A stretch of DNA of 64,000 nucleotides from a virus, in the IMG/VR virus record IMGVR_UViG_3300027857_000001, positions 1 to 64,000 of that record. The stretch is one strand, 5' to 3'. The translations under genes were made by a program, and so were the position numbers. Below the pieces are notes generated by a model. That model did not search any database. It was not told the origin of the DNA and saw nothing but the letters and a program-made list of their open reading frames with translations. Shown here piece after piece: positions 1 to 64,000 of this stretch. Position 1 is the stretch's first letter. Each line of letters starts with the position of its first letter.

Positions 1-1601
1 GCACCATCACCAGCGTGCTCAACTCGCTCCTGTCGAAAGGCGGCATCTCGCAGGCCGCCATCAAGGCGATCGACGTGCAGGTCAAAGCGGACACGTCCCA
101 GGCGGCCGCGAAGATAAACGCGCTCAAGGCGAAACCGGTCACGGTCGACATCAAGGAGAGCGGCGCACGGAACGTCCAGGCCGCGATCGACGCGATCCGC
201 GGCCGGACCATCCTGGTGACCGTCAAGGAGAGCCTCCAGTACGCCGCCGCGACGCGAGGGCCGCTGGTGCCCGGAGCCCAGTCGGGCGGCCTGGTCCCCG
301 GGTCCGGGTCCGGGGACATCGTCCCGGCGATGCTCGAACCCGGCGAGGCCGTCGTCCCCCGTCACCTCGTCCCGCTGCTCTCCCCGTTCCTCGCCGCCCA
401 CAAGGTGCCCGGGTTCGGTGCCTCCTACATGGGCATCACCGGCCATTTCGCCGCCGGCGGCGTCGTCGGGCCCCCCGCTGGCGGCGCGGCCATCCCCGGC
501 GCGGTCATCGCCGCGACGGCTGCCGAGTTCATGCGGGCGATCGAGGATGCGCTCCGGAACGCCCGGATCACCCAGGCGGCCGGCGAGCTGGCCGGCAAGC
601 TGGCGGCCGCAGCGGGGAAGCCGTCCCATGCACAGCAGTTCACTGTCTCGCTGGTCAGCGGGATCACCGGCAGCCTCAAGAACCTCCCCGGCGGCATCCA
701 GGGGGTCGCCGAGGGCCTGCTGAAGAAGCTCCAGCAGGAGATCGCGTTCGCGAAGCAGGTCCAGTCCGCGGCGATGCCGCAGCTCGCAGGGATGCCCCTC
801 ACTGCCAGCTCAGGGTCGGTGGGGGACCAGATGAAGTCCTACCTCGGTGACGTGAGGCAGTTCACCGCCGACCTGAAGACCCTGTCCGCGCAGGGCCTGA
901 ACAAGCAGATCCTGCAGCAGCTCATCTCGGCCGGGCCGCAGATCGGCGGGCAGCTCGCCGAGTCGATCCTGCACGGCGCCAAGGCGCAGATCGCCTCGGG
1001 CCTGACCGGCGGCCTGAACATCGCCGGCATGAACGTGGACCCGGCGACCGGGCAGGGCAGCGTCGGCGACCAGATGCAGTCCTACGCCGCCAGCATGAAA
1101 GCCTTCCAGGGAGACCTCACCAGGCTGCAGAAAGGCGGCCTGAACAAGGACATCCTGCAGCAGATCCTCGGCGCCGGCCCCACTCAGGGAGACGCCCTCG
1201 CCCAGTCCATCCTCGGCTCATCAGGCGGCGTGGGGCAGGCCAACTCGCTGTGGAAGCAGATCCAGCAGACCGCGAACCAGATCGGCGCCCAGTTCGGCGG
1301 CAGCGCCGGCACCGCGATGATCAACAAGGTGTGGCAGCAGCTCACCGGGGCAACCCAGGGGCTGGGCCTGGCCGCCGCGAGCGGCATGTACGGCGGGAAC
1401 CTCACCACCCAGTCCGGGACGATCACCAACAACAACGTGTCCGTCAACATCTTCGCCCCGCCCGGGACGAACCTGACCGACCTGTCCGCAGCCGACCTGA
1501 AGAAGCTCCTCGGCGAGATCGAGGCAGCCCTGAACAAGAAGGCGAAGAAGAACCCCAAGACCCCGGTGAAAACCACCAGCCGCGGGAGAGGAAACAGCTG
1601 A
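1..1601 (+). CDS. Phage tape measure protein, C-terminal part (runs off left edge)
   Basis: The frame is open from the window edge, so only the last 530 or so residues are seen. Tape measure proteins set tail length and lie inside the tail tube. A Gly/Pro-rich stretch near residue 100 of the visible part contains VPAMLEPGEAVVP, a phrase that recurs in the C-terminal region of actinophage tape measures. Two homologous blocks follow, at about residues 266-322 and 348-400. Each starts with GSVGDQM and contains a GLNK-ILQQ segment, so there is an internal duplication. The C-terminus is Lys-rich. The tail gene starts 24 nt downstream. The position before tail and lysis genes supports the call. Confidence 0.8.
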   Translation, partial: TITSVLNSLLSKGGISQAAIKAIDVQVKADTSQAAAKINALKAKPVTVDIKESGARNVQAAIDAIRGRTILVTVKESLQYAAATRGPLVPGAQSGGLVPGSGSGDIVPAMLEPGEAVVPRHLVPLLSPFLAAHKVPGFGASYMGITGHFAAGGVVGPPAGGAAIPGAVIAATAAEFMRAIEDALRNARITQAAGELAGKLAAAAGKPSHAQQFTVSLVSGITGSLKNLPGGIQGVAEGLLKKLQQEIAFAKQVQSAAMPQLAGMPLTASSGSVGDQMKSYLGDVRQFTADLKTLSAQGLNKQILQQLISAGPQIGGQLAESILHGAKAQIASGLTGGLNIAGMNVDPATGQGSVGDQMQSYAASMKAFQGDLTRLQKGGLNKDILQQILGAGPTQGDALAQSILGSSGGVGQANSLWKQIQQTANQIGAQFGGSAGTAMINKVWQQLTGATQGLGLAAASGMYGGNLTTQSGTITNNNVSVNIFAPPGTNLTDLSAADLKKLLGEIEAALNKKAKKNPKTPVKTTSRGRGNS

Positions 1602-1625
1602 ACCACGACCGGGGGGTGAGCGGTC

Positions 1626-4600
1626 ATGACGGTGACGGTCCCCAACCAGTGGTCCGGCACGTTCGCCCAGCCGGTCGCATTCGGCCCGGTCCCTCCCGCG
1701 CTGCAGTCGGCCGTGATCGCGCTGACCCCGGCGACGTCGGTCGGCGGCGGCAGCGGCACCCCCACCGCCGGGAACTGGCTGTTCTGCATCGCAGGATGGA
1801 ACCAGGCAGCGCTCCCGGCCGCGACGATCGCGGCCGCTGATGACATCCACTCGTTCTGGCGGCCAGGCCAGGTCGTCACCGCGTCGTGGCCGGGGAACAC
1901 CGCCTCAGGCTCCGCCGCGGTGTCGGCGGCGTCGGGGAGCACCCGGACGAGCGTGTGGTACACGCCGAACCTGGTGCGGGTCCCCGGGGACGTCTACGCC
2001 GCGCCGGCCAGCGCCGTGGCGGGGATGGCCGTCCTGGTCATCGAGGTGGCCGGGCTCGGGCCGTGGGACACCGTCACAGGCGTCTACACGAACTACGCGG
2101 CAGCGGCGACCAGCCTGAACCTGGCACTCGGGGCACCCTCAGCGCAGGCGTTCCTCCTCGGTGCCGTCACAGGCGACTCCACCGCGGCCGGGCAGGCTTT
2201 CGCCCCCGGCGGGTGGATGGCCCTCTCGGCGGTGTCAGCCAGCAACGGCAGCGACCACACCGACGACGCCGTCCTCACCTCCGCGTGGATCACCACCGGC
2301 GGCAGCGTCTCGGTGAACGGGACCGCCAGCAGCGCCACCGACCTGTCCGGCGTCCTCGTCGGGGTCCTCACCGCCGCCGCCAGCCCCGTCCCGGCAGCGC
2401 ATAACCCGAACTGGCCGCTGGTGCGGTTCGAGGCGGCGTTCGGCGGCGGCTACCAGACCCCCCCGGACCAGCTCGCCTGGACAGACCTGTCGTCACGCCT
2501 GTGGTCGTGGGATGAGACGACGGGAATCCAGTACGAGTTCGGCGAGGTGCAGTCCACCGACCTGAACGTCGAGCTTGACAATTTCGACCAGAACCTGTCA
2601 TCGGACTGGCCGGGCGCCCTCTACTACTCGAACGCCCTGAACAGGAACATGTCGTTCCAGTCCGGCGCTGCGCCGTGGGCAGCGTGGGGCGGCTCGTCCC
2701 TGGCGCTGTCCTCCGCGCACGCCTACGCGTCCTCAGCAGGCGCGGCAGCCACGTTCAGCCTCGCGGTCACCCCGAACGGCACCACCGCAAACCCCGGCGC
2801 CACCTCCGAGTACGTCCCGGTCACCGGCAGTACCGCGTACACGGTGTCCGGGTGGGTCACGGCACCCGCCGGGTGGGCGACCGGATGGCAGTGCTCGGCG
2901 ATCTGGTACGACTCGTCGAAGACGTTCATCAGCTTCGGGGCCGGCAGTACCCCGCTCGCCGTCACATCGGCCTGGCAGCAGGTCAGCAACACCCTCACCT
3001 CCCCCTCGAACGCCGCGTTCATGATCCTGCTGTTCCAGGCGGCAGGCACCCCGCCCGGGTCCACCGTTTTCTACCTGGCCGAATGCGCCGCGGTCGCCGG
3101 ATCCGTCGTTGTGGCTACCGGGCTGATCACCAGCGGGACCCCGGTCCGGATCAGGGCAGCCGTGGGCACCGCCGGCGGCCACGCAGTGAACCGCTGGTAC
3201 GTGATCTCCCGGAACGCCGCCGAGTGGCCGCAGCAGATCATGGACATCCGCCGCCAGTACGTGCCCGCGACCGGGTCCGACATCTGGGCCGTCACGTCGT
3301 CGTCGTGCCGGTCGCCGTACCGGGGGGAAGTCTTCCAGGACGCCCCGTACGCGTGGTGGCCGTGCGATGACCAGCCGCTGGCCGGCGGCGTCCAGCCCGT
3401 GAGCCTGCGGAACATAGCGCCCGGGAACAGCAGCGCCCTGTCCATCACCGCCAGCCCCGGCGGCATCACCGCCCAGGACGCCTACGGCACGAACAACACC
3501 GACCTGTCCGCGTTCATCGGCGCGTTCCCGAACCCCCCGCCGCCCGGCATCGCCATCTACAGCGCCGGGCAGAACCAGGGCTGGATGTACGGGGACCCCG
3601 CGTCGTCGCTCGCGTCAGCCGCCGCCTCCGGCGGCCCGGTCACCGCGTCCCCCGGTGCCGCCAGCTGGCAGCATTCCGGGATCCTCGGGAACACCGGCCA
3701 GCACGGATGGTTCCTGGACGTCAACGACGCCGCATTCCCCGGCCTGTCCGGTGGCGTCACCGTCGAAGGGTGGTTCCTGTACCCGTTCTGGGCCGGCGAC
3801 AAGGGGTTCACCGGACCCGTCGGCGGAATCGGCGGCGGCAACCAGTACAACGTCTACCAGCAGCCCGACGCCCCCATGAGCCTCCTGGAACTCGCGACGG
3901 CGTCAGCCCCGGTCGCCATCCTCCAGATGGACACCAGCGGGCACCTGTCGCTGATCACCTACAACGGCGGCACCGGCACCAGCCAGAGCGTCTACACCAC
4001 CTCGGACCTGCGGTGCAATTCATGGTTCCACGTCGCCGTCACCCTCACCGCCACCACATGGGCCGTCTATGTCAACGGGGGCCTCACCGCCACCGCGTCC
4101 GGCAGCGCGACGATCAGCCCCGCCGCGTGGACATGGCTCATCGTCAACGGCGACCTCGGGACAGGCGGCGGCAGCACCCTGTCCGGCATCACTCACAGCG
4201 CCAGCGTGGCGGTCAGCCACATCGCCGTCTACCCGAAAGTGCTCACCATCTGGCGGATCCTGGCGCACTACAGCGCCGCCATCAGCGCGTTCGGAGCCCT
4301 CCCGGCCCCCGCCTCAGTGCAGCTGTCCCAGGTCAGCAACGCGAAACCGACCGGGTTCACACCTGACGGCTCCAGCTATAAGGGGACGTACGGCTGGGTG
4401 AACGCCACGACCCTGTCGAACTACACGTTCTCCGCGGAGGCCGCCGCCGTCGCCGGCGCCTACACGTCGGGGCCGTCGAGCCGCGCCACGATCGCCGGGC
4501 AGGGCGTCAACGCCGCCCAGACGCAGGGTCAGGCGGTCTGGGTTACCTGGCAGTCGATCGCACCCCTCGTGCAGGTATTCACGGCGGCCACTCCGGCTTC

Positions 4601-5489
4601 CGAGACCGAGGCGGCCGCATGCCTCGGGTCCGGTGACAGCTTCACGTCCGGCTACGGGTCCGGTGCCTCCGGCCACGGGGTATCCCAGGTGTCCGCCGGC
4701 ACCGGGGCGAGCCCTCCCGCGGCGGCGTCCGCCCTCGGCGACACCGTCCAGCAGCGGCTCGAGCGCATCCTCGCCTACGGCCAGTGCACCTACCCTGGCC
4801 GGTGCATCGACCCGGCATCCCAGCTGGTCCAGGCGGCCACCGACGTCGGCGGCCAGTCAGCCGGGGCGAACCTGCAGAACATCGCCCAGTCCGACGGCGG
4901 GATGCTGTTCATCGACAACTGCGGGAACATCACCTACTGGTCCCGCACGCACCTGGCCTCCCAGTACGCCTCCCCGGTGTGGACGCTCGGCCCGGGCGCA
5001 ACCCCCTACATGCGGGAGATCGACTGGAAAGCCGACCCGCACCGGGTGTGGAACACCATCAGCATCACCCCGTTCAGCCCGTCCGGCGCATCACTGCCCG
5101 TCATCACCCCGCGCTCGGCGGCCGCGGTGACCGCAAGCCAGGCCCAGTACGGCGCCCAGCCGTTCCAGCAGGTCAACTACCTGCAGTCCGCCACCGAGCA
5201 GCAGAACCTCGCCGACTGGATCCTGGCCACCTTCGGCGGCCTGCGGATCAGGGCCGACAGCATCGATGTCGATGCAGCCACCTACCCCGCAGCGTGGCCG
5301 CTGGTCCTCGGCGGCAACGTAGGCGACATCGCCACGGTCCAGAACTGGCAGGTGGGCGCAGGCGGGATCACCGGCACGTTCCGCGTAACCCAGATCCACA
5401 GGCGCCTCGTCTTCGGCGGCATGTCCGGCGACGTCCGCGCGGAGATCACCCTCACGACGGATTTCGAGCCCACGTCGTACTGGACCTGA
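1626..5489 (+). CDS. Large tail protein with LamG-like (concanavalin A-like) domain
   Basis: A 1287-aa Gly/Ser/Thr/Ala-rich protein starting at an ATG preceded by a G-rich Shine-Dalgarno. Roughly residues 700-870 form a LamG/laminin-G-like sandwich: SGGVTVEGWF, then WFHVAVTLT and WAVYVNGGL are typical strands of that fold. The last 200 residues (ADPHRVWNTISIT, then an RADSIDVDA segment) look like the C-terminal part of actinophage minor tail proteins that follow the tape measure. LamG-type domains in tails usually bind surface glycans, so a role in the tail tip or host recognition is inferred. No catalytic motif is visible. Confidence 0.75.
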   Translation: MTVTVPNQWSGTFAQPVAFGPVPPALQSAVIALTPATSVGGGSGTPTAGNWLFCIAGWNQAALPAATIAAADDIHSFWRPGQVVTASWPGNTASGSAAVSAASGSTRTSVWYTPNLVRVPGDVYAAPASAVAGMAVLVIEVAGLGPWDTVTGVYTNYAAAATSLNLALGAPSAQAFLLGAVTGDSTAAGQAFAPGGWMALSAVSASNGSDHTDDAVLTSAWITTGGSVSVNGTASSATDLSGVLVGVLTAAASPVPAAHNPNWPLVRFEAAFGGGYQTPPDQLAWTDLSSRLWSWDETTGIQYEFGEVQSTDLNVELDNFDQNLSSDWPGALYYSNALNRNMSFQSGAAPWAAWGGSSLALSSAHAYASSAGAAATFSLAVTPNGTTANPGATSEYVPVTGSTAYTVSGWVTAPAGWATGWQCSAIWYDSSKTFISFGAGSTPLAVTSAWQQVSNTLTSPSNAAFMILLFQAAGTPPGSTVFYLAECAAVAGSVVVATGLITSGTPVRIRAAVGTAGGHAVNRWYVISRNAAEWPQQIMDIRRQYVPATGSDIWAVTSSSCRSPYRGEVFQDAPYAWWPCDDQPLAGGVQPVSLRNIAPGNSSALSITASPGGITAQDAYGTNNTDLSAFIGAFPNPPPPGIAIYSAGQNQGWMYGDPASSLASAAASGGPVTASPGAASWQHSGILGNTGQHGWFLDVNDAAFPGLSGGVTVEGWFLYPFWAGDKGFTGPVGGIGGGNQYNVYQQPDAPMSLLELATASAPVAILQMDTSGHLSLITYNGGTGTSQSVYTTSDLRCNSWFHVAVTLTATTWAVYVNGGLTATASGSATISPAAWTWLIVNGDLGTGGGSTLSGITHSASVAVSHIAVYPKVLTIWRILAHYSAAISAFGALPAPASVQLSQVSNAKPTGFTPDGSSYKGTYGWVNATTLSNYTFSAEAAAVAGAYTSGPSSRATIAGQGVNAAQTQGQAVWVTWQSIAPLVQVFTAATPASETEAAACLGSGDSFTSGYGSGASGHGVSQVSAGTGASPPAAASALGDTVQQRLERILAYGQCTYPGRCIDPASQLVQAATDVGGQSAGANLQNIAQSDGGMLFIDNCGNITYWSRTHLASQYASPVWTLGPGATPYMREIDWKADPHRVWNTISITPFSPSGASLPVITPRSAAAVTASQAQYGAQPFQQVNYLQSATEQQNLADWILATFGGLRIRADSIDVDAATYPAAWPLVLGGNVGDIATVQNWQVGAGGITGTFRVTQIHRRLVFGGMSGDVRAEITLTTDFEPTSYWT

Positions 5490-5575
5490 CTGGCCGTATT
5501 CGCAGGCTCGCCCTCACCTGAGAGACGGGGCCGCCCGCACCGCACCCCAGTTTCCTTGCAGGGACGGGGGGGCTG

Positions 5576-5932
5576 TTGGACACCGCGCTGCTCACTGCCG
5601 TGACCAACCTCGGCTTCGGCGGCATCGTCCTGATCCTCATCATGCTCGGCTGGCTCGTCCCCCGCCCGGCGCACACGCGGGCACTGGATGAGAACGCCCG
5701 GAAGGACGAGGCGATCGAGAAACTCCAGGAAGCACTCGCCCTGGAACGCCAGCGGTCCAACGACGCCACGCAGGCAGCCGCCGTCACCAACCAGCTCATC
5801 GGCGCTCTCACCACCCTCGCCACCGAGCACCGCGCAGCGGAGAAGCACGAGCACAAGCAGGCAGCCGACGCCGCCTACGCCAGGGGCGCCCCCGCGACGC
5901 CGCAGATCGCCGGCAAGGACACCGGCCAGTGA
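5576..5932 (+). CDS. Small membrane protein with coiled-coil tail
   Basis: 118 aa from a TTG preceded by a G-rich stretch. Residues 10-28 (LGFGGIVLILIMLGWLVP) form one membrane helix. The rest is charged and helical (DEAIEKLQEALALERQR), probably a coiled coil. The stop overlaps the next gene by four bases. Between tail and lysis genes such proteins are often holin-like or tail-associated, but no family motif decides it. Confidence 0.6.
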   Translation: MDTALLTAVTNLGFGGIVLILIMLGWLVPRPAHTRALDENARKDEAIEKLQEALALERQRSNDATQAAAVTNQLIGALTTLATEHRAAEKHEHKQAADAAYARGAPATPQIAGKDTGQ

Positions 5933-6141
5933 GGTGGCGCAGGATGAGGCGGCCGGTCCTGCCACACGGTGCCGGCCAGGTCGCGGCGGCTGAGAAGGAA
6001 GTCGAGCTGTCCCGCCGGCGCCTGCGCGAGACGCACGAGAAGGTCATCGTGCCGCTGCGCGCTGCGGCAGACCGCAACAACTTCGCCGAGCTGATCGCCG
6101 CCTCGCTCGCGCATGGCCGCGGGAACCAGTCAGGCGGGTGA
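5929..6141 (+). CDS. Small Arg/Glu-rich phage protein (DUF7620-like)
   Basis: 70 aa, starting in the ATGA overlap with the upstream stop. The core, from EKEVELSRRRLRETHEK through RNNFAELIAASL, is a charged helix then a short conserved tail. This resembles a family of small uncharacterised actinophage proteins found next to the lysis cassette; the family name is from memory. Function unknown. Confidence 0.5.
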   Translation: MRWRRMRRPVLPHGAGQVAAAEKEVELSRRRLRETHEKVIVPLRAAADRNNFAELIAASLAHGRGNQSGG

Positions 6142-6145
6142 GCGC

Positions 6146-6565
6146 ATGCTGAAGCGGGTCACATGGCGGAGCTGGGCCGTGCTCGCGGTCCTCGCCGGCG
6201 CCTACGCTGCCCTCGGGTTCCTGCTGGGCCGCAACGGAGTCATCGAGGAGGAGATCTACAAGTGGGGGCTGCTCGGAGCATCCGCCGCCCCGTTCGCGCT
6301 CGTCGCCGCATACACCGCTTCGGGGAACCGCTGGTGGGCGAACGACGTCGGCAGCGCGATCGTCCAGATCAAGCTGTGCGTCGCGCTCCTCGTCGTCCCG
6401 CTGACGTGGGTGTTCTGGGTGGACGGCGGCATCCTCAGGCCCGGCTGGCTGGCGTGGGCCGAGGTGTCCGCCCCGGCCCTGGTCGCGCTCGCGCTGCTGC
6501 GGCTCTGCTGGGTGTTCTGGCGCATCCACCGGGCCGGTGGCGGCAGGAAAGGACCGGAGAGTTGA
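6146..6565 (+). CDS. Four-helix membrane protein
   Basis: 139 aa from ATG 6146, five bases after the previous stop; an upstream in-frame start would overlap the neighbour more. Four hydrophobic segments are visible, at about residues 7-26, 40-60, 73-93 and 103-125. It sits two genes ahead of the lysozyme, where actinophages often carry multi-pass holin or accessory membrane proteins. Specific function not shown. Confidence 0.6.
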   Translation: MLKRVTWRSWAVLAVLAGAYAALGFLLGRNGVIEEEIYKWGLLGASAAPFALVAAYTASGNRWWANDVGSAIVQIKLCVALLVVPLTWVFWVDGGILRPGWLAWAEVSAPALVALALLRLCWVFWRIHRAGGGRKGPES

Positions 6566-7071
6566 CGGAGCCCGCGAACGGCCACGCAGCCGCGCACACT
6601 GAACGGCGTACGCTCCGGGAGACCGTCGCGTACCCGCCGCACGGCCCGCGCGAATCTGACCCGCATTACGGGATTTTCGAGCATGCGAAACACCATCTCG
6701 TGCACGTGCTCGGCGCGGGGTGCTGGATCGGCGGCGCGACGCTCGCCCAGGTGAAGGCCGGGCTGCCCGGAGGGCACCGCTGCGCAGGCGCAGCCCAGCT
6801 CGAGGCGCACCACGCTGTAGCCGAGTTCGCGGGGCTGAATGAGATCGACTGGCAGAAGGTTGCCGCGGACTTCCCGCAGGCTGGCCTCCATTCGGACGAG
6901 GAATTCAAAGCCTTCGCCAATAGCGAAGGCGGCCTGCTTATCCTCTGCGATGTCCACCATCGCCATCCGGGTAAAGGAATCCACAGCGTCACATATCCGG
7001 CATGGCTGCTTGATAAGTACGCGAAGGACGAGTGGGAATTCCTCCCGGATCAGGACCGGAGCGGGACGTGA
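6562..7071 (+). CDS. HNH-like late protein
   Basis: 169 aa from a TTG in a TTGA overlap with the membrane gene. Two His clusters, LEAHHAVAEF and ILCDVHHR, spaced as in HNH/His-Me finger proteins, with a long connecting helix. A similar arrangement is common in uncharacterised actinophage proteins between tail and lysin genes. The usual paired CxxC zinc sites are absent, so nuclease activity is uncertain. The start is supported by the overlap and by the loss of coding character upstream. Confidence 0.5.
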   Translation: MTEPANGHAAAHTERRTLRETVAYPPHGPRESDPHYGIFEHAKHHLVHVLGAGCWIGGATLAQVKAGLPGGHRCAGAAQLEAHHAVAEFAGLNEIDWQKVAADFPQAGLHSDEEFKAFANSEGGLLILCDVHHRHPGKGIHSVTYPAWLLDKYAKDEWEFLPDQDRSGT

Positions 7072-7412
7072 CGGCTCCTGGCGGCAGCGGGGCACCCCAT
7101 ACACGGCTCGACAGGGTGCTCGGCTGCGTTCCCCGGTTCCTGTCCAGCCACGTCCACGTGATCTGGCTCATCGGTCTCGGCGTGTACCTGATCGTCCTGC
7201 CACTAGCCGGCGTGAAGGTGAGTGCCAGCGCAGAACTGATCGGCGGCAACTACACCAACGTAACCTCGGACATCGGGGCGTGCATCGCCGCCGGCGGCAC
7301 CCTGACCGCGCTGAAGCATGCCCGCAAGTCGCACCGGATCATGGCAGACCTGTACAGGCGGCACACAGGCCAGGATCACCCGGATGCCCCGCCCGGAGGC
7401 AGCCCGCCGTGA
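7068..7412 (+). CDS. Small two-helix membrane protein (possible holin)
   Basis: 114 aa from a GTG in a GTGA overlap with the preceding gene; its own stop overlaps the lysozyme start. One clear membrane helix (HVIWLIGLGVYLIVLPLAGV) and a second weaker one, then a basic tail (KHARKSHRIMADLYRRH). Immediately upstream of the endolysin, so a holin role is the best guess, by position only. Confidence 0.55.
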   Translation: MTAPGGSGAPHTRLDRVLGCVPRFLSSHVHVIWLIGLGVYLIVLPLAGVKVSASAELIGGNYTNVTSDIGACIAAGGTLTALKHARKSHRIMADLYRRHTGQDHPDAPPGGSPP

Positions 7413-8365
7413 TCTCCGGCCTGGACATCTCCAACGTCAACGGGGCACTCGACCTGGCGTCCCTCGCACGCCAGTACCGGCTGAGCTTCGCGATCCTGAA
7501 GGCCACCGAAGGCACCGGATTCCGCGACCCGCTGTTTCCCGCCGCGTGGGAGGCACTGAAGCAACTCGGGCTCGCACGAGGCACGTACCACTTCGCCCAC
7601 CCGTCAGGCGAGCCTGACGCGGAGGCGGCCTTCTTCCTGGCGTACGTGCGCGAGAACGGCCTGCTCGACGCCGATGTTCTCGCCCTCGACCTGGAGGTAA
7701 CGGACGGTCTCCCGCCTGAGCAGGTCGCCGGGTGGGCGCGCCGGTTCTGCTCCCGCGTGAGCTCCGCGTCCGGGCGCCGGCCGCTCGTCTACACCTTCAT
7801 CAGCTTCGCCGTGGCGGGGAACTGCGCAGGGCTCGGGCGGTATCCGCTGTGGATCGCCGACCCGTCAAGCACGCCGGGATCGCCCCGGGTCCCCGGTCCG
7901 TGGACGACGTGGGCGGTGCACCAGTACGGCCAGCAGGGCATCGACCTGGACGTCGCGAACTACCCGGACGCCGCGGCGATGACCCGCGCGCTCGGCAGGC
8001 CCCGGCCTTCCCCGCCCGCACCGCCGAAGCCCGTGGAGGACGACATGGTCAGCATCTCCCCGCTCCAGCTCCCCGCGTACCAGTCCGGACCGGCCGGCGC
8101 CACGGCGGCCGTCACGGTCGACCTGTCGTCCGCGGGCACCTTCAGGGCCATCGGGTTCTCCTCGCACTGGTCGCTGGCCGGGCAGCCGCAGCCGGCCATC
8201 CGGGTGGAGGTCCACTCGTACAGCAAGGGGTTCACGCAGACCGTGCCTGAGCTGATGATCCCGCAGTCCGGCAAGGCCGTCGTTGTGTTCACCGAGCATG
8301 ACGTCGATTACCTGTCCGTCAGCAGGGCGAACGGCAGCCCTGCGCTGGTGTCAGCGGGGACGTGA
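7409..8365 (+). CDS. GH25 lysozyme (phage endolysin)
   Basis: 318 aa from a GTG in a GTGA overlap. GH25 enzymes cleave the MurNAc-GlcNAc bond of peptidoglycan. The N-terminal 200 residues carry the family signatures in order: GLDISN at the start, FAILKATEGTGF, GTYHFAHP, the acidic catalytic strand VLALDLEV, and WAVHQYGQQGIDLDVAN at the end of the barrel. A Pro-rich linker at about residue 195-205 joins a C-terminal 110-residue beta-rich domain that probably binds the cell wall. No signal peptide, as expected for a holin-dependent endolysin. Confidence 0.92.
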   Translation: MISGLDISNVNGALDLASLARQYRLSFAILKATEGTGFRDPLFPAAWEALKQLGLARGTYHFAHPSGEPDAEAAFFLAYVRENGLLDADVLALDLEVTDGLPPEQVAGWARRFCSRVSSASGRRPLVYTFISFAVAGNCAGLGRYPLWIADPSSTPGSPRVPGPWTTWAVHQYGQQGIDLDVANYPDAAAMTRALGRPRPSPPAPPKPVEDDMVSISPLQLPAYQSGPAGATAAVTVDLSSAGTFRAIGFSSHWSLAGQPQPAIRVEVHSYSKGFTQTVPELMIPQSGKAVVVFTEHDVDYLSVSRANGSPALVSAGT

Positions 8366-8538
8366 CGGTGAGGGACTGGGTCTCGTTCCTGATCGCCGCG
8401 TTCGGCCTGCTGCTCCTCCTCGCGGACACGGCCGTCGCGGGCGGCCAGGTCCGGATCGACAATCCGCAGTGGCTTCTCCCCGGCGGCCTCGCCTGCTGGC
8501 TCCTCGCCTGGATAATCGCGATGCTGCCGAGGAATTAG
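8362..8538 (+). CDS. 58-aa two-helix membrane protein
   Basis: Starts at a GTG in a GTGA overlap with the lysozyme stop and ends TAG. Two hydrophobic helices (FLIAAFGLLLLLADTAVAG and LLPGGLACWLLAWIIAML) are joined by a short polar loop. The overlap, codon bias and position right after the endolysin support a real gene, possibly a second holin or antiholin. Confidence 0.65.
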   Translation: MTVRDWVSFLIAAFGLLLLLADTAVAGGQVRIDNPQWLLPGGLACWLLAWIIAMLPRN

Positions 8539-8604
8539 GCCCCCATCGTCCCCTGGACGCGCGGCATCGTCCGCCCTGACCTGACGCAACGGAGGCACGT
8601 GACT

Positions 8605-9525
8605 ATGCCTGCCCGCAGGCCGCTCGGCCGGCTCCCCGAGGACCGCTCGAAGCCGCGGCTGCTGCTCACCCCCCACCTGCGCGCCACGCCGCCCCCGCCC
8701 GCGTCAGCGGACTGGTACAGCCACGTCCCGGCATGGGGGACGCTCGGGAACACGGACTGGGGCGACTGCGTGTTCGCAGGCACCGGCCATATCGCCGAGC
8801 AGCAGACCGCAGCCGGTGAAGGTACCGAGGTGATCGTCACCGACGCCGAGATACTCGCTGCTTACACCCGGGTCACGGGCTTCGACCCGGCCGCCGGGCC
8901 GCCAGGCCAGAACCCGACCGACAACGGCGCGCTGCTCCAGGACGGCCTCGCCGACCTGCGCAGGAACGGGCTCGCCGGGCAGAAGATCGCCGCGTTCGCC
9001 CGGCTCGCGGACGGCGATGAGGACGAGCTGAGGACCGCTGTCGCCCAGCTGGGCTGCGCGGCCATCGGCGTGCGGCTCCCGCAGTCCGCCCTCGCTCAGT
9101 TCGACGCCGGCGAGCCGTGGACACTGGTGCCGGACGACGGAGGCATAGCCGGCGGCCATGCAGTGACCGCCTTCGGGTACGACCAGACGTACATCTACCT
9201 GGTCTCCTGGGGAAAGGTCGTTCCCGCTGCGTGGGACTGGCTGCGCGCCTACTGCGGCGAGGCGTGGGCGGTCGTGTCGCAGGACTGGGCGGGACGCGAC
9301 GGCAGGGACCCGGAAGGCGTAGACCTGCACCAGCTCGGGAACGAGTTCGCGATGCTCACCGGCTCGCCGAACCCGTTCCCGGCCCCGCCCGCGCCGCCGC
9401 CGCACCCTGCACCGGGACCCGCCGCGCAGCTCGCCGAGCTGGCCGCTTTCATCCGCGAGGTCGCCGCGGACACTGCCCGCGACGTCACCGACATCACCCG
9501 CTGGCTCAGCCAGCACGGCATCTAG
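8605..9525 (+). CDS. Papain-like cysteine protease-fold protein
   Basis: 306 aa from ATG 8605, nine bases after GGAGG; the GTG six bases upstream is too close to that site. Family marks are the Cys region WGDCVFAGTGH near residue 52, the His region GGIAGGHAVTAFGYD near residue 185, and VSWGK after it, as in C1A/C39-like proteins of actinobacteria and actinophages. A Pro-rich linker (PAPPAPPPHPAPGP) near residue 275 leads to a helical tail. It could process virion proteins or help lysis; the substrate is not known. Confidence 0.7.
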   Translation: MPARRPLGRLPEDRSKPRLLLTPHLRATPPPPASADWYSHVPAWGTLGNTDWGDCVFAGTGHIAEQQTAAGEGTEVIVTDAEILAAYTRVTGFDPAAGPPGQNPTDNGALLQDGLADLRRNGLAGQKIAAFARLADGDEDELRTAVAQLGCAAIGVRLPQSALAQFDAGEPWTLVPDDGGIAGGHAVTAFGYDQTYIYLVSWGKVVPAAWDWLRAYCGEAWAVVSQDWAGRDGRDPEGVDLHQLGNEFAMLTGSPNPFPAPPAPPPHPAPGPAAQLAELAAFIREVAADTARDVTDITRWLSQHGI

Positions 9526-9537
9526 AGGAGAACCGCC

Positions 9538-9831
9538 TTGACAGAGACGGGCACCGGGCAGGTACCTGAGCCGTCGCACCCGGGATTCCTGGCACACCTC
9601 CGCGACCACCTGCTGCCGGAAGTCGCGGCCCTCCGCGCCGACGCGGAGCACGCCAGGACGGCAATCCCGGCCGCGCTCGCCGGCATCGGCACCCTCGCCG
9701 GCATCATCGGGTCGCTCGCCAGGATGGCGGACCCTTCAGCCGGGCCGGAGGTCACCGCGATGATCGCCGAGGCGGATAAGGCGGCTGCTGAGGCGGCCGC
9801 GGCAGCGGAGAAGCTCCTCGGGAAGATGTAG
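9538..9831 (+). CDS. Small helical late protein, function unknown
   Basis: 97 aa from TTG, with AGGAG 7-9 nt upstream. Two helices separated by a hydrophobic, Gly-rich stretch (AALAGIGTLAGIIGSLARM), ending in an Ala/Glu/Lys helix. Last gene of the rightward late operon; a strong terminator follows. No family recognised. Confidence 0.6.
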   Translation: MTETGTGQVPEPSHPGFLAHLRDHLLPEVAALRADAEHARTAIPAALAGIGTLAGIIGSLARMADPSAGPEVTAMIAEADKAAAEAAAAAEKLLGKM

Positions 9832-9856
9832 GCCCTCAGCCCCGGCTAAGAACGCA

Positions 9857-9894
9857 CCGCCCCGCTCCTGGTCACGCGGCCCGGAGCGGGGCGG
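9857..9894. terminator. Bidirectional terminator between convergent operons
   Basis: A 12-bp perfect GC stem (CCGCCCCGCTCC, 9857-9868, pairing with 9883-9894) with a 14-nt loop lies between the end of the rightward late genes and the end of the leftward glycosyltransferase operon. Confidence 0.8.
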
Positions 9895-9927
9895 CTTCCG
9901 CATGCCCGGTGGTGGGCGGCGGCCATC

Positions 9928-10734
9928 TCAGGCGGCATCGTTCCCGCCTCGGGAGACCGCGTACCTCACTGGCTCGCGGTGCGCCATGAATGACCCGGCC
10001 TGCGAGAACGCAAACGAAGCCTCCGTCGAGGCCCAGCCGTCAAGCAGCCCGATGGTCTGCGACCTGGACGCGTCCGGGACGACGGTGACGTACCCGGCCT
10101 GCGTGACACGGCTGAGCTGCCAGTCGTATCCGGAGTCGAAGCCGCGCGTCCCCGAGTCGCATTCCCAGTCCCACACCGGGCGGATGGCCCGCTCCCACCG
10201 GCTGCGCCACGTGCCCCAGCACCACGCGTTGAAGTACGGCAGGAGCCTGACCGCCGACTGGTCCGCGTCCGTATCCTGTGCCGGCTCGTGCGGGTCCCAT
10301 CCCTGGCCGCCCCGGCTGTGCGCGCACACCGCGAGAACCTGTTCGTCCTGCGCGAACAGGCCGGCCGCCCAGCAGAAGTACTCCAGGACGTCGGAAGACA
10401 CCACCACGTCTTCCTCGCCGAAGATGACGAACTCCGCCGCCGGGTCAGCGAGCACATGGTCCGCGGCCTCCGCGATGGCCCTTCCCATGCCCCTTGACGC
10501 CGCCGCCGCGGCGGAGTCCGGCTTGATCCGCACCCGGGCGCCCAGCCCGGAGGATGCGCGGAAATCGCTGATGACCTCAACCTGCTCAGCGAACTGGGCC
10601 TCGTCGTAGCCGAGCGCGATGGTGAACGAGTGCACGCCGCCGAGGCCGCGCGCCCCGCGCCAGGACTCCAGGGTCTGGCGGAGATAGTAGGGGCGTTTCA
10701 GCGCCGTCACGATGACCGCAGGCTCACAGCTCAT
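9928..10734 (-). CDS. Glycosyltransferase, GT-A fold, GT2/GT13-like
   Basis: 268 aa. ATG 10734 overlaps the upstream stop (ATGA). The N-terminus AVIVTALKRPYYLRQTLESW is a nucleotide-sugar-binding start of GT-A enzymes. FVIFGEEDVVVS near residue 125 is an E-E-D variant of the metal-binding DxD, as in GT13-like N-acetylglucosaminyltransferases. YFNAWCWGTWRSRW further on resembles the acceptor region of that group. Fourth enzyme in a leftward glycosylation operon. Donor and acceptor are not known; a virion or cell-surface glycan is inferred. Confidence 0.75.
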   Translation of the reverse strand: MSCEPAVIVTALKRPYYLRQTLESWRGARGLGGVHSFTIALGYDEAQFAEQVEVISDFRASSGLGARVRIKPDSAAAAASRGMGRAIAEAADHVLADPAAEFVIFGEEDVVVSSDVLEYFCWAAGLFAQDEQVLAVCAHSRGGQGWDPHEPAQDTDADQSAVRLLPYFNAWCWGTWRSRWERAIRPVWDWECDSGTRGFDSGYDWQLSRVTQAGYVTVVPDASRSQTIGLLDGWASTEASFAFSQAGSFMAHREPVRYAVSRGGNDAA

Positions 10735-11285
10735 GCCCATACGACCCCCAGTCCGTAGCTGCCGTGCCGGTTCACCCAGGTCCGCCCTGTCTCCGCGCAG
10801 TAGATGCCCAGCGCCTCGGTGACTGGTCCGCCTGGCTCGCCGAGCATCCTGTCCCCGTCCGGCATCCACTCGGTATCATGCAGCAGCGCGAGGCCGCCCG
10901 CGCGGATTCGCGGGACGTACAGGCGCAGCTCGGCCAGGGTGTGACTGGTGGCGTGGGACGTGTCGACGAACAGGATGTCGCACGTGGCAGGCAGCCACTC
11001 CTGCGCCTGCACGCTGAGGTCATCGGCCTGGAGGAAATGCCACCTGGGCAGCCCGTTCCAGTCCGCCGGCACATCAGGCGGCTCGATGTCGGCCGACCAG
11101 ACGTGGCCGTCGTTGCCGGCGGTCCCGGAGAGGAACGCCGCCGTGCTGTTCCCGGAACGCACCCCGAGCTCGATGATGACCGGTCTCGTGAATGCTGCCG
11201 CAGTGTCGCGCAGGAATCTCATATGGCCTTGCATGTCGGACTTCGCGGCGGCCCTGGCCTCGTAGTCGCCTGCTATCGCCGTCAC
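10731..11285 (-). CDS. Class I SAM-dependent methyltransferase (Methyltransf_24-like)
   Basis: 184 aa. Motif I is VIIELGVRSGNST near residue 38; the acidic strand-2 end WSADIEPPD and motif IV DILFVDTSHATSHT follow, then GGLALLHDTEW. These are typical of the Methyltransf_24 / cephalosporin-hydroxylase-like group often found in glycan clusters. Overlaps both neighbours by four bases, so it is translationally coupled to the glycosyltransferases and probably methylates a sugar. Confidence 0.75.
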   Translation of the reverse strand: MTAIAGDYEARAAAKSDMQGHMRFLRDTAAAFTRPVIIELGVRSGNSTAAFLSGTAGNDGHVWSADIEPPDVPADWNGLPRWHFLQADDLSVQAQEWLPATCDILFVDTSHATSHTLAELRLYVPRIRAGGLALLHDTEWMPDGDRMLGEPGGPVTEALGIYCAETGRTWVNRHGSYGLGVVWA

Positions 11286-12100
11286 GCTGCGCCTTCAGTC
11301 ATGCGCGGCCGGAGCCAGTATGGCGGGCACCTGCCGTCGCGGATCCAGGCCGGCCACGTCTCGTCGACAGTCACTGGGACCACGCCGGAGTCGGGTGCGT
11401 GATGCTCGCCGCGATTCCAGGTGGCGCCGGTCCGGATGGCTTCCCATTCCGCGCGGGGCATCTCGGTGTGGCAGGTGGCGGCGAGCTTCCGCTCACGGTC
11501 AGCCTCCGTGCCCAGCCACGAGAAATGCCAGCCGCCGTCCTCGATGACAGGAAGGGCGTGACGCTGGTCGCGGACCTGGCTCAGCGATGGCCTCCTCGGC
11601 CCGCTGACGCATCCGGCGCGGACGACGACTGACGTGAGCTGAGGGACTGGGTACTCCCAGTCGCAGGCAGAATGGAAGACCCGCTGCCTCAGCGCCGCCG
11701 CCCCCTGCTCCGGGCAGCCCCCCAGCGCGGCATCAGATGGGATCTCATCGCAGTCAGCGACGAGGAGGATGTCATCCGGGCGCACGCCTGCCAGATGGTG
11801 CCATGCTGCGTCACGCTGGGCGTGCTCGCGTTGCCAGTGGTCAGACCCCTCAGGGAGCTCACTGACTTCCACAAAGGTGATCCAGTCAGCGAACGCGGCA
11901 AACCGTTCCCGGTTCTCTGTGTACCGCAGGGGCTTGGGGACGCCGCGGTGGGTCACGCTAGCTTCCGTTATGACCGTTCGATGCACCTTTCCGGCGAGAT
12001 GGTTCAGTCTCATCTCGAGCATGTCCAGTTCACCGTCGAACATGATCAGGTCCCAGACCCGGCCGGTAAGGATGCGACCACCCCGGCATCCTGGCCGCAC
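11282..12100 (-). CDS. Glycosyltransferase family 17-like protein
   Basis: The first conserved stretch, VWDLIMFDGELDMLEMRL, followed by HLAGKVHRTVITEAS, matches the N-terminal region of GT17 (MGAT3-type beta-1,4-GlcNAc transferases). ILLVADCDEIPSDAAL near residue 125 is the DxD-like metal site. The start is not certain. GTG 12100 keeps the first beta strand but overlaps the upstream gene by 55 nt. ATG 12043 lies 2 nt after the upstream stop but would cut that strand. About 272 aa from GTG 12100. Confidence 0.75.
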   Translation of the reverse strand: MRPGCRGGRILTGRVWDLIMFDGELDMLEMRLNHLAGKVHRTVITEASVTHRGVPKPLRYTENRERFAAFADWITFVEVSELPEGSDHWQREHAQRDAAWHHLAGVRPDDILLVADCDEIPSDAALGGCPEQGAAALRQRVFHSACDWEYPVPQLTSVVVRAGCVSGPRRPSLSQVRDQRHALPVIEDGGWHFSWLGTEADRERKLAATCHTEMPRAEWEAIRTGATWNRGEHHAPDSGVVPVTVDETWPAWIRDGRCPPYWLRPRMTEGAA

Positions 12101-12888
12101 CAGGGCGGCATCGGCGCCCCTGGCGGAAGGACCGCTCCGCCTGCCATGCACCCGCCCGCATCGCGGCCGTCGTGTCCGTCAAGGCGGTCACAGTCCGGCA
12201 GGCAGTGCCGGACGAGCGCCCTTACCTTCGCGGTATCGGCTGCCATCCGGTCGTCCCGCCAGCGTGCGTAGGCGTCCCGGTCGTCCTGATGCAGCGCCTC
12301 CGCGTCGGCATAGGTGGCGTCCAGGGCCGACTTGGCTACGCCCCAGTGCATGTGCTCGATCACCACGTCCGGGACGTAGGAGAGGCAGCCGGAGAGCTCG
12401 CCGATGTCCCTCCAGCACAGGTCCACGCACATGTGGCGCATCGACGGCTCGCACATCCAGCCGAGTGCTTCCACGATGCCGGCCGAGATGACAGGAGCGG
12501 TGGGAAGCCGGCCGCCCATGATCATGTCATTCCCGTACGCGATGCCGGTTCCCCCCGTCCGCCCGAGCGCGGCGAGCAGCAGGCCGTCCCAGTTCCCGGT
12601 CCTGGGCAGGTGGTCATCACCGAGGGACGCGAAGGCCCGGTAGCGGCCGGAGTGCCGGCTCGCGAGCTTGTTTGTCCACCCCGTGAGGGTGTCGCGGGGC
12701 CCGGTGAACATCCGGACCCGACCCTGGCAGTTACCGGGGACGGTGCCCGCGTAGAGCAGCGCCTGGTCGTCGTCGACCGCGACCGCAACGTCCGTCGCCG
12801 CTCCTGACAGGCTCAGGCAGGCCGCGAGCATTTCCTGCAGCCGGCCGGGGCGCCCCCGGGACGGCGTGATGACCAGCAGGTCCCTCAC
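12046..12888 (-). CDS. Glycosyltransferase, family 2-like
   Basis: 280 aa from a GTG in a GTGA overlap. The start LLVITPSRGRPGRLQEML is the donor-binding strand of GT-A enzymes. VAVAVDDDQALLY and FASLGDDHLPRTGNWD provide acidic clusters, the latter a likely DxD equivalent. The last 40 residues (after ALVRHCLPDCDRLDG) are Gly/Ala-rich and overlap the next gene. Part of the 9.9-14.9 kb operon. Confidence 0.7.
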   Translation of the reverse strand: MRDLLVITPSRGRPGRLQEMLAACLSLSGAATDVAVAVDDDQALLYAGTVPGNCQGRVRMFTGPRDTLTGWTNKLASRHSGRYRAFASLGDDHLPRTGNWDGLLLAALGRTGGTGIAYGNDMIMGGRLPTAPVISAGIVEALGWMCEPSMRHMCVDLCWRDIGELSGCLSYVPDVVIEHMHWGVAKSALDATYADAEALHQDDRDAYARWRDDRMAADTAKVRALVRHCLPDCDRLDGHDGRDAGGCMAGGAVLPPGAPMPPWCGQDAGVVASLPAGSGT

Positions 12889-14873
12889 TGAGCGCCGGCC
12901 CGGTCTCTGGTGACGGCGCGCAGGTCAGCCGCCGTGGCGGCTGCATGTGCTGCCGCGGTCCGCTCAGCGAGCTCGCGGGCGTCCAGTTCCCCGGCGTCCC
13001 ACGCTCCGGCGAGCCGCGCGATGACCTCATCCCTCGCCGCTGCCGGCACAGCGACAGGCAGCGCGACCAGGTAAGGGGCGCAGCCGTACATCCCGGCCGG
13101 CCGCACCTCGTACCCGTATCCGCCCAGGAGCCCCACCAGCTCGCTGCGGTCGTAACAGCCGTACACTGAATGGTCCTCGATCCACAGCACCGGCCGCAGC
13201 CGGCTGAGGGTTTCCCGCATGCCGCGCAGGGCGTGCAGGTCCGCGCCTTCCACGTCTAGCTTCACCAGGTCGATGCGCGGCTCATCCGCGAGCAGGTCAT
13301 CCAGCGGGCAGCCGGTCACGGTGCCGCCGTCATCGGGGATGACCCGGGTGGACCCGTCCCGCTCATGCCCGGCAGGTGAGTCGAGCCGCAGCAGGGCGTT
13401 CTCGTCCCATGCGGCGACCTCGAGGACCGTGACGTTCCCCGGCTCGTTGAGGGCGATGTTGTCGCGCAGTCTCGCTGCGGTAGCCGGGTTCGGCTCGACG
13501 GCGATCACCTTCGATGCGGCCTCTGCCGCACGGAGGGTGTAGTGCCCGACGTGGGCGCCGACGTCCAGGAACACCCCGCCGGGCGGGAGGAGCGACAGGA
13601 GCGAGTCTTCGACGGACTCCTCGTGGAACGGGCCGAGCCGGTCACCGTGATCTTCCGGGCCGTCTACCCGCCAGTCCAGGCCGGCGTGGCGGACGATCCG
13701 GCGGTCCTCCTGGCGCATCTGCTCGAGCCGCGCCAAGACCGGCTTCCAGTACTGCTCCAGCACCAGGTCGGCGTCGTACCCGAGCGCGAACTCGCGGGTA
13801 GCCTGCCGTTTCGCCTCGATGGCGCCCGACATGGTCAGCTCGTAGGCTTCCTCGTAGGCGGCCTCGATATCGTCGATGAACGGGACCTGCCAGCTTTCCC
13901 CGTGCCACTCGTTCCACCACGGCTGCCCGCGCACTTTCCAGCCGGAGCCGCACAGCTCGGTCATGGCTGTCGCGTCGTTCACCACTACGGGCGTGCCGCA
14001 CGACTGGGCTTCGAGGACGGGGATACCGAAGCCCTCCCCGTACGAGGCGGAGGACAGGACGTCGATCGCGGAATACCACTCGGCCAGCTCGGCGGCCGTA
14101 ACCGCGCCGATGGCCATCCTGTACTGATCGCTGAACGAGACAGCGCCGGCGACGCCTTTCCTCTGCGCCATCCTGACGAGGTTCAGCCCGGTCGGCACGC
14201 CGCCCTTGACCGAGTGCACCGACAGGATCGCCTCGGGATGCCGCGCGTGGAACCGGCTGAACGCTTCGAACTGTTCGCCGAAAGCTTTCCTTGAACTGTC
14301 TTTATTGGCAGCCGCAATGCCTACGATGAAGCGTCCGTCGTGCCCGAACCTGCGGCGCACCTCCTCCCGGTCCGGTGCCGGCCTGAACACGGAGGTCTCG
14401 CAGGCGTGCGGTACGTACGCCGCGTCGAAACCCCGCGCCGTGAGCTGGGCCTGCCCGTGCCTGCTCATCGCGACCGGGAACGCTCCGGTCTCCCGCAGCC
14501 AGTTCTCGTCGGGCTCGCCGAGGGCAAGCGTGTCGACCGGCATCCACGCCGCAACCGGGACGCCCTGCTCCTGGTGAATGGCCCTGATCTGGCCCTTATC
14601 GAGAACCCACGCATCCATCAGCGTGATGAGCGCGTCGGCACGCGACTGCCTGACGTGCTCGGCGATGATGTCCGATCCGTACGCGTCTATGCCTGGCGGG
14701 AGGACCAGGTGACCTTTCCAGTTCCCGGTGTCCCCCTGGATGCCGTAGAAGGCCGACGCGATGACCTCGTGTCCTAGGGCGGCAATACGGGTGATGAACA
14801 GGCCCGCTTCTATGCCGTACCCGGTGGGCAGTCCCGGGCGGTTCGAGTGGAAGAGGATTCGGATGGGAGCCAC
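12885..14873 (-). CDS. GT4 glycosyltransferase fused to FkbM-type methyltransferase
   Basis: 662 aa, first gene of the leftward operon, GTG start. Residues 1 to about 370 are a GT-B glycosyltransferase: ILFHSNRPGLPTGYG at the N-terminus and SASYGEGFGIPVLEAQSCG with EGFGIPVLEA as the family 4 donor-site ExxxxxxxE. Residues about 415-620 are an FkbM methyltransferase: GGVFLDVGAHVGHYTLRAAE (motif I), VIAVEPNP, and LVKLDVEGADLHALRG. A single chain combining sugar transfer and methylation suits the rest of the cluster. Acceptor unknown. Confidence 0.82.
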   Translation of the reverse strand: MAPIRILFHSNRPGLPTGYGIEAGLFITRIAALGHEVIASAFYGIQGDTGNWKGHLVLPPGIDAYGSDIIAEHVRQSRADALITLMDAWVLDKGQIRAIHQEQGVPVAAWMPVDTLALGEPDENWLRETGAFPVAMSRHGQAQLTARGFDAAYVPHACETSVFRPAPDREEVRRRFGHDGRFIVGIAAANKDSSRKAFGEQFEAFSRFHARHPEAILSVHSVKGGVPTGLNLVRMAQRKGVAGAVSFSDQYRMAIGAVTAAELAEWYSAIDVLSSASYGEGFGIPVLEAQSCGTPVVVNDATAMTELCGSGWKVRGQPWWNEWHGESWQVPFIDDIEAAYEEAYELTMSGAIEAKRQATREFALGYDADLVLEQYWKPVLARLEQMRQEDRRIVRHAGLDWRVDGPEDHGDRLGPFHEESVEDSLLSLLPPGGVFLDVGAHVGHYTLRAAEAASKVIAVEPNPATAARLRDNIALNEPGNVTVLEVAAWDENALLRLDSPAGHERDGSTRVIPDDGGTVTGCPLDDLLADEPRIDLVKLDVEGADLHALRGMRETLSRLRPVLWIEDHSVYGCYDRSELVGLLGGYGYEVRPAGMYGCAPYLVALPVAVPAAARDEVIARLAGAWDAGELDARELAERTAAAHAAATAADLRAVTRDRAGAQ

Positions 14874-15402
14874 CAGGGGAATCGCGGGGGAACCTGACTT
14901 CCGAAGATTGTGCGGGGTAACGCCCCCGTAGCGGCAACATCAGCGAGGCCGGGAAAGGCGAAGGCCCTGCGGGGAGCCGTGGCTGGAAGCTCGGCGGCCC
15001 GCGAGCCCTGTCCTTCAGGGCCGGGTTAGCCCGTGCCCTAGGAGGGTTCGGCGAAACCCTTAGCTCCTGGTAGGCGGTGCGGGCAGGGGCTTGCCGGGTG
15101 GGGCTGACCCCAGATTCCGGTACTGGTTACCCCAGGAACGTGAAGAACGGGCGGCAGGTGATCTGCCGTCCGGTCTTGCTGTCTGCGGTGACTGCCTTGA
15201 CGTTCGACGTCACGCCACGCCTTGGCTGGCTTCCGGGTGTACGCCGCCTCCGGTTCTTACCCCGGGCGTGTCTGCCCGGTCTCCGGTGTCGCCGGGCACG
15301 GGGCGGGACTCCTGCTCGCGGATGACCTCGGTGAGCCGCTGCTGGAGCTGAAAATTTATGATCCTTACCCCAAAGGCGCGCGCCCAAGGCTGACAAGCTT
15401 GG
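14874..15402. other. Non-coding stretch with stacked hairpins; possible IS200/IS605 end remnant
   Basis: No convincing gene in 529 bases. GCCCTG(15005-15010)-loop-CAGGGC with a CTTCAG loop resembles the terminal hairpin of IS200/IS605 elements. A second, stacked hairpin follows at 15037-15070 (AGGAG/CTCCT closing GGGTT/AACCC). No tnpB or tnpA coding is left beside it. An old element end or a structured RNA are both possible. Confidence 0.35.
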
Positions 15403-15408
15403 TATACA
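15403..15408 (+). promoter_or_regulatory. Extended -10 (TATACA), leaderless start
   Basis: TATACA ends 7 nt before ATG 15416, the spacing of leaderless actinobacterial promoters, so transcription would start at about the first base of the coding region. Confidence 0.5.
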
Positions 15409-15415
15409 TGCGCCC

Positions 15416-15592
15416 ATGGACGACCTGCTGTATGGAACCTCCCAGGAGGACGGCAACTACTCGCATGCCGTTGACCCGTCTGACCGCACCGTCAGTATCT
15501 GCGGGAGGATTCAGAACCCCACGGTGAACGGGGAGTCATGGGCAGATGCCCCAGCGCCGCGCTGCCAGGAGTGTACGGCGCAAGCGCGCTGA
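15416..15592 (+). CDS. 58-aa zinc-ribbon-like protein
   Basis: Starts ATG directly downstream of a leaderless -10 and is followed by a strong terminator, so it looks like a one-gene unit. Cys at SICGR near residue 29 and RCQECT near residue 50 could bind zinc. Early part acidic. Small Cys-pair proteins of this kind are common in actinobacterial mobile DNA; function unknown. Confidence 0.6.
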   Translation: MDDLLYGTSQEDGNYSHAVDPSDRTVSICGRIQNPTVNGESWADAPAPRCQECTAQAR

Positions 15593-15606
15593 CGGCTGAT
15601 GTATCG

Positions 15607-15645
15607 AACGGGACGGCCGCCTGCATGGCCGTCCCGTTTCCGTTT
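15607..15645 (+). terminator. Rho-independent terminator
   Basis: A 12-bp stem, AACGGGACGGCC (15607-15618) with its complement 15627-15638, is followed by TTTCCGTTTT. It ends the small zinc-ribbon gene. A close relative lies at 28376-28405 in the opposite orientation. Confidence 0.8.
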
Positions 15646-15680
15646 TGGCGCGGCGCTTGACGGCTACTGTTGCTGCTTGG

Positions 15681-15872
15681 CTAGCTGGGGGCAGTCTCCC
15701 GCTTGAACACGAACGGCGGCTGGAGGCTGATCAGTTCCCAGCCTTCGTGGCCGAGGGCGTTGAGGATTCCCTCGATCTCGTTGACGTGGTTCTTCTCTAC
15801 TGAATCGGCCAGGCTCTTGTGGGTGCCGCCGACCATGACGGTTCCCCTGCCGAGGACCTTGTACTCTGGCAT
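15681..15872 (-). CDS. DUF4177-like small protein
   Basis: 63 aa with a good Shine-Dalgarno (AGGAAGGA) 8-10 nt before ATG. EYKVLGRGTV at the start and LNALGHEGWELIS near residue 40, then PFVFKRE, is the pattern of the DUF4177 family of small two-strand/helix proteins. Function unknown. It lies 37 nt downstream of the next leftward gene and may be its operon partner. Confidence 0.7.
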   Translation of the reverse strand: MPEYKVLGRGTVMVGGTHKSLADSVEKNHVNEIEGILNALGHEGWELISLQPPFVFKRETAPS

Positions 15873-15909
15873 GCTGGTCTTCCTTCCTCGTGGTGCTTGC
15901 CGGCCCGGC

Positions 15910-16404
15910 CTACTGGCCCGACTGGATGGGGAACTGGACGGGCGCCATGGGTGTCTGGATCGCCCTGATCGCGTAGGTAGCCATCTCCTTGCTATCGAGC
16001 CACAGTACGAGCGTGTACATGCCGGGCGCCGGGATCTCGACGTTGGTCACGGTGACGGCGAACGGCACCTGTGCCGGGTCGCCGAAGTGGGCCTCCAGCG
16101 ACGGTGCGGTGCGGAACCCCGCCTCGACGCGGACCGGCAGCTCCTGGCCGTTCTCGCCGCGCACGCCGACGCGGATCATCCGGTCGGTCATGGTGTCCTG
16201 GAACGGAAGTTCGAGCACTGCGGTGATGCCGAGCGTTGGCACGAGCGCCGGGAAGGCGTGGAAGCGCAGCAGCGTGATGAACCCGCCGTTCACGTACACC
16301 TTGCCGTCTGCCCCTGAGGCAGCGTGGTCGGATGCGAAGAACGCCACGACCCTGGTTGCTGTCAGCCGGGCTGGCGAGTCGGGGGCGGTGCTCTCCTGTG
16401 TCAT
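15910..16404 (-). CDS. DUF6941-like beta-sandwich protein
   Basis: 164 aa. VVAFFASDHAASGADGKVYVNGGFITLLRF near the N-terminus (a promoter-distal 'product of ligand-like' strand pattern with GKVYVNGG) recurs in a family of uncharacterised actinobacterial proteins, DUF6941 from memory. The rest alternates short strands and ends PFPIQSGQ-like without membrane segments. A TATCAT -10 six bases before its ATG suggests a leaderless mRNA. Confidence 0.5.
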   Translation of the reverse strand: MTQESTAPDSPARLTATRVVAFFASDHAASGADGKVYVNGGFITLLRFHAFPALVPTLGITAVLELPFQDTMTDRMIRVGVRGENGQELPVRVEAGFRTAPSLEAHFGDPAQVPFAVTVTNVEIPAPGMYTLVLWLDSKEMATYAIRAIQTPMAPVQFPIQSGQ

Positions 16405-16410
16405 ACACGA

Positions 16411-16416
16411 ATGATA
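16411..16416 (-). promoter_or_regulatory. -10 element TATCAT, leaderless
   Basis: On the minus strand TATCAT is followed after six bases by ATG 16404. The 50-bp gap to the rightward gene at 16455 must hold both divergent promoters. Confidence 0.45.
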
Positions 16417-16454
16417 TCTTCTGTATTACCAAGGCTCAAGCAGAGGAGGGCAAG

Positions 16455-16802
16455 TTGCTCGACGTGGGGAAGTACGACCTGATCGACTGGGATGACCCGG
16501 AATCCGACCCGGACCCGGCCACGAACAACCTTCTCCACTGCCAGCAGGCGGACCACCTCGGAGCGCAGGCTGAGCTGGTCGTGTACGAACTGCTCGCCGG
16601 GGTATGGGCCGAGGTGAACTTCAAGACCATGACCGCGCAATGGGCCATCGTGGGGCTGGCACTGTCCCGGGTGTGGCTCGTACTGTTGAAGGAATCGGAG
16701 AAAAGAGGCGACTGGCTCCGCCCGGTCACCGGGTGGCCGGCCGAGACCGCTGAGATCCGGCAGTGGGAGAAGCTGACCGGGCAGAAATGGAGGGGACGAT
16801 GA
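16455..16802 (+). CDS. 115-aa protein paired with an RHH regulator
   Basis: TTG start five bases after AGGAGG; no earlier start has a ribosome site. Acidic N-terminus (DWDDPESDPDP), a hydrophobic helix in the middle (AIVGLALSRVWLVLL), and a Trp-rich basic C-terminus (QWEKLTGQKWRGR). Its stop overlaps the following ribbon-helix-helix gene by ATGA. Size and coupling are those of toxin-antitoxin or small regulatory pairs, but no toxin motif is visible. Confidence 0.6.
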   Translation: MLDVGKYDLIDWDDPESDPDPATNNLLHCQQADHLGAQAELVVYELLAGVWAEVNFKTMTAQWAIVGLALSRVWLVLLKESEKRGDWLRPVTGWPAETAEIRQWEKLTGQKWRGR

Positions 16803-17092
16803 CCGCCGACCGCCCCCAGGGCCTGATAGAAGACGCCGGGCAGGCCGGGAAGCCGCGCCGCCTGGACCAGATGGTGTCCGCCCGGCTCGACCCGCCGCTC
16901 GTCGCGGCACTGCGACGCTTCGCCAAGAGGCGCGGCATCACCTTCAGCGACGTGATCCGGCTGGCCAGCCTGAACCTGCTGGCCCGCGAGGACGCCCAGA
17001 ACGTCATCGTCTTCTCAGTCCGGGTGACCAACGAGACACTGCCGAAGGCGGTCACCCGTTCGTACTGCGAGGAAATCCCGGCCGCCATCTGA
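16799..17092 (+). CDS. Ribbon-helix-helix (Arc/CopG-like) DNA-binding protein
   Basis: 97 aa from ATG in an ATGA overlap, with GGAGGGG four bases upstream. Residues about 28-65 (LDQMVSARLDPPLVAALRRF, then RRGITFSDVIRLASLNLLAR) fit an RHH fold: a short strand followed by two helices. Likely autoregulates the pair with the upstream gene. Confidence 0.65.
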   Translation: MTADRPQGLIEDAGQAGKPRRLDQMVSARLDPPLVAALRRFAKRRGITFSDVIRLASLNLLAREDAQNVIVFSVRVTNETLPKAVTRSYCEEIPAAI

Positions 17093-17252
17093 TCATCCGG
17101 GCCCAGCCCGGCGTTGTGCGGGGCTGCCATCCGCTGCGGAAATCGAATGTGTGGCCGTGCCGGCTGGCGGGTGTTTCCGGGGTTTCCCTCATCCGCCCCG
17201 GCGCGGGAGCGTACCTGTCCGCATGCCCGGTGGTCCGGCCGGCACGGCCGGC

Positions 17253-17663
17253 TCAGTTACCCGGTGGCGGGGTGGGGATGAGTGCCCATGCGGTGCGCCC
17301 GGTGTCGTCCCCGGTGATACCCCAGTTGCCGGGTCCGGTGAGGATCTCGGTCACGTCGAGTCCGTGTGCCCGCCCGTCCGCGTGGCGGCCTCGCCGCCAT
17401 GGACCGCCGGCGTCCTCGACCTCGATCCGGATGTGACCGTGGCGGATCTCGGCGCGGAGGGTGAACTTACCGCCGTTCCCGGACGCGGAATGGAGTATGG
17501 CGTTGGTGGCGAGTTCGGATGCGACTAAGGTCGCGTCGTCGGCGGCGGGATGGCCGTGCAGCGCCTGTGTGAGCGCGCGGCGCGCGTGGCTGACTTGTGC
17601 GGGTTCTGCGGGGTAGGTTCCCTGGAACCGTCTGGTGCCGGGTGGTGCCGCCGTGTCGTCCAT
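17253..17663 (-). CDS. HATPase_c_2 anti-sigma-factor-like ATP-binding protein (copy 1)
   Basis: 136 aa, ATG after GGAGGGGACACG. GHKL-fold marks: N-box SELATNAILHSAS near residue 55, G1 VEDAGGPW near residue 88, and HGLDVTEILTGPGNWGI as the G2 region. Proteins of this size in streptomycetes are RsbW/SpoIIAB-like kinases or anti-sigma factors. Divergent from an XRE regulator over 117 bp. A second, mirror-image copy of the whole module lies at 25.9-27.5 kb. Confidence 0.8.
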   Translation of the reverse strand: MDDTAAPPGTRRFQGTYPAEPAQVSHARRALTQALHGHPAADDATLVASELATNAILHSASGNGGKFTLRAEIRHGHIRIEVEDAGGPWRRGRHADGRAHGLDVTEILTGPGNWGITGDDTGRTAWALIPTPPPGN

Positions 17664-17690
17664 CGTGTCCCCTCCGTGCTGTGCTGGCCT

Positions 17691-17758
17691 ATTGCCGATC
17701 ACACAGTGAAGGGGCACGCTTTAGCTACGTGACCGAACTGCCCGCCACGATCCGCCAC
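17691..17758. promoter_or_regulatory. Divergent control region conserved between the two HATPase/XRE modules
   Basis: ATTGCCGATCACA (17691-17703), GGGGCACGCTT (17711-17721) and CGCCACGATCCGCCAC (17743-17758) recur in the same order and nearly the same spacing, inverted, at 27024-27091. Conservation exceeds that expected of a spacer, so these are probably operators or promoters for both genes. The CCAC repeats in the last block suggest a direct-repeat binding site. Confidence 0.6.
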
Positions 17759-17780
17759 GGTGATTCTGGAGGCATGCCAC

Positions 17781-18611
17781 ATGACACGGCGCGACCCTGA
17801 CACCGACCCGCGTGCGTTCCTGGGCGGCGAGCTTCGGCGCGGCCGGATGGCTGCTGGTTTCTCCAGCCAGGAGGCGCTGGCCGCCAAGCTCGGGTTCGAC
17901 AGGACCGTTGTCACGAAAGCGGAGACAGGGAAGCGCCCGCCCACGGCGGACGTGCTGGTGGCGTGGTGCGTGGCGTGCCGTATGGACGAGGAACTATTCA
18001 CGCGGCTGGCCAGGCTGGCGCGTGCCAGTGACGGGCCGGTACCGACGTGGTTCGAGGACTGGCTTGAGGCTGAGGGTGAAGCTCAGTCCCTCCGGATCTG
18101 GTCCCCGACCCTGATACCGGGACTGCTCCAGACAGCGGACTACGCCCGTGCGCTGTTCCTGGCCGCGCAGTCCGACACCAGCGATGACCTGATAGACGGG
18201 CTCGTCACGGCGCGGCTGGAACGGCGGGCGATCCTGGACCGCGCCGGCCCGCCTGATGTGGTGGTGGTCCTGGACGAGGTGGTCCTGCACCGGCTGATCG
18301 GCACGCACGAGATCATGCGGGACGCGCTGGTGCAGGTCGCGGAACTGTCCCGCCGGCCGAACGTCGTTGTGCAGGTGATCCCCGCATCTAACGGCGCTAA
18401 CGCGGGCCTCGGCGGCGCGTTCGACATCGCGGCGGCGGACGGCATGCCGGACACGCTGCGGATGGAAGGCGTGGAAGACCAGACGATAGAGAAGCGCTCC
18501 CTGGTGCGCAAGGCGGCGGTAGCGTTCGACCGGGTGCGCGGGGACGCGATGTCACGGGGACAATCGAGAGACCTGATTCTGAAGGTGGCAGAGGAAATAT
18601 GGAAGCCATAG
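17781..18611 (+). CDS. XRE-family regulator with DUF5753 domain (copy 1)
   Basis: 276 aa from ATG 17781 with GGAGG upstream. HTH at residues about 15-65 (LRRGRMAAGFSSQEALAAKL, FDRTVVTKAETGKRPPT). The remainder is the DUF5753 ligand-sensing domain: IWSPTLIPGLLQTADYARAL and VVLDEVVLHRLIG are its signatures. The stop overlaps the DUF397 gene by 13 nt. XRE-DUF5753/DUF397 pairs are known from streptomycetes as BldB/AbaA-like regulatory pairs, with some acting as toxin-antitoxin-like systems. Confidence 0.88.
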   Translation: MTRRDPDTDPRAFLGGELRRGRMAAGFSSQEALAAKLGFDRTVVTKAETGKRPPTADVLVAWCVACRMDEELFTRLARLARASDGPVPTWFEDWLEAEGEAQSLRIWSPTLIPGLLQTADYARALFLAAQSDTSDDLIDGLVTARLERRAILDRAGPPDVVVVLDEVVLHRLIGTHEIMRDALVQVAELSRRPNVVVQVIPASNGANAGLGGAFDIAAADGMPDTLRMEGVEDQTIEKRSLVRKAAVAFDRVRGDAMSRGQSRDLILKVAEEIWKP

Positions 18612-18808
18612 ACCACGGCTGGCGCAAGGCCAGCTACTCAGGGAACGGCGGAGGCAACTGCGTCGAAGTGGGGCAGGACGCGGACGGGACGATCCTGGTC
18701 CGCGACACCAAGGACAGCGGCACCGGGCGAGTGCACCGCATCTCATCGGCTGACTGGCGCACGTTCCTGGCACGTGTGCGCTGCGGCGATCCCGGCACGC
18801 ATGGTTAG
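18599..18808 (+). CDS. DUF397 protein (copy 1)
   Basis: 69 aa: GWRKASYSGNGGGNCVEVG and ILVRDTKDSG are the family hallmark, then a Trp-containing C-terminal helix (WRTFLARVR). Overlaps the XRE gene. DUF397 proteins are small partners of XRE-DUF5753 regulators. Confidence 0.9.
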   Translation: MEAIDHGWRKASYSGNGGGNCVEVGQDADGTILVRDTKDSGTGRVHRISSADWRTFLARVRCGDPGTHG

Positions 18809-18971
18809 GGCTGTTATCGCATCGGATGAACCTCGTTATCCGCTCTCTCTGGTTTTAGCCCAGTGCGGGTGATTACTGTACCCTCATGGCACCAGGATCG
18901 TCACTTGGAATGCTGCGGCTGACGAGGCTTACGTTCTGTGCGCATCCAGTTGCTGGGCCGGGAGCATCGTG

Positions 18972-19484
18972 ATGACACTCCCAGCTTGGACGGAAGTGGG
19001 TTTACTACCTGCTGGCGCGCACCGGTCAGACATGCCTGGCATTTATGACCGCTTCGTGCTTGATGCCCCGCATCGGGATCACCGGGAACTGCTGTTCAGC
19101 GCGTTGACAACACATCTCCGGCTAATGCAAAGGATCATTCCTGCTGGCGTAGCTTGGATAGATGGAAGCTTCGCCACGTGCAGAGAGGAACCACCGGAGG
19201 ATGTGGACGTGGTGGTCCTGCCGATGGACTGGGCTGCGGTCAGGTCGCTGCCTGATGTGGCGCGCATGAACCTTCATGCGCTCCTGACCCTCAAGGAGGT
19301 CTCCATCGCGCACCCGGAAGACCTCTGGTTCTCCAGGTTGCAGCCCATAGGCGGCCTGGTAGACGCCTACCTGTGCGCACCTGGCCAGGAGGCGACATGG
19401 CAGGAGACGTGGTCGCGGGTAGTCGATGCTAAGGGTGTGGTCATCGATGGCCAGGTCAAAGGCTTTGCGGAGGTGACGTGGTGA
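18972..19484 (+). CDS. Nucleotidyltransferase-like protein (DUF6932-like)
   Basis: 170 aa. WIDGSFATCREEPPEDVDVV at residues 62-81 is the NTase fold signature: GSF followed by a D-x-D pair (residues 77 and 79). Preceded by GGGAG and ATG 18972, with a TACCCT -10 about 100 bp upstream. Its stop overlaps the next gene (GTGA), so the two form an operon. Such short NTases in mobile DNA are often toxins of paired systems or enzymes modifying a partner; the substrate is not predictable. Confidence 0.7.
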   Translation: MTLPAWTEVGLLPAGAHRSDMPGIYDRFVLDAPHRDHRELLFSALTTHLRLMQRIIPAGVAWIDGSFATCREEPPEDVDVVVLPMDWAAVRSLPDVARMNLHALLTLKEVSIAHPEDLWFSRLQPIGGLVDAYLCAPGQEATWQETWSRVVDAKGVVIDGQVKGFAEVTW

Positions 19485-20359
19485 CCAAGAGCTTCAGCGA
19501 GGCCCGGCAGGAGATCACGGGCGACTCGTGGCTGGACAAGCTGGCCCGCGCGTCGCTGCTGGCTGCGGAGGCGAAGTTTTCCGGCCGTGAGATTCCGCTA
19601 CTCCGGGTTGTCGTCTCCGGGGTGCGCACTATCGATGCTTACGACTCGTCGCAGGTCACAAAGGCTGTCCAGGACGCGACTGCGAAACTCGGCCACACAA
19701 TCAGCTTCCCTAACGCGGACAGGTCCAGCGCACTCGCCGCCGACCGCGAACGGGCACGATTGATCCAGCGAGGCCAGACCGGCAACGTGATCATCTTCGG
19801 GTTCCCTGAGCCCAGGACCCACGAGGACATCCTTGGTCTCACCGTTGAGACGCTTGCGGAACGGGCAGTCCGGGAACTTGTCAGTGTGCTCCCAGGATCG
19901 ACGGATGACGATGCCTCGCTCGACGCAGTGCTGGCTCAGCGCCTGACCGTCCGTAATGCAGTCAACGACATCGCGCGCGCGGTGCCGCAAAGTGCGGCCG
20001 GCCTCGGATTTCACATGGCCTCGGCTGACGGCGAAGAGATCGACTCGGTTCTCTCACAGGAGCAAGCGACGGTTCTCAAGAGCAGCCTCGGTGAATCGCG
20101 GGTTGACCGCCGCACGGTGACGGTTGCCGGCCGTCTGGACGGGGTTCGCACAAAGCGCCGCATCTTCTACCTCGAACCGGATTCAGGCCCAGAAATTCAT
20201 GGCGCTATAGAACTGGAGCTGATGGAGACGGTTAGGGCCAGTCTCGATCAGCGCATTATTGCCACGCTTGAGGAAGAGCGCACGCGGACCCTCGCTGGTC
20301 GGCAGAGTGGCCGCCTGTTCCGCCTTGTCAGGATCGAGTCGGCCCCAGGAATTTTCTAA
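19481..20359 (+). CDS. Partner protein of the NTase gene, function unknown
   Basis: 292 aa from a GTG in a GTGA overlap with the NTase gene. Mixed alpha/beta composition; VVVSGVRTIDAYDSS, GNVIIFGFPEPRTHEDI and RRIFYLEPDSGPEIHG are its most distinctive parts. No membrane segment or signal peptide. The final codons overlap the hairpin GGAATTT...AAATTCC (20347-20373). The IS begins 36 nt after the stop, so downstream members of the operon may have been displaced. Confidence 0.65.
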   Translation: MTKSFSEARQEITGDSWLDKLARASLLAAEAKFSGREIPLLRVVVSGVRTIDAYDSSQVTKAVQDATAKLGHTISFPNADRSSALAADRERARLIQRGQTGNVIIFGFPEPRTHEDILGLTVETLAERAVRELVSVLPGSTDDDASLDAVLAQRLTVRNAVNDIARAVPQSAAGLGFHMASADGEEIDSVLSQEQATVLKSSLGESRVDRRTVTVAGRLDGVRTKRRIFYLEPDSGPEIHGAIELELMETVRASLDQRIIATLEEERTRTLAGRQSGRLFRLVRIESAPGIF

Positions 20360-20394
20360 GCAGTGGAAATTCCGGGGCGTCTGTGCATCCTTTT

Positions 20395-21700
20395 TGTCAG
20401 ACCCTGCCGCTATTATCGGAGTGAGAAGAAAAGGAAATAGCAAGCGGCCCCCGCGACGCGCCAACGTCCGAGGGCCTGGACCAAGGAGCGCAACTCCATG
20501 GCCACTCCGACCATAGCACGCGACGCGTCGCACGTCGCCGCTCTGCTCGACAGCCCTGAGATCGCCGCGCTGATCGGTGAGCTTGAGGCGACCCGGTGGA
20601 CCGGCCGTCCCGGCTACCCGCTCCGCTCCCTGCTCGGCCTGGTCCTGGTCAAGAGCGTGTACTGTATCCCGACGTGGACCCGGGCCGTGTCCCTGGTCCG
20701 TGACCATGCCGCGCTGCGGGACGTGCTCGGCGCTGCCCCGTCCACGGACGCGTGCTACAGGTTCGCCCGCAAGCTCCGCAAGCACAGCGCAATGCTGGCG
20801 GAATGCACCACGCGGATTCTCGGGGAACTGCATTCCCTGCACCCGGATATGGGCAGCACCGTTGCTATTGACGGCTCGGATCTTCCCGCTTACGCGAACG
20901 GGCAGAAATACGTTTCCCGTGGCGGGAAACTTCGGGAGCGGTTCTCGGACCCGGATGCGTCATGGGGTCACCGCTCATCCATTTCCACCCGATCGGGCGG
21001 CGGGTACTATGGCTATAAAATTCACGCGGCCGTTGACGTCGCGACCGGGCTGCCGCTGGCGTGGGAGGTCCGGACTGCGAAGGACTCAGAGATACCACTC
21101 GTGCCGGACCTGCTGGACGCCGTGACCGCGCTCGGGTTCACGCCGGGTGTCGCCGTGCTCGATCGCGGGTACGACTCGCAGGCTGTCTATGAGGAGATCG
21201 AGTCGCGGGACATCCGCCCCGTCATCCCGCTGCGTGAAACCAAGGCCGTCAAGGACGGCCAGCACCTTCCCCCGTCCTGCGACCACGGCACATGGACATT
21301 CGCTGGGTCCGACACCAGGCGGGGAGCGTCGAAGTGGCGGTGCCCGACCGGCGAGTGTAAGCCGGCGTCGGTCTGGCTCAAGGCTGACCGGCTCCACACT
21401 CTCATCCCGCGCACCACCCCACGGTGGAAGGCGTACTACCACAAGCGGTGCGCCGTCGAGCGGGAGTTCGGCGTCCTCAAGCACCAGTGGGCACTGCTGC
21501 CGCTCCGCGTCCGGGGACTCGCGAAAGTCCGCCTCCACGTGAACCTGACCATCCTCGCCCAGCTCGCCGCCGCGCTCCTCAAAGCCCGGACCTAGAACCT
21601 GCCCGTCCCGCACCCCGCCGCGAGCGGGACCACCGGCATGCCCGGACACGGGAAACCCGCCTCACACGCAATTGCGCGGCCGCACGGCACCCGCTAACTG
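20395..21700 (+). mobile_element. Insertion sequence, IS4/IS5-superfamily, copy 1
   Basis: The left end is placed at TGTCAGACCC (20395-20404), which recurs at the matching place, inverted, in copy 2 (24480-24489). The upstream region shares an AAGGAAAT-type stretch and a GGGCCTGGACCA block with copy 2. The right end is approximate, near GGACAAAA (about 21700), also shared with copy 2. No target-site duplication could be confirmed by eye. Copy 2 lies at 23.2-24.5 kb in the opposite direction. Confidence 0.6.
20498..21595 (+). CDS. DDE transposase (IS4/IS5 superfamily, DDE_Tnp_1), copy 1
   Basis: 365 aa. Candidate catalytic residues: D125 in VAIDGSDLPAYANGQ, D222 in AVLDRGYDS, E321 in CAVEREFG. 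CxxxxxxC and WRCPTGEC near residue 280 suggest a zinc-binding insert. By eye roughly three quarters identical to the transposase at 23.3-24.4 kb, with full length kept in both, so both may be active. Confidence 0.88.
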   Translation: MATPTIARDASHVAALLDSPEIAALIGELEATRWTGRPGYPLRSLLGLVLVKSVYCIPTWTRAVSLVRDHAALRDVLGAAPSTDACYRFARKLRKHSAMLAECTTRILGELHSLHPDMGSTVAIDGSDLPAYANGQKYVSRGGKLRERFSDPDASWGHRSSISTRSGGGYYGYKIHAAVDVATGLPLAWEVRTAKDSEIPLVPDLLDAVTALGFTPGVAVLDRGYDSQAVYEEIESRDIRPVIPLRETKAVKDGQHLPPSCDHGTWTFAGSDTRRGASKWRCPTGECKPASVWLKADRLHTLIPRTTPRWKAYYHKRCAVEREFGVLKHQWALLPLRVRGLAKVRLHVNLTILAQLAAALLKART

Positions 21701-21719
21701 GACACAGAGGACAAAAGTC

Positions 21720-23077
21720 CAGGTCAGTCCGCCATCCCGCTCGATGTCAGGTCGCTCAGCACCGGGTTTCGCCGGTCCTATCGCCGATCCCTCCTAGCGC
21801 GGCTCAGTAAAGGCAGTGAAATATGAGTGTGCTAGTATCTCAGCGTGAGCAGCCGGGTGGTGAAGCGGGCGTACAAGTACCGCTTCTACCCGACCCCGGA
21901 GCAGGCGGAGCTGCTGAACCGGACGTTCGGGTCGGTGCGGTACGTGTACAACCGGGCGCTCGCGGAACGGTCCCGGGCGTGGACACAGGACCAGAAGCGG
22001 GTCACGTTCGCGGAAACCTGCCGGATGCTCACCCAGTGGAAAGCGGACCCGGAGACATCCTGGCTGTACGAGGTATCCAACGTCGCGCTCCAGCAGGGGC
22101 TCCAGCATCTCCAGCAGGCATACCTGAACTTCTGGGGCAAACGCTCCGGGTACCCGACGTTCAAATCGAAACGGAAGTCGCGGGCATCAGCGACGTTCAC
22201 AACCTCGGGGTTCCGCTACCGGGACGGGCAGATCACGCTGGCGAAGATGGATGTCCCGCTGGATATCCGCTGGTCCCGCCCGCCGCCCGAATGCGCGGAG
22301 CCGTCCACGGTGACGGTCAGCCGGGACGCGGCCGGACGGTGGCATGTCTCGATCCTGGTCGAGGAGACGATCGAGCCGCTTCCCCCGGCGCCAGCATCGG
22401 CGGTTGGGGTCGATGCCGGGATAACGTCGCTGGTGACCCTGTCGACCGGGGAGAAGATCACCAACCCGAAGTGCGAGAAACGGGACCGCGCCCGGCTGGC
22501 GAAGGCGCAGCGGAACCTGGCCCGCAAGCAGAAAGGCTCCCGCAACCGGGCCAGAGCGCGCGTCAAGGTCGCCCGCGTGTATGCCCGGATCACCGACCGC
22601 AGGACCGATTTCCTGCACAAGTTGTCCACGAGGATCATCCGCGAGAACCAAACGGTGATCATCGAAGACCTGACCGTCCGCAACATGCTCAGGAACCATT
22701 CCCTGGCCCGCGCGATCTCCGATGCGTCCTGGTCGGAGTTCCGCAGGCAGCTGGAATACAAGGCGGACTGGTACGGCCGCACCGTCATCGCGGTCGACAG
22801 GTTCTACCCGTCGAGCAGGACATGCTCTGCGTGCGGCCGCCTGGCCGCGTCGATGCCGCTGAACGTCCGGGAATGGGCGTGCCCCGCGTGCGGCACAGTC
22901 CACGACCGGGATATCAACGCCGCGAGGAACATACGAGCTGCCGGGCTGGCAGTGCTTGCCTGCGGAGATGGCGTAAGACCTGCCCGCACGTAGTGCTGGT
23001 AGGCGACCGTCCGTGAAACAGGAACCCCGGCCCGTGAGGGCCGAGAATCCCCTCCCTGAAGGAAGGGGAGAAGTCAA
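21720..23077 (+). mobile_element. IS200/IS605-type element carrying tnpB only
   Basis: Boundaries approximate. The right end carries a hairpin CCCCTCC-CTGA-AGGAAGGGG (23049-23068) followed by AGAAGTCAAG, the usual right-end shape of these elements. The transcript across tnpB into this end would supply the guide RNA (omega RNA) of known TnpB systems. No tnpA is present, so it would need help in trans to move. The element lies between the two inverted DDE insertion sequences. Confidence 0.65.
21845..22993 (+). CDS. tnpB: TnpB RNA-guided nuclease, intact
   Basis: 382 aa, GTG start. N-terminal AYKYRFYPTPEQAELL is the TnpB beta-barrel start. RuvC residues are all present: D190 (VGVDAGI), E274 (VIIEDLTVRNML), and the DRD at 354-356 (HDRDINAARNI). 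Zinc site C327/C330 and C346/C349. Length is that of compact active TnpBs. Known members are RNA-guided nucleases that maintain their transposon; guide RNA comes from the right end. Confidence 0.9.
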   Translation: MSSRVVKRAYKYRFYPTPEQAELLNRTFGSVRYVYNRALAERSRAWTQDQKRVTFAETCRMLTQWKADPETSWLYEVSNVALQQGLQHLQQAYLNFWGKRSGYPTFKSKRKSRASATFTTSGFRYRDGQITLAKMDVPLDIRWSRPPPECAEPSTVTVSRDAAGRWHVSILVEETIEPLPPAPASAVGVDAGITSLVTLSTGEKITNPKCEKRDRARLAKAQRNLARKQKGSRNRARARVKVARVYARITDRRTDFLHKLSTRIIRENQTVIIEDLTVRNMLRNHSLARAISDASWSEFRRQLEYKADWYGRTVIAVDRFYPSSRTCSACGRLAASMPLNVREWACPACGTVHDRDINAARNIRAAGLAVLACGDGVRPART

Positions 23078-23159
23078 GCTAGGAGGGAACCCCGAAACGA
23101 GCCGCGAAACTCAGCGCGGCGCGGGTTCCGGGTTCCGGAGTTAGCGTCCGGCCTGCGGT

Positions 23160-24489
23160 TTTGTCCTGTCTGTCCGGTAGTGCGTGTCCGCGCGGGACCG
23201 GGCGCGATCTCATGGCCGCAATTCTCGTGTCCGGGCATGCCTGCGACCCCGCCAGCAGCGGGGTAATAGGCAGGGCTGCCTATGTCCGGGCGATGAGCAG
23301 CGCGGATGCGAGCTGGGCGAAGATGGTCAGGTCCACGTGGAGCCGGACGCGGTAGATGCGCCGGACCCGCAGCGGCAGCGCGCCCCACTCGTTCTTGAGC
23401 CGGCCGAATTCCCGCTCCACCGCGCCGCGCTGGTGATACAGGCTTTTCCATCGGGGCGTGCTGCGCGGGATCAGGGTGTGCAGCCGGTCCGCTTTCAGCC
23501 ACGTGGACGCGGGCGTGCACTCACCGGACGGGCAGCGCCACTTGGACGCTCCCCGCCTGGTGTCGGACCCGGCGAACGTCCACGTACCGTGCTCGCACGA
23601 CGGCGGCAGGTGCTTGCCGGCCTTGACGGCGGGTGTCTGCCGCACTGGGATCACCGGCCGGATGTCCCGCTCTTCCAGCAGCGTGTACAGCGCCTGAGTG
23701 TCATAGCCACGGTCAAGGACCGCGATCGACGGGGCGAACCCGCGCCCGTTCGCGGCGTCGAGCAGCACCGGCACCGTGGGTATCTCGCTGTCTTTCGCGG
23801 TCTGCACCTGCCACGCCACCGGCAGCCCGGTCACGATGTCCACGCACGCGTGAACCTTATAGCCGTAATACCCGCCGCCGCTGCGCGTGGAAATGGACGA
23901 GCGGTGACCCCATGTCGCGTCCGGGTCGGAGAACTTCTCGCGCAGTTTCCCGCCGCGTGACACGTATTTCTGCCCGTTCGCGTAGGCGGGAAGGTCGGAC
24001 CCGTCAATAGCGACCGCGCTGCCCATTTCCGGGTTGAGGGAATGCAGTTCCGCCAGCACCTTCTCAATGCACGACGTGAGCATGTCCCCATGGGTCCGCA
24101 GCTTGACCGTGAACCTGTAGCACGCGTCCGTGGACGGGGCCGCACCCAGCACGTCCCGCAGCCCGGCGTGGTCAGCGACCAGCGCGACCGTCCGCGTCCA
24201 CGTGGGCAGGCAGTACACGGACTTGACCAGCGTGATGCCGACCATGGCACGCACCGGGTAGCCGGGCCGGCCCGTCCACCGGGTCGCCTCAAGCTGGGCG
24301 ATGAGCCCGGTGATCTCCGGGCTGTCCAGCAGCGCGGCAACCTGTGCGGCATCGCGCGGGAGTGATACGGTCGAAGCGGCCATGGAGTTGCATCTCCTGG
24401 TCCAGGCCCCCGGAGTGTTACCAGCACTCGCGGGGGTCGCCCTTTATTTCCTTTTCCCTTCTCTTCGACTATATCGCTTGGGTCTGACA
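23160..24489 (-). mobile_element. Insertion sequence, IS4/IS5-superfamily, copy 2
   Basis: Inverted relative to copy 1. The outer end is placed at GGGTCTGACA (24480-24489), complementary to the copy 1 left end. The inner end lies near the TTTTGTCC at about 23160. An upstream GGCCTGGACCAGGAG block before the start codon matches copy 1. Together the two copies bracket the TnpB element. Confidence 0.6.
23280..24383 (-). CDS. DDE transposase (IS4/IS5 superfamily), copy 2
   Basis: 367 aa, full length. Shares the blocks VAIDGSDLPAYANGQ, AVLDRGYDTQ and GAVEREFG carrying the three acidic residues, and the RCPSGEC zinc-like motif, with copy 1, while differing in many surface positions. It is a related element rather than a recent duplicate. 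Confidence 0.88.
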   Translation of the reverse strand: MAASTVSLPRDAAQVAALLDSPEITGLIAQLEATRWTGRPGYPVRAMVGITLVKSVYCLPTWTRTVALVADHAGLRDVLGAAPSTDACYRFTVKLRTHGDMLTSCIEKVLAELHSLNPEMGSAVAIDGSDLPAYANGQKYVSRGGKLREKFSDPDATWGHRSSISTRSGGGYYGYKVHACVDIVTGLPVAWQVQTAKDSEIPTVPVLLDAANGRGFAPSIAVLDRGYDTQALYTLLEERDIRPVIPVRQTPAVKAGKHLPPSCEHGTWTFAGSDTRRGASKWRCPSGECTPASTWLKADRLHTLIPRSTPRWKSLYHQRGAVEREFGRLKNEWGALPLRVRRIYRVRLHVDLTIFAQLASALLIART

Positions 24490-24670
24490 TTTTCAGGGGT
24501 CCTGAAAGCCGCCATCGGCAGGAATTGTTGCTTTTCTAATATGGGCGAACTCGCGGGTTAATCCGGCCGCGCGCCTGCCGCGACGATGCTGAGAAGCCGG
24601 TGTGGCGTGGACGATTGGCCACGCCTGGCTATACTCTCAAGCAGCGCCTCAAGTAGCGCAGGCTGAATCG

Positions 24671-24744
24671 TGCCCCAGGCAGGGTTCCAACCTGCGACTG
24701 TCGGCTTAGCAGGCCGGCGCTCTATGCGACTGAGCTACTGGGGC
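24671..24744 (-). tRNA. tRNA-like gene with GCU anticodon and class I (short) variable loop
   Basis: The minus strand folds as a full cloverleaf: acceptor GCCCCAG/CTGGGGC, D stem GCTC/GAGC, anticodon arm CGGC-CTGCTAA-GCCG with GCT at 34-36, variable loop CAGTC, and T arm GCAGG-TTGGAAC-CCTGC; discriminator A; CCA not encoded. GCU reads serine AGC/AGU codons, but bacterial tRNA-Ser has a long variable arm and this one does not. G19 is C and C56 is G, so the usual 19-56 tertiary pair is swapped. It may be charged with another amino acid or not function in translation. Confidence 0.8.
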
Positions 24745-24748
24745 TGGA

Positions 24749-24832
24749 GGCTGCGGAGCCACTGGTATGGCCCCGCAGCCAGAGTTAGCCCCGGGAGGGC
24801 TGGGTGTCTGAGCCCGTCGGTCCTCCCGGGGC
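24749..24832. repeat. Two tandem hairpins beside the tRNA 5' end
   Basis: GGCTGCGG/CCGCAGCC (24749-24756 with 24773-24780) lies five bases from the tRNA start. GCCCCGGGAGG/CCTCCCGGGGC (24788-24798 with 24822-24832) follows. No gene ends here on either strand, so a simple terminator role is unclear. Apart from these, 24833-25049 holds only the leader of the next gene. Confidence 0.55.
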
Positions 24833-25049
24833 GGCTTCTCTCATAGGCATTCGCTCCCAACTCAGGAAGTAAGCCGCGCTCCCACCGGAGCTTAGCGCAC
24901 TGAAGGCGTGCGTGGGGCGCGGTGATGGGCTTGCCGCCTCGCGTGTCCCTCCGGGCGGATCGGTGTAGGCGCGCATGTCCCTCGGCGAGTTGCTGAATCG
25001 GTCCGGTGTTCCCGCTAAGATGCTCTTGGCGACACTTGGAGGAACGGCC

Positions 25050-25901
25050 ATGCCGAGCGCAAGGGGACACGTGAAGGACGGGAAGAGCCCGACGGCCTTT
25101 CCGATCATCCCGCTCAAGGACGTAGTGGAAATGGCGTGCCTGATTGGCCGACGGGGCGGCAGGTGCCGATTTGATGAGCTTGCCAGCTCACTGGACCAGG
25201 TCAGGACCAGCGGCGCGTTCCGGGGGCGGACGGCCGCCGGCCGTATGTTCGGTGCAACAGAGACTGTCGGCAGTGAGCTGGTCCTTACCGACATCGGACG
25301 GCGCATGGCCGCGTCGCCCTCGGACGTGGACATGCTGGCGGAAGCCTTCCTGAGCGTGGAGCTATACGGGAAACTGTTCGACCGGTACGCCGCCGACGGC
25401 GGGAAGCTGCCTGCTGTAGACGTCATCGACGTGGACATCGAGCGTCTCGGAGTACCCGAGCACCGGGCGACCAGGGCGCGTCAGGTCTTCATCCGGAGCG
25501 CAGAGACCGCCGGATTCTTCCGCTCGGGTCGCGACCGGCTCATCCGCCCCAACGGAGGTAGCATCGCAGTCGGGCGTAGTGCCGTGCCCGAGCGCAAGGA
25601 GCCTGCGGAAGTGTTTCATCCAGAAGCAGAAGTGGTGCTTGCGATGCCAACGCCGGCACCGCCGTCGCACTCACTACCGCCGTCGCACTCACTACCGCCG
25701 TTGATGCAGGCGCTGGTGGACAGACTGCCGGCTGAGGGCGAGCGGTACACACCTCAGCAGCGCGAGCACTGGCTTGAGACAGCGAAGAACGTCCTCGACC
25801 TTGTCTACGTGGATGATGCACCCGCGCCGCCGTCTGCCAGCCCGAACGGGCACACAGGCTCGTACCCGGAACCGGTGATTCAACCCGAAACGCGGGCATG
25901 A
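25050..25901 (+). CDS. DUF5343-like protein
   Basis: 283 aa from ATG 25050, seven bases after GGAGG; a TAAGAT -10 lies about 30 bp upstream. Residues about 10-150 (FPIIPLKDVVEMACLIG, GATETVGSELVLTDIGRRM, EAFLSVELYGKLFDRY and RQVFIRSAETAGFF) follow the winged-helix-like DUF5343 pattern. A Pro/Ser linker with an in-frame tandem repeat (SHSLPP, 12-bp units near 25666-25700) precedes a short C-terminal helix. Function unknown; often found in mobile or defence islands. Confidence 0.6.
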   Translation: MPSARGHVKDGKSPTAFPIIPLKDVVEMACLIGRRGGRCRFDELASSLDQVRTSGAFRGRTAAGRMFGATETVGSELVLTDIGRRMAASPSDVDMLAEAFLSVELYGKLFDRYAADGGKLPAVDVIDVDIERLGVPEHRATRARQVFIRSAETAGFFRSGRDRLIRPNGGSIAVGRSAVPERKEPAEVFHPEAEVVLAMPTPAPPSHSLPPSHSLPPLMQALVDRLPAEGERYTPQQREHWLETAKNVLDLVYVDDAPAPPSASPNGHTGSYPEPVIQPETRA

Positions 25902-26182
25902 CCAAGGGGCACCCCCGGCACGGGAATGCCCCCGTATGCGCGTCCCTGAGTTCGTCGGCCTAACGGCAGGCGTCCGGACTCGTCGAGGCCGAACCCGCCG
26001 CTGCGCACCCTGGCGATGAACGCCTGCCACTCGGCCTGGGCGCAGCGGTGGACCGGCCCACTGCCGTGCTGCTTGGTGTCGCGGACCAGGATCGTCCCGT
26101 CGGCGTCCTGCCCGATTTCGACGCAGTTGCCGCCGCCGTTCCCTGAGTAGCTGGACTTCCTCCAGCCGTTCACGTTTTCCAT
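25880..26182 (-). CDS. DUF397 protein (copy 2), C-terminally extended
   Basis: 100 aa. GWRKSSYSGNGGGNCVEIG and ILVRDTKQHG match DUF397. The usual end is near residue 65; a further 35 residues (GLDESGRLPLGRRTQ onwards) are read through and overlap the convergent neighbour by 22 nt, so the native stop may have been lost. Overlaps the XRE gene upstream by 13 nt, as in copy 1. Confidence 0.82.
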   Translation of the reverse strand: MENVNGWRKSSYSGNGGGNCVEIGQDADGTILVRDTKQHGSGPVHRCAQAEWQAFIARVRSGGFGLDESGRLPLGRRTQGRAYGGIPVPGVPLGHARVSG

Positions 26183-27000
26183 TTCTCTTCCGCCACCTTC
26201 ATGATCAAGTCCCGTGACTGGCCCCGTGACAGCGCATCTCCCCGCACCCGGTCAAACGCTACAGCCGCCTTGCGTACCAGTGAGCGCTTCTCGACCGTCT
26301 GGTCCTCCACGCCTTCCATCCGCAGCGTGTCCGGCATGCCGTCCGCGCTGGCGATGTCGAACGCACCGCCGAGTCCGGCGTTGGCCCCGTTGACGGCAGG
26401 GATCACCTGCACCACCAGGAACGGGCGGCGTGACCACTCGGCCACCTGCACCAGCGCGTCGTGCATCACCTGCGGCGAGCCGATCAGGCGGTGCAGCACC
26501 GCCTCGTCCAGCACCACCACGGTATCGGGCGGGTCGCCCCGCTCGAACACGGCCTGACGCTCCAGCCGCGCCGACACCAGCCCGTCGATCATGTCCTCGC
26601 TGGTATCGGACTGTGCCGCAAGGAACAGCGCCCGCGCGTACTCCGCCGTCTGGAGCAGGCCCGGTATCAGCACCGGGGACCATATCCGCAGCGACTGCGC
26701 CTCATGCTCAGCCTCAAGCCAGTCCTCGAACCACGTCGGGACCGGCCCGTCACTGGCGCGCGCCAGCCTCGCCAGCCGGGTGAACAGATCCTCATCCAGC
26801 CCGCACGCGGAGCACCACGCCGACAGCACGTCCGGTGTCGGCGGGCGCTCCCCGGTCTCCGCCTTCGTGACGACTGTCCGGTCGAACCCGAGCCGGGCGG
26901 CCAGTGCCTCCTGGCTGCTGAACCCGGCCGTCATCCGGGCCCGGCGAAGTTCCCCGCCGAGGAACGCGCGGGGGTCGGTGTCCGGGTCGCGTCTGGTCAT
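26170..27000 (-). CDS. XRE-family regulator with DUF5753 domain (copy 2)
   Basis: 276 aa, the same length as copy 1 at 17.8 kb and highly similar along its whole length (TRRDPDTDPRAFLGGELRR at the start; LVRKAAVAFDRVRGDA near the end). HTH at about residues 15-65, DUF5753 after it. Intact. Sequence divergence is spread through the gene, so the duplication is not recent. Confidence 0.88.
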   Translation of the reverse strand: MTRRDPDTDPRAFLGGELRRARMTAGFSSQEALAARLGFDRTVVTKAETGERPPTPDVLSAWCSACGLDEDLFTRLARLARASDGPVPTWFEDWLEAEHEAQSLRIWSPVLIPGLLQTAEYARALFLAAQSDTSEDMIDGLVSARLERQAVFERGDPPDTVVVLDEAVLHRLIGSPQVMHDALVQVAEWSRRPFLVVQVIPAVNGANAGLGGAFDIASADGMPDTLRMEGVEDQTVEKRSLVRKAAVAFDRVRGDALSRGQSRDLIMKVAEEKWKT

Positions 27001-27023
27001 CGTGGCAAGCCTCCAGCAGCACA

Positions 27024-27091
27024 GTGGCGGATCGTGGCAGGCGCATTCGTCACGTAAACCAAGCGTGCCCTTTCACGCTGTGATCGGCAAT
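27024..27091. promoter_or_regulatory. Divergent control region, inverted counterpart of 17691-17758
   Basis: GTGGCGGATCGTGGCA (27024-27039), AAGCGTGCCC (27061-27070) and TGTGATCGGCAAT (27079-27091) are the reverse complements of the three blocks conserved in module 1. Confidence 0.6.
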
Positions 27092-27118
27092 AGCCGGCAC
27101 AGTACGGAGGGGACAGCG

Positions 27119-27526
27119 ATGGAACACACGGCAGTCGAGACCTCAATGCGGCTGCTCCATGCCGTCTACCCCGCCGAGCCCGCGCAGGTCAGGCACGCCC
27201 GGAAAGCACTCGCCGGCCTGCTCGGCGACACCCCCGTCACCGACACCGCGCTGCTGATCGCGTCGGAGTTCGCCACCAACGCCGTCCTGCACAGCGCATC
27301 CCGCAACGGCGGGACGTTCACCCTCCGCGCCGGGATCACCGGCAGCACCCTGCGGATAGAAGTGGAAGACAGCGGCGGCGCATGGAACAGCCAGCCGCAC
27401 GACGACGGCAGGCCGCACGGGCTTGACGTGATAGAGGCATTCACCGGACCCGGCAACTGGGGCATCATCGGGGACGCCGGCGGGCGCACCGCCTGGGTCT
27501 ACCTCACCATCCCCGCAGCAGGGTAG
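27119..27526 (+). CDS. HATPase_c_2 anti-sigma-factor-like ATP-binding protein (copy 2)
   Basis: 135 aa, ATG after GGAGGGGACAGCG. N-box SEFATNAVLHSAS, G1 VEDSGGAW, and HGLDVIEAFTGPGNWGI parallel copy 1. Here a plain DSGG is kept, the usual ATP-binding form, whereas copy 1 has DAGG. Confidence 0.8.
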   Translation: MEHTAVETSMRLLHAVYPAEPAQVRHARKALAGLLGDTPVTDTALLIASEFATNAVLHSASRNGGTFTLRAGITGSTLRIEVEDSGGAWNSQPHDDGRPHGLDVIEAFTGPGNWGIIGDAGGRTAWVYLTIPAAG

Positions 27527-27603
27527 CCCGCCGACAGCACGACGCCGGGCAAGATCCAGGATGACCCCGGACCCGCCCGGCGTGGCTTGCACGTTCCTGG
27601 CCT

Positions 27604-27735
27604 CGTTCCGTGGAACGATTGCCGGTTGGGAACTCACGGAACGTAGCGGCCGTTCGCAGCGGCTCTGGCTACGTTAGCGCTTTCATGCTGCCGCCGGCAG
27701 CAGGCGCGCCGTTCTGTTCCCTAACCGAAAGGGAA
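27604..27735. promoter_or_regulatory. Inverted repeats built on GTTCC/GGAAC
   Basis: CGTTCCGTGGAACG (27604-27617) is a near-perfect dyad. GTTCCC...GGGAAC (near 27716-27735) lies immediately before the next ATG and covers its ribosome site. GGAACTC and GGAACG also occur in between. A repressor or RNA hairpin controlling the downstream gene is likely. Confidence 0.5.
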
Positions 27736-27739
27736 CTCA

Positions 27740-28015
27740 ATGAGCGAATTCCTGATCACGTGCGTCCGGATGAGCGGGCGCACCGCTGCGGGCCATCACC
27801 ACATCGTCAGCGTGGGCGTCGGCGGCGAGCAGTTCACCGTAGAGGAGATCTACCAGGCAATCGATGCGGGACACAGGTTCCGCACTGCGAGCCCGTCATC
27901 GGGGACGGAAGCGCCCGTAGCCAAGTACCACTGCGCCTGCGGTCTTGACACGCTCCGCTCGCACTCGGACAAGTACTGGGACAACAACCTGGACAACCTG
28001 CCTGCGTGCCCGTAA
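27740..28015 (+). CDS. DUF3892-like small protein
   Basis: 91 aa. HHIVSVGVGGEQFTVEEIYQAI and GHRFRTASP are the pattern of DUF3892 (short proteins with an H-I-x-x-V and W/F-T-V-x-x-I core). The C-terminal half adds a HCACG motif and an Asn/Asp-rich end. Preceded by AAAGGGAA as ribosome site. Confidence 0.65.
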   Translation: MSEFLITCVRMSGRTAAGHHHIVSVGVGGEQFTVEEIYQAIDAGHRFRTASPSSGTEAPVAKYHCACGLDTLRSHSDKYWDNNLDNLPACP

Positions 28016-28312
28016 ATCCGCATCCGTCCTGATCCAGTCAATAGCATGATCAGCCGGGAAGGGACTGGCGCGAACCGGTTCCTTCCCGGCACGCGGATGG
28101 CAGGTATAGCCCATCGCGATCGCGATCGCGTCGGCGATCCACGGGATGAACGCGTCCGCGTCGGCCACGGAAATGTCAAGGGCATACCGGCCATCCAGCA
28201 GGAGCCCGATCTTCCCGCCATTGACTGGCATCGCGTCCAGGAACGGGACCCGGTGGCCATCTACGACCACACGGTGACTCTCAAAAGGGCCAACGATCTG
28301 ATAATCGCTCAT
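27896..28312 (-). CDS. Small protein, probably real in its N-terminal two thirds
   Basis: 138 aa as read. VVVDGHRVPFLDAMPVNGGK then LLLDGRYALDISVADADAF look like genuine coding. The last 40 residues (VVQVVVPVLVRVRAERV) run antisense through the DUF3892 gene, so the true end may have been lost by recombination near 28030. No family recognised. Confidence 0.5.
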   Translation of the reverse strand: MSDYQIVGPFESHRVVVDGHRVPFLDAMPVNGGKIGLLLDGRYALDISVADADAFIPWIADAIAIAMGYTCHPRAGKEPVRASPFPADHAIDWIRTDADLRARRQVVQVVVPVLVRVRAERVKTAGAVVLGYGRFRPR

Positions 28313-28375
28313 GTCGTCAGCTTCCCCTGGCTAGCGCACGCAACGCCAGTCCCGATCAGGGGCTCTTGAAACGGA

Positions 28376-28405
28376 ACGGGACGGCCATGCAGGTGACCGT
28401 CCCGT
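28376..28405 (-). terminator. Terminator-like hairpin, minus direction
   Basis: ACGGGACGG (28376-28384) pairs with CCGTCCCGT (28397-28405). On the minus strand it is followed by TTCCGTTTC, closely like the terminator at 15607-15645. It would stop leftward transcripts before 28312. No gene is seen in 28406-28547. Confidence 0.6.
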
Positions 28406-28769
28406 CCAAGCCATGCCCTGCCGCGAATCCACAGCATCACCACGGCGAGCCGTGACGCCCCGCTTCTTCCAGGAGCACCTGCATGCCCGCGACGGAACCG
28501 GGCGGAGTGTGGTTATCCCGCATGGGTTTTCCGGAGAGGCTGCAAGGTCAGGCTGGGTACCAACGTGACCACCCCCTCACGGTCCGGGAGATGAACTCCC
28601 GGCCACCAGGGTACCCGGAACATGGGGTAGACAGCGGCCGGATCTGGGGTCCGCGCTGACCAGCCACGACACCTAACCGCAGGCCAGCACCGTTTCGCAG
28701 AACCCTCCTAGATGGCAGCTCCGAAGGAAAGGCTGCTGCGTTGTGAGCGCAGCCGAGCTGCGCAAGCAG

Positions 28770-28910
28770 GTCCGCCGAGCACTTGAACCCGGCGCACATC
28801 AGGACCGCGTCGAACTGCCTGGCCGCTGATGCGCCGTTGCCCGCAGGCCCGGCAGGCAGCGGAACCCGGAACGTCTTGCGGATGACAAGCTTCTCCAGCT
28901 CGGTGCTCAT
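28770..28910 (-). pseudogene. N-terminal fragment of an unidentified protein
   Basis: About 45 residues read as coding (start STELEKLVIRKTFRVPLPAG, then QFDAVLMCAGFKCSADLL). Beyond this the frame continues to 28548 but turns into low-quality Arg/Gly/Pro sequence. The gene seems truncated at about 28770. ATG start at 28910. Confidence 0.45.
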
Positions 28911-28935
28911 GATGGCGGATTATCCTCCCTCAGCC

Positions 28936-29446
28936 GGCAGCGGCATACCCGGTTTCCCTTGACGCCCCCGGCCAGGTTCTGTTCTTCTCGGCGTCAGGCG
29001 CCGGGTCCCTCCCGGAGACCATCGCCCTGTTCGCAGTATCGGGCGGGACGCTCGTGCACAGCGAGTCAGCGACGTGGGCCGGCGCGGCCGGGAGCGGCTG
29101 GGTGCGGGCGTCGTTCAGCAGCCCGCCGTCCCTCACCGTGAGCACGAACTATGTCGCCGCTGTATTCGATTCTGGTGGCTTCAACTGGTACAGCGGCACG
29201 CACAACTACTGGGACACAGGCGCCGGCTCGGGCGGCATCACTAACGGGCCGCTGTCCGCGCCGAACAACGCCGGTGCAGCGCACGGCCAGGACGCATTCG
29301 ACAACTCCGGGCCGCTGGCGTTCCCCACCACCAGCTTCCAGGCCACCAACTACTGGATGGACCCCGAGGTCACCGTCACGGCCGCGACGGCAGGGAGGCC
29401 TCCCCTGATCGCCGGCCAGGCCGTACAGCGCGCAGCCGCCTGGTAA
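28936..29446 (+). pseudogene. 5'-truncated DUF4082-like domain of a tail or surface protein
   Basis: A frame without any start codon at its left end encodes APGQVLFFSASGAG, then TNYVAAVFDSGGFNWYSG, GPLSAPNNAG and FPTTSFQATNYWMDPEV, the DUF4082 pattern found in actinophage tail fibres and secreted proteins. The start is missing, so it is a fragment unless read from GTG 29054. Confidence 0.6.
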
Positions 29447-29473
29447 CACCCTCTCAGACCGGAAGGACCCGGC

Positions 29474-29674
29474 ATGCTCTACACCGCCTGGACCAACGCC
29501 GACGTGGCCCTCACTGCGGCGACCGCCAAGACCGCACTGTACATCATCCCCCCGGCCGGGTTCGGCTACCAGCTGTGCGTGGTGGAAATCGGCGTCGAGT
29601 TCGAGGGTGCGGTCCAGGGTACCGACTGCCTGACCGAGCTCGTCGAGTCCACCGCCGCTTCGAGGTCCGCCTGA
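29474..29674 (+). pseudogene. Small tail-associated protein, 3'-truncated
   Basis: ATG 29474 after GGAAGGA. WTNADVALTAATAKTALY and VVEIGVEFEG resemble small proteins that follow DUF4082 tail proteins in actinophages. Coding character ends at about 29650 (ELVESTAAS), where cas1-like sequence begins in another frame, so the stop at 29674 lies past the junction. Confidence 0.5.
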
Positions 29675-29865
29675 AAGGCGCGGAACTGTCGTCGGTCCGG
29701 GTCCTGGACGTGTCGCAGATCTGCATACGCGGCAACGCCATGGTGACCGCGCAGGCGCTGCGGAAGGCGCTGGCCGCGCAGATCCCGGTGTGCTGGTTCT
29801 CCTACGGCGGGTGGCTCAGCGGGATCACCACCTGCCGGGGAAGAACATCGAGCTGCGCCGCCGCC
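29656..29865 (+). pseudogene. cas1: Cas1 fragment, frameshifted
   Basis: The frame from 29656 reads RFEVRLKGAELSSV, LDVSQICIRGNAMVTAQALR and PVCWFSYGGWLSGIT. This is the central strand-helix region of Cas1, closest to the form seen in Cas4-Cas1 fusions (family memory). At about 29833 the match moves to another frame (LPGKNIELRRR), which is the next conserved Cas1 stretch, so a small indel is present. The N-terminus and the nuclease C-terminal domain are missing. Confidence 0.75.
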
Positions 29866-30257
29866 GCAGCTGCGGCTTCCCTCGCCAGGGCAAGGGCTGC
29901 TTTCGCCGCCCGCACCGCATCCTCCGCGGCGATGATGGCCGCCGGGTTCCCTTGCCGCTTCGCGTACCCGAGGCGGGACTTCGCCCTCGAGAGGGCTTGC
30001 CCGGCGGACTCGGCGGCCCCCTCCGCCTCGCGGAGGGCCGCGAGGATCGGGGTAACCTGCGGGTCAGCTTCCCAGGCGGCGTCCTTCTCCTCCTGGTACT
30101 TCCGCTCGGCCGCGACGTCCTCGTTGGCCAGCTCGTGCACGCGGCGGACCTCTGCCATGACCGGGTCCTGTACCGGGCCCCGGACCCGGTACCGGTACGC
30201 GATCGGCACGGTCCCAGGCGCGGCGCCCTCTCCGGTTCCGTCCATCGTGATCACCAT
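29860..30257 (-). pseudogene. N-terminal part of a Cas12m-like (type V) effector
   Basis: On the minus strand, from ATG 30257 (or 30245), about 130 residues: VPIAYRYRVRG, then VMAEVRRVHELANEDVAAER, AAWEADPQVTPILAALREAE and a long Ala-rich coiled coil. The order and spacing match my recollection of Cas12m (V-M, formerly V-U1) N-termini: a YxW/YRY strand, an LAHN/RVHE helix, a WSSYP/WEADP turn, then a coiled coil. Coding stops at the junction with the cas1 piece. An unrelated coiled-coil protein is the alternative. Confidence 0.5.
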
Positions 30258-30413
30258 CCGGGGTTGTCTGTTAACGGTCAGAAAGGATACTCCCGGAGTC
30301 CGGGATAATGTGCCGGTATGACGGGCTCTGCAGTACTTCGCCCGGCATGCGCGCCGCCCAGGGACCCGAACCCTGGTGTATGCCATCACGGCCGCCTTCC
30401 GTACTTCGCCGCG
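30258..30413. other. Spacer between the effector fragment and the secreted protein
   Basis: Contains the dyad CCCGGAGTCCGGG (near 30291-30303) upstream of the effector fragment, and a 6-bp stem CCAGGG/CCCTGG (30358-30363 with 30371-30376) with a 7-base loop that looks like a tRNA T arm on the minus strand. No gene seen. Confidence 0.3.
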
Positions 30414-31256
30414 TCAGCGCTGGACGGTCCCCGTCAGCGCGTCCCACAGCTGGCTGCTGCTCACGTCCATCGTCGCCGTCGTGTTGTCCGGGAAGATGCC
30501 GCGGAAGAAGCCTGTCAGGTTCGTCACCTGGAGGACCGGGCGCGGCTGGTCGGTCGGGTAGCCATCCGGGTAGGTGAGGACGAACGGGTGAGAGAAGTTC
30601 GTGTTCGCCCCGTTGATCAGGGGAACGCCGTCCTCAGTGCCCGTCGACTCGCCGAAACTGTTGCTGTCCCCGAACTGCTCCGGGCCGCCGCTGCCATCGA
30701 AGGCGTCGACGATCCACACTGTCCTGCCGGAGACGCCGCACGGCTGCAGCGTCACCTTCTCGCCCGCAACAGGGGTGGCGGCGAGTCCGGCGCACTCGCC
30801 GGTCGCGGCACCGAACGGGGTGTACTCGATCTCGTACGCATCCAGGTTCGCGTTCCCGTCGCTTTCGTCGGTCCCGAACACGCATGTCGGGAACGCGACA
30901 GTGCCCGCGATGCAGCCGTAGTGCAGAGAGGTCATCGGGCTGACAAGGCCGGCCTGGGCGAAGTCCGATACCGTGCCCTGATTCTCGAAGACGAAGTCCT
31001 CGGCCGGGTCATGGTTCGACTCGCGGAACAGGATGATCGACGTACCAGTCGCGACACCCTGCTTCGCGGAGTCCATCAGGAAGCCCGGGTGGCCGGTAAC
31101 GCCGTCGCCGAACTGGTCGCTGAAAACGTCCACGCAGGACGGCCCGCAGGACGGGGTTGCGGCGTAGGCGGTGGCGGCGAGGGTCCCGCCGCCGAGGATG
31201 CCTGCCGTGAGCGCGGTCAGCCCGAAGAAGTACTTGCTCCTGTGCATGAGCTTCAC
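30414..31256 (-). CDS. Secreted protein, function unknown
   Basis: 280 aa. Sec signal: basic start KLMHRSK, hydrophobic FFGLTALTAGILGGGTLAA, cleavage likely after TAYA near residue 31. The mature part begins with a Cys pair (SCGPSCVDVF) and has further Cys at CIAG, CVFG, CAG and PCG, so disulphides are likely. Asn/Asp/Gly-rich, beta-type composition. GTG start after AAGGAAACGAG. It is a cargo or lysogenic-conversion candidate next to the integration genes. Confidence 0.7.
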   Translation of the reverse strand: MKLMHRSKYFFGLTALTAGILGGGTLAATAYAATPSCGPSCVDVFSDQFGDGVTGHPGFLMDSAKQGVATGTSIILFRESNHDPAEDFVFENQGTVSDFAQAGLVSPMTSLHYGCIAGTVAFPTCVFGTDESDGNANLDAYEIEYTPFGAATGECAGLAATPVAGEKVTLQPCGVSGRTVWIVDAFDGSGGPEQFGDSNSFGESTGTEDGVPLINGANTNFSHPFVLTYPDGYPTDQPRPVLQVTNLTGFFRGIFPDNTTATMDVSSSQLWDALTGTVQR

Positions 31257-31395
31257 AGCTCGTTTCCTTCCGTTTGTGCAGCGCAGCCCCTGCGGCGGCG
31301 CTCCGGTAACCGTCCCCGGGTTGCGGCGGGGAGGGAGTCCTGAGGTCCGGCTGCCCGGATGGTCCGGGCCGGTGCCGCAAGCTCACCCCGGGCAG

Positions 31396-31695
31396 TCACG
31401 CCGACCCCTTCGTGAGCTTGCGGCGCGGAGTCCTGGCCTGGAGTGTCCCGTCGCCGGGATCGTCGGCCTGGCGGCGCTGAGGCGCCCGTGACGGCAGAGA
31501 GGCACCCGGCGCCGGCGCCCTGGCGCCGGCGCGGGCGATCTCGGCGAGCTGCTGAGGGGTGAACAGCGTCGTCCGCCCGAGCTTCGTTGACGGGATCGCT
31601 CCGGTCCGCGCGTGGACTTTCAGCCAGTTGGCGGACTTGTGCACGATGGGTGACGCCTCCTCGGCGCTGAACAGAACGGGTGCCCCGGAGGTCAT
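31396..31695 (-). CDS. HTH protein, second excisionase-like
   Basis: 99 aa from ATG 31695 in an ATGA overlap with the upstream excisionase-like gene. SANWLKVHARTGAIPSTKLGRTTLFT is a winged HTH_17-like recognition region. A basic Pro/Arg-rich tail follows. A DNA-bending cofactor for the integrase is likely. Confidence 0.6.
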   Translation of the reverse strand: MTSGAPVLFSAEEASPIVHKSANWLKVHARTGAIPSTKLGRTTLFTPQQLAEIARAGARAPAPGASLPSRAPQRRQADDPGDGTLQARTPRRKLTKGSA

Positions 31696-31919
31696 GACGC
31701 CTTCTTTCCTGCGCGCTCGCACGCTTTCAGCCACGCCTCGACCGCCGCCGGCCTGTAGCGCACGCCGTGCCCGACCTTGATCCAGTCCGGCCCGGTGCCT
31801 CTCGATCGCCATGCGGCCAGCGCGCTGACCGTGATCTCCCCGCCCAGGTACGCGGCCAGCTCGGCTGACGACATGAGCGGCTCCCTCTGCGGGGCCACGT
31901 CGCGGTCCTGCACCGGCAC
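31692..31919 (-). CDS. Excisionase-like (HTH_17/AlpA) protein
   Basis: 75 aa. MSSAELAAYLGGEITVSALAAWRSRGTGP then WIKVGHGVRYRPAAVEAWL is the classic excisionase/AlpA pattern with tandem recognition helix and wing. Divergent from the XRE-integrase operon, next to its operators. Likely directs excision with the integrase at 32.5 kb. Confidence 0.75.
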   Translation of the reverse strand: MPVQDRDVAPQREPLMSSAELAAYLGGEITVSALAAWRSRGTGPDWIKVGHGVRYRPAAVEAWLKACERAGKKAS

Positions 31920-31963
31920 CTCCAGTCATCCGTTCCGGGTTTCCCCGTCCATGCTGAAATCAT

Positions 31964-32021
31964 CTTGTCACGACTATGGCGGGATTGGCAACGAAACCAT
32001 GATCATGTAATGTCTTGTCAC
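31964..32021. promoter_or_regulatory. Operator repeats and promoter of the XRE-integrase operon
   Basis: CTTGTCAC occurs at 31964-31971 and again at 32014-32021, directly before ATG 32022. TAATGT (32008-32013) is a fair -10 placed for a leaderless or near-leaderless transcript. Likely binding sites of the XRE protein itself. Confidence 0.5.
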
Positions 32022-32522
32022 ATGTCGCCAGGTGATGAGGAGCCGCAGCGGGAGCATCCGCGGGAGGTCGGCGATAACGTGCGCCGGTACCGGGAGTTCC
32101 GGGGCATGAGCCAGGAAGCCCTCGCCCGCGAGATGGTGAAGCGGGGTTTCCCCTGGTTCCAGTCCACGGTCTACAAGGTGGAGCACTCGGGGCGGCGCAT
32201 GGAGATGTACGAGGGCCGCGCCGTATGCGACATCCTCGGCATCTCCGTCGACAGGCTGTTCTGGGCCGGCGATGAAGCTGCCGAGATGGCGCTGGTCGAA
32301 GGTGCCATCTCATCGCTGAGGCAGGCGCACGACGAGACCGCCCGGGCGGTCGCGCGGCTTGACGCGGCCGCGCGCGCCGCCGCGCGCACCCTGAGGGACC
32401 GCGGCGGCAGCAGGTACGAGCGGGTCCGGGAGACCTGCGGCGACCTGGAGGCCGAGCTGGGATCGTCCACGCTCGACCTGGCCGTCGCGAGAGCGGGGGA
32501 GATCCTGGATGGTGACAGCTGA
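32022..32522 (+). CDS. XRE-family regulator, probable phage repressor
   Basis: 166 aa. HTH near residues 15-60 (GDNVRRYREFRGMSQEALAREMVKRG, STVYKVEHSGRR), then a helical Ala/Arg-rich C-terminal half. Stop and integrase start share a base (TGATG), so the two are co-translated. Repressor-integrase operons of this kind are known from actinobacterial integrative elements. Confidence 0.75.
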   Translation: MSPGDEEPQREHPREVGDNVRRYREFRGMSQEALAREMVKRGFPWFQSTVYKVEHSGRRMEMYEGRAVCDILGISVDRLFWAGDEAAEMALVEGAISSLRQAHDETARAVARLDAAARAAARTLRDRGGSRYERVRETCGDLEAELGSSTLDLAVARAGEILDGDS

Positions 32523-34168
32523 TGGCGTACGCGGAGCGGGTGAGATCCCCGAAGGGCGACTACTGGCGCGGCCGGTACCAGGACCCTGACGGCCGGTACC
32601 TCACCGTGCGGGACGCAGGCGGCCGGGTCATAAGGTACCCGGCGAAGCTGGACGCCGAGCATGGTGCCGACGACGCCGAGTCAGCGGTCCGCGGCGGCGA
32701 CTGGATCGACCCGCGTGCGGGGCTGGTCACGTTCGGGGAGTGGGCCAGCGCGTGGTACAGGAAGCAGGACCTGGCCGAGTCCACGATGGAGAACTACCGG
32801 CAGCACCTCGTGTACCACCTGCTGCCGTATTTCCAGCACAAAGCCCTCGCCGACATCAGCGAGGAGATGATCGGCAAATGGGCCCGGTCAGAGAGGGCCA
32901 GGGGCTACGAGCCGGACAGCATCAGGACCTGGCGGGCCACCCTGCACACCTGCCTGGAGGACGCGACAGGCACGCACATCAGCGTGAACCCGGCCACCCG
33001 GAAAAGGGGCAGGGGGAAGAGATCGGGCCGCGCCGCCGGGGACAGCGCCGAGGAGAAGATGATCACCGACCCGCTCGGCGTCCTGCTCATCGCCGAGCGG
33101 ATGGCGATACTCTCCGGCCGCGACGACGAGCTCGTCATGGTCGTCACGGGATTCTGGGATGCGCTGCGGCTCGGCGAGACTGTCGGCCTGGAGAGCAGGT
33201 ACGTGCGTCCCCGGACACTGCGGGTGGACTGGCAGCTTCACGAGATCGGCGGGAAAGACCCCGGGACCGGCGCCCCTGGCGGCCGGCTGGTGCGCTGCCC
33301 GCCGAAAGACGGATCGAGGGGGACGCTGGACCAGCCGCAGTTCCTCGCCCGCCTGCTGGCCGAGCACATCATGCGGACCCGGCCGGAGCCATGCCCCTGT
33401 CACGGGAAGACCTACGTGTTCCGCGGCATGGGCATCCCGCGAGGCCCGCGCGGCTCCATGTCGATGCGTGAACTGGCCGCCCTCGCCGGGGTGTCGGAGA
33501 CCGTGGTCGCGACGGTGCTCGGCAAGCCGGGCCGCGTCAGCGAGCAGACACGCCGTCACGTCGAGGCTGTCATCGCCGCGTGCGGCTACCGGCGGGAGGC
33601 GGGGACGGACCGTCCCGCGTGGCACTGGCGCAGGTCCGCGTTCGAGGAACTGTTCACGGCTGCGGCATCGGGATGGCTCCCGGCCCGCGCGCCCCTGCCG
33701 CGCCGCCCCGTCCCGGTGGCCGGGGACTGGCCGGGCATGCGGGTGCGGGGCCGCAACGCGCAGGGCCGGGCGCAGTTCTGCTGGCTTCCTGTCGCCGAGG
33801 GGCTCACTCCTCACGGGCTGCGCCACTCGGCGAAGACGTGGATGGAGGAGGAGGGGATACCGGAGGTGCTGAGCGAGCAGCGGCTGCGCCACGAGATCGC
33901 CGGGATCTCCGGCCGGTACCGTCACGTGACGCAGAGGATGCGCGACGAGCTCGTGGCTGCGATGACGGCGGCGTGGGAGGGCGCGCTGGACGCGCGGCTG
34001 GCGATGTCGGAGCGCTCGCCGGCAGCGGTGCTCGACACGCTGCTGCGGGAGCGGCTCGAGGCGCGCAGGCCCAGGGCCGTCCCCAGGAATTCCCCAGAAA
34101 CAAGTGAAGCGGTGCTCCCGTTTCCTCGGGGCACCGCCTCTGACCTGGGTCGGGGTGGCCGGATTTGA
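32522..34168 (+). CDS. int: Tyrosine integrase with an internal LacI-type HTH domain
   Basis: 548 aa. N-terminal SAM-like/AP2-type part: RGRYQDPDGRYLTVRD and FGEWASAWYRKQDL. Catalytic part: FWDALRLGETVGLE (first Arg), TPHGLRHSAKTWMEEEG (HxxR) and ISGRYRHVTQR (Tyr). At residues about 315-360, between the first Arg and HxxR, MRELAALAGVSETVVATVLG then RVSEQTRRHVEAVIAACGY is a complete LacI-family HTH, which is not part of the integrase fold. The frame is open across it. It ends inside the att core. Confidence 0.9.
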   Translation: MAYAERVRSPKGDYWRGRYQDPDGRYLTVRDAGGRVIRYPAKLDAEHGADDAESAVRGGDWIDPRAGLVTFGEWASAWYRKQDLAESTMENYRQHLVYHLLPYFQHKALADISEEMIGKWARSERARGYEPDSIRTWRATLHTCLEDATGTHISVNPATRKRGRGKRSGRAAGDSAEEKMITDPLGVLLIAERMAILSGRDDELVMVVTGFWDALRLGETVGLESRYVRPRTLRVDWQLHEIGGKDPGTGAPGGRLVRCPPKDGSRGTLDQPQFLARLLAEHIMRTRPEPCPCHGKTYVFRGMGIPRGPRGSMSMRELAALAGVSETVVATVLGKPGRVSEQTRRHVEAVIAACGYRREAGTDRPAWHWRRSAFEELFTAAASGWLPARAPLPRRPVPVAGDWPGMRVRGRNAQGRAQFCWLPVAEGLTPHGLRHSAKTWMEEEGIPEVLSEQRLRHEIAGISGRYRHVTQRMRDELVAAMTAAWEGALDARLAMSERSPAAVLDTLLRERLEARRPRAVPRNSPETSEAVLPFPRGTASDLGRGGRI

Positions 34169-34364
34169 ACCGGCGGCCTCTTCGTCCCGAAGAAAGTAGC
34201 CGTAAGTTCACGGGTTACGTTAAACCAGGATGTTCTCACTGTTCCGACCAGGACGTTTTCGGTTCGCCAGGTCAGAGGCCCAACGGCAAAGTCGCGTTCA
34301 GCGGCGTTCAGCGATATCCGCTCACGTTCACGGCTAGTCTCGTCCCCAGGAATTCCCCAGAAAC
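34078..34364. other. attP-like site: tRNA-Pro(CGG) 3' half with flanking arm repeats
   Basis: Core 34148-34191 reads on the minus strand as the 3' half of tRNA-Pro(CGG), from the anticodon loop TTCGGGA to the acceptor end. The 5' half is absent. A 24-bp direct repeat (CGTCCCCAGGAATTCCCCAG plus AAAC, 34078-34101 and 34341-34364) lies on both sides. CGTTCAGCG (34295-34303, 34305-34313) and GTTCACGG copies (near 34206 and 34326) add further arm-type sites. A hairpin at 34109-34137 near the integrase end may be its terminator. Region 34169-34484 holds no gene. Confidence 0.65.
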
Positions 34365-34484
34365 GCCGTCCGCCGGGTTGCCGAGTCGGCTTGCCGCCGT
34401 CAGGCAGAACCCCATCCACGAATGCCCGGAGACTGACTCGCACCGTCTCGTGGTCGCAGCGATCGGCGCGATCTCAAGATGGAT

Positions 34485-35618
34485 GTCTCAGCAGATACGG
34501 CGCTGAGCGGACGTTGCGGCCGCAGAGGCCCCAGGGTCGAGGCGCTATTGAGGTGGATGTCTCAGCAGGTACGCACCCGAGCATGCGTTACCACCGCAGC
34601 CCGGCGGAGACTCGTGTTGCGTCGGCATCACGTCTCAGCGTTTACGCAGCTGAGCATGCGTTGCGACTTGACCGGGGTAGCGGTCAGGCCGACCAGGTAG
34701 GCGTCGTCTCAGCGTTTACGCAGCTGAGCATGCGTTACGACAACGCGCACGAACACAAGCGCACCTGGGACAGCCGGGTCTCAGCGTTTACGCAGCTGAG
34801 CATGCGTTGCGACCAGGACGAGGGCTCCACCCGCGGCCAGTCTCAGCTCAGTCTCAGCAGGTACGCAGCTGAGCATGCGTTGCGACGCCGCATGCACTCA
34901 TGGCACGGGTAGGTGGTGGTGGTCTCAGCAGGTACGCAGCTGAGCATGCGTTGCGACTCTTACAGGGTATGCTTCACCGTTCCTGGGATAACGGAGGTCT
35001 CAGCAGGTACGCAGCTGAGCATGCGTTGCGACCGCGCACACGCCACTGGCTTCGCTGCCTCGGCGTGGGTCTCAGCAGGTACGCAGCTGAGCATGCGTTA
35101 CGACGTCCAGGGTGCCTTCAGCCGCACGCTCCACCCACAGCGTCTCAGCAGGTACGCAGCTGAGCATGCGTTGCGACGCCGCATGCACTCATGGCACGGG
35201 TAGGTGGTGGTGGTCTCAGCAGGTACGCAGCTGAGCATGCGTTGCGACCGCGGAGTGGACATCCCGCCCGACGCATGGGATCTGAGGTCTCAGCAGGTAC
35301 GCAGCTGAGCATGCGTTGCGACTAGCGCTAAATTAGTGCTAACTTACCGTTGCGTGTGGTCTCAGCAGGTACGCAGCTGAGCATGCGTTGCGACCATGAG
35401 CGCGCCAGGATTGCCGAAGCGGTGCTTGAGTTCGTCTCAGCAGGTACGCAGCTGAGCATGCGTTGCGACCTTAACGTTGCCCTAGATCGAGTGCAACCAT
35501 TAATCCCGGTCTCAGCAGGTACGCAGCTGAGCATGCGTTACGACCGTAGGACAAACGTGAGGAGGCGACGACCATGGACATGGTCTCAGCAGGTACGCAG
35601 CTGAGCATGCGTTACGAC
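34485..35618 (-). CRISPR. CRISPR array, 16 repeats and 15 spacers, no intact cas genes
   Basis: 36-nt repeat starting GTCTCAGCAGGTACGC and ending GAGCATGCGTTGCGAC on the plus strand; spacers 35-39 nt. Repeats start at 34485, 34559, 34632, 34706, 34778, 34851, 34922, 34997, 35069, 35142, 35213, 35287, 35359, 35434, 35509 and 35583. The first two are degenerate and repeats 3-5 share a variant (GTTTACG), so the left side is the old, leader-distal end and transcription probably runs leftward. In that direction each repeat carries a CUCAGC/GCUGAG stem two bases before the spacer, as in type V crRNA handles. Spacers 6 and 10 are identical. Confidence 0.9.
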
Positions 35619-36012
35619 CGCTCCCGGTTTTCACCGGGTATGGCCTGCGGGAATGCGGTGGCTTGCGAGCGGTCCTGAATGCTGGCCTCTAGCGGCTTAA
35701 CCGCCGCTCAATCCAGCCAGGGTTCGTGCCGTGTGACCTGCACGCGAGCGGCCCCCGGGGGTTCCGGGCACCACCGGGCCGCTCGCACGGACAGCCCGGG
35801 GGACGTTCAGTACAGCGGACAGCAGCAGAGCTGTCCCGGGCAGGCTCCCGCATCTGCGCCGGCCAGGGATGCCTGGCTGCGCGCGGTGAACCTGCCGCCC
35901 CGTCAGTGGCGGACGGGCACGCCATGGGTTATGGACTTGTCAAGAAACAGCCTGCACCGGAGTCTACCGGCGCAGGCTTAGCCTGTCGTCAGGCGTGGCC
36001 GCCGTGAGCCGG
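35619..36012. other. Array-flanking region, probable leader side
   Basis: No gene seen in 394 bases. CCCGGT/ACCGGG (35624-35638) lies right after the last repeat. A strong 11-bp dyad GCGAGCGGCCC (35744-35754, pairing with 35776-35786) may be a terminator for the leftward winged-helix gene region or a protein site. A clear minus-strand promoter was not found. Confidence 0.4.
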
Positions 36013-36672
36013 TTATGCCGTTGCCGGGACCGGCTGGATACCGCCGCCTCGCGCCTCAGCGTACGCACCGGCCCAGTCCCGGGTGAAGTACAGCCGGTCA
36101 CCATCCGGGGCGACGCAGCCATGCTCGGTGAGCACGTCGATCTCCTCCGGGAGCAGCACCGACGGGTCGTAGCCGGCGCGGTCGAGCGCGGTAGAGGCGT
36201 CGTACAGCATCTCGGCCACGGCCTCCAGCCCTGCCAGCCGCTCAGCGGCGGCGTCGCGGCGTATCTCCAGCTCGCGCAGCTGCCTCTCGGCGATGCGCAG
36301 GTCGCTTTCCGCGTGCCTGAGCTCCCGCGTGGCGGCTGCCTTGCGCTGGTCGAGCCGTCGTTTCCGTGCGTTGAGCCACCTGCGGTGCTGCTCCATCCGG
36401 AGCTTCGCCGGGACCTGCGGCCGTTCCCTGGCCTGCTCCAGGCCCTTCTCCGAGATCCGGTAGAAGATCGGCGGCCGGCCGGGCTTCCCTGTCGGCATGG
36501 GCTGCCGGTCGATGATGCCCTCGGCCACGCCGGCTTCCAGCCAGCGCCGCACTGTGCTGAGAGACGGGTTCCTCGTCAGGGCCAGGCCCTTGTTCCAGGG
36601 CCTGCGCGGCTGCTGTTTCGCGACGGCCGCGGTGATGGCCAGTGCGGTCTTCAGCTTGCGGCGGTTGCTCAT
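36013..36672 (-). CDS. Winged-helix protein with coiled coil
   Basis: 219 aa. N-terminal HTH: NPSLSTVRRWLEAGVAEGII then GKPGRPPIFYRISEKGLEQA, which is a helix-wing layout as in PadR/MarR-like proteins. The middle (AAATRELRHAESDLRIAERQ onwards) is a coiled coil of about 70 residues. A short C-terminal part ends QPVPATA. Last gene of the leftward early operon; start overlaps the zinc-finger gene (ATGA). Confidence 0.65.
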   Translation of the reverse strand: MSNRRKLKTALAITAAVAKQQPRRPWNKGLALTRNPSLSTVRRWLEAGVAEGIIDRQPMPTGKPGRPPIFYRISEKGLEQARERPQVPAKLRMEQHRRWLNARKRRLDQRKAAATRELRHAESDLRIAERQLRELEIRRDAAAERLAGLEAVAEMLYDASTALDRAGYDPSVLLPEEIDVLTEHGCVAPDGDRLYFTRDWAGAYAEARGGGIQPVPATA

Positions 36673-36857
36673 GCCGCCAGCTTCCGCTGCCGTTCGCGCA
36701 GAGCCCGCTGGGCCATGACCCTCGCGCAGCCCTTCGAGCAGTACACGGCGTCAGCCCGGCGGTTCCTGAACGCGCTCCCGCAGTCCGGCCGGGCGCAGGT
36801 CCGTCTCTCCGGCATCGGCTGCTCGCAGTGGGGGCACAGCTCGGTGGTGCGCTTCAC
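36669..36857 (-). CDS. Small double zinc-finger protein
   Basis: 62 aa, GTG start. LCPHCEQPMPERRTCARPDCGSAF and VYCSKGCARV give six to seven Cys in two knuckles, then a basic C-terminus (RALRERQRKLAA). Common type in actinophages. Confidence 0.65.
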   Translation of the reverse strand: MKRTTELCPHCEQPMPERRTCARPDCGSAFRNRRADAVYCSKGCARVMAQRALRERQRKLAA

Positions 36858-36927
36858 GTCGGCAAGGTATCACGGTGATACGTTCCGTGCGGGCTGAAAT
36901 ATCACGCCACGGTGAGGGAATAAGCGG

Positions 36928-37203
36928 TTACCACCTGAGGTCCGGTGCCGTATGCCTGTACTTCCCGTCCGGCCAGGACGCACGTTCCTCGATCTCGGCG
37001 GCACGGGCCCGCCATTCCCCGGACAGTGCCAGTTCTTCGGGTGACGAGTCCTCTGGCCATGGCGGGTACAGGCCGGCGCTCCTCTGCTCATCGGTCCGCC
37101 GGTCGTAGAGCAGCGCCAGCGGCAGCGAGTACGGCCTGGCATTCGCCGACCGTCTGCGCGGCCGGGATCGCGGTTGTGTAGTTCAGCGGCCTGCCGCTAG
37201 CCA
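36928..37203 (-). pseudogene. Two fused or frameshifted small-gene remnants
   Basis: From ATG 37203 the first 30 residues (GRPLNYTTAIPAAQTVGECQ) match the start of a common small actinophage protein, but the frame stops after 38 codons at about 37087. In another frame YSLPLALLYDRRTDEQRSAG through DGKYRHTAPDLRW reads well to the TAA at 36928, but has no start codon. A deletion or frameshift joined two genes or broke one. Confidence 0.5.
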
Positions 37204-37697
37204 TCGCTCCCCTCCATCTGCTTCCGTACTGCCTTCTCTACGTCATCAGGTAGCCGCCACAGGCCGAGAGCACCCCGGCACGGGACCGGCTCAGCGAGCG
37301 GGCGGACGTTCTCCAGGAGCCAGTGGTACTGATCGCGGACCGCCCACGGCGAGCACAGCGGCCGGGTCGCGCCGCACGTCCCGCCGAAGTCAGGGCTCAG
37401 GTGGCAGCCGGACAGGCCGGCTACCGCGACTATGACGCCCTGGCCGGATGCGGCCTCATCGATCTCGAACCCGCACGCCTCGACGGCATCGAGGATGAGG
37501 TAGTTCTCCACGTCGCTGCGGTCCGGTCTGGTCTTGCTCGCGTGGATGGCAATAAGGCCCCGGTAGGCCGTTCCCCACGTGCGGTTCTCGACCGGCTTCG
37601 CCCCGATGGCGATCGCCCAGGCGTACGGCTGCCTGATCGAGAGCGCCCGCATGGCGTCCGGCTTGCCAGCTGGCATGTCAGTGAGCATGCGGGCCAT
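37197..37697 (-). CDS. ASCH-domain protein
   Basis: 166 aa. ALSIRQPYAWAIAIGAKPVE then NRTWGTAYRGLIAIHAS is the start of the ASCH fold (RNA- or modified-base-binding, PUA-like). GALGLWRLP closes the domain. ATG 37697 overlaps the upstream stop by 20 nt; ATG 37652 is an alternative. In phages ASCH proteins are thought to act on RNA or modified nucleotides. Confidence 0.75.
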   Translation of the reverse strand: MARMLTDMPAGKPDAMRALSIRQPYAWAIAIGAKPVENRTWGTAYRGLIAIHASKTRPDRSDVENYLILDAVEACGFEIDEAASGQGVIVAVAGLSGCHLSPDFGGTCGATRPLCSPWAVRDQYHWLLENVRPLAEPVPCRGALGLWRLPDDVEKAVRKQMEGSDG

Positions 37698-38031
37698 CGC
37701 CAGCTACCTCCGGGTGTCTCCCGTTCACGTAGAGCCGCATCTCTTCGACAGCGTTGCCCACCGCTTCGCCGACGCTGGCCACGCCCGCATCGAACCCGGC
37801 CGCGTAGGCGTCCCGGTCGCCTGGCACCAGGAGCGTCATCGTGCGGCCTTCCGCTCGCCGGAGCACGTCGTACCAGTCCGGGTGCTGGCTATCCCAGGGG
37901 GTGTCGGTGGTGTACCAGTTGCCGATGTTCGCCTTGTTCGACACCCACACCTCCTGACGCGGCTCGCCCCAGTCGATGGCGACCACGGAGCCGGTCGGGG
38001 GTTCCGGCTTCAGATACTGGTCAGGTGCCAT
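37678..38031 (-). CDS. Conserved-type phage protein, function unknown
   Basis: 117 aa from ATG 38031. GSVVAIDWGEPRQEVWVSN and WYTTDTPWDSQHPDWYDVL form a short beta-rich part, then a helix (GFDAGVASVGEAVGNAVEEM). Overlaps the Cys-rich mini gene upstream by 11 nt. Confidence 0.55.
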   Translation of the reverse strand: MAPDQYLKPEPPTGSVVAIDWGEPRQEVWVSNKANIGNWYTTDTPWDSQHPDWYDVLRRAEGRTMTLLVPGDRDAYAAGFDAGVASVGEAVGNAVEEMRLYVNGRHPEVAGDGPHAH

Positions 38032-38128
38032 CGCTGTCCTCCTCGTCGTCGTAGCAGGTGCACGAGCAGTCGCACTCACCGCAGTCAGGGCACGCCTCGC
38101 GGGTGTAGACGCACAGGGAGCACGTCAT
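38021..38128 (-). CDS. 35-aa Cys-rich acidic mini protein
   Basis: ATG in an ATGA overlap with the upstream stop. Eight Cys in the first 26 residues (TCSLCVYTREACPDCGECDC, then SCTCYDDEEDSD). The density of CxC and CxxC suggests metal binding. Too short for a stable fold without metal. Confidence 0.55.
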   Translation of the reverse strand: MTCSLCVYTREACPDCGECDCSCTCYDDEEDSDGT

Positions 38129-38424
38129 CAGTGGTCCTCCTTCAGCCTGTCGAGCATGGCCAGCCGCAGCACGCATTCGGCCTCGGTCATCCGGTGGCCC
38201 GCGTCCCACGTGCAGCGGGAGCAGATCAGGGTGCCGTCCTGCGCTGTCTCGGGGGTCGCCGACAGCGGATGGGTCGTGAGAGCTTCCCGCAGCGCGGCCA
38301 GGGTGCGGCGGAGATCGAAGTAGGCGGTGCGCCGGAGAGTGGAACCAGACAGGCTCAGCTTCGCAATGTTCTCTTCGTTGCGCTGCTCGATCGCGTCGAG
38401 TGCGGCGGCCAGGTCGTCAGCCAC
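38128..38424 (-). CDS. Small helical protein with a CxxC pair
   Basis: 98 aa from GTG 38424. Long helix (ADDLAAALDAIEQRNEENIA), then LRRTLAALREAL; ICSRCTWDAGH near residue 70 may bind zinc with a later Cys. Overlaps both neighbours. Confidence 0.55.
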   Translation of the reverse strand: MADDLAAALDAIEQRNEENIAKLSLSGSTLRRTAYFDLRRTLAALREALTTHPLSATPETAQDGTLICSRCTWDAGHRMTEAECVLRLAMLDRLKEDH

Positions 38425-38722
38425 TTGCGCCCTCCTCCCCGAGCAGCTCACGGGTGATCGCCTCGCGCAGGTCACGGGCACACGCGGCGCGGACCCAGCC
38501 GCGATCCTCGGTCAGCGCCGACACCGGGCCGTCATCGATCTCGTCCCACTTCCCCGGCATCCCCAGTACCGCGTCCAGCGCGGCCAGGAGCCGGGGGACA
38601 TCAGCGGCGGATGCACCCGCTGCCGCCGGGCTGGCGTATGCGAGCGCGGCCCGGTTCCTGATCCTGGCCAGCTCGGCACGGACGGGACCGGGGTCTGGTG
38701 CGTGCCCTGCCGGGTCAGTCAT
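38417..38722 (-). CDS. 101-aa helical phage protein
   Basis: VRAELARIRNRAALAYA and VPRLLAALDAVLGMPGKWDE are two helices; REAITRELLGEE ends it. The pattern 'ALLAALDAVL' is frequent among small actinophage early proteins. Function unknown. Confidence 0.55.
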   Translation of the reverse strand: MTDPAGHAPDPGPVRAELARIRNRAALAYASPAAAGASAADVPRLLAALDAVLGMPGKWDEIDDGPVSALTEDRGWVRAACARDLREAITRELLGEEGASG

Positions 38723-39209
38723 CGAACCCGTCCGCGTACGAGCACAGCAGCCATGCCGGCTTCTCCGCGACCGGCGTCAGGCCGAGCGTCCCGAGCGCGG
38801 CGGCGAGCTGCTCGTCCCAGCCGCGCCGGGTCGCCTCGTCCGCGCCGAGCAGTCCGCCGGCGTCCTGCGGGTTGCCCCGGCTCGCCTCCAGCGCCTTCGC
38901 GGCCAGGATGAACATCGGCGCGGTATCCGAGCAGTGGATGACGATCGTGACGCCGAGCAGCTCCAGCGCCTCCTCGCGGTGCTGGTAATAGTCCGCCGAG
39001 CCGTCTTCCGCAGTGAAGCCGGCAGCGGCCAGAAGCTCGTCCTCGGCTTCAGCGGCGAACGCGCTCAGGTCATCCCAGTGGCTGCACCGCTCGTCGTGCC
39101 AGGGGACAGCCAGCTCCCCGTACTCACCGACCTCGCGGACCTTCCACTCGTCGTCGGCGCTGCCCAGGTCGTAACCGTAGGCGAGGATCGCGTCTGTTGA
39201 CCGGCCCAT
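38715..39209 (-). CDS. Actinophage early protein (YGYDLG-type)
   Basis: 164 aa. The start GRSTDAILAYGYDLG and the later VTIVIHCSDTAPMFILAA recur in streptomycete phage proteins of unknown function. Acidic. Overlaps its downstream neighbour by 8 nt. Confidence 0.6.
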   Translation of the reverse strand: MGRSTDAILAYGYDLGSADDEWKVREVGEYGELAVPWHDERCSHWDDLSAFAAEAEDELLAAAGFTAEDGSADYYQHREEALELLGVTIVIHCSDTAPMFILAAKALEASRGNPQDAGGLLGADEATRRGWDEQLAAALGTLGLTPVAEKPAWLLCSYADGFDD

Positions 39210-39212
39210 TCG

Positions 39213-39446
39213 TTACTCCTTTCCCGCCGTTACGGCGGCTGTCTCATCCCACTGCCCGTATTCGGCTAGCGGGATCACGCCGAGCTTCACGCCTTCAGCG
39301 AGCACAGTCGCCGCGGTGAGCGCCAGCAGCGCGTGCACCTGGGCGAGCTGCCCGGCCTGGACGTGATGGTTACGAAGCTCGCCCTCGTAGTCCGCGGCGG
39401 CCATGGCGAACCGCTCAGCTATGCGAAAGTGCTCCGGTCCTGTCAT
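39213..39446 (-). CDS. 77-aa helical phage protein
   Basis: HFRIAERFAMAAADYEGEL and LAQVHALLALTAATVLAEG: two amphipathic helices followed by a strand. Seen in actinophages as a small hypothetical protein. Overlaps the upstream gene by four bases (ATGA). Confidence 0.55.
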   Translation of the reverse strand: MTGPEHFRIAERFAMAAADYEGELRNHHVQAGQLAQVHALLALTAATVLAEGVKLGVIPLAEYGQWDETAAVTAGKE

Positions 39447-39715
39447 CGGCTGTCCACTCCTGTCGTTGCGGCGGTCATCTCAAGCAGCTCCAGCCCGTAC
39501 ACCCAGAGCCGCACGTGCGTCGTGAACCCGGCTGAGGCCCGCACCGAATACCCGGCGCACTCCTCGCACTCCATCCGGGTCCGCCTCTGCGGCGACAGCC
39601 CGGTCAGCCAGTCGGCGACGACCAGCCGGGTGGCGGTGGCGTGCCGGCACGTCTCGCAAGTCAGCGGCTGCTCAGGGCCGGCTGCCGCAGGCACGGCCGC
39701 CGGATCGGCACTCAT
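39443..39715 (-). CDS. 90-aa zinc-binding type protein
   Basis: ATG 39715 shares a base with the STAS stop (TGATG). TCETCRHATATRLVV and MECEECAGYSV form a four-Cys site, then VRLWVYGLELLEMTAA as a helix. No family name. Confidence 0.55.
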   Translation of the reverse strand: MSADPAAVPAAAGPEQPLTCETCRHATATRLVVADWLTGLSPQRRTRMECEECAGYSVRASAGFTTHVRLWVYGLELLEMTAATTGVDSR

Positions 39716-40056
39716 CAGGGCCTCACCCCGGCCTCGTCGACGCTCCCGCGCACCCCCATGCGCCCGAGCAGGCCCATGGTCCGCAGCACCCGCAGCACCG
39801 GCTCGGCGGTGCACGCGATGGCGAACTGGCTGCCACGGGCCTCCTGACGTTTCATCGCGCCCACCAGGACGCCGACGCCCACGTTGTCGAGGAACGTGAC
39901 GCCGTCCAGGTCGATGACGAGCGGGGCAATGTTCTCCTCGGTGATGCTCCTGGCCAGTTCGCGAAGCTGCGGGGCGGTGCGGAAGTCCACGGACCCGGCG
40001 ACGGTGATGACCACCAGGTCGTCAGACGTCTCGTGGCTGAGCCTGATCGCGGTCAC
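39715..40056 (-). CDS. STAS-domain (anti-anti-sigma-like) protein lacking the usual Ser
   Basis: 113 aa from GTG 40056 (GTGA overlap). LVVITVAGSVDFRTAPQLRE then PLVIDLDGVTFLDNVGVGVL is the SpoIIAA/RsbV fold. The conserved phosphorylated Ser (in D-S-S/T-G) is replaced here: FLDNVGVGV. So it cannot be switched off by a kinase in the usual way. GHKL proteins that could be its partners are encoded at 17.3 and 27.1 kb. Confidence 0.78.
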   Translation of the reverse strand: MTAIRLSHETSDDLVVITVAGSVDFRTAPQLRELARSITEENIAPLVIDLDGVTFLDNVGVGVLVGAMKRQEARGSQFAIACTAEPVLRVLRTMGLLGRMGVRGSVDEAGVRP

Positions 40057-40475
40057 TGCCCGGCCTCCAGTTCGCTCATCTTCGCCAGCGCTGACATCGC
40101 GGCTCCGGTGTGGGTGCCCCACGCGATCGCGTCAGCGACCTCCCCGGAAGCCTCTGCCGCATGAAGCGCGGCCTCGGTCTGCTCTGCGCTGAGGGTCAGG
40201 TAGCCCTTCAGCGCCTCCCAGCGGGCCTCTGCGGCACCAGGGAACACCGCGCCGAGCGAGACGGCGAACTCTTCCAGCCATTCCTCGGCGGCCAGCTTGA
40301 GCACCTCTGGGTCCTCGTCCCGCCGGTACCTCTCGCAGAGGACGGGGAACGCCGAGCTGAGCGTCCAGCACCTGGCGTCTCCCCAGATCATGAACATCCG
40401 GTCCAGGGTGCCGGCGTGGCCGCTCCATCCGCCGTACCGGGCCTGCTCCCAGCGGATGCGGGCGGTCCCGGTCAC
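40053..40475 (-). CDS. 140-aa phage protein, function unknown
   Basis: RIRWEQARYGGWSGHAGTLD and FMIWGDARCWTLSSAFP suggest a small beta part; then ERYRRDEDPEVLKLAAEEWL and helical repeats to the end. The 'R-Y-G-W-x-G' type start is frequent in actinophage early genes. Overlaps both neighbours. Confidence 0.55.
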   Translation of the reverse strand: MTGTARIRWEQARYGGWSGHAGTLDRMFMIWGDARCWTLSSAFPVLCERYRRDEDPEVLKLAAEEWLEEFAVSLGAVFPGAAEARWEALKGYLTLSAEQTEAALHAAEASGEVADAIAWGTHTGAAMSALAKMSELEAGQ

Positions 40476-40813
40476 GAGAACTCACCCGGCACGAACCGGT
40501 TTCCCTCCGCGTCAAGATGCTCGCCCCGGTTCAGGTCGTTCCGGCCGCCGCGCCGGTCCTCGATCAGCTTGAGCAGGTCCGCCTCCGGTACCTGGCGGCC
40601 GTGCTCGTCGTAGATACCGCCGAGGTCCAGCAGCTTCCGCCAGGACGCGAAGTCGTTCACCGGCTCGGTAACCACATCCGGGCCGTCCCATTCGGGGTTC
40701 GGGTAGGCGCGGAACGTGAAAGCCCAACCGGTGCTGGACTTTCCGAGGTGAACCCAGCGCGAGCACTGCTTCTCGCACGCACCCTCGGGGCGGACGTAAT
40801 AGTTGGTCCCCAT
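40472..40813 (-). CDS. NYY-type small phage protein
   Basis: 113 aa. GTNYYVRPEGACEKQCSRWV then HLGKSSTGWAFTFRAYP is a known actinophage/actinobacterial small-protein pattern (TNYY start, Cys pair, HxGK-S). C-terminal half NDFASWRKLLDLGG onwards is helical. Function unknown. Confidence 0.65.
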   Translation of the reverse strand: MGTNYYVRPEGACEKQCSRWVHLGKSSTGWAFTFRAYPNPEWDGPDVVTEPVNDFASWRKLLDLGGIYDEHGRQVPEADLLKLIEDRRGGRNDLNRGEHLDAEGNRFVPGEFS

Positions 40814-40816
40814 CAG

Positions 40817-41140
40817 TCAGTCCTTCCGTGCGGTGACGATCAGGCGGCTGAAGTACCCGCCCGCCTCCCCGCTGCGCTCAACCGCGTACCCGGCCGCCTC
40901 GATGACCTGCGCGTAACGCTCCTCCATCTCGGCGGAGCGCTGGCGGTCGGCGTCAGCGGAGTGGAACCGACCGTCCTCGTGCCCGACGTGCACACGACCG
41001 CTCTCGTAGCCGCGGACGACGTAGCCCTCACTGTGGTTGCGCCAGCCCTTGACGCCGGTCGCGCTCGACTCGGACCGCTCAAAACCGGCACGCTTCAGCA
41101 GGGCGCTGATGCCCTGCGGGGTGGGGGGCTTGTGGGTCAT
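40817..41140 (-). CDS. 107-aa protein, function unknown
   Basis: ATG 41140 overlaps the membrane-protein stop. PQGISALLKRAGFERSESSA then VRGYESGRVHVGHEDGRFHS and YAQVIEAAGYAVERSG. Alternating strand/helix; no family recognised. Confidence 0.55.
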   Translation of the reverse strand: MTHKPPTPQGISALLKRAGFERSESSATGVKGWRNHSEGYVVRGYESGRVHVGHEDGRFHSADADRQRSAEMEERYAQVIEAAGYAVERSGEAGGYFSRLIVTARKD

Positions 41141-41316
41141 GACCTTCTCCCGAAGAGGACAGACATGATTGTCAGGCCGATGCCGTAGATCAGCAGGAAG
41201 TAGCCCAGGGTCGGGACCAGGGCGCTCAGGTGGTGCTGGTGGGTGAGCACCGCTGTGCCCCAGAAGGTGCACAGGAAGGCGATGCTGAGCTTGAAAGCCG
41301 CAGTCTTGTCCATCAT
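41137..41316 (-). CDS. 59-aa two-helix membrane protein
   Basis: ATG 41316 shares a base with the upstream stop (TGATG) and its stop overlaps the next ATG. LSIAFLCTFWGTAVLT and LVPTLGYFLLIYGIGLTIM are membrane helices; the end (FGRRS) is basic, so the C-terminus is inside. Probably N-in, C-in. Confidence 0.65.
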   Translation of the reverse strand: MMDKTAAFKLSIAFLCTFWGTAVLTHQHHLSALVPTLGYFLLIYGIGLTIMSVLFGRRS

Positions 41317-41699
41317 CAGTCCTCGTAGTCGGTGCGCTCTTGCGCATAAAGATCTTTGGTCTCGCGGTCCGGCACGGCCGGGGAATCAGCGGTCCACCCG
41401 GAAGCGATCAGGTCAGCACGGAGGGCGGCGAGCTCCGGCGGCAGCGGTCGCTCAGCGGATGCCAGCGCGGAACCGTCTGCTGTTGCTCGCCGCGCCTTGG
41501 GCAGCGAGGAGAACAGGCCGCAGTCGGTGCCGGTCGGCAGGTGCTCAACCGTCCACGGGGTTCCGGTGTCCTCGACTCGCGTGAAGGCGTACTCGCCGTC
41601 CTTCGAGACTGCCGCCCAAGCCTCGGTCCGGCCGGTGCGGAACGACGGGTGCTGCTCGGTTATCTCGACCGGGGTGAGGCGGGTCCGGGTACTGGTCAC
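41316..41699 (-). CDS. 127-aa protein, function unknown
   Basis: VEITEQHPSFRTGRTEAWAAVS and EYAFTRVEDTGTPWTVEHLP show short strands; C-terminal half ELAALRADLIASGW is helical. Ends with acidic residues. Overlaps both neighbours. Confidence 0.55.
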   Translation of the reverse strand: MTSTRTRLTPVEITEQHPSFRTGRTEAWAAVSKDGEYAFTRVEDTGTPWTVEHLPTGTDCGLFSSLPKARRATADGSALASAERPLPPELAALRADLIASGWTADSPAVPDRETKDLYAQERTDYED

Positions 41700-42265
41700 C
41701 GGCCAGTCCCCTCCCTGTTCGGCATCGCCACGCCGAGGACCGCGGTTACGATCTGGTCCAGCGCACGCGGGATCGTGCCGGAGAAGCCGTTCCCGGCCCC
41801 CGGGAACGCGATGCTGCGGCGGACGTCATCCTCGCCCCACCGCTGGACTGCGGCGTAGGTGATCCCGGCGCGGTCAACCGCGTAGATCGAGCGGATCTCC
41901 CTCGCGTCAGGGCGCTGCTCGATGCGGTGCGCCATGGAGTCGGCCAGAGCCTCGCTCCGCCGCGCCGTACCGGGCTTGCCGCCGTCGATCTCCCACGCCT
42001 CGCAGCGGAACGCGGCACCGTGGAGCCCTTCCGGCGCAACACTGGACAGCAGCGAGGACTGACTCGTGCTGATCGCGGCGAACCGCGCGAGCACGGCCGG
42101 CGGCCGGTCCGCCGACCACATCTCGTCGGGCAGCGGAAGGGCGGAGATCCGGGGCTTGCCGCCCTCCACGTACAGGAAGCACAGGGCGGGGGCCTCGTCC
42201 CACTCGCGCCGGGCGAGCAGCTCGGCTGCGAGGGTGTCCGCGATCAGGTGGTGCAGTCGTCCCAT
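41696..42265 (-). CDS. 189-aa protein, function unknown
   Basis: LHHLIADTLAAELLARREWD then ALCFLYVEGGKPRISALPL and RSIYAVDRAGITYAAVQRWG. Mixed alpha/beta. A GSSx-type or nucleic-acid motif is not seen. Confidence 0.55.
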   Translation of the reverse strand: MGRLHHLIADTLAAELLARREWDEAPALCFLYVEGGKPRISALPLPDEMWSADRPPAVLARFAAISTSQSSLLSSVAPEGLHGAAFRCEAWEIDGGKPGTARRSEALADSMAHRIEQRPDAREIRSIYAVDRAGITYAAVQRWGEDDVRRSIAFPGAGNGFSGTIPRALDQIVTAVLGVAMPNREGTGR

Positions 42266-42268
42266 CAG

Positions 42269-42457
42269 TCAGTCCTCCCCGTCCGGGCCTTCAGCGATGT
42301 ACTCCTCAAGCGCGCAGGCGAAGGTCTCGACGCGCTCATCAGTCACAAGCACTGCGGCGCTGGCGTGCTTCACCAGGAACTCGCGGACTTCGGTCCGGTC
42401 CACTTTCGGGGCGATTGCCGCGAAGATGATGTCGGCGGGGGTCTTCTTGGCAGTCAC
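42269..42457 (-). CDS. 62-aa small protein
   Basis: TAKKTPADIIFAAIAPKVDR then VREFLVKHASAAVLVTDERV, acidic C-terminus. One helix-strand unit; function unknown. Confidence 0.5.
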   Translation of the reverse strand: MTAKKTPADIIFAAIAPKVDRTEVREFLVKHASAAVLVTDERVETFACALEEYIAEGPDGED

Positions 42458-42460
42458 CGA

Positions 42461-42634
42461 TCAGCCCTCCTGTCCCTGGTACCACGCCTCGGCGGCGACC
42501 TCGCGGTCTGCTTCCGCGCAGCAGGCGTCGTCTTCCGCGTCCGTGAGGACATCACCGTCCGTCTTGCCGAACAGGCGCTCAGCGGCGTTCTGGTGGGCGG
42601 ACGTCCAGCGGTCGTCCTCGGCTGCACTAGTCAT
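42461..42634 (-). CDS. 57-aa acidic protein, first gene of a leftward operon
   Basis: ATG 42634 lies within the first operator copy. SAHQNAAERLFGKTDGDVLT, then DDACCAEADREVAAEAWY. Mainly helical, net acidic. Divergent from the HTH gene at 42,692. Confidence 0.5.
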   Translation of the reverse strand: MTSAAEDDRWTSAHQNAAERLFGKTDGDVLTDAEDDACCAEADREVAAEAWYQGQEG

Positions 42635-42680
42635 GTGACTAGTATTGCGCGGACATTGCCCTCTAGTCAAGTGCCTAGTA
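42627..42680. promoter_or_regulatory. Twin 18-bp operators between divergent genes
   Basis: CTAGTCATGTGACTAGTA (42627-42644) and CTAGTCAAGTGCCTAGTA (42663-42680) differ at two positions and are 36 bp apart, about three and a half turns. The first covers the start of the leftward gene; the second overlaps the -10 (TAGCAT, 42679-42684) of the rightward HTH gene, whose mRNA would be leaderless. Likely sites of the HTH protein. Confidence 0.7.
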
Positions 42681-42691
42681 GCATCGAGACT

Positions 42692-42901
42692 ATGGTTCTT
42701 GCCGTGCACCATCTCGTCGGCTCCCAGGAGATTGGGGCAATGCTCGGTGTCGGCCGCCAGCGGGTACAGCAGCTCATCAAGCGCCACGACTTTCCTGTAC
42801 CCGAGGTAACGCTCGCGATGGGGAAGGTCTGGAAGCGCGCCGACGTGGAAGAGTGGGCACGGGGGCGCGGTCGCCTCATTGCTGACGAAGCTCCCGCGTA
42901 G
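42692..42901 (+). CDS. HTH_17/MerR-like small regulator
   Basis: 69 aa. VGSQEIGAMLGVGRQRVQQL then FPVPEVTLAMGKVWKRADVEEW is a helix-turn-helix with a wing. ATG 7 nt after a TAGCAT -10: leaderless. It likely represses itself and the leftward operon from the twin operators. Confidence 0.75.
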   Translation: MVLAVHHLVGSQEIGAMLGVGRQRVQQLIKRHDFPVPEVTLAMGKVWKRADVEEWARGRGRLIADEAPA

Positions 42902-42906
42902 CCCGC

Positions 42907-43458
42907 TCACGCCGCCCCATCCCAGAGCGTCAGCGGCATCTCCCGGCAGGCAGCCTGCGCCGGCCGGGAAACCGACGTCCACGGCCTGGCCGACGGGTTC
43001 AGCACCCGCTCCCACAGGTACCGGGTAACTCCGCCGGTCCCGTGGTCCTCGCGGTACCGCCGCGACGACTCGAAGTGGTCAGTCCGCGGCCTGCGCTCGG
43101 CGATGAGCACGAAGCCGGCGGCCCGCAGGCTGGCCCTCGACTCGCCTTCCTGCGTGTACGTGATGATCCGGCCCCACCCGAGCGCCTTCGCGGCCCGGGC
43201 GGCGGCACCGTAGAGCATGGAGCAGGCATTATCGGTGCCGTCCGTCGTGCAGCGGGTCACCTCCAGCGTCACGCCGTCCTGGTTGCCCGGGCCGCTCGGC
43301 CTGCCGCTGATCGCCACGCCTAGCAGGACATCCGCGTCGTCCGCCACGCCGACACTGAACTTGTGGCTGGCCGGGAGGACGTGGCCGTGGTGCCGGTGCC
43401 ACATCGCGGTGAACGCTTTCGCGTCGTCGCGGGAGACGGTGACGATGCGGAGGGTCAC
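42907..43458 (-). CDS. GNAT-like phage protein (XF1762-like)
   Basis: 183 aa from a GTG in a GTGA overlap with the methylase. FTAMWHRHHGHVLPASHKFS, LLGVAISGRPSG, EVTRCTTDGTDNACSML and RIITYTQEGESRASLRAAGF are the signature of the XF1762 phage family, which has an acetyltransferase-like fold. Substrate unknown. Confidence 0.75.
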   Translation of the reverse strand: MTLRIVTVSRDDAKAFTAMWHRHHGHVLPASHKFSVGVADDADVLLGVAISGRPSGPGNQDGVTLEVTRCTTDGTDNACSMLYGAAARAAKALGWGRIITYTQEGESRASLRAAGFVLIAERRPRTDHFESSRRYREDHGTGGVTRYLWERVLNPSARPWTSVSRPAQAACREMPLTLWDGAA

Positions 43459-44297
43459 GCCGTCTCCAGCCCGTCGAACAGGCTGCCCTGCGCGAACGGG
43501 CGGTTCGACCACAGAACCTCGGTTCGCCGCGCGGTCCCGTCGTGCGAGTTGCCGGTGAACGCCGGGAACTCGACCCGGTGCCAGCCATCGTAGGCCGATG
43601 AGTACAGCGGCGAGTCGTAGCCCGACAGGACGACTGCCGCCCGGGCCGCCAGCAGCGCCTCGGCAAGCTCTGCGTGCTCAGCCTCGGTGCGCATCTCGTG
43701 CTGGTACGACGGGCCGCGGCCGGCCGACGAGCGGGTCTCCTCCAGATACGGAGGATCGGCGTAAATCAGGACGTTCTCGTGGCGGCCGTAGCGGCTGATG
43801 ACCTCCAGCGCGGGCAGGCATTCCAGCGAGACACCCGCGAGCCTTGCCGCAGCGGGAGCGATCCGCCCGGCGTAGGCCGCGAGATAGTCCGGCATCGTGG
43901 TCCGCGAGCCGCGCGCATCCTGGTAGTGCCTCCAGCCGGTGAGGTGGTGCAGCTGCCCGCTCCGGCCCTGGGTGAGCCGTATCCACACGCGGCGGGCCCG
44001 CTCCAGCTCGTCCGTGCCTTCCGCGATCCGGATGGCGTCAGCGTGCTCTGCCCGCGAGTGCGGAGTCAGGAAGCATGCGCGCTCAAGGTCGTCCGGGCGT
44101 TCCCGCAGCGTACGCCAGAACGCCACGAGATCGCCGTCGAGGTCACTGACCGTCTCCATCATCGACTGCGGCTTGGCCAGCAGGACCGCCAGGCTTCCCG
44201 CGAACGGCTCGACGTAATGCTCGTGCTGCGGCAGCAGCGAGGCGATCTCGGCGGCAATCCGCGTCTTGCCGCCGAAATACGTAAAGGGGGGCTTCAC
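43455..44297 (-). CDS. DNA adenine methylase, Dam/D12 class
   Basis: 280 aa. FTYFGGKTRIAAEIASLLP is the SAM-binding motif I of D12-class enzymes (GGK), YVEPFAGSLAV follows, and VLIYADPPYLEETR is the catalytic DPPY. The alpha order (GGK first, DPPY later) fits N6-adenine methylation of DNA. No cognate nuclease nearby, so it probably protects the phage genome. Confidence 0.88.
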   Translation of the reverse strand: MKPPFTYFGGKTRIAAEIASLLPQHEHYVEPFAGSLAVLLAKPQSMMETVSDLDGDLVAFWRTLRERPDDLERACFLTPHSRAEHADAIRIAEGTDELERARRVWIRLTQGRSGQLHHLTGWRHYQDARGSRTTMPDYLAAYAGRIAPAAARLAGVSLECLPALEVISRYGRHENVLIYADPPYLEETRSSAGRGPSYQHEMRTEAEHAELAEALLAARAAVVLSGYDSPLYSSAYDGWHRVEFPAFTGNSHDGTARRTEVLWSNRPFAQGSLFDGLETA

Positions 44298-44299
44298 GG

Positions 44300-44551
44300 C
44301 TAGAACAGCTCCTCAAGCGCCTTGGCAGCGCCGCACTCCTGGCAGCAGTAGCCGCCTTCGCCGTCGGCGCGGATCTTGTCCCCGAGAGCGATCCGGCCGC
44401 CGCAGCCGGAGCAGGAACCCGGATAGCCGGCCCGGAACCACGGCGAGCCGGGCATGACCGGGTGGTGCTCCCCGGCGCGTGCCCGTTCCTCGGCACCAGT
44501 GCAGTGGCCGCACATCTCCGGGGGAAGATCCGACATCTCGCAGCGGATCAT
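44300..44551 (-). CDS. Zinc-ribbon protein
   Basis: 83 aa. MCGHCTGAEERAR near the start and CSGCGGRIALGDKI with YCCQECGAAK later give two CxxC pairs in zinc-ribbon order. ATG shares a base with the upstream stop. Confidence 0.65.
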   Translation of the reverse strand: MIRCEMSDLPPEMCGHCTGAEERARAGEHHPVMPGSPWFRAGYPGSCSGCGGRIALGDKIRADGEGGYCCQECGAAKALEELF

Positions 44552-45078
44552 CAGAACGGTGCTCCCTTGTCAATGAGGGCCGGGACGCTGGGCACTCTGG
44601 CCAGCCGCCTGGCGGCCGATGTGAGCGAGCACCGCACGTCCCCGCGGATCCGCTCGCGCTCCTCATCGGCGAGCGGGGTCCAGCCGCGCAGGTCGTACAT
44701 CAGCTTCTGCATCAGCCGGACGGGAGGGCGCCACACGACGCGGCCGTTCACGACGATGGCGCACGAGTGCACCCACTCGTCGCGGACTGCCTCCAGGAAC
44801 GTGCACTCCGCGACAGGGGCGTCGGTGCTCCAGGATGCATCCGGCCGGTGCTCCTCTGCGGTCCAGAAGAACGCCGCGAACCCCTCATAGGTGCTCCAGC
44901 ACGACGGGTGGTTGATCCTGCCGTTCGTCAGCCGGCTGTAAGTCATCAGGCGCAATCCGCCGGCCGGGCCGAGCGCCTCAGCCGCTCCCGGCACGACGGC
45001 CAGGAGGTCAGCGTCGAAGGTGTCGCACCACATGCCGGAAGGCTGCCCCGGCGCCGTCTCGGGCTGCCCGGCGATCAC
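44551..45078 (-). CDS. 175-aa protein, function unknown
   Basis: LRLMTYSRLTNGRINHPSCW then GFAAFFWTAEEHRPDASWST and CAIVVNGRVVWRPPVRLMQKL. Trp-rich alpha/beta protein; no family recognised. Overlaps the XRE gene. Confidence 0.55.
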   Translation of the reverse strand: MIAGQPETAPGQPSGMWCDTFDADLLAVVPGAAEALGPAGGLRLMTYSRLTNGRINHPSCWSTYEGFAAFFWTAEEHRPDASWSTDAPVAECTFLEAVRDEWVHSCAIVVNGRVVWRPPVRLMQKLMYDLRGWTPLADEERERIRGDVRCSLTSAARRLARVPSVPALIDKGAPF

Positions 45079-45431
45079 GACGGCTCCACGATGTCGAGCA
45101 GCCGCTTCAGCGCATCATTCTCGCCGTCGCTGAGCGGCCGGAACCCGGCCAGGACGGTCTCCAGCTCCGCACGGGGCACCGTGACCATGCCCTCCGCAGC
45201 CCGGCAGCGAGAAGCGGCCGGCACACCGTGGCCTGCGAGGAGCGCATCCGCTGTCGTCAGGTACAGCGCGGCGAACGCGGCCAGCTCCTCGGCGGACACC
45301 CGCCTGTTGCCGCGCTCTATCTCGCTGACCGCTGACCGGCGTATCCCGAGGCGGGCCGCTGCCTGCTCCTGCGAGATGCCGAGGCCGACCCGGAGGTCAC
45401 GGAGGGTTGCGGCAAGATCAGCGGCGGTCAT
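45075..45431 (-). CDS. XRE-family regulator
   Basis: 118 aa. LRDLRVGLGISQEQAAARLG, RRSAVSEIERGNRRVS is a full HTH_3 domain at about residues 10-60, then a short dimer or effector part. ATG overlaps the upstream stop. Confidence 0.75.
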   Translation of the reverse strand: MTAADLAATLRDLRVGLGISQEQAAARLGIRRSAVSEIERGNRRVSAEELAAFAALYLTTADALLAGHGVPAASRCRAAEGMVTVPRAELETVLAGFRPLSDGENDALKRLLDIVEPS

Positions 45432-45646
45432 GAGACGCTCCCGTCCTGCGCGCTGGCCAGCCTGCGGTGGAACGTGACGGCCGGGCACGCGCCGGAGCGG
45501 TACTTCAGTGTCATCCTGGACGTCCCGTCCTTCTTGTACACCGCTGGCACCCACGTGCATGTACAGGCGTGGTGGATCTCGGGTACCGAGAGGAGGACCG
45601 CCGGGCCGGAGAAGGGTCCGTTCTGCTCGCGGCGCTGGAAGGTCAT
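45428..45646 (-). CDS. 72-aa protein, function unknown
   Basis: LLSVPEIHHACTCTWVPAVY with two Cys, then TLKYRSGACPAVTFHRRLA. Short strands, one possible metal site; start ATG 45646 in overlap. Confidence 0.5.
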   Translation of the reverse strand: MTFQRREQNGPFSGPAVLLSVPEIHHACTCTWVPAVYKKDGTSRMTLKYRSGACPAVTFHRRLASAQDGSVS

Positions 45647-46077
45647 GACACCCTCCTGGCATCCATCAGCGCGCGGACCAGGAGCAGGTACCCGAGCAGT
45701 CCCTGGTGCACCGACCACACGACGTGGCGCTGGCTCTCGTCGCCGCCCTCGTGCTCAGCGAGCCAGGCAGAGCAGGACACGGACGCCGCGAGCAGCTCGC
45801 CATGGATACCATCAACGGAGGCTCTGGTGCTGTTGTCCCGCCGCCCTGCCACCTCGTCTTTCAGCCGGGTGATCTCCGCGACCCACTCCTCAAGCCGGTG
45901 GGTGCCGAAGTGGTCCGACAGCTCCCGCTCGATCTTCTCTGCGTGCCCCTGCGCCGATACGAGGGTCATCATGCCCACGCCGAACACGTCCGCCAGCGCC
46001 GAAGCCCGCACAGTCGGCGCATCGGCGGCAAGGGTCCACGGGCAGGCGGCGATCGGGCATTCGATGATGGTCGTCAT
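45643..46077 (-). CDS. 144-aa protein with zinc-knuckle-like start
   Basis: TTIIECPIAACPWTLAADAP gives two Cys near the N-terminus; the middle is helical (EKIERELSDHFGTHRLEEWV, AEITRLKDEVAGRRD). 'C-P-x5-C-x-W' starts are seen in actinophage proteins. Overlaps its neighbour by four bases. Confidence 0.5.
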   Translation of the reverse strand: MTTIIECPIAACPWTLAADAPTVRASALADVFGVGMMTLVSAQGHAEKIERELSDHFGTHRLEEWVAEITRLKDEVAGRRDNSTRASVDGIHGELLAASVSCSAWLAEHEGGDESQRHVVWSVHQGLLGYLLLVRALMDARRVS

Positions 46078-46748
46078 GCCGCCGCACTTTCCGCCAGCAG
46101 GCCGTCGATCCACTCCATGAACGCCGTCCAGCGCTCCTCGGGGGTCTTGAGCTCATAGGTCTCGTCGTTGCGGTAGGCCAGCTGCCAGGCCAGCGTGTAC
46201 GCGATGCCTGCTTCCTTCTCGGCAAGGCCGGCGGTTTCCGCGAGCGGGTCGCCGCCGTCCTCGCCGTCGATCAGGATGGGCAGCGAGGCGAACGCCTCGT
46301 CGGGGTCCATGCCGTCGCGGACCTTCCGGTACCAGAGCAGGGCACCGTTGACGCACACCCCGCAGCCCTGCTCGGCTTGCTTCCCGGCCAGCGCCTCCCG
46401 CTCGGCCTGCCGCTCGTAGCGGAGATTCCGCGCGCGTTCCTCCAGGTAGCCGTCCAGATCGCGGGGTGTCCAGCCGGAGGACCGGATGTACTCGCGGCTC
46501 TCATCCGCGTCCCGCTCGACGTCGGCGTCGGTGATCTCCGGCAGGCGAACGTCGACCGTGCCGACGGTGCACATCGCCCCAGAGATCAGGCGGCGCTCAG
46601 GCAGCGCCAGGAGCGCCTCGCGGATCTCGGCGAGGGCCTTGCGGCCTCGCTTGCTCCTGAGCACCTGCCGGGCGTTGTGCGCCCACCTGCCGTAGGCGAG
46701 GACCGCCTCCGGGTCGTCGTCGTAGTCGCCGTCCCGGTAGCGGCTCAT
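46074..46748 (-). CDS. 224-aa actinophage protein, function unknown
   Basis: AYGRWAHNARQVLRSKRGRK then ALAEIREALLALPERRLISG is a start I recognise from streptomycete phage proteins of unknown role. CGVCVNGALLWYRKVRDG in the middle; C-terminus ERWTAFMEWIDGLLAES. Helical throughout. Confidence 0.65.
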   Translation of the reverse strand: MSRYRDGDYDDDPEAVLAYGRWAHNARQVLRSKRGRKALAEIREALLALPERRLISGAMCTVGTVDVRLPEITDADVERDADESREYIRSSGWTPRDLDGYLEERARNLRYERQAEREALAGKQAEQGCGVCVNGALLWYRKVRDGMDPDEAFASLPILIDGEDGGDPLAETAGLAEKEAGIAYTLAWQLAYRNDETYELKTPEERWTAFMEWIDGLLAESAAA

Positions 46749-47293
46749 CGCTTCGGTCCTCCCGTCTCGCGGTCACGGCGGATCGCCGCGAGAAGCTCCG
46801 CGCGGTGCTCCGGGCTGTACGCCCGCTTCTCCATCGCCGCTGTCAGCTCCTCCGCGGTGAAGATCTCAGCTGTCACCTCGGCTTCCCCGGCCTGGCGCAG
46901 CGTCCGCGCTGCGTCGTTCAGCCGCTCGATCTCGTCCTGGTCGATGCCGAGGTCCGCCAGGTGCCCGGCGAGCAGCTCTCCCGCTAGCCCGTCCGCCGTC
47001 AGTGCTTCCCCGATCTCGCGGGCGGCCAGCGCGGCGACGTACGGGACCGCCGCCATCCTCGCCAGGAGCGTGACGATCGTGAACCCGGACCGGAACTGGT
47101 CCAGGGCGGCCAGGTTCGCGGGGAAGTCCTCGTACATCCATGCCTGCCACGCGGACTCGGCCTGTACCGCGAAGTGCCGTGCGAGGGAACGGGCAGGGTG
47201 CGGGTCGTCAGCAGCAGGCCACGGGGCGATCCCGTCCATGCGGGCGCGGATCTGGGCCGCTGTCATCGGGACGGCGTCGGGGGTTGCAGTCAT
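46745..47293 (-). CDS. 182-aa helical protein, function unknown
   Basis: IRARMDGIAPWPAADDPHPA, WQAWMYEDFPANLAALDQFR, then ALTADGLAGELLAGHLADLG. Ala-rich helices, no motif. Overlaps both neighbours. Confidence 0.55.
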   Translation of the reverse strand: MTATPDAVPMTAAQIRARMDGIAPWPAADDPHPARSLARHFAVQAESAWQAWMYEDFPANLAALDQFRSGFTIVTLLARMAAVPYVAALAAREIGEALTADGLAGELLAGHLADLGIDQDEIERLNDAARTLRQAGEAEVTAEIFTAEELTAAMEKRAYSPEHRAELLAAIRRDRETGGPKR

Positions 47294-47565
47294 GGCGTGG
47301 TCTCCTTGCTCAGCAGGGCCATAGCGGCATCGACGTCAAGCGCGCCGGCCTTCCACGCTTCGTCAGCGGGCAGGCCGAGACGCTCCAGAAACACCCGGAG
47401 CTTCGTCTCGCCGCTGTAGAGGTCACGGAGCTTTTCGTCGGCGAGCGTCTGCAACTCGCCTACCAGCCGCTGCTGGACGGCGAGGTCGGCGATCAGCTGG
47501 CGTGCTGCCAGCCTTGTCGCGCGAGCCAGCGGGTCCGGGGTCGTGGTCTCTCCGGTGGGGGTCAT
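47290..47565 (-). CDS. 91-aa helical protein, function unknown
   Basis: RLAARQLIADLAVQQRLVGE then LQTLADEKLRDLYSGETKL and FLERLGLPADEAWKAGALD. All-helical, acidic. Small early protein. Confidence 0.5.
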   Translation of the reverse strand: MTPTGETTTPDPLARATRLAARQLIADLAVQQRLVGELQTLADEKLRDLYSGETKLRVFLERLGLPADEAWKAGALDVDAAMALLSKETTP

Positions 47566-48491
47566 GGCCTCGCAACCTCTCCTGGTGTGGCGTCAGCCGC
47601 TTCCGGCTCTGGCTGCGGAACTACATCGGCGTTCAGGTCGCTGCCGTCGCCGTTCGTGAGGATCCCGGCCGCGACGGAGGTCAGCCGGCTCGCGACCGCG
47701 TTCCCGAACTCCCGCTGCGCCACGCCGAGCACCGCCGCCAGGGTGTACGCGTAGTTCCCGGCCATGAGGCCGGTGAGGTAGGCATCACGCTGGACCTGCG
47801 GCGCATTCTCGTCGTAACGGGCGATGCGGTGCGTGTCCTTGATCAGGCGCCACTGCTGCACCACCTCGACCAGTTCGCGGCGCAGGTCGTCCACCGTCTC
47901 GTAGTACTCCGAGACGCGTTGCGCCGTGACCTCCGGGGCGCCTGGCGTGTTTTCTCCGGTGGCGGCGGTCACTGGCCGGGCCGTCGCGACTGCGGCGGCG
48001 ATCCCGCCTACGCCGCCAGCCTCAGCGAGCCGGGCGGTCATGTCCGCCAGCCGCTCGTACTTGACCTCGGTCGTATGGCCGTCCCACGTCGGCTCTGCGG
48101 TGGCCGGGACATGCGCGAACAGGCCGAGGTCGGCCCTGGCGACGTGCCATGAGAGCTGGCCGGCCGGCGTATCGACGAACACGATGGGCCAGTCCGGTTC
48201 CGCGTCGTCGGTGAGCATGACTGATGGATAGCAGGCGGCGAGGAACGCGACGAGGCGGGCACGCTCGGTGTAGACCGCGCGGAGCTGCTCGCGGATTCCG
48301 GCCAGCTCGGGCACTACAGCCTCAGTGATGACGCTGGCGGCGTCCACCGGGTCACGGCCGTTCGCCTTGATGTAGGACGAAATGGCGGCCCTGGCGGCGT
48401 CTTCCCAGAGGGACCATCGTATTGATCCCTGGTTGGCCCAGATCTCGCCGTACGCCTCGCAGGCGGCACGGCCTGGTGAAGTCCCGGTCAT
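47562..48491 (-). CDS. 309-aa actinophage protein, function unknown
   Basis: ATG 48491 in an ATGA overlap. PIVFVDTPAGQLSWHVARAD at about residue 102 is a stretch recurring in streptomycete phage and host-genome proteins (VD-P-GQ-SWH). The rest is helical: LVAFLAACYPSVMLTDD, RRELVEVVQQWRLIKDTHR, EFGNAVASRLTSVAAGI. Function unknown. Confidence 0.6.
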   Translation of the reverse strand: MTGTSPGRAACEAYGEIWANQGSIRWSLWEDAARAAISSYIKANGRDPVDAASVITEAVVPELAGIREQLRAVYTERARLVAFLAACYPSVMLTDDAEPDWPIVFVDTPAGQLSWHVARADLGLFAHVPATAEPTWDGHTTEVKYERLADMTARLAEAGGVGGIAAAVATARPVTAATGENTPGAPEVTAQRVSEYYETVDDLRRELVEVVQQWRLIKDTHRIARYDENAPQVQRDAYLTGLMAGNYAYTLAAVLGVAQREFGNAVASRLTSVAAGILTNGDGSDLNADVVPQPEPEAADATPGEVARP

Positions 48492-48847
48492 GACTGGTCG
48501 TCCCATTCCTGCACCAGGCCCTTGAGCGTGTCGGCCAGCTTCCGGCCGTCGCTGGACCGCAGCCGCAGCGCGAAGACGGGGCACACCTGCGCGCTCGTGT
48601 CCTTGCCGGCGAATACGAGCGCAGTCAGCAGCGTCCCGGTCGGCATTCCGGGGTCGCGGCCGGCAGCGACGGCAGATGCGGCTCGCTGGTCGTCCACCCG
48701 CCCGGCCTCGGCTATGCGCTGGTCGATATCGGCCTGAGTCAGCGCCGGGGGCGAGAAGCAGTTGCGGTCCCACGGGCAGGTCGCGCACAGCATCGCCGGG
48801 TCGGTGCCCGCCTTAAGCGCGTCCTGCACGGTCCTGTAGTCGGTCAT
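48488..48847 (-). CDS. Cys-rich protein with CxxC-x-C start
   Basis: 119 aa. LCATCPWDRNCFSPPALTQA near residue 20 and a later CPVFALRLRS give four Cys. A Fe-S or zinc site is possible. It lacks the WhiB Gly-Trp turn, so it is not called WhiB. Confidence 0.55.
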   Translation of the reverse strand: MTDYRTVQDALKAGTDPAMLCATCPWDRNCFSPPALTQADIDQRIAEAGRVDDQRAASAVAAGRDPGMPTGTLLTALVFAGKDTSAQVCPVFALRLRSSDGRKLADTLKGLVQEWDDQS

Positions 48848-48850
48848 CGG

Positions 48851-49258
48851 TCAGGCTCCGTTCTCGGGTTCGGTGGTCGGTGCCGGGTCCTGGTCGCGCC
48901 CGCCGCTGATGATCGCCAGGACATCCCCGGCGCTGATCTTCATGTCATCCGGGCGGACCCGCATCGGCATTGAGGCGCTGAGGTCGTCGGCCTTCGCCTG
49001 GCAGTACGCCACGATCGCCGCCAGCTTCGCGTCGGCCGCCTTGGCACGGCCCCGGTCTGAGGCGGCAGCGGAACGCGCACCGGCCAGCTCGGCGGCCAGG
49101 CGGACGATCTCGGCATCGCAGGCCGCGTGGCCGCCCTCCTCCCAGCACACTGCGCTTCCGGCCGTGATGCCGGGGAGTCCCGGCCCGGTGACGACCGCTC
49201 CGGACAGTCCGGCGACGTCGCCGTCATGCGAGGCGTACTCCTGCTCGCCGCTGCTCAT
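48851..49258 (-). CDS. 135-aa protein with long helix, function unknown
   Basis: CDAEIVRLAAELAGARSAAA and KAADAKLAAIVAYCQAKAD form one long helix in the middle. Acidic N-terminus (SGEQEYASHDGDVAGLSG). ATG 49258 in overlap with the RHH-like gene. Confidence 0.5.
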   Translation of the reverse strand: MSSGEQEYASHDGDVAGLSGAVVTGPGLPGITAGSAVCWEEGGHAACDAEIVRLAAELAGARSAAASDRGRAKAADAKLAAIVAYCQAKADDLSASMPMRVRPDDMKISAGDVLAIISGGRDQDPAPTTEPENGA

Positions 49259-49491
49259 GTCAGCTCCACCTCCCGCACGGTGCCGTCGTGCTCGATGACC
49301 GCGAGCCTGTTCCCCGCCGCGGTCTCCTCTTCGCAGAACGCCCACACGGCGATAGCACGGCGTACTCCCTCGGTCGCGGTGACGCCCTTAGCGGCGATGA
49401 GAGAGCGGAACGTGGCCGCCGTCCCGGCGCTGATGTTGACCGACAGGCGCACTGCCTTCGGCGCGGCGGCTGCCTCGTCCTCACTGCTCAC
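49255..49491 (-). CDS. RHH-like small protein
   Basis: 78 aa from GTG 49491, five bases after GGAGG. KAVRLSVNISAGTAATFRSL then AKGVTATEGVRRAIAVWAF is a strand followed by two helices, the Arc/CopG layout; EHDGTVREVEL ends it. Confidence 0.55.
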   Translation of the reverse strand: MSSEDEAAAAPKAVRLSVNISAGTAATFRSLIAAKGVTATEGVRRAIAVWAFCEEETAAGNRLAVIEHDGTVREVELT

Positions 49492-49493
49492 GA

Positions 49494-49643
49494 CTACCTC
49501 CACTTCGCTGCCGGGTGGATCACGCGCCACCAGAGCGGCTGGTGACGCCGGTAGGACCGGGTCATCCCGCACGTGCAGAGCGGGGTCCGGCTGGTTGAGC
49601 GGGGATCCGGGTCGTAGCGGTGCGGCCTGCGGTACTTGTCCAT
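49494..49643 (-). CDS. 49-aa basic protein
   Basis: ATG 49643 shares a base with the stop of the membrane-protein gene (TGATG). PLCTCGMTRSYRRHQPLWWR gives a CxC and a very basic, Trp-rich end. Real by overlap and bias; function unknown. Confidence 0.5.
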   Translation of the reverse strand: MDKYRRPHRYDPDPRSTSRTPLCTCGMTRSYRRHQPLWWRVIHPAAKWR

Positions 49644-50554
49644 CAGTGGACTCCTGCTGCCGGGCCGGCCAGGGTCAGCCACGCGCCGAACCCGGCGAGC
49701 AGGAACGTCCCTGCCGCGAACACGGACAGGACACGCTCCACGGCCTTCCCGCGCGGCGCCTGGCCGCCACTGGAGGTCATCAGCCAGCGGACCCGCAGCC
49801 GGAAGCCAGGCGGCCCGATCAGCGGCAGCCGCCGGGCCACCGCACCGGTTACGCCCGTGGATGCGCGGCGGGCAGCCTCCCGCTCGGCCAGGTACCACTG
49901 CACCTCGTCGGCCGGACCCAGCGAGGCATGCCGGGCGCACAGCCACGAGCCGAGGATGCCCAGCAGGATGATCTCCCAGTGCCCGGCCGCGATGAACCCG
50001 TTCGCCTCGTTCGCCAGCACGCCGCTCCCGGGGACCGCCCAGCCGTGCTGCCGCATCCACGTCACCCGCCAGATGATCACGCCGCCCACCGCGACGCCGG
50101 GGACCGCGTACAGCAGGGCGAGCAGCGGGGTCGCGGCCAGCCGGTGCCACGAGTACACCCGGCGCTCCGTCCGCGGCTTCGCGAACAGGAAGAACACCAC
50201 GACGCCCGTGATGATCCCGATGACCAGGTCGCGGGCGGCGTGCCGGTCGAATACCCACCACGCCGGCGCGGACTGCCCGGCGAACCAGTGCTCGTGCAGC
50301 ATGTTCCGGATGTGCACGGGGAGCCGGTCCCAGAGGTCTTTCGGCCCGTAGTCCCACACCCTGTGCCCAGCCGGGTAGTCGAAGCCGACCTGGAGCTGGA
50401 TGACCAGGAAGTACAGGGCATCGACGGCCCAGCGGACGACGTGGCCGATGATCACCACCCAGGCGATGTTCTCGGCGATTCCGGCCGCACCGAGCTTCAG
50501 GCGCGGAGCCATGGCCGTGGCTGCGGTCCGGGTGCCGGCCTGCGCGGCGGTCAT
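49643..50554 (-). CDS. Multi-pass membrane protein
   Basis: 303 aa with about six hydrophobic segments (for example AWVVIIGHVVRWAVDALYFL, LVIGIITGVVVFFLFA, LLALLYAVPGVAVGGVIIW, IILLGILGSWLCA). A charged cytosolic region between the last two (EREAARRASTGVTGAVARRL). Membrane proteins of this make-up occur in conjugative and phage-like actinobacterial elements. The IS200/IS605 element begins just before its start. Confidence 0.65.
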   Translation of the reverse strand: MTAAQAGTRTAATAMAPRLKLGAAGIAENIAWVVIIGHVVRWAVDALYFLVIQLQVGFDYPAGHRVWDYGPKDLWDRLPVHIRNMLHEHWFAGQSAPAWWVFDRHAARDLVIGIITGVVVFFLFAKPRTERRVYSWHRLAATPLLALLYAVPGVAVGGVIIWRVTWMRQHGWAVPGSGVLANEANGFIAAGHWEIILLGILGSWLCARHASLGPADEVQWYLAEREAARRASTGVTGAVARRLPLIGPPGFRLRVRWLMTSSGGQAPRGKAVERVLSVFAAGTFLLAGFGAWLTLAGPAAGVH

Positions 50555-50611
50555 CTGGGACCGCCCGTGAGACCCGTGGCTTCAGCCACGGGGAGGTGAG
50601 GGCGAAGCTGG

Positions 50612-50701
50612 TTAAACGTTCCGCGGGTTCTCGGCATAGCGCTTGATGACCTCCAAGGTTGCGCCGCCCACCGTGGCGACGAAATAGCTGCTTGTTCACA
50701 G
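50612..50701 (-). pseudogene. tnpA: TnpA (Y1 transposase) C-terminal remnant
   Basis: On the minus strand SSYFVATVGGATLEVIKRYA then ENPRNV and stop. SYFV-x-x-x-GG-x-x-x-E-x-I-x-x-Y is the C-terminal helix of IS200/IS605 TnpA. Everything before this, including the catalytic part, is gone. Confidence 0.7.
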
Positions 50702-50769
50702 AGCCGGCAGGCGCCGGCGCAGCGACGGGAACTCCCGCCGCAACTGCGCCGTGCTGTAGCGTGGATGGT

Positions 50770-51948
50770 GTGTTCGAGACGGTGCGCTACACCTACCGCC
50801 TGCGCCCTGGTACGCAGGCGGAACGCGCGCTGCTTGACGAGTGGGGCCGGTGCCGCTGGCTGTGGAACGAGGCCGTCAACCAGCGCAGGACCGGGCGCAA
50901 GCCGACGTTCTGCAAGCTGTCCAAGTTGCTGACCGCGGCACGAGCGGCAAACGAGTGGCTCCGCGAAGGTTCGCAGGTCGCGCAGCAGCAGACGCTGCGG
51001 ACATACATGCTGGCCCTGGACCACTCGTTCAAGGTCAAGGGACGGCGCACGCCGGTGATCAAGCGGCGCAAGGACACCCTGCCGTCGCTTGAGTACACCG
51101 TGCGCGGGTTCTCTGTCCGCGATGGCCGCCTGTGCCTGCCCAAGGGCGTATCGGTACCCGTGGTGTGGTCCCGCGACCTGCCGTCTGCCCCGTCGAGCGT
51201 CCGCGTCTACCAGGATTCGCTGGGCCACTGGTACGCGTCGTTCGTCGTCACCCGCGAGGCTGAGCCTGCGCCGGAAGCCAGCGGGAAGATCGGCATCGAC
51301 TGGGGTATCAAGGTCACGGCCACGGCCACGGACCCGGCTTACGATCTGCCGTACGGTGGGCACAGGAAACGCTGCGCGGCTGAACTGGCGAGGGCGCAGC
51401 GGAAGATGAGCAGGCGCCGCAGGGAACGCGGCCAGCCCCAGTCGAACGGGTACCGCTGTGCCAGGCGGGAAGCAGCGGAGCTCCACAAGAAAGCCGCACG
51501 GCAGAACACCCACGCGGCCCGCGTGTGGGCACGGCGGATAGTGGACCATCACCAGGTAATAGCCGTTGAGGACTTCAGGCCGCTGTTCCTGGCTAAGTCC
51601 ACGATGGCGCGTAAGTCCGCTGATGCCGCGGTAGGTACCGCGAAGCGGGCGCTGATCGAGTATGGCAAGCGGGCGGCCCGGAAGGTGGTGCTGGTTCCGC
51701 CCGCCTACACGACGATGACGTGCGCTGAGTGCGGTACGAGAGCCAAGGAACGCCTCACGCTCGCCGAACGGGTCTTCGTGTGTACGGCCTGCGGATGTAT
51801 CGCGGGCCGTGACGCGAACGCCGCGAGAGTGATTCTCGCCCAGGGTGAACGCATCCTGGCTGGTGCTGACGACGTAAGACAACTCCCTTGCCTCCCTTCA
51901 GGGGTAGCGGGCGGAATGCGGTCTGAGCCAGGAATCCCCCGGCACTAG
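50770..51948 (+). CDS. tnpB: TnpB RNA-guided nuclease, intact
   Basis: 392 aa from GTG 50770, 7 nt after TAGCGT, so possibly leaderless (GTG 50761 is an alternative). FETVRYTYRLRPGTQAERAL is a typical start. RuvC residues D177 (IGIDWGIK), E267 (VIAVEDFRPLF) and D348 (AGRDANAARV); zinc site C318/C321 and C338/C341. Different lineage from the tnpB at 21.8 kb. The right-end RNA would be its guide. Confidence 0.9.
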   Translation: MFETVRYTYRLRPGTQAERALLDEWGRCRWLWNEAVNQRRTGRKPTFCKLSKLLTAARAANEWLREGSQVAQQQTLRTYMLALDHSFKVKGRRTPVIKRRKDTLPSLEYTVRGFSVRDGRLCLPKGVSVPVVWSRDLPSAPSSVRVYQDSLGHWYASFVVTREAEPAPEASGKIGIDWGIKVTATATDPAYDLPYGGHRKRCAAELARAQRKMSRRRRERGQPQSNGYRCARREAAELHKKAARQNTHAARVWARRIVDHHQVIAVEDFRPLFLAKSTMARKSADAAVGTAKRALIEYGKRAARKVVLVPPAYTTMTCAECGTRAKERLTLAERVFVCTACGCIAGRDANAARVILAQGERILAGADDVRQLPCLPSGVAGGMRSEPGIPRH

Positions 51949-51961
51949 CCGTGGGGAAGCG

Positions 51962-52342
51962 TTAACGCGCGTGCTCCGCGCACCCGGCGGCGTCCTGGGC
52001 CAGCTTCGCCTCGCCGGCCTTGCGGACAGCCTTCCCGGCGGCCAGGTTGACGTCGTGCTCTGCTGCCGTCATGACGCACGTCTCGGCTGCCTGCCGGTGC
52101 GCTGGCGGGATCCTCATGCATGCGGCGAACGCGGCCCGGCCGGACCTGGTCAGCAGCGCCGCCTGGTCAGACGGCATGCACGGCTTGATGAGGGCCTCGG
52201 CGGTCTTCTCGTCCGCCTTCACGGCGGTAGACGTAGCGGCGGCCGATGCACGTGCAGCGGCGCTGTGGGTGCCGTGGCCGCACGCTGCGAGCAGCAGCAT
52301 TCCGGCTGCCAGCATGGCCGCTGCGATGGGTCTGGGGGTCAT
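51962..52342 (-). CDS. Small lipoprotein
   Basis: 126 aa. Lipobox LLLAACGHG with Cys 21 after a short hydrophobic signal (AAAMLAAGMLLLAAC). Mature part helical with Cys pairs (KPCMPSDQ, ACMRIP, ETCVMT, AGCAEHAR). Cell-surface role unknown. The IS lies directly downstream of it. Confidence 0.75.
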   Translation of the reverse strand: MTPRPIAAAMLAAGMLLLAACGHGTHSAAARASAAATSTAVKADEKTAEALIKPCMPSDQAALLTRSGRAAFAACMRIPPAHRQAAETCVMTAAEHDVNLAAGKAVRKAGEAKLAQDAAGCAEHAR

Positions 52343-52370
52343 CTCGGGGGTTCCTCTCGGGGGTTGTTGG

Positions 52371-52679
52371 TTACGCGGCGGCCGGGGTCATCCCGAGCGC
52401 CTCGGCGAGCACTGCGACCAGCGCTGCGACTTCGCAGGCGTAGCGGGCCTGCCACGCCGCCTCGCATTCGAGCCGCCACTCCGCGACCGCCGCCTGCCAT
52501 TCGGGTGCCTTGCGTGCCCGTTCCAGCCGTTCCCGCCGTGCCGGGACCACCAGCTCGGTCAGGCCGGCCAGGACCGCAGGGCGGGTGATGAGCCGCTCAG
52601 CGGCGGCCAGGTCGCGGCGGCTTAGGCAGTCCCGGAGCGCTGCGACGGCGGCGAGGGGATCGGCGGTGCGGGTGTTCAC
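52371..52679 (-). CDS. 102-aa helical protein, function unknown
   Basis: AAVAALRDCLSRRDLAAAERL then RRERLERARKAPEWQAAVAE and LECEAAWQARYACEVAALVA. Three helices; no motif. Confidence 0.5.
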   Translation of the reverse strand: MNTRTADPLAAVAALRDCLSRRDLAAAERLITRPAVLAGLTELVVPARRERLERARKAPEWQAAVAEWRLECEAAWQARYACEVAALVAVLAEALGMTPAAA

Positions 52680-52879
52680 GCTGCACCGCTCTGGCCCTCG
52701 GCGGCCAGCCGCGCGGCACGGCGGGCCCTCCAGTCCCGTGTGTATTCCGCGCGGGCCTTACGGCACTCCTCGCACGGCTCCGTCCCGTACGTGATGTGCT
52801 GCTGGTAGCCGCTGCTCGTCCCGTGCTCCGCCTTCCGGCGGCCCACTCCGCTGAACGGTCCCGGCTTCGCGCGGCTCAC
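52676..52879 (-). CDS. Small basic phage protein (GTxSGYxxH type)
   Basis: 67 aa. HGTSSGYQQHITYGTEPCEECRKA is a familiar small actinophage pattern (G-T-x-x-G-Y, then a CxxC). The end (YTRDWRARRAARLAAEG) is a basic helix. Probably nucleic-acid binding. Confidence 0.65.
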   Translation of the reverse strand: MSRAKPGPFSGVGRRKAEHGTSSGYQQHITYGTEPCEECRKARAEYTRDWRARRAARLAAEGQSGAA

Positions 52880-54426
52880 GCGGCACCGCCGAACAGGTCA
52901 GGCTGGATCGGCTTCGACAGCCGGACCTTCGCCAGCTCGGCGTTGGCCGGGTCCTGCTCGATCAGGACGCAGCGGAACCCCTCGATGACGCACGCCTCGG
53001 CCGTGGTCCCGGTACCCGCGAACAGGTCAAGCACGGTGCCCCCCCCCGGCGTTACGAGCCGGACCAGCCAGCGCATCAGGTCCAGCGGCTTGACGGTGGG
53101 GTGGGCGGTGCCGTCCGGCAGCCGGGGGCGCTCGGACGCCGGGGCCTTGGCCTGGTAACGGAACACCGGGAAGAAGCGGGACGCCCCGCCGGTGTCGCCG
53201 TAGCCGACCATCTGCGATCCGGCTGGCCGCGATTCCGTGCCGTAGGCCGCGCTGGTGTTTCCTTCAGCGTCGGAGCCGCTGAGCCTGCGGACAGCAGGGA
53301 TTCCGGAGGTTAGAACGCCGCTCTGCCGGTCCAGCTCGGCTACCGGGCAATCGCCGACGCACGACCAGGCCTCGACGGTCTCCGCCCCGGATCTCCGCTC
53401 GGCGAGTCCCGCCTGGCCGCTCCAGCCGCCCATGTAGCCGCTCTCGCCGCGCTCCGCAGGGTGGTGACCGTCCGTCCGTACCGTCCGCATGCCCAAGGGT
53501 CGGCACGCTGCCGAGTGGGTCAGCAGGATGTTCGCCGGCCAACGGCCCGCCGGCACGGCACCCGTCCGTGAACGCTGGACGCCCTTGCCGTTGTTCTCGT
53601 ACGTCGCCCCGAACTTCGGCGCGGTGCGCCTGCTGTCGTCATAGTCGGCGGGGTTCAGGTCAGCGGCCGTGCCGACGCGGCACCCGTCGACGTTGATCGC
53701 ACCCGTCCCGTGTTCCACAACGCTGGCGGCCACGGTCCCTGTCAGTGGCTTTCGGGCGACGAGGACTGGCTCATGAGCGGGCTTGAGGCCGGTGCCCCAC
53801 CCCGCCCAGCGGGCAGCGCCGTCGGTCGCGGGGGCGCTGATCGACGGCCCTTCGCTGTGCTCGGGCTCATCACCATACGTTGCGCCAGTCCACGTGCCAT
53901 TCGGCTTACGCGATGCGAATGGCGACACCCCGATCACTTCGCGCTCGGCCCCGGCCGCCCGGTCGATCGCCTTGGACACATCCAGCGACTTCGGGAAGCC
54001 GGCACCGTAGATCCAGTGCAGGGAGTCCCTGACCTCGAAGCCTGCATCCTCGATGCCGCATGCGAGCCGGTGGTAGGTCCGGGTCCCGCCGAACGCGAGC
54101 AGGTGACCGCCGGGCCTGAGAACCCGCAGGCACTCGACGGCCCAGGTCCGGCACCAGGACTGGTACGGCTGCCCGGCGATGTAGGCCTCTGGCGTTGCCG
54201 TGACCGACTTGCCGTCAGCGGGGTTGGTCCGGCCGTCGGCCCGCGTCCGGATCCGGGCGGCGGACGGCTTGAACGTGTCCCACTCGCGGCCCATGAATTC
54301 GAGCCCGTACGGCGGATCCGTGACGATCGCGTCGACGCTGCAATCGAGGAGCGACGGCAGGACCGCGAGGCAGTCGCCGAGGTGCAGGACCACGTCGCCC
54401 TCGTCGCTCGACCAGTACGGCTTCAC
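52876..54426 (-). CDS. DNA methyltransferase, N4/N6 (beta-class order)
   Basis: 516 aa. The catalytic VDAIVTDPPYGLEFMG lies near residue 35, well before motif I (TVLDLFAGTGTTAEAC near residue 465) and VLIEQDP after it: the beta permutation of type II enzymes. A target-recognition part lies between. MKPYWSSDEGDVVLHLGDCL at the start. No nuclease partner is apparent. Together with Dam at 43.5 kb this suggests heavy genome modification. Confidence 0.87.
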   Translation of the reverse strand: MKPYWSSDEGDVVLHLGDCLAVLPSLLDCSVDAIVTDPPYGLEFMGREWDTFKPSAARIRTRADGRTNPADGKSVTATPEAYIAGQPYQSWCRTWAVECLRVLRPGGHLLAFGGTRTYHRLACGIEDAGFEVRDSLHWIYGAGFPKSLDVSKAIDRAAGAEREVIGVSPFASRKPNGTWTGATYGDEPEHSEGPSISAPATDGAARWAGWGTGLKPAHEPVLVARKPLTGTVAASVVEHGTGAINVDGCRVGTAADLNPADYDDSRRTAPKFGATYENNGKGVQRSRTGAVPAGRWPANILLTHSAACRPLGMRTVRTDGHHPAERGESGYMGGWSGQAGLAERRSGAETVEAWSCVGDCPVAELDRQSGVLTSGIPAVRRLSGSDAEGNTSAAYGTESRPAGSQMVGYGDTGGASRFFPVFRYQAKAPASERPRLPDGTAHPTVKPLDLMRWLVRLVTPGGGTVLDLFAGTGTTAEACVIEGFRCVLIEQDPANAELAKVRLSKPIQPDLFGGAA

Positions 54427-55127
54427 GGGGCACCTCCGTGCTCGCTGCGGTGCTCAGGCAGCGGGGGCATCGCGGCGAGCTTCTCCCGCAGGGCGGCGAC
54501 CTCCGGGACCCTGCTCGGGTCAGTGCCCGTGCCGTGCTGCCGCCAGTCAGCAGCGGGCCGGGCCTCGGTCGGCCGCCATCCCTGCCCTTCCAGCACGGTC
54601 AGGCACTCAGCGGCGACCGCACGTGGGTACGAGTCGTTCTCCTGGCCCTCGCGTATGAGCCGCTCCAGCGTGTCGATGGCCCGTTCGCGGGTGTCCGTCA
54701 TGACGCCTCCAGGTCTTGCCGGGTGAGGCCGAGCGCCTCGCGGGCCTTCGCTGCGCCTCGCGGGCCTTCGCTGCGCCTCGCGGGCCTTCGCTGCGCCTCG
54801 TGCCGCAGTGTCCGGGCCCGGACCGGACTGGCCGGCCTGGTACGGGCCCGGACCGCGCGGGTGCCTGTGACCGCACGCTGAGTGCAGCGGCAGCCGCTTG
54901 CCGATCGACCCGTCCGGCCGTCGCTTCGGGGCACGGTTGTCGGTGATCGCCAGCCACTTCTGCGTGATCACGGCCGCGTCGGAGACGACGTACTGGGTGC
55001 ACGGGCCGCCGAGAGCAGCGAAGACGGCCAGGTCGTCAGCGCCGGCGGCGGAGCTGAACTTGTGGGCGTCCTCGGGCTGACCGCACCGGCCGCAGGCGGT
55101 GATGGCGAGACGCTTGGCGGGGTCCAT
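54423..55127 (-). CDS. Two early proteins joined in frame by a 20-bp tandem repeat
   Basis: 234 aa as read from ATG 55127 (TGATG with the nuclease gene). N-terminal part KRLAITACGRCGQPEDAHKF and QYVVSDAAVITQKWLAITDN; Cys near residue 12 suggest zinc. C-terminal part from ATG 54700: TDTRERAIDTLERLIREGQE. In between, three copies of a 20-bp unit (54734-54793) move the frame, so the first protein runs into the second. With one unit the first would end EALGLTRQDLEAS and stop at an ATGA overlap. Confidence 0.7.
   Translation of the reverse strand: MDPAKRLAITACGRCGQPEDAHKFSSAAGADDLAVFAALGGPCTQYVVSDAAVITQKWLAITDNRAPKRRPDGSIGKRLPLHSACGHRHPRGPGPYQAGQSGPGPDTAARGAAKAREAQRRPARRSEGPRGARPHPARPGGVMTDTRERAIDTLERLIREGQENDSYPRAVAAECLTVLEGQGWRPTEARPAADWRQHGTGTDPSRVPEVAALREKLAAMPPLPEHRSEHGGAP
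54734..54800. repeat. 20-bp tandem repeat, 3.35 copies, inside a coding region
   Basis: CGCCTCGCGGGCCTTCGCTG at 54734-54753, 54754-54773 and 54774-54793, then CGCCTCG. Twenty is not a multiple of three, so a change in copy number alters the reading frame. Confidence 0.95.
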
Positions 55128-55624
55128 CAGTAAGCCCCCTTGCGCCATTCCTCGGCCTCGGCGGGCAGGCAGCCAGGCCAGATCAAGGCGTCTGCGAGGC
55201 TAGGCGCCCGGAGTTCCCAGCCGTGGTCTGAGTATTTGCTGATGGTGCCCACGATCGTCGCCATGGGCTCGGCGTTCCCGTACTCCCAGAAGTCCAGCAC
55301 CAGGATCGCGCGCTGGTTGCTCCACCACGCCTGCGTCATGCGCCAGAGGATGTCTTCGACTGGCTTGAGGTCATCGGATTCCAGTGAATCCGCGAGGATC
55401 CTGGCCGGCTTCACCTCGACATACTCGACGTACGCGCCGCCGGTCTCGGGGAAGTTCCGCCTGAAGTCCGGCAGCCACTGTCCGCGCGGACCGGCGAAGC
55501 ACTCCGGCTCGTAATCCCAGTCGCCAGCACCCGTCCGGTCGAGGTATGCCGCGTAGTCAGCTTCGAGCCGGGACCGCATCTGGATGCCCTTGTAGAGCGT
55601 TGGCCGGGCCTTGATCACGGTCAT
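55127..55624 (-). CDS. PD-(D/E)XK nuclease-like protein
   Basis: 165 aa from ATG 55624. YKGIQMRSRLEADYAAYLD, WLPDFRRNF (PD) and GGAYVEYVEVKPA (ExK, V-x-V-K) form a restriction-endonuclease-like core, as in TnsA-like or phage resolvase-type proteins. C-terminal half AILVLDFWEYGNAEP. Role in phage DNA processing is inferred. Confidence 0.7.
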   Translation of the reverse strand: MTVIKARPTLYKGIQMRSRLEADYAAYLDRTGAGDWDYEPECFAGPRGQWLPDFRRNFPETGGAYVEYVEVKPARILADSLESDDLKPVEDILWRMTQAWWSNQRAILVLDFWEYGNAEPMATIVGTISKYSDHGWELRAPSLADALIWPGCLPAEAEEWRKGAY

Positions 55625-55830
55625 CGAGCAGCCTCGCGGTTGACGTTGAAGCCGGATTTCGCTCGCGTGCGCGTAACGAAGGTGCAAGATATTCCGCCGC
55701 CGTCACGATCCATCTTCGTAAGTCCGTACGTCCGTTCGTTCGTGCGAACGTGACGCGCACCGTGACAAGCTCCGTGACGTTGCGATGCCCTGTCACGATC
55801 CGCGTCACGATGCTTCGTCACGATGCTCGG
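55625..55830. promoter_or_regulatory. Iteron-like GTCACGAT repeats
   Basis: GTCACGAT at 55702-55709, 55792-55799, 55804-55811 and 55817-55824 with 12-13 nt spacing in the last three, plus several inverted GTGAC copies between 55748 and 55780. Part of it overlaps the end of the next gene. An origin or protein-binding region is possible; 55625-55804 holds no clear gene. Confidence 0.4.
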
Positions 55831-56227
55831 CAGCCTTCTTTCCGGCGCGGTACTTCGCTGCCCGCTCGGCATCGGACATGGCCTCGTGGCCTTCCCAGCG
55901 TGCCGCAGCACCGGCCATCGCCCGTTTGCGGCGCATCTTGGTTTCCTCGGTCGTCGGCTGGAACTCGTCCCAGCCGTTGATGAGCCACCCGCCCGGCTGC
56001 GGTACCCAGAACCCGTACTGGACGAGCAACTCGGCGTCTCTGGCACGGCCATGGAGGAAAGGGAGCGACTCGCGGGAGAGGAAGCCGTCCGCGCCCTGAG
56101 CGCCGGAGCAGGCCAGGCCGCAGAGATAGACGAATGCCGCGCGGTGCCCGTCCTTCTCGGTGAGCATGGCGAGCAGCTTCTGGTTCTGCGGGAACCCCGT
56201 GTCAAGCCGCACCCACGGCAGTGGCAT
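55805..56227 (-). CDS. Phage replication-type protein (DnaD-like N-terminal pattern)
   Basis: 140 aa. LPWVRLDTGFPQNQKLLAML then HRAAFVYLCGLACSGAQGAD, DGFLSRESL and WLINGWDEFQPT form the winged-helix-like part seen in actinophage replication initiators. The basic end (RRKRAMAGAAARW) suits DNA binding. First gene of a leftward unit; divergent from 56,413. Confidence 0.6.
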   Translation of the reverse strand: MPLPWVRLDTGFPQNQKLLAMLTEKDGHRAAFVYLCGLACSGAQGADGFLSRESLPFLHGRARDAELLVQYGFWVPQPGGWLINGWDEFQPTTEETKMRRKRAMAGAAARWEGHEAMSDAERAAKYRAGKKAAEHRDEAS

Positions 56228-56286
56228 TCACGTACTCCGTTCACGTCTGCGATCTCACATCCTCAGGGGGCCGTGCAGTTGATGTG

Positions 56287-56397
56287 GCGACTCTAGTCGC
56301 AATCCTGATAGCGATGCAAGTCGCAATTCAGGTCGCCACGTGAGTCGCGACGTGCTAACGTATGTCGGTCGCTACCTTGCATTGCAACTGGCAATGC
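56287..56397. promoter_or_regulatory. Operator cluster between divergent genes
   Basis: GCGACTCTAGTCGC (56287-56300) is a near-perfect dyad. AGTCGCAAT recurs at 56295-56303 and 56319-56327. GAGTCGCGACG lies at 56343-56353. A second dyad GCATTGC/GCAATGC (56379-56385 with 56391-56397) lies just before the rightward start. At least two binding motifs, so probably two regulators. Confidence 0.6.
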
Positions 56398-56412
56398 GTT
56401 GACAATGAGGGC

Positions 56413-56775
56413 GTGGATGAGACGGTGAGACAGGAGCTGGCCGAGCTGGAAGCCATCGCGCAGCGCATCGTGCGCCGCAACGCCGCGAACAGGCAGGACG
56501 AGGAGGAGATCCGCAAGCGGCTTCCCGGTTTGCGCAAGGCAGGCGTCGGCCCGGCAGCTCTTGAGCGCACCATCCACCACGTCTTCGTCGCCGGGACGAT
56601 CAGCCGCTGGACCGTCGACGCTGCGGGTACGGGCAGGAAGAAGGGCGCTCAGGCGCAGGACCCCGCCGTGGCTCTCGCGGAGCAGCAGGTCCGGGAGACC
56701 ATCGAAGGCATGCGCGGGGAACTTGATGACCGCCTGACCGCTCCCCCGAAGTTCACTCAGCCGCCCGGGTCCTGA
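56413..56775 (+). CDS. Rightward helical regulator-type protein
   Basis: 120 aa from GTG 56413 (ATG 56362 is an alternative but overlaps the operator cluster). ETVRQELAELEAIAQRIVRR then EEEIRKRLPGLRKAGVGPAA and ERTIHHVFVAGTISRW, a likely HTH, then a disordered end (PPKFTQPPGS). The only rightward gene in this part, so a regulator of the leftward operons is likely. Confidence 0.6.
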   Translation: MDETVRQELAELEAIAQRIVRRNAANRQDEEEIRKRLPGLRKAGVGPAALERTIHHVFVAGTISRWTVDAAGTGRKKGAQAQDPAVALAEQQVRETIEGMRGELDDRLTAPPKFTQPPGS

Positions 56776-56849
56776 CCACCCCCGGACACGCCGGAGCCGC
56801 CCGGTGACGGAACATCCCCGGATACCCGCTGACCGATCACGCGCAGAAC

Positions 56850-57143
56850 TCAACCCGCATCACCCGATCGTCCTTGAAGCTCGTCGATCCGGGCCAGCAT
56901 CTGGGCGATCTCCCCGGACTCAGCCTCGGCTGCGTCGAGTGCCCTCAGCCGCTCCCCGGTGTGCACCCTCAGGCACGACGACGCGGACCGGCCAGCGCAT
57001 TTCCCGCAGATCCCGTCATTCGCCGCCTCGGCACGCAGGCCGAACCTGGCATGGCACCAGCAGAGGCCGTCGCCGGGTGAGGTCTTGATGCCCTTCACGC
57101 TGCGCCTGCCGGCGCAGCTAGCTTCGGCCGGCTCACCCGGCAT
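56850..57143 (-). CDS. 97-aa Cys-rich protein, function unknown
   Basis: LCWCHARFGLRAEAANDGIC then GKCAGRSASSCLRVH give five Cys and two His in zinc-finger order; C-terminal helix EIAQMLARIDELQ. ATG 57143 overlaps the upstream stop by 11 nt. Confidence 0.55.
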   Translation of the reverse strand: MPGEPAEASCAGRRSVKGIKTSPGDGLCWCHARFGLRAEAANDGICGKCAGRSASSCLRVHTGERLRALDAAEAESGEIAQMLARIDELQGRSGDAG

Positions 57144-57360
57144 CACCTGCCGCCTCGCAGCACCAGCACCCGGCCGGGCCGGTCCACTCAACCTGCTCGT
57201 GCCCGTCTGCGCATGACCGGGGTCCGGCAACGGCACGGACGGGCGAGCCGGTCCACCTCACCGCGCCGGGGACGGGGCGCCATTTCCCGGTGAGGACCGG
57301 AGCGGGAAGCCGGGGCGGGGGAGGCGGGGAAGGGCGCAGCAGGCGGCCGAGGATGCTCAC
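57133..57360 (-). CDS. 75-aa Pro-rich protein with C-terminal Cys cluster
   Basis: GTG 57360 in a GTGA overlap. RLLRPSPPPPPRLPAPVLTG is a Pro-rich arm; SCADGHEQVEWTGPAGCWCC is the possible metal site. Confidence 0.5.
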   Translation of the reverse strand: MSILGRLLRPSPPPPPRLPAPVLTGKWRPVPGAVRWTGSPVRAVAGPRSCADGHEQVEWTGPAGCWCCEAAGDAG

Positions 57361-58025
57361 CGCGGACTCCTCCCGGCGCCTGCGACGGCGGCCAGCTCGC
57401 GCGCCACCCTGCCGCTCACGAGGTCGGCAGGACGCCACGTATCAGCGTCGGCGCCAGCAGCCCTGAGGGTCCGCTGCCATGCCTCCTGCGCGGCTGTGAG
57501 CCGTCCCGTGGCGCTCTTGAGCTCGCGGAACATGACTCCGCCGCCCCCGGCGAAAACCCAGTCGGGGAAGCCGCTGGGGCTCCGCCGCGAGTCGTGCGTG
57601 TGGTAGCCGAGGATCAGCCCGAGCGGGGCCAGGTCCTGGAGGATCTGGCGTACGTGCCGCTCAAGCTGAAGCTCGGACATGGAACCGGCCGGGGGCACGC
57701 TCACCGCCGCTTCCCCGCAGCTCAGATGCGCACCCCCAGCCGGAGCAGCATCCCCGTGCTGGCCTCCGGTGACGGCAGGGATGCCACCAGAGGCCAGGCG
57801 CCGGGTCCCCGCGGCCAGAGGGCCTGGCTCCGGTCGCGGGGACTTCTGAGCGCGGCGGGTCGGGGGGGAACCGGACGATTCCGCCGCGCGGTCTGAGGTG
57901 GCCACGCCAGGTCCGCTGGGGGGCGACAGTCCTGGCGTGGCCGTGCCCGGGCCGCGGTCCCGGGCAGCACGGCGAGGGGAAACGGGGGCATCCCCTGCCG
58001 CGCGGTCTGTGGATGATGCGGTCAT
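57357..58025 (-). CDS. VRR-NUC nuclease with disordered N-terminus
   Basis: 222 aa. Residues 1 to about 110 are low-complexity (Pro/Ala/Gly/Arg). The C-terminal domain carries SPSGFPDWVFAGGGGVMFRE and LKSATGRLTAAQEAWQRTL: PD, E-x-K and the Q-x-x-W helix of VRR-NUC nucleases common in phage replication modules. ATG 58025 in an ATGA overlap. Confidence 0.8.
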   Translation of the reverse strand: MTASSTDRAAGDAPVSPRRAARDRGPGTATPGLSPPSGPGVATSDRAAESSGSPPTRRAQKSPRPEPGPLAAGTRRLASGGIPAVTGGQHGDAAPAGGAHLSCGEAAVSVPPAGSMSELQLERHVRQILQDLAPLGLILGYHTHDSRRSPSGFPDWVFAGGGGVMFRELKSATGRLTAAQEAWQRTLRAAGADADTWRPADLVSGRVARELAAVAGAGRSPR

Positions 58026-58414
58026 GTCGCTGACCTCGCCTGCTCGCTGGCCCTGCGGATGGCCATCTCGGCTGTGTCGGCGACGAGCTTCACCGCGCGC
58101 CTGATGTCGTCCGGCGCCCCCGGGTAAAGCCATTGCGGCAGGCTCCTGCCGTCCATGTCGCGGCCGGTGAAGATCAGCACCGGGCGGGTAACCCCGGCGA
58201 CGGGCACCATCGCGGCCTTGACGACGAGCTGGGCGACGAGAACCGTGTCCTCCCCGAACATGTCCGCATGGCTGACCGGCTCAGGGAACTCGATCGTCGG
58301 CATGTTGAAACGCTGGCCTTGTGCATGCAGGGCGTCGAGCACCCGCTTAGCCGGGGCACACAGCAGCAGGTCGCCGTGGTGCTGCTCGCAGTAGCGGCAC
58401 GAGATCATGGTCAC
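58022..58414 (-). CDS. 130-aa protein with Cys-rich start
   Basis: GTG 58414 in a GTGA overlap. ISCRYCEQHHGDLLLCAPAK gives a CxxC-x-HH-x-C site; the rest VLVAQLVVKAAMVPVAGVTR and DDIRRAVKLVADTAEMAIRR. Seen in actinophages as a hypothetical protein. Confidence 0.6.
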   Translation of the reverse strand: MTMISCRYCEQHHGDLLLCAPAKRVLDALHAQGQRFNMPTIEFPEPVSHADMFGEDTVLVAQLVVKAAMVPVAGVTRPVLIFTGRDMDGRSLPQWLYPGAPDDIRRAVKLVADTAEMAIRRASEQARSAT

Positions 58415-58704
58415 GGCGCTCCGCCGGTCCTGCGCGCCAGGGCCGCGTCCCTCATCGCCTGGCCGTGCCTCGTGCAGTCCGGGCAGAAACGGTCAGCGCA
58501 CTGCACCCCCGGCCCGCATACCGATTCCTCGATGGCGCGGGCTATCTCCTCGGCGACAGCGGCACGGAGGGCGGCCGCCCCTGCGTGCTGCGGTTGCGTC
58601 GCCCGGCCTCCGCTCAGCACGCTGCCTTCACCGTCCACGGTCACCTGGGTCCCGTGGGGGAAGGTGAAGGTCACCTCCTGGTCAGCGCCCGTGCCCGTAC
58701 TCAT
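58411..58704 (-). CDS. 97-aa protein with C-terminal Cys pair
   Basis: VTFTFPHGTQVTVDGEGSVL strands, then AVAEEIARAIEESVCGPGVQ helix and DRFCPDCTRHGQAM. Zinc is possible. Overlaps the XRE gene. Confidence 0.55.
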   Translation of the reverse strand: MSTGTGADQEVTFTFPHGTQVTVDGEGSVLSGGRATQPQHAGAAALRAAVAEEIARAIEESVCGPGVQCADRFCPDCTRHGQAMRDAALARRTGGAP

Positions 58705-59096
58705 GTCCGCCCCTCCCGCATCCCGGCGATGTGATCGCGCCGCGCCGCCACAGCCGCCCGGTAGCCCGCTGCGACCTCGAACGGCTGCCCCGGTGCGCAC
58801 GTCTCGCAGGTGACCTCCCAGGCCCGCCGGAGCGTCACGACATGCGGCGGCGAGAGCGGCATCCGCAGCCCTGGCAGGTCATCGGGCTGGACCAGGTCGG
58901 CCAGGTTCAGGTTCACCAGGGCTGCGATGACCGCGAGCCGCGAGATGCTCATGTCCTGGCGGCCGGCCTCAAGGTTGGCGATGGAGGACCGCTTGAGCCC
59001 GACCTGCTGTGCGAGCTGGTCCTGGGTCAGGTCCGCACTCCGGCGTGCAGCCCTGATCCGCTGCCCGATGCGCTGGTGCAGGAGCGTGTCATCCAT
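58701..59096 (-). CDS. XRE-family regulator
   Basis: 131 aa. IRAARRSADLTQDQLAQQVG then RSSIANLEAGRQDMSISRLA is a full HTH_3. The C-terminal part has CETCAPGQPFEVAAGYRAAV, a Cys pair. Second XRE protein of the early region besides that at 45.1 kb. Confidence 0.75.
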   Translation of the reverse strand: MDDTLLHQRIGQRIRAARRSADLTQDQLAQQVGLKRSSIANLEAGRQDMSISRLAVIAALVNLNLADLVQPDDLPGLRMPLSPPHVVTLRRAWEVTCETCAPGQPFEVAAGYRAAVAARRDHIAGMREGRT

Positions 59097-59595
59097 CGCG
59101 CTGCTCCCGCTTCCACCCGGCGCGCAGGACAGCGCGGGCAATCTCCCCTGCGGCGGGCCCGGAAGCGGAATGCCAGTCCGGGGTGCCCTGGATGATCGCC
59201 CTCGTCAGCTCCTCGACCTCAGCCGGGTCCGGATCGGACTCGGCCTCGTCGGCGAGGGCCGCGAGATCAGCAGCGACACGGCGGAGCACGTCAGGCTCAT
59301 AGAGCGTCCCGGTCTGGATGCCGCCGTGAACCCGGGTGGCATCCACACCGGAACCGGGCCGGATCGTGAATGTCACGCCCTCGAACACGAGCGAGGCACG
59401 GGGATGCTCGGGCCGGTCCAGGATGACCGGTGCGGGCAGCCCCGCTGCCTGGTACAAGCAGGCTGCGATCACCGGGAAATCGGCCGGCGCGATGCATACT
59501 CCTGCTCCGGTGTGCCTGAGCAGGACAGAGCCATCTCCTTCGCTCAAGAACGTCAGCTCGTCCCCGTCGGCATCGGTGAACCTGGGACCGCTCAC
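59089..59595 (-). CDS. 168-aa protein, function unknown
   Basis: GTG 59595 in a GTGA overlap. GDELTFLSEGDGSVLLRHTG and VCIAPADFPVIAACLYQAAG, then RASLVFEGVTFTIRPGSGVD: strand-rich N-terminal half. The C-terminal half is acidic helical (EAESDPDPAEVEELTRAIIQ). Confidence 0.55.
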   Translation of the reverse strand: MSGPRFTDADGDELTFLSEGDGSVLLRHTGAGVCIAPADFPVIAACLYQAAGLPAPVILDRPEHPRASLVFEGVTFTIRPGSGVDATRVHGGIQTGTLYEPDVLRRVAADLAALADEAESDPDPAEVEELTRAIIQGTPDWHSASGPAAGEIARAVLRAGWKREQRDG

Positions 59596-59933
59596 GGGAC
59601 ACGCTCCTCGCTGCTGTCCTTGACTGCGTCCTGCCCGGCCTCGCGGTCGTCCAGGACCTCTCTGAGCGGCGTATGGCCGTGCTTCACGATCGCCGCGATG
59701 ACCAGCAGCGTCGCCGCAGCAGCCAGGAACCCGGCCAGCAGGTGGCTGCGCATCCCGCCGGTCATCATGCCTGCGCCGAAAGCCAAGAACGTCCACAGCG
59801 CCCGGGTGCTGGCCCTGTGCGAGCGCGGGAGAGAGCGGTACTCCGGGGAGAGGACCACCGAGCCGACGACGACCAGCGCGGCCGCCGCGATTGCCAGGCA
59901 CGCGCCGTAGATCCCGGGCTGGAGAGCGTTCAT
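59592..59933 (-). CDS. Three-helix membrane protein
   Basis: 113 aa. IYGACLAIAAAALVVVGSVV, LWTFLAFGAGMMTGG and LLAGFLAAAATLLVIAAIV are membrane helices; charged C-terminus (LREVLDDREAGQDAVKDSSE). Confidence 0.6.
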   Translation of the reverse strand: MNALQPGIYGACLAIAAAALVVVGSVVLSPEYRSLPRSHRASTRALWTFLAFGAGMMTGGMRSHLLAGFLAAAATLLVIAAIVKHGHTPLREVLDDREAGQDAVKDSSEERVP

Positions 59934-60199
59934 CGGAGACCGCCCGTGGCGACCTGCGTAGCGGGAGCGTACTCCCTGAGGTAGGCGTCAGCGAGGTCCG
60001 CCGCGTACCTGATGCACGGCGGGTCGTCACACAAGCCGAGCCGGAGGATGCCGTTCTCGGTCCGGGCGCCCGCCGCATCTCTGGCCAGCGTGTCGAGCCA
60101 TCCGGCCAGGACCAGGTGCCACGTGGGCGCGCCGGGATCGCGCAGCAGGCTCGCGGCCCGGGCGACCGGCCCGGCTGGGGCCGGCACGGAGTCAGCCAC
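59930..60199 (-). CDS. 89-aa actinophage protein, function unknown
   Basis: ARAASLLRDPGAPTWHLVLAG then WLDTLARDAAGARTENGILR and LCDDPPCIRYAADLADAYLR. Repeats a pattern seen in streptomycete phage small proteins. Confidence 0.55.
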   Translation of the reverse strand: MADSVPAPAGPVARAASLLRDPGAPTWHLVLAGWLDTLARDAAGARTENGILRLGLCDDPPCIRYAADLADAYLREYAPATQVATGGLR

Positions 60200-60392
60200 C
60201 GGAAACCCCTGTCAGGTAGTGAGCGGCGGCGACCAGGAAGGCGATCATCGCCACGTCGATGAGGAGCCCAGTCGCCACGCCCGCCTTAGCTGGGGCATTG
60301 TCCGGCCACGCGGCACGGCAGCGGAGGATCGCGCCCGCCCCGTACCAGAGCGCAGCGAGGTAGACGATGATGCCGAGGGTGTGGGGGCTCAT
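60192..60392 (-). CDS. 66-aa two-helix membrane protein
   Basis: ATG 60392 in an ATGA overlap with the Gp37/Gp68 gene. LGIIVYLAALWYGAGAIL and GLLIDVAMIAFLVAAAHYL are membrane helices. Confidence 0.6.
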   Translation of the reverse strand: MSPHTLGIIVYLAALWYGAGAILRCRAAWPDNAPAKAGVATGLLIDVAMIAFLVAAAHYLTGVSGG

Positions 60393-61171
60393 GACGGCAG
60401 CTCCGCAGGGGTGGCAGGGAACTCCCTGATTCGCAGGTCTTCGGGCCAGCGATGCCAGTCGCCGCCCTTCGGCCCGGCGCCGAGCTGGCGGCCGAGGACC
60501 GATCCGAGTTGCTTGCAGAAGAACGGGATCTCCCACTCGGCGCACACAGCGTGCAGCTCCCGGAGCCATCTGAGTTCGCAGCGGCGAGCCCCCCGTCCCG
60601 ACTCGCCTCCGGCGACTACCCAGCTGATGCCCGACAGGTCGACGTCGCCGAGCGGGCCGATCAGCGGTTCGCAGGAGAGCCAGCGCACCTCGGCAGGAAC
60701 GGTCTGGAGCTGGTGGACGCGGCCGAGTTCGGATCCGTCCTCGACCGATACGCCCATCCACAGGTTCGGCGGCCAGTCCAGTTTCTCAGCGATCCTCGGC
60801 AGCCGGGATGCTCGCTTCGTGAGCACCTGATAGGTGTGCTGCGGAGTCTCCCAGATCACCGCGAACACCTGCTGCACGAAGTCAAGCGGGACCCTCGCGT
60901 GGAACAGGTCGCTCATTGAGTTCACGAACACCAGCCGACGGCCGGACCACGTGAACGGTGTACCGAGCGTGTCCGGGTGAAGGGTCAAGCCGAAACCCGG
61001 ACCCGACGTGCGCGGATCACCGTCTTTCTGGTACTTCGGCGACCCCATGGCCTTCAGACGGCGGGCTAGTTCCAGCGCGTAGCAGTTATCGCAGCCTGCC
61101 GAAATCCGGTCGCAGCCAGTCGTCGGGTTCCATGTGACCTGCGTCCACTCGATCTTGCTGCCGTCGCTCAT
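60389..61171 (-). CDS. Gp37/Gp68-family phage protein (DUF5131)
   Basis: 260 aa. IEWTQVTWNPTTGCDRISAG then CDNCYALELARRLKAMG is the family start with a three-Cys cluster like that of radical-SAM relatives; GRRLVFVNSMSDLFH, VFAVIWETPQHTYQVLTKRA and WLSCEPLIGPLGDVDL follow as in mycobacteriophage Gp37/Gp68. Function of the family is not settled. Confidence 0.85.
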   Translation of the reverse strand: MSDGSKIEWTQVTWNPTTGCDRISAGCDNCYALELARRLKAMGSPKYQKDGDPRTSGPGFGLTLHPDTLGTPFTWSGRRLVFVNSMSDLFHARVPLDFVQQVFAVIWETPQHTYQVLTKRASRLPRIAEKLDWPPNLWMGVSVEDGSELGRVHQLQTVPAEVRWLSCEPLIGPLGDVDLSGISWVVAGGESGRGARRCELRWLRELHAVCAEWEIPFFCKQLGSVLGRQLGAGPKGGDWHRWPEDLRIREFPATPAELPS

Positions 61172-61392
61172 GCCGCACGACCGATCGGCGTTACGGCCTG
61201 CTCGCTGCCGCCCTGATCCGCAGCCGCGTCAGGTGCGCTGGCACCCGCCGTATTCTTTGCCCGGCCGGTACGCCGCGGGGCCGCCGGCGACGAGAGCTTC
61301 ACGCGCCCGAAGAACAGCAGCGACCAGGCAGCGGCGATGATGGCCAGGTCCACGATGCCGCGCACCAGGATGTCCAGCTCAGGGGGGCTCAC
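61168..61392 (-). CDS. 74-aa single-helix membrane protein
   Basis: GTG 61392 in a GTGA overlap. VDLAIIAAAWSLLFFGRVKL near the N-terminus is the helix; the end is disordered (NTAGASAPDAAADQGGSEQ). Confidence 0.55.
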   Translation of the reverse strand: MSPPELDILVRGIVDLAIIAAAWSLLFFGRVKLSSPAAPRRTGRAKNTAGASAPDAAADQGGSEQAVTPIGRAA

Positions 61393-61547
61393 CGCCGGCC
61401 CCCGTTTGCGAGCGCAAGTGCCGCATCTTCGTGCCGCCGCCACGCGCGGTAGTCCCGCTCGTCGCGGTAACGCCGCAGGCGGAACAGGGCAAAGGCGGCG
61501 GTGACCAGGAGGGCCGGGACGCCGGCCGTGATAAGGGTCGGGGTCAC
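61389..61547 (-). CDS. 52-aa single-helix membrane protein
   Basis: GTG 61547; overlaps both neighbours by four bases. LITAGVPALLVTAAFALFRL is the helix, then RRYRDERDYRAWRRHEDAAL is strongly charged. Real by overlap pattern. Confidence 0.55.
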   Translation of the reverse strand: MTPTLITAGVPALLVTAAFALFRLRRYRDERDYRAWRRHEDAALALANGGRR

Positions 61548-61696
61548 CGCTCGCCACCGCCTTCAAGCCGGGCGTAGGCTCTGACCGCAGCGACGAGGCG
61601 CGCCACGGTAACGACGGCCAGGATGATCACGCAGGCCGCCACGACGAGCCCGAGGAGCGCGAGGCCCCAGACCCACACCGGGTAGTCGGGGATCAT
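61544..61696 (-). CDS. 50-aa single-helix membrane protein
   Basis: ATG 61696 with GAGGG five bases upstream. WVWGLALLGLVVAACVIILA is the helix; basic end (RAYARLEGGGER). Confidence 0.55.
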   Translation of the reverse strand: MIPDYPVWVWGLALLGLVVAACVIILAVVTVARLVAAVRAYARLEGGGER

Positions 61697-61739
61697 GTCG
61701 CCCTCACGATCCTCGGCCCTGCCTCGTTCAGGCACGCGG

Positions 61740-62288
61740 TCATCCCGTACCACCCGTGACGGCGTCGAAAATATCTCTCACGAGCCTCGCGTCAGCGAGC
61801 GCGGTATGGGCCTCGTAGGCGGCCGGGTCGATGCCCATCACGCTTGCGGCATCAGCGAGCTTGAGCGGGAACGGCAGACGGCGTCCTTGCGCAGCGGCCC
61901 AGCCGCGCACGAGACTCCCGGCGTCCTGAAGGTGGTAGTCCCACGCCGGGCACTGCCCGTTCGCCCGCAGGAACATGTCCAGAAAACTTGTGTCGAACGC
62001 CGGGTTCGCGGCGGCGATCATCGCGCCGGCTGTCAGCGACGCGACGGTCCCGGCAACGCAGGCCGGTTCCGCCCACTCCAGCGGGGAAAGCTCGGCGAGG
62101 CGCTGATAGTACCGGTTGACCCTCAGCGCGCCAGGATCGGCGGCGGCGACGTCCGGCTCGATCAGCCAGGTGAACTCCGAATCCTCGCGACCCGTGCTGT
62201 CGTCCCGGATGATGACGGCGATCTCCCACAGGTCGTGGCGAGCCGGATCGGTCCCGGTGGTTTCACAGTCGGTGAAGGCGAGTCTCAC
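61740..62288 (-). CDS. DnaQ-like 3'-5' exonuclease
   Basis: 182 aa from GTG 62288. LAFTDCETTGTDPARHDLWE (DxE), MIAAANPAFDTSFLDMFL (second Asp) and YEAHTALADARLVRDI (H-x5-D) are the Exo I, II and III motifs of DEDDh exonucleases. Single domain, so likely a proofreading-type or RNA/DNA-trimming enzyme of phage replication. Confidence 0.85.
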   Translation of the reverse strand: MRLAFTDCETTGTDPARHDLWEIAVIIRDDSTGREDSEFTWLIEPDVAAADPGALRVNRYYQRLAELSPLEWAEPACVAGTVASLTAGAMIAAANPAFDTSFLDMFLRANGQCPAWDYHLQDAGSLVRGWAAAQGRRLPFPLKLADAASVMGIDPAAYEAHTALADARLVRDIFDAVTGGTG

Positions 62289-62761
62289 GCCGGGGCCTCC
62301 TTGCGGAAACGGCCACTGATCTCGTCGCGGGACCGGCCGTCGCCCGGGTCGGCACCGACGCGGCTGGAGGGGATCGCGGCAGCGCCGCCGGTCCTGCGCG
62401 AGGCCAGGAACGCCCGCACCTCGCCGGCACGGAACTCCCACCGGCCGGACGCCGTCCTGGACGCGGCGAGCTTCCCGTCGCTCGCCCACCGCTGAGCAGT
62501 CGACACATCAACCCCCGCGAAGCGCGCCACCTGACGGCTCGTGAGCGTAACGTCACCGTCCGGGCAGACGGCGGCGGCACGCGGGACGGCCGTCCCGCCG
62601 AGGAGCGCGTTCACCTCACCGGCCCGGTACCGCCGGTGTCCTCCGGGGGTGCGGAAGCTGGCGATCTTGCCCCTGTCCGCCCACCGCGTCACGGTCTTCG
62701 GATCGACCCGGAACAGGCGGGCGACCTCGCCGGGCGTGTAGGCCTCATCGCTATCGTTCAT
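62285..62761 (-). CDS. Tandem BldC/MerR-like double-HTH protein
   Basis: 158 aa. Two HTH units: YTPGEVARLFRVDPKTVTRW with PGGHRRYRAGEVNALL, then LTSRQVARFAGVDVSTAQRW with ASGRWEFRAGEVRAFL. Each resembles BldC, the small MerR-type regulator of streptomycetes; here two are in one chain. Probably dimer-like binding by one protein. Confidence 0.8.
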   Translation of the reverse strand: MNDSDEAYTPGEVARLFRVDPKTVTRWADRGKIASFRTPGGHRRYRAGEVNALLGGTAVPRAAAVCPDGDVTLTSRQVARFAGVDVSTAQRWASDGKLAASRTASGRWEFRAGEVRAFLASRRTGGAAAIPSSRVGADPGDGRSRDEISGRFRKEAPA

Positions 62762-62946
62762 GCAGCGCCTCCGGGTCTTCCCCTCCAGCGCCGAATCAGC
62801 GCGCAGTGGATGATGCAGTACCTGTCGGGCCGGATCAGCGTCCAGAACCTCAGCGACGGCGGGCACCGGTAGTCAGGCGGCTCCCACCCGCAAGTGCAGG
62901 CGTGAGTCGAGGTCTCCCGGATGCCGCAGGCAGTGACCAGCGTCAT
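62758..62946 (-). CDS. 62-aa Cys-rich protein
   Basis: VTACGIRETSTHACTCGWEP then YRCPPSLRFW and YCIIHCALIRRW. Six Cys and two His; zinc likely. ATG overlap with the double-HTH gene. Confidence 0.55.
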   Translation of the reverse strand: MTLVTACGIRETSTHACTCGWEPPDYRCPPSLRFWTLIRPDRYCIIHCALIRRWRGRPGGAA

Positions 62947-63158
62947 GGCTGCCTCCCGTCCAGCGGGCCGAACACGATCTCATCGCCGAAGTTCGTGTAC
63001 CAGCGCGGGCGGAGCCGGCGCTGCGGCCGGCGGCCAGCGGACGAGACCGGCCGGGTGTCAGGCTCGCCGTGATGTTCCCTTGCTGCGGATTCCCAGAGCA
63101 GGTCCGGCGGCGTGGCGTCGGGACGCGGGAGGCGAACGGGGCGCCTGATCAGGCTCAT
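62943..63158 (-). CDS. 71-aa basic protein, function unknown
   Basis: LIRRPVRLPRPDATPPDLLW then RRPQRRLRPRWYTNFGDEIV. Arg/Pro-rich. ATGA overlaps on both sides. Confidence 0.5.
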   Translation of the reverse strand: MSLIRRPVRLPRPDATPPDLLWESAAREHHGEPDTRPVSSAGRRPQRRLRPRWYTNFGDEIVFGPLDGRQP

Positions 63159-63385
63159 CGCCGGTCATCCTCGCCGGAGTCCCTGACCGTCGCGCACTCA
63201 TGGCCCCACGCCCACTGCACCAGGTCGCCGAGCAAGGCCGTCATGTCAGCGCCGCCGTCGCGGCGGAAGGTGAACGGGCCGCTGGCCTCCCCGCATGCAC
63301 AGGTGACCTTCACGGGCTGGGTGAACTCCTGGGACTCGTCGTCGAGCCCTGCGACGCGGAAGCCGGCCAGGGCGCTGAACCTCAC
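63155..63385 (-). CDS. 76-aa protein, function unknown
   Basis: LAGFRVAGLDDESQEFTQPV then KVTCACGEASGPFTFRRDGG and LGDLVQWAWGHEC. One CxC near residue 30; strands then helix. Confidence 0.5.
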   Translation of the reverse strand: MRFSALAGFRVAGLDDESQEFTQPVKVTCACGEASGPFTFRRDGGADMTALLGDLVQWAWGHECATVRDSGEDDRR

Positions 63386-63888
63386 GGCGCGCCTGCCTTC
63401 AGCGCCTGGATCGTCGCGGCTGCTGCTTCTGGATGCCGAGGAGGCTCCGTCGTGTAGCCGCCGTACCTGTCAAGCCGCAACGTCGCGCTGACGATGAGCA
63501 CGGAGACCTCTGCCGGTTTGTCGCTGCCGCGGACGAGCCAGCCGGCGTCGCGGGCATCCGCTGGATGGGCATGCACCCATCCGTGACACCCGGTAGTCCC
63601 GGTCCCGCAGAGTGTAAGGAGGTTCTGGAGCTCGTTCCGGCCGCTCTGGCTGCGCCGCTTGCGGTGATGGATGCTGTACGCCCTGTCCGTGATGTCGGCG
63701 CCGCAGCGGACGCACGCGTAACCGTCACGTTCCAGCACGGTCAGGCGCATCTTCGCGTCGGGCCCGGGGTCACGGCTGCGGCGGAGCGGGATTACCGGGA
63801 TGCCTGCATCTGGCGGAGCGGACTTCCGCCACGGTGAGCGCTTCAGCCCCGCACTGCGGTTCAGGGTGCTGTTCCAGATCCGGGCCAT
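63382..63888 (-). CDS. HNH endonuclease-like protein
   Basis: 168 aa. YACVRCGADI (CxxC), AYSIHHRKRRSQSGRNELQN (H-H and N) and LLTLCGTGTTGCHGWVH (C, CH) form a zinc-supported HNH of phage type. A basic N-terminus (LKRSPWRKSAPP) and a C-terminal extension. ATG 63888 shares a base with the next stop. Confidence 0.78.
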   Translation of the reverse strand: MARIWNSTLNRSAGLKRSPWRKSAPPDAGIPVIPLRRSRDPGPDAKMRLTVLERDGYACVRCGADITDRAYSIHHRKRRSQSGRNELQNLLTLCGTGTTGCHGWVHAHPADARDAGWLVRGSDKPAEVSVLIVSATLRLDRYGGYTTEPPRHPEAAAATIQALKAGAP

Positions 63889-64000
63889 CAGGTCGCCACC
63901 CCTAGCTCGATAGCAACCTCGTGCATGCACCAGATGACCCGTGACCCGGACGGGCACGTCCAGGCGTGCCAGGACGTGCAGTAGTGCCCGTCGTATGAAG
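63888..64000 (-). CDS. C-terminal part of a small zinc-type protein (runs off right edge)
   Basis: The frame is open to the window edge and stops in TGATG with the HNH gene. SYDGHYCTSWHAWTCPSGSR then VIWCMHEVAIELGVAT: Cys/His/Trp-rich. N-terminus not in view. Confidence 0.6.
   Translation of the reverse strand, partial: SYDGHYCTSWHAWTCPSGSRVIWCMHEVAIELGVAT

Follow-up and report, generated by a model that had tools for sequence, protein, structure and literature searches.

Array layout and phage setting

The window, a 64,000-nt stretch of DNA comprising bases 1–64000 of a 135,301-bp IMG/VR contig, contains a CRISPR array of 16 repeats of 36 nt and 15 spacers of 35–39 nt, 14 of them distinct, at exactly the position reported in an initial annotation made from the sequence alone (Table 1). 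Repeats start at 34485, 34559, 34632, 34706, 34778, 34851, 34922, 34997, 35069, 35142, 35213, 35287, 35359, 35434, 35509 and 35583, a start-to-start spacing of 71–75 nt, and spacer 6 is identical to spacer 10, the two lying inside an exact 107-nt internal duplication (34851–34957 = 35142–35248). Of the 11 right-hand repeats, eight have one and the same sequence and three depart from it solely by a C/T difference at crRNA position −32; three mid-array repeats share a 3-nt loop variant (AAC instead of CCT), and only the leftmost two (34485 and 34559) are degenerate. From this polarity we infer a leader on the right and transcription to the left, with the minus strand as the crRNA strand, in agreement with the leftward reading first proposed; no sigma-70 consensus promoter was found in the presumed leader (35619–35948). 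Regular, near-identical repeats, differing spacers and degeneracy at one end are the features of a CRISPR array, and a comparably regular array is not expected by chance. The refuting condition set at the outset, a commonplace dispersed repeat with unvarying spacers, is excluded, as the spacers differ and the repeat core is confined to the array, with no copy elsewhere in the 135-kb record.

Table 1 Features of the array, the integration site and the cas relics (window coordinates unless stated)
Feature	Position	Strand	Remarks
Exact 678-bp copy of record 124328–125005	28981–29658	+	Stops where cas1-specific sequence starts
cas1 relic, internal segment of N-terminal domain	29659–~29868	+	Abuts/runs into cas12m relic; apparent frameshift near 29835
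cas12m relic, ~first 120 codons of ~600-aa effector, rest deleted	29856–30212	−	In open frame 29805–30413
Tyrosine integrase, 548 aa	32522–34168	+	LacI-type HTH inside (residues 314–358), between integrase domains
24-bp direct repeat flanking attP, copy 1	34078–34101	+	Likely integrase arm site
attP-like core, tRNA-Pro(CGG)-like 3′ half	34148–34191	−	Anticodon loop to T arm + acceptor
24-bp direct repeat flanking attP, copy 2	34341–34364	+	
CRISPR array	34485–35618	−	Leader-distal end at 34485
Two degenerate leader-distal repeats and the spacer between	34485–34594	−	
Leader-proximal repeat	35583–35618	−	crRNA-sense consensus GTCGCAACGCATGCTCAGCTGCGTACCTGCTGAGAC
Presumed leader/promoter region (~330 bp)	35619–35948	−	Array to upstream hairpin
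Terminator-like hairpin, 12 pairs, 9 G-C	35949–35978	−	Between leftward gene 36013–36672 and array

The record, although classed as linear, carries an exact 127-bp terminal repeat (record positions 1–127 = 135175–135301), which indicates a complete circular genome of 135,174 bp. It encodes a terminase large subunit, a portal protein and an FtsK-like protein, with a weak tape-measure match at its left end. Together with the integrase, the terminal repeat and these terminase, portal and tape-measure matches place the array in a phage genome and not in a bacterial contig; what was initially described as a phage-like element is a complete circular phage genome. The terminase shares 50–54% identity with its counterparts in Actinoplanes phage phiAsp2 and Streptomyces phage TurkishDelight, which points to an actinobacterial host, and we read the genome as that of a temperate phage of high-GC actinobacteria. 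The portal match lies in a 1254-aa open-reading frame (record 107801–111565, plus strand) that also has a weak RNA-ligase match at its C-terminus.

To the left of the array, the integrase gene runs into a partial tRNA-like sequence, which we take to be that of tRNA-Pro(CGG) and in which ARAGORN detected no complete tRNA. This 3′ half and its flanking 24-bp repeats would form the attP of a phage integrating at a tRNA gene, in which case array and integrase would come to lie at opposite ends of the prophage. The distance of about 120 bp initially given between array and attP-like site holds for the right-hand 24-bp repeat. A homologue of the integrase on Streptomyces plasmid pSITFR-21c (43% identical) is annotated simply as a LacI regulator. 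A tRNA-Ser(GCT) gene is present at 24670–24744 (minus strand), within an IS-rich region of nested, inverted near-duplications (17258–18788/25996–27525, 78%; 20395–21716/23159–24489, 76%), which carry DUF5753-type regulators and DDE transposases and surround a TnpB gene at 21845–22990.

Typing of the repeat

The crRNA-sense repeat, GTCGCAACGCATGCTCAGCTGCGTACCTGCTGAGAC, can form an H-type pseudoknot (ACGCA/TGCGT and CTCAGC/GCTGAG) that leaves AC at the 3′ end. The 36-nt scaffold of the Cas12m2 crRNA pairs C(−22)–C(−17) with G(−8)–G(−3), beside A(−2) and C(−1), and has a second stacked stem; measured against it, the register of the phage repeat is the same on the 3′ side and shifted by one nucleotide on the 5′ side (PMC10442227). 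Comparison with typed CRISPR repeats, one of the checks proposed at the outset, was made using repeats from arrays beside genes for Cas12m relatives, for which eight reference loci were fetched. The V-M repeat of A. silvanus pMESIL02, GTAGCAACGCCTAGCTCAGGGGCTTGAAGACTGAGAC, is identical to the phage repeat at 26/37 positions, and the repeats of Virus Rctr197k, CTCACAAGAGAAGCTCAGATCTTTGGGTTCTGAGAC, and Pelobacter pPRO1, GTTGACATGCGTGCTCCGCCGCTTTGTAGTGGAGAC, at 22/36 each; all three arrays adjoin cas12m-like genes. A shuffle test on pairwise repeat alignments is weak when taken alone, an unrelated I-C-like control having also beaten its shuffles, at a lower score.

Single-sequence RNA folding did not favour the repeat (z ~0), because it leaves out pseudoknots, and covariation was used instead. 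Across 19 repeat variants, which come from four loci and are hence non-independent, the pseudoknot positions pair in 88% of cells, vs. 26–44% with the partner slid, and seven of the 11 pairs are changed on both sides; the loop variants in the phage array leave both stems unbroken. Judged on its nucleotide sequence and these pairings, the repeat is assigned to the V-M type. The Cas12m-type pseudoknot is present, but an intact Cas12m with RuvC and TNB domains was not found, the TNB hits elsewhere in the record belonging to TnpB-family proteins, and we regard the array as very probably V-M-derived and orphaned inside the phage.

The closest named relatives are the V-M (V-U1) loci of Allomeiothermus silvanus pMESIL02, M. 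mucogenicum and Gordonia otitidis, with which the phage shares a 36–37-nt repeat of the same pseudoknot register (CAACGC...GCTCAG...CTGAGAC), a cas12m gene, here a relic, and a compact locus on mobile DNA. It differs from them in that the effector is cut to ~120 N-terminal codons, in that the array lies 4.3 kb from the cas12m relic, on the other side of attP, and in that a cas1 relic adjoins cas12m, whereas none of the eight reference loci has an annotated cas1 next to its cas12m.

Relics of cas12m and cas1

The initial annotation found no intact cas gene in the window; this is correct, and is equally true of the genes predicted across the entire record, but two cas relics had been missed. The first is matched by the PADLOC profile Cas12u1 (V-U1, now Cas12m) at 29856–30176 on the minus strand, over profile positions 13–112 of 533 (E = 5e-8 in the record; E = 6.2e-8 for the relic protein). 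In phmmer against the PDB it matches 8pm4 from residue 21 (E = 3.7e-4), an entry titled ‘Transposase’, which aligns over its full length with MmCas12m2 (the sequence used being identical to PDB 8hio over 596 aa) and presumably represents the Gordonia Cas12m structure described in PMC11013384. A tblastn search of a 6.5-kb region with the M. lentiflavum Cas12m covers 29856–30212 (E = 2.9e-8), and a profile built from six Cas12m proteins gives a domain i-Evalue of 1.3e-5. The relic is short and partly coiled-coil and each single E-value is moderate; the match begins near the Cas12m N-terminus and ends after ~120 residues.

The second relic matches positions 11–102 of PF01867 (E = 8.5e-10), and its best PADLOC profile is Cas1g. 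It shares ~40–42% identity (tblastn) with the Cas1 of I-G Cas4-Cas1 fusions, and a search of genome contigs led to two I-G Cas4-Cas1 loci; searches of viral contigs for the cas12m relic and the integrase gave no matches. Near 29835 the reading frame appears to shift, the conserved LPGKNIELRRR running on in another frame. The likeness to I-G ends with Cas1, however, as no cas4, cas2 or I-G effector gene was found in the phage, and the repeat near one I-G locus is dissimilar to the phage repeat. Instead of an intact Cas4-Cas1 fusion with cas2, the phage thus retains a cas1 segment only.

The two genes were formerly convergent, and a deletion took both 3′ parts. On its 5′ side, cas1 is cut at 29658/29659, the end of the 678-bp copy, of which the second copy (record 124328–125005) holds an intact structural-region gene and the first only the initial ~60 codons of that gene; the 5′ disruption of cas1 involved phage DNA. 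With a V-M-type repeat and separate relics of cas12m and cas1, the locus is a decayed phage-borne V-M locus. As there are zero differences between the 678-bp copies, the orphaning may be recent, unless gene conversion keeps them identical, and well-preserved repeats are consequently no proof of current use. The initial observation that most repeats are nearly identical stands, but the claim drawn from it, that the array was in use until fairly recently, cannot be derived from the state of the repeats alone. That reading was right in outline and is supported in part; it was too strong on recent use and lacked the relics that explain the orphaning.

At 678 bp, the repeat exceeds the terminal overlap of 127 bp in length, and a false join might have arisen at it, through which a bacterial array and cas relics became attached to a phage contig. 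Swapping at the repeat would give two arcs, of which one (29659–125005) holds the array, integrase, cas relics, terminase and portal together, while the second arc has the tape-measure match, which a phage requires as well, and the first copy carries a truncated version of the gene that is intact in the second. An assembly artefact is accordingly very improbable.

Profile scans found no intact cas effector or adaptation gene among the predicted proteins of the record, the PADLOC scan excluding a 993-aa open-reading frame at 83571–86552 and a few frames at locus boundaries. Three proteins gave matches to Cas12f/V-U models (21845–22990, 50659–51945 and record 104954–106420), which we read as TnpB-family transposon proteins. 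TnpB proteins use their own end-derived RNA. As RuvC/TNB-domain proteins of the same genome, one of the three might be thought to serve the array as an unusual effector, but their matches to the Cas12u1 profile are confined to the C-terminal catalytic part, none of their genes adjoins the array, and Cas12m, to which the repeat is suited, has left a relic of its own, so we give this idea hardly any credence.

Spacer targets and possible use in trans

Searches of the spacers against phages and plasmids, also proposed at the outset, returned no significant match in 50,697 phage records and 72,556 plasmids, including when relaxed to E 10, and no target was found in 15 related records (terminase relatives) or in the phage itself. 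Degenerate or exact patterns of spacers 11, 3, 13 and 15 found nothing in IMG/VR. The best lead is spacer 15 (35545–35582), whose nucleotides 1–24 match 21/24 positions in Rimavirus gp59, at chance level (E = 4), beside a 5′-TTC that fits a T-rich PAM. Spacer 12 (35323–35358), which is AT-rich and partly palindromic, matches a Weissella cibaria plasmid exactly over 24 nt, in a segment without annotation (E = 0.3). Spacer 3, DAYLVGLTATPV, resembles by inspection what we take to be a helicase motif. Taken together, the spacers are slightly more coding-like than shuffled sequences (11 of 500 shuffles reach the observed score), and less so than windows of the phage's own genes. Lack of targets is common for environmental spacers and is no refutation of function.

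Searches of some 85,000 genomes and of IMG/VR gave no match to the repeat core, so there is no known host with a matching Cas12m. A search for Cas12m in 397 genomes of one phylum found none, but its controls were equally silent, so this result carries no weight. Action through host Cas proteins, as first suggested, is thus possible but unproven, the repeat occurring in no searched genome or phage and no spacer having a significant target.

The best explanation overall, to which we assign a probability of roughly 0.6, is that a V-M locus was lost in the phage and its array was kept for a Cas12m supplied in trans. The phage would once have carried or captured a V-M CRISPR-Cas locus with cas12m and a convergent cas1, and a rearrangement within its genome would have removed most of both genes, leaving the stubs and a nearly whole array. 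As the phage no longer makes a Cas12m, one would have to be provided by the host, by a plasmid or by a phage infecting the same cell. A leftward pre-crRNA would be processed and loaded by Cas12m in the same cell, whether of the host, a plasmid or another phage, and the complex would bind protospacers beside a short T- or C-rich PAM and so, with no cleavage, keep competing elements from being transcribed or replicated. Cas12m apparently matures its pre-crRNA unaided, and its binding silences the target (PMC11013384); V-M systems are over-represented on plasmids and also occur in some prophages (PMC11656645). The array, its V-M-type repeat with the covarying pseudoknot, both relics, the phage setting and the failure to detect an intact effector in the phage are direct results, whereas transcription of the array, loading by a Cas12m supplied in trans and a present benefit to the phage are what we infer.

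That the array is still used in this way, with Cas12m from the host or a coresident element, is a tentative proposition, to which we give somewhat less than an even chance. The existence of an annotated phage with a full-length cas12m-like gene beside its array supports the overall explanation, and the lack of a significant protospacer counts against it; present use is made less likely by the rarity of V-M systems, by the absence of the repeat core from the searched genomes and IMG/VR, and by the possibly recent date of the cas break. A bolder version, in which the phage lineage had a V-M system equipped with Cas1-based adaptation, in contrast to the plasmid V-M loci that lack it, and the array is now a guide library arming a host or plasmid Cas12m to silence competing phages without cutting them, seems unlikely.

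Nearly as likely as use in trans is that the V-M locus was destroyed and the array is a recently silenced relic without function, its regularity reflecting how recent the loss was. The truncation of both cas12m and cas1, the break of cas1 at a duplication with zero differences, the degenerate repeats at the distal end and the failure to find a spacer target or matching effector all fit this reading, and if the break is recent, the good state of the array can be explained without selection at present. Gene conversion could nevertheless have kept the duplication exact, or its insertion could postdate an older decay, and neither the leader-proximal repeats nor the boundary on the leader side is damaged. 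Transcription of an orphan phage array is moreover on record: cyanophage N-1 transcribes its array, which has no cas genes, during infection (PMC4916379).

Retention of the repeat structure after loss of the phage effector could also suit an RNA decoy, in which harmless phage crRNAs, loaded by way of the repeats, occupy a V-M effector of the host and blunt immunity against this phage in the manner of RNA anti-CRISPRs (Racrs). Inhibition by repeat-mimic RNAs is documented for several CRISPR-Cas systems, V-A among them (PMC10651486). The Racrs known so far consist of a single repeat unit, though, in place of the 16 repeats seen here; the 14 distinct spacers include none targeting the phage itself, and no host V-M is known, which leaves a decoy improbable.

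Returning to the kept array with Cas12m in trans, phage-borne arrays without effectors are already known, and what sets this one apart is the V-M type and the cas12m and cas1 stubs. Arrays without an intact effector, for which Cas proteins in trans have been proposed, are found in cyanophage N-1 (PMC4916379), as SPV mini-arrays (PMC6858448), in landfill phages (PMC12607003) and, as cited in PMC4916379, in C. difficile prophages; the mini-arrays of archaeal viruses act between viruses (PMC6858448). Such cas-less phage arrays are either typed to host systems, as with the type I-D-like repeat of N-1, or are mini-arrays of one or two spacers. The present array differs in being of V-M type, in having 15 spacers and in lying in a phage with relics of the array's own cas genes; viral mini-arrays carry 1–2 spacers against related viruses, and none of the 15 spacers here has a significant target in the sets searched.

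V-M effectors, which silence their targets and do not cut them, have been found chiefly on plasmids. A temperate phage with a V-M-type array, cas stubs and a fragment of a structural-region gene at the break represents a case in which the effector gene was lost and the guide library persists, and offers a system in which to ask whether a trans-supplied CRISPR effector that only binds DNA is put to use by phages. It also raises the question of whether an adaptation gene was once part of some V-M loci.

The 197-kb tailed phage Virus Rctr197k (KX853510), from a different, non-actinobacterial enrichment culture, likewise has a V-M-type array, of ~20 repeats, with a similar repeat and similar loop variation. 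Unlike in the present phage, its cas12m-like gene is full length (622 aa; 623 codons with the stop), has no internal stop and lies directly beside the array. The region studied in Rctr197k (106483–119931) also contains a second array with a different repeat.
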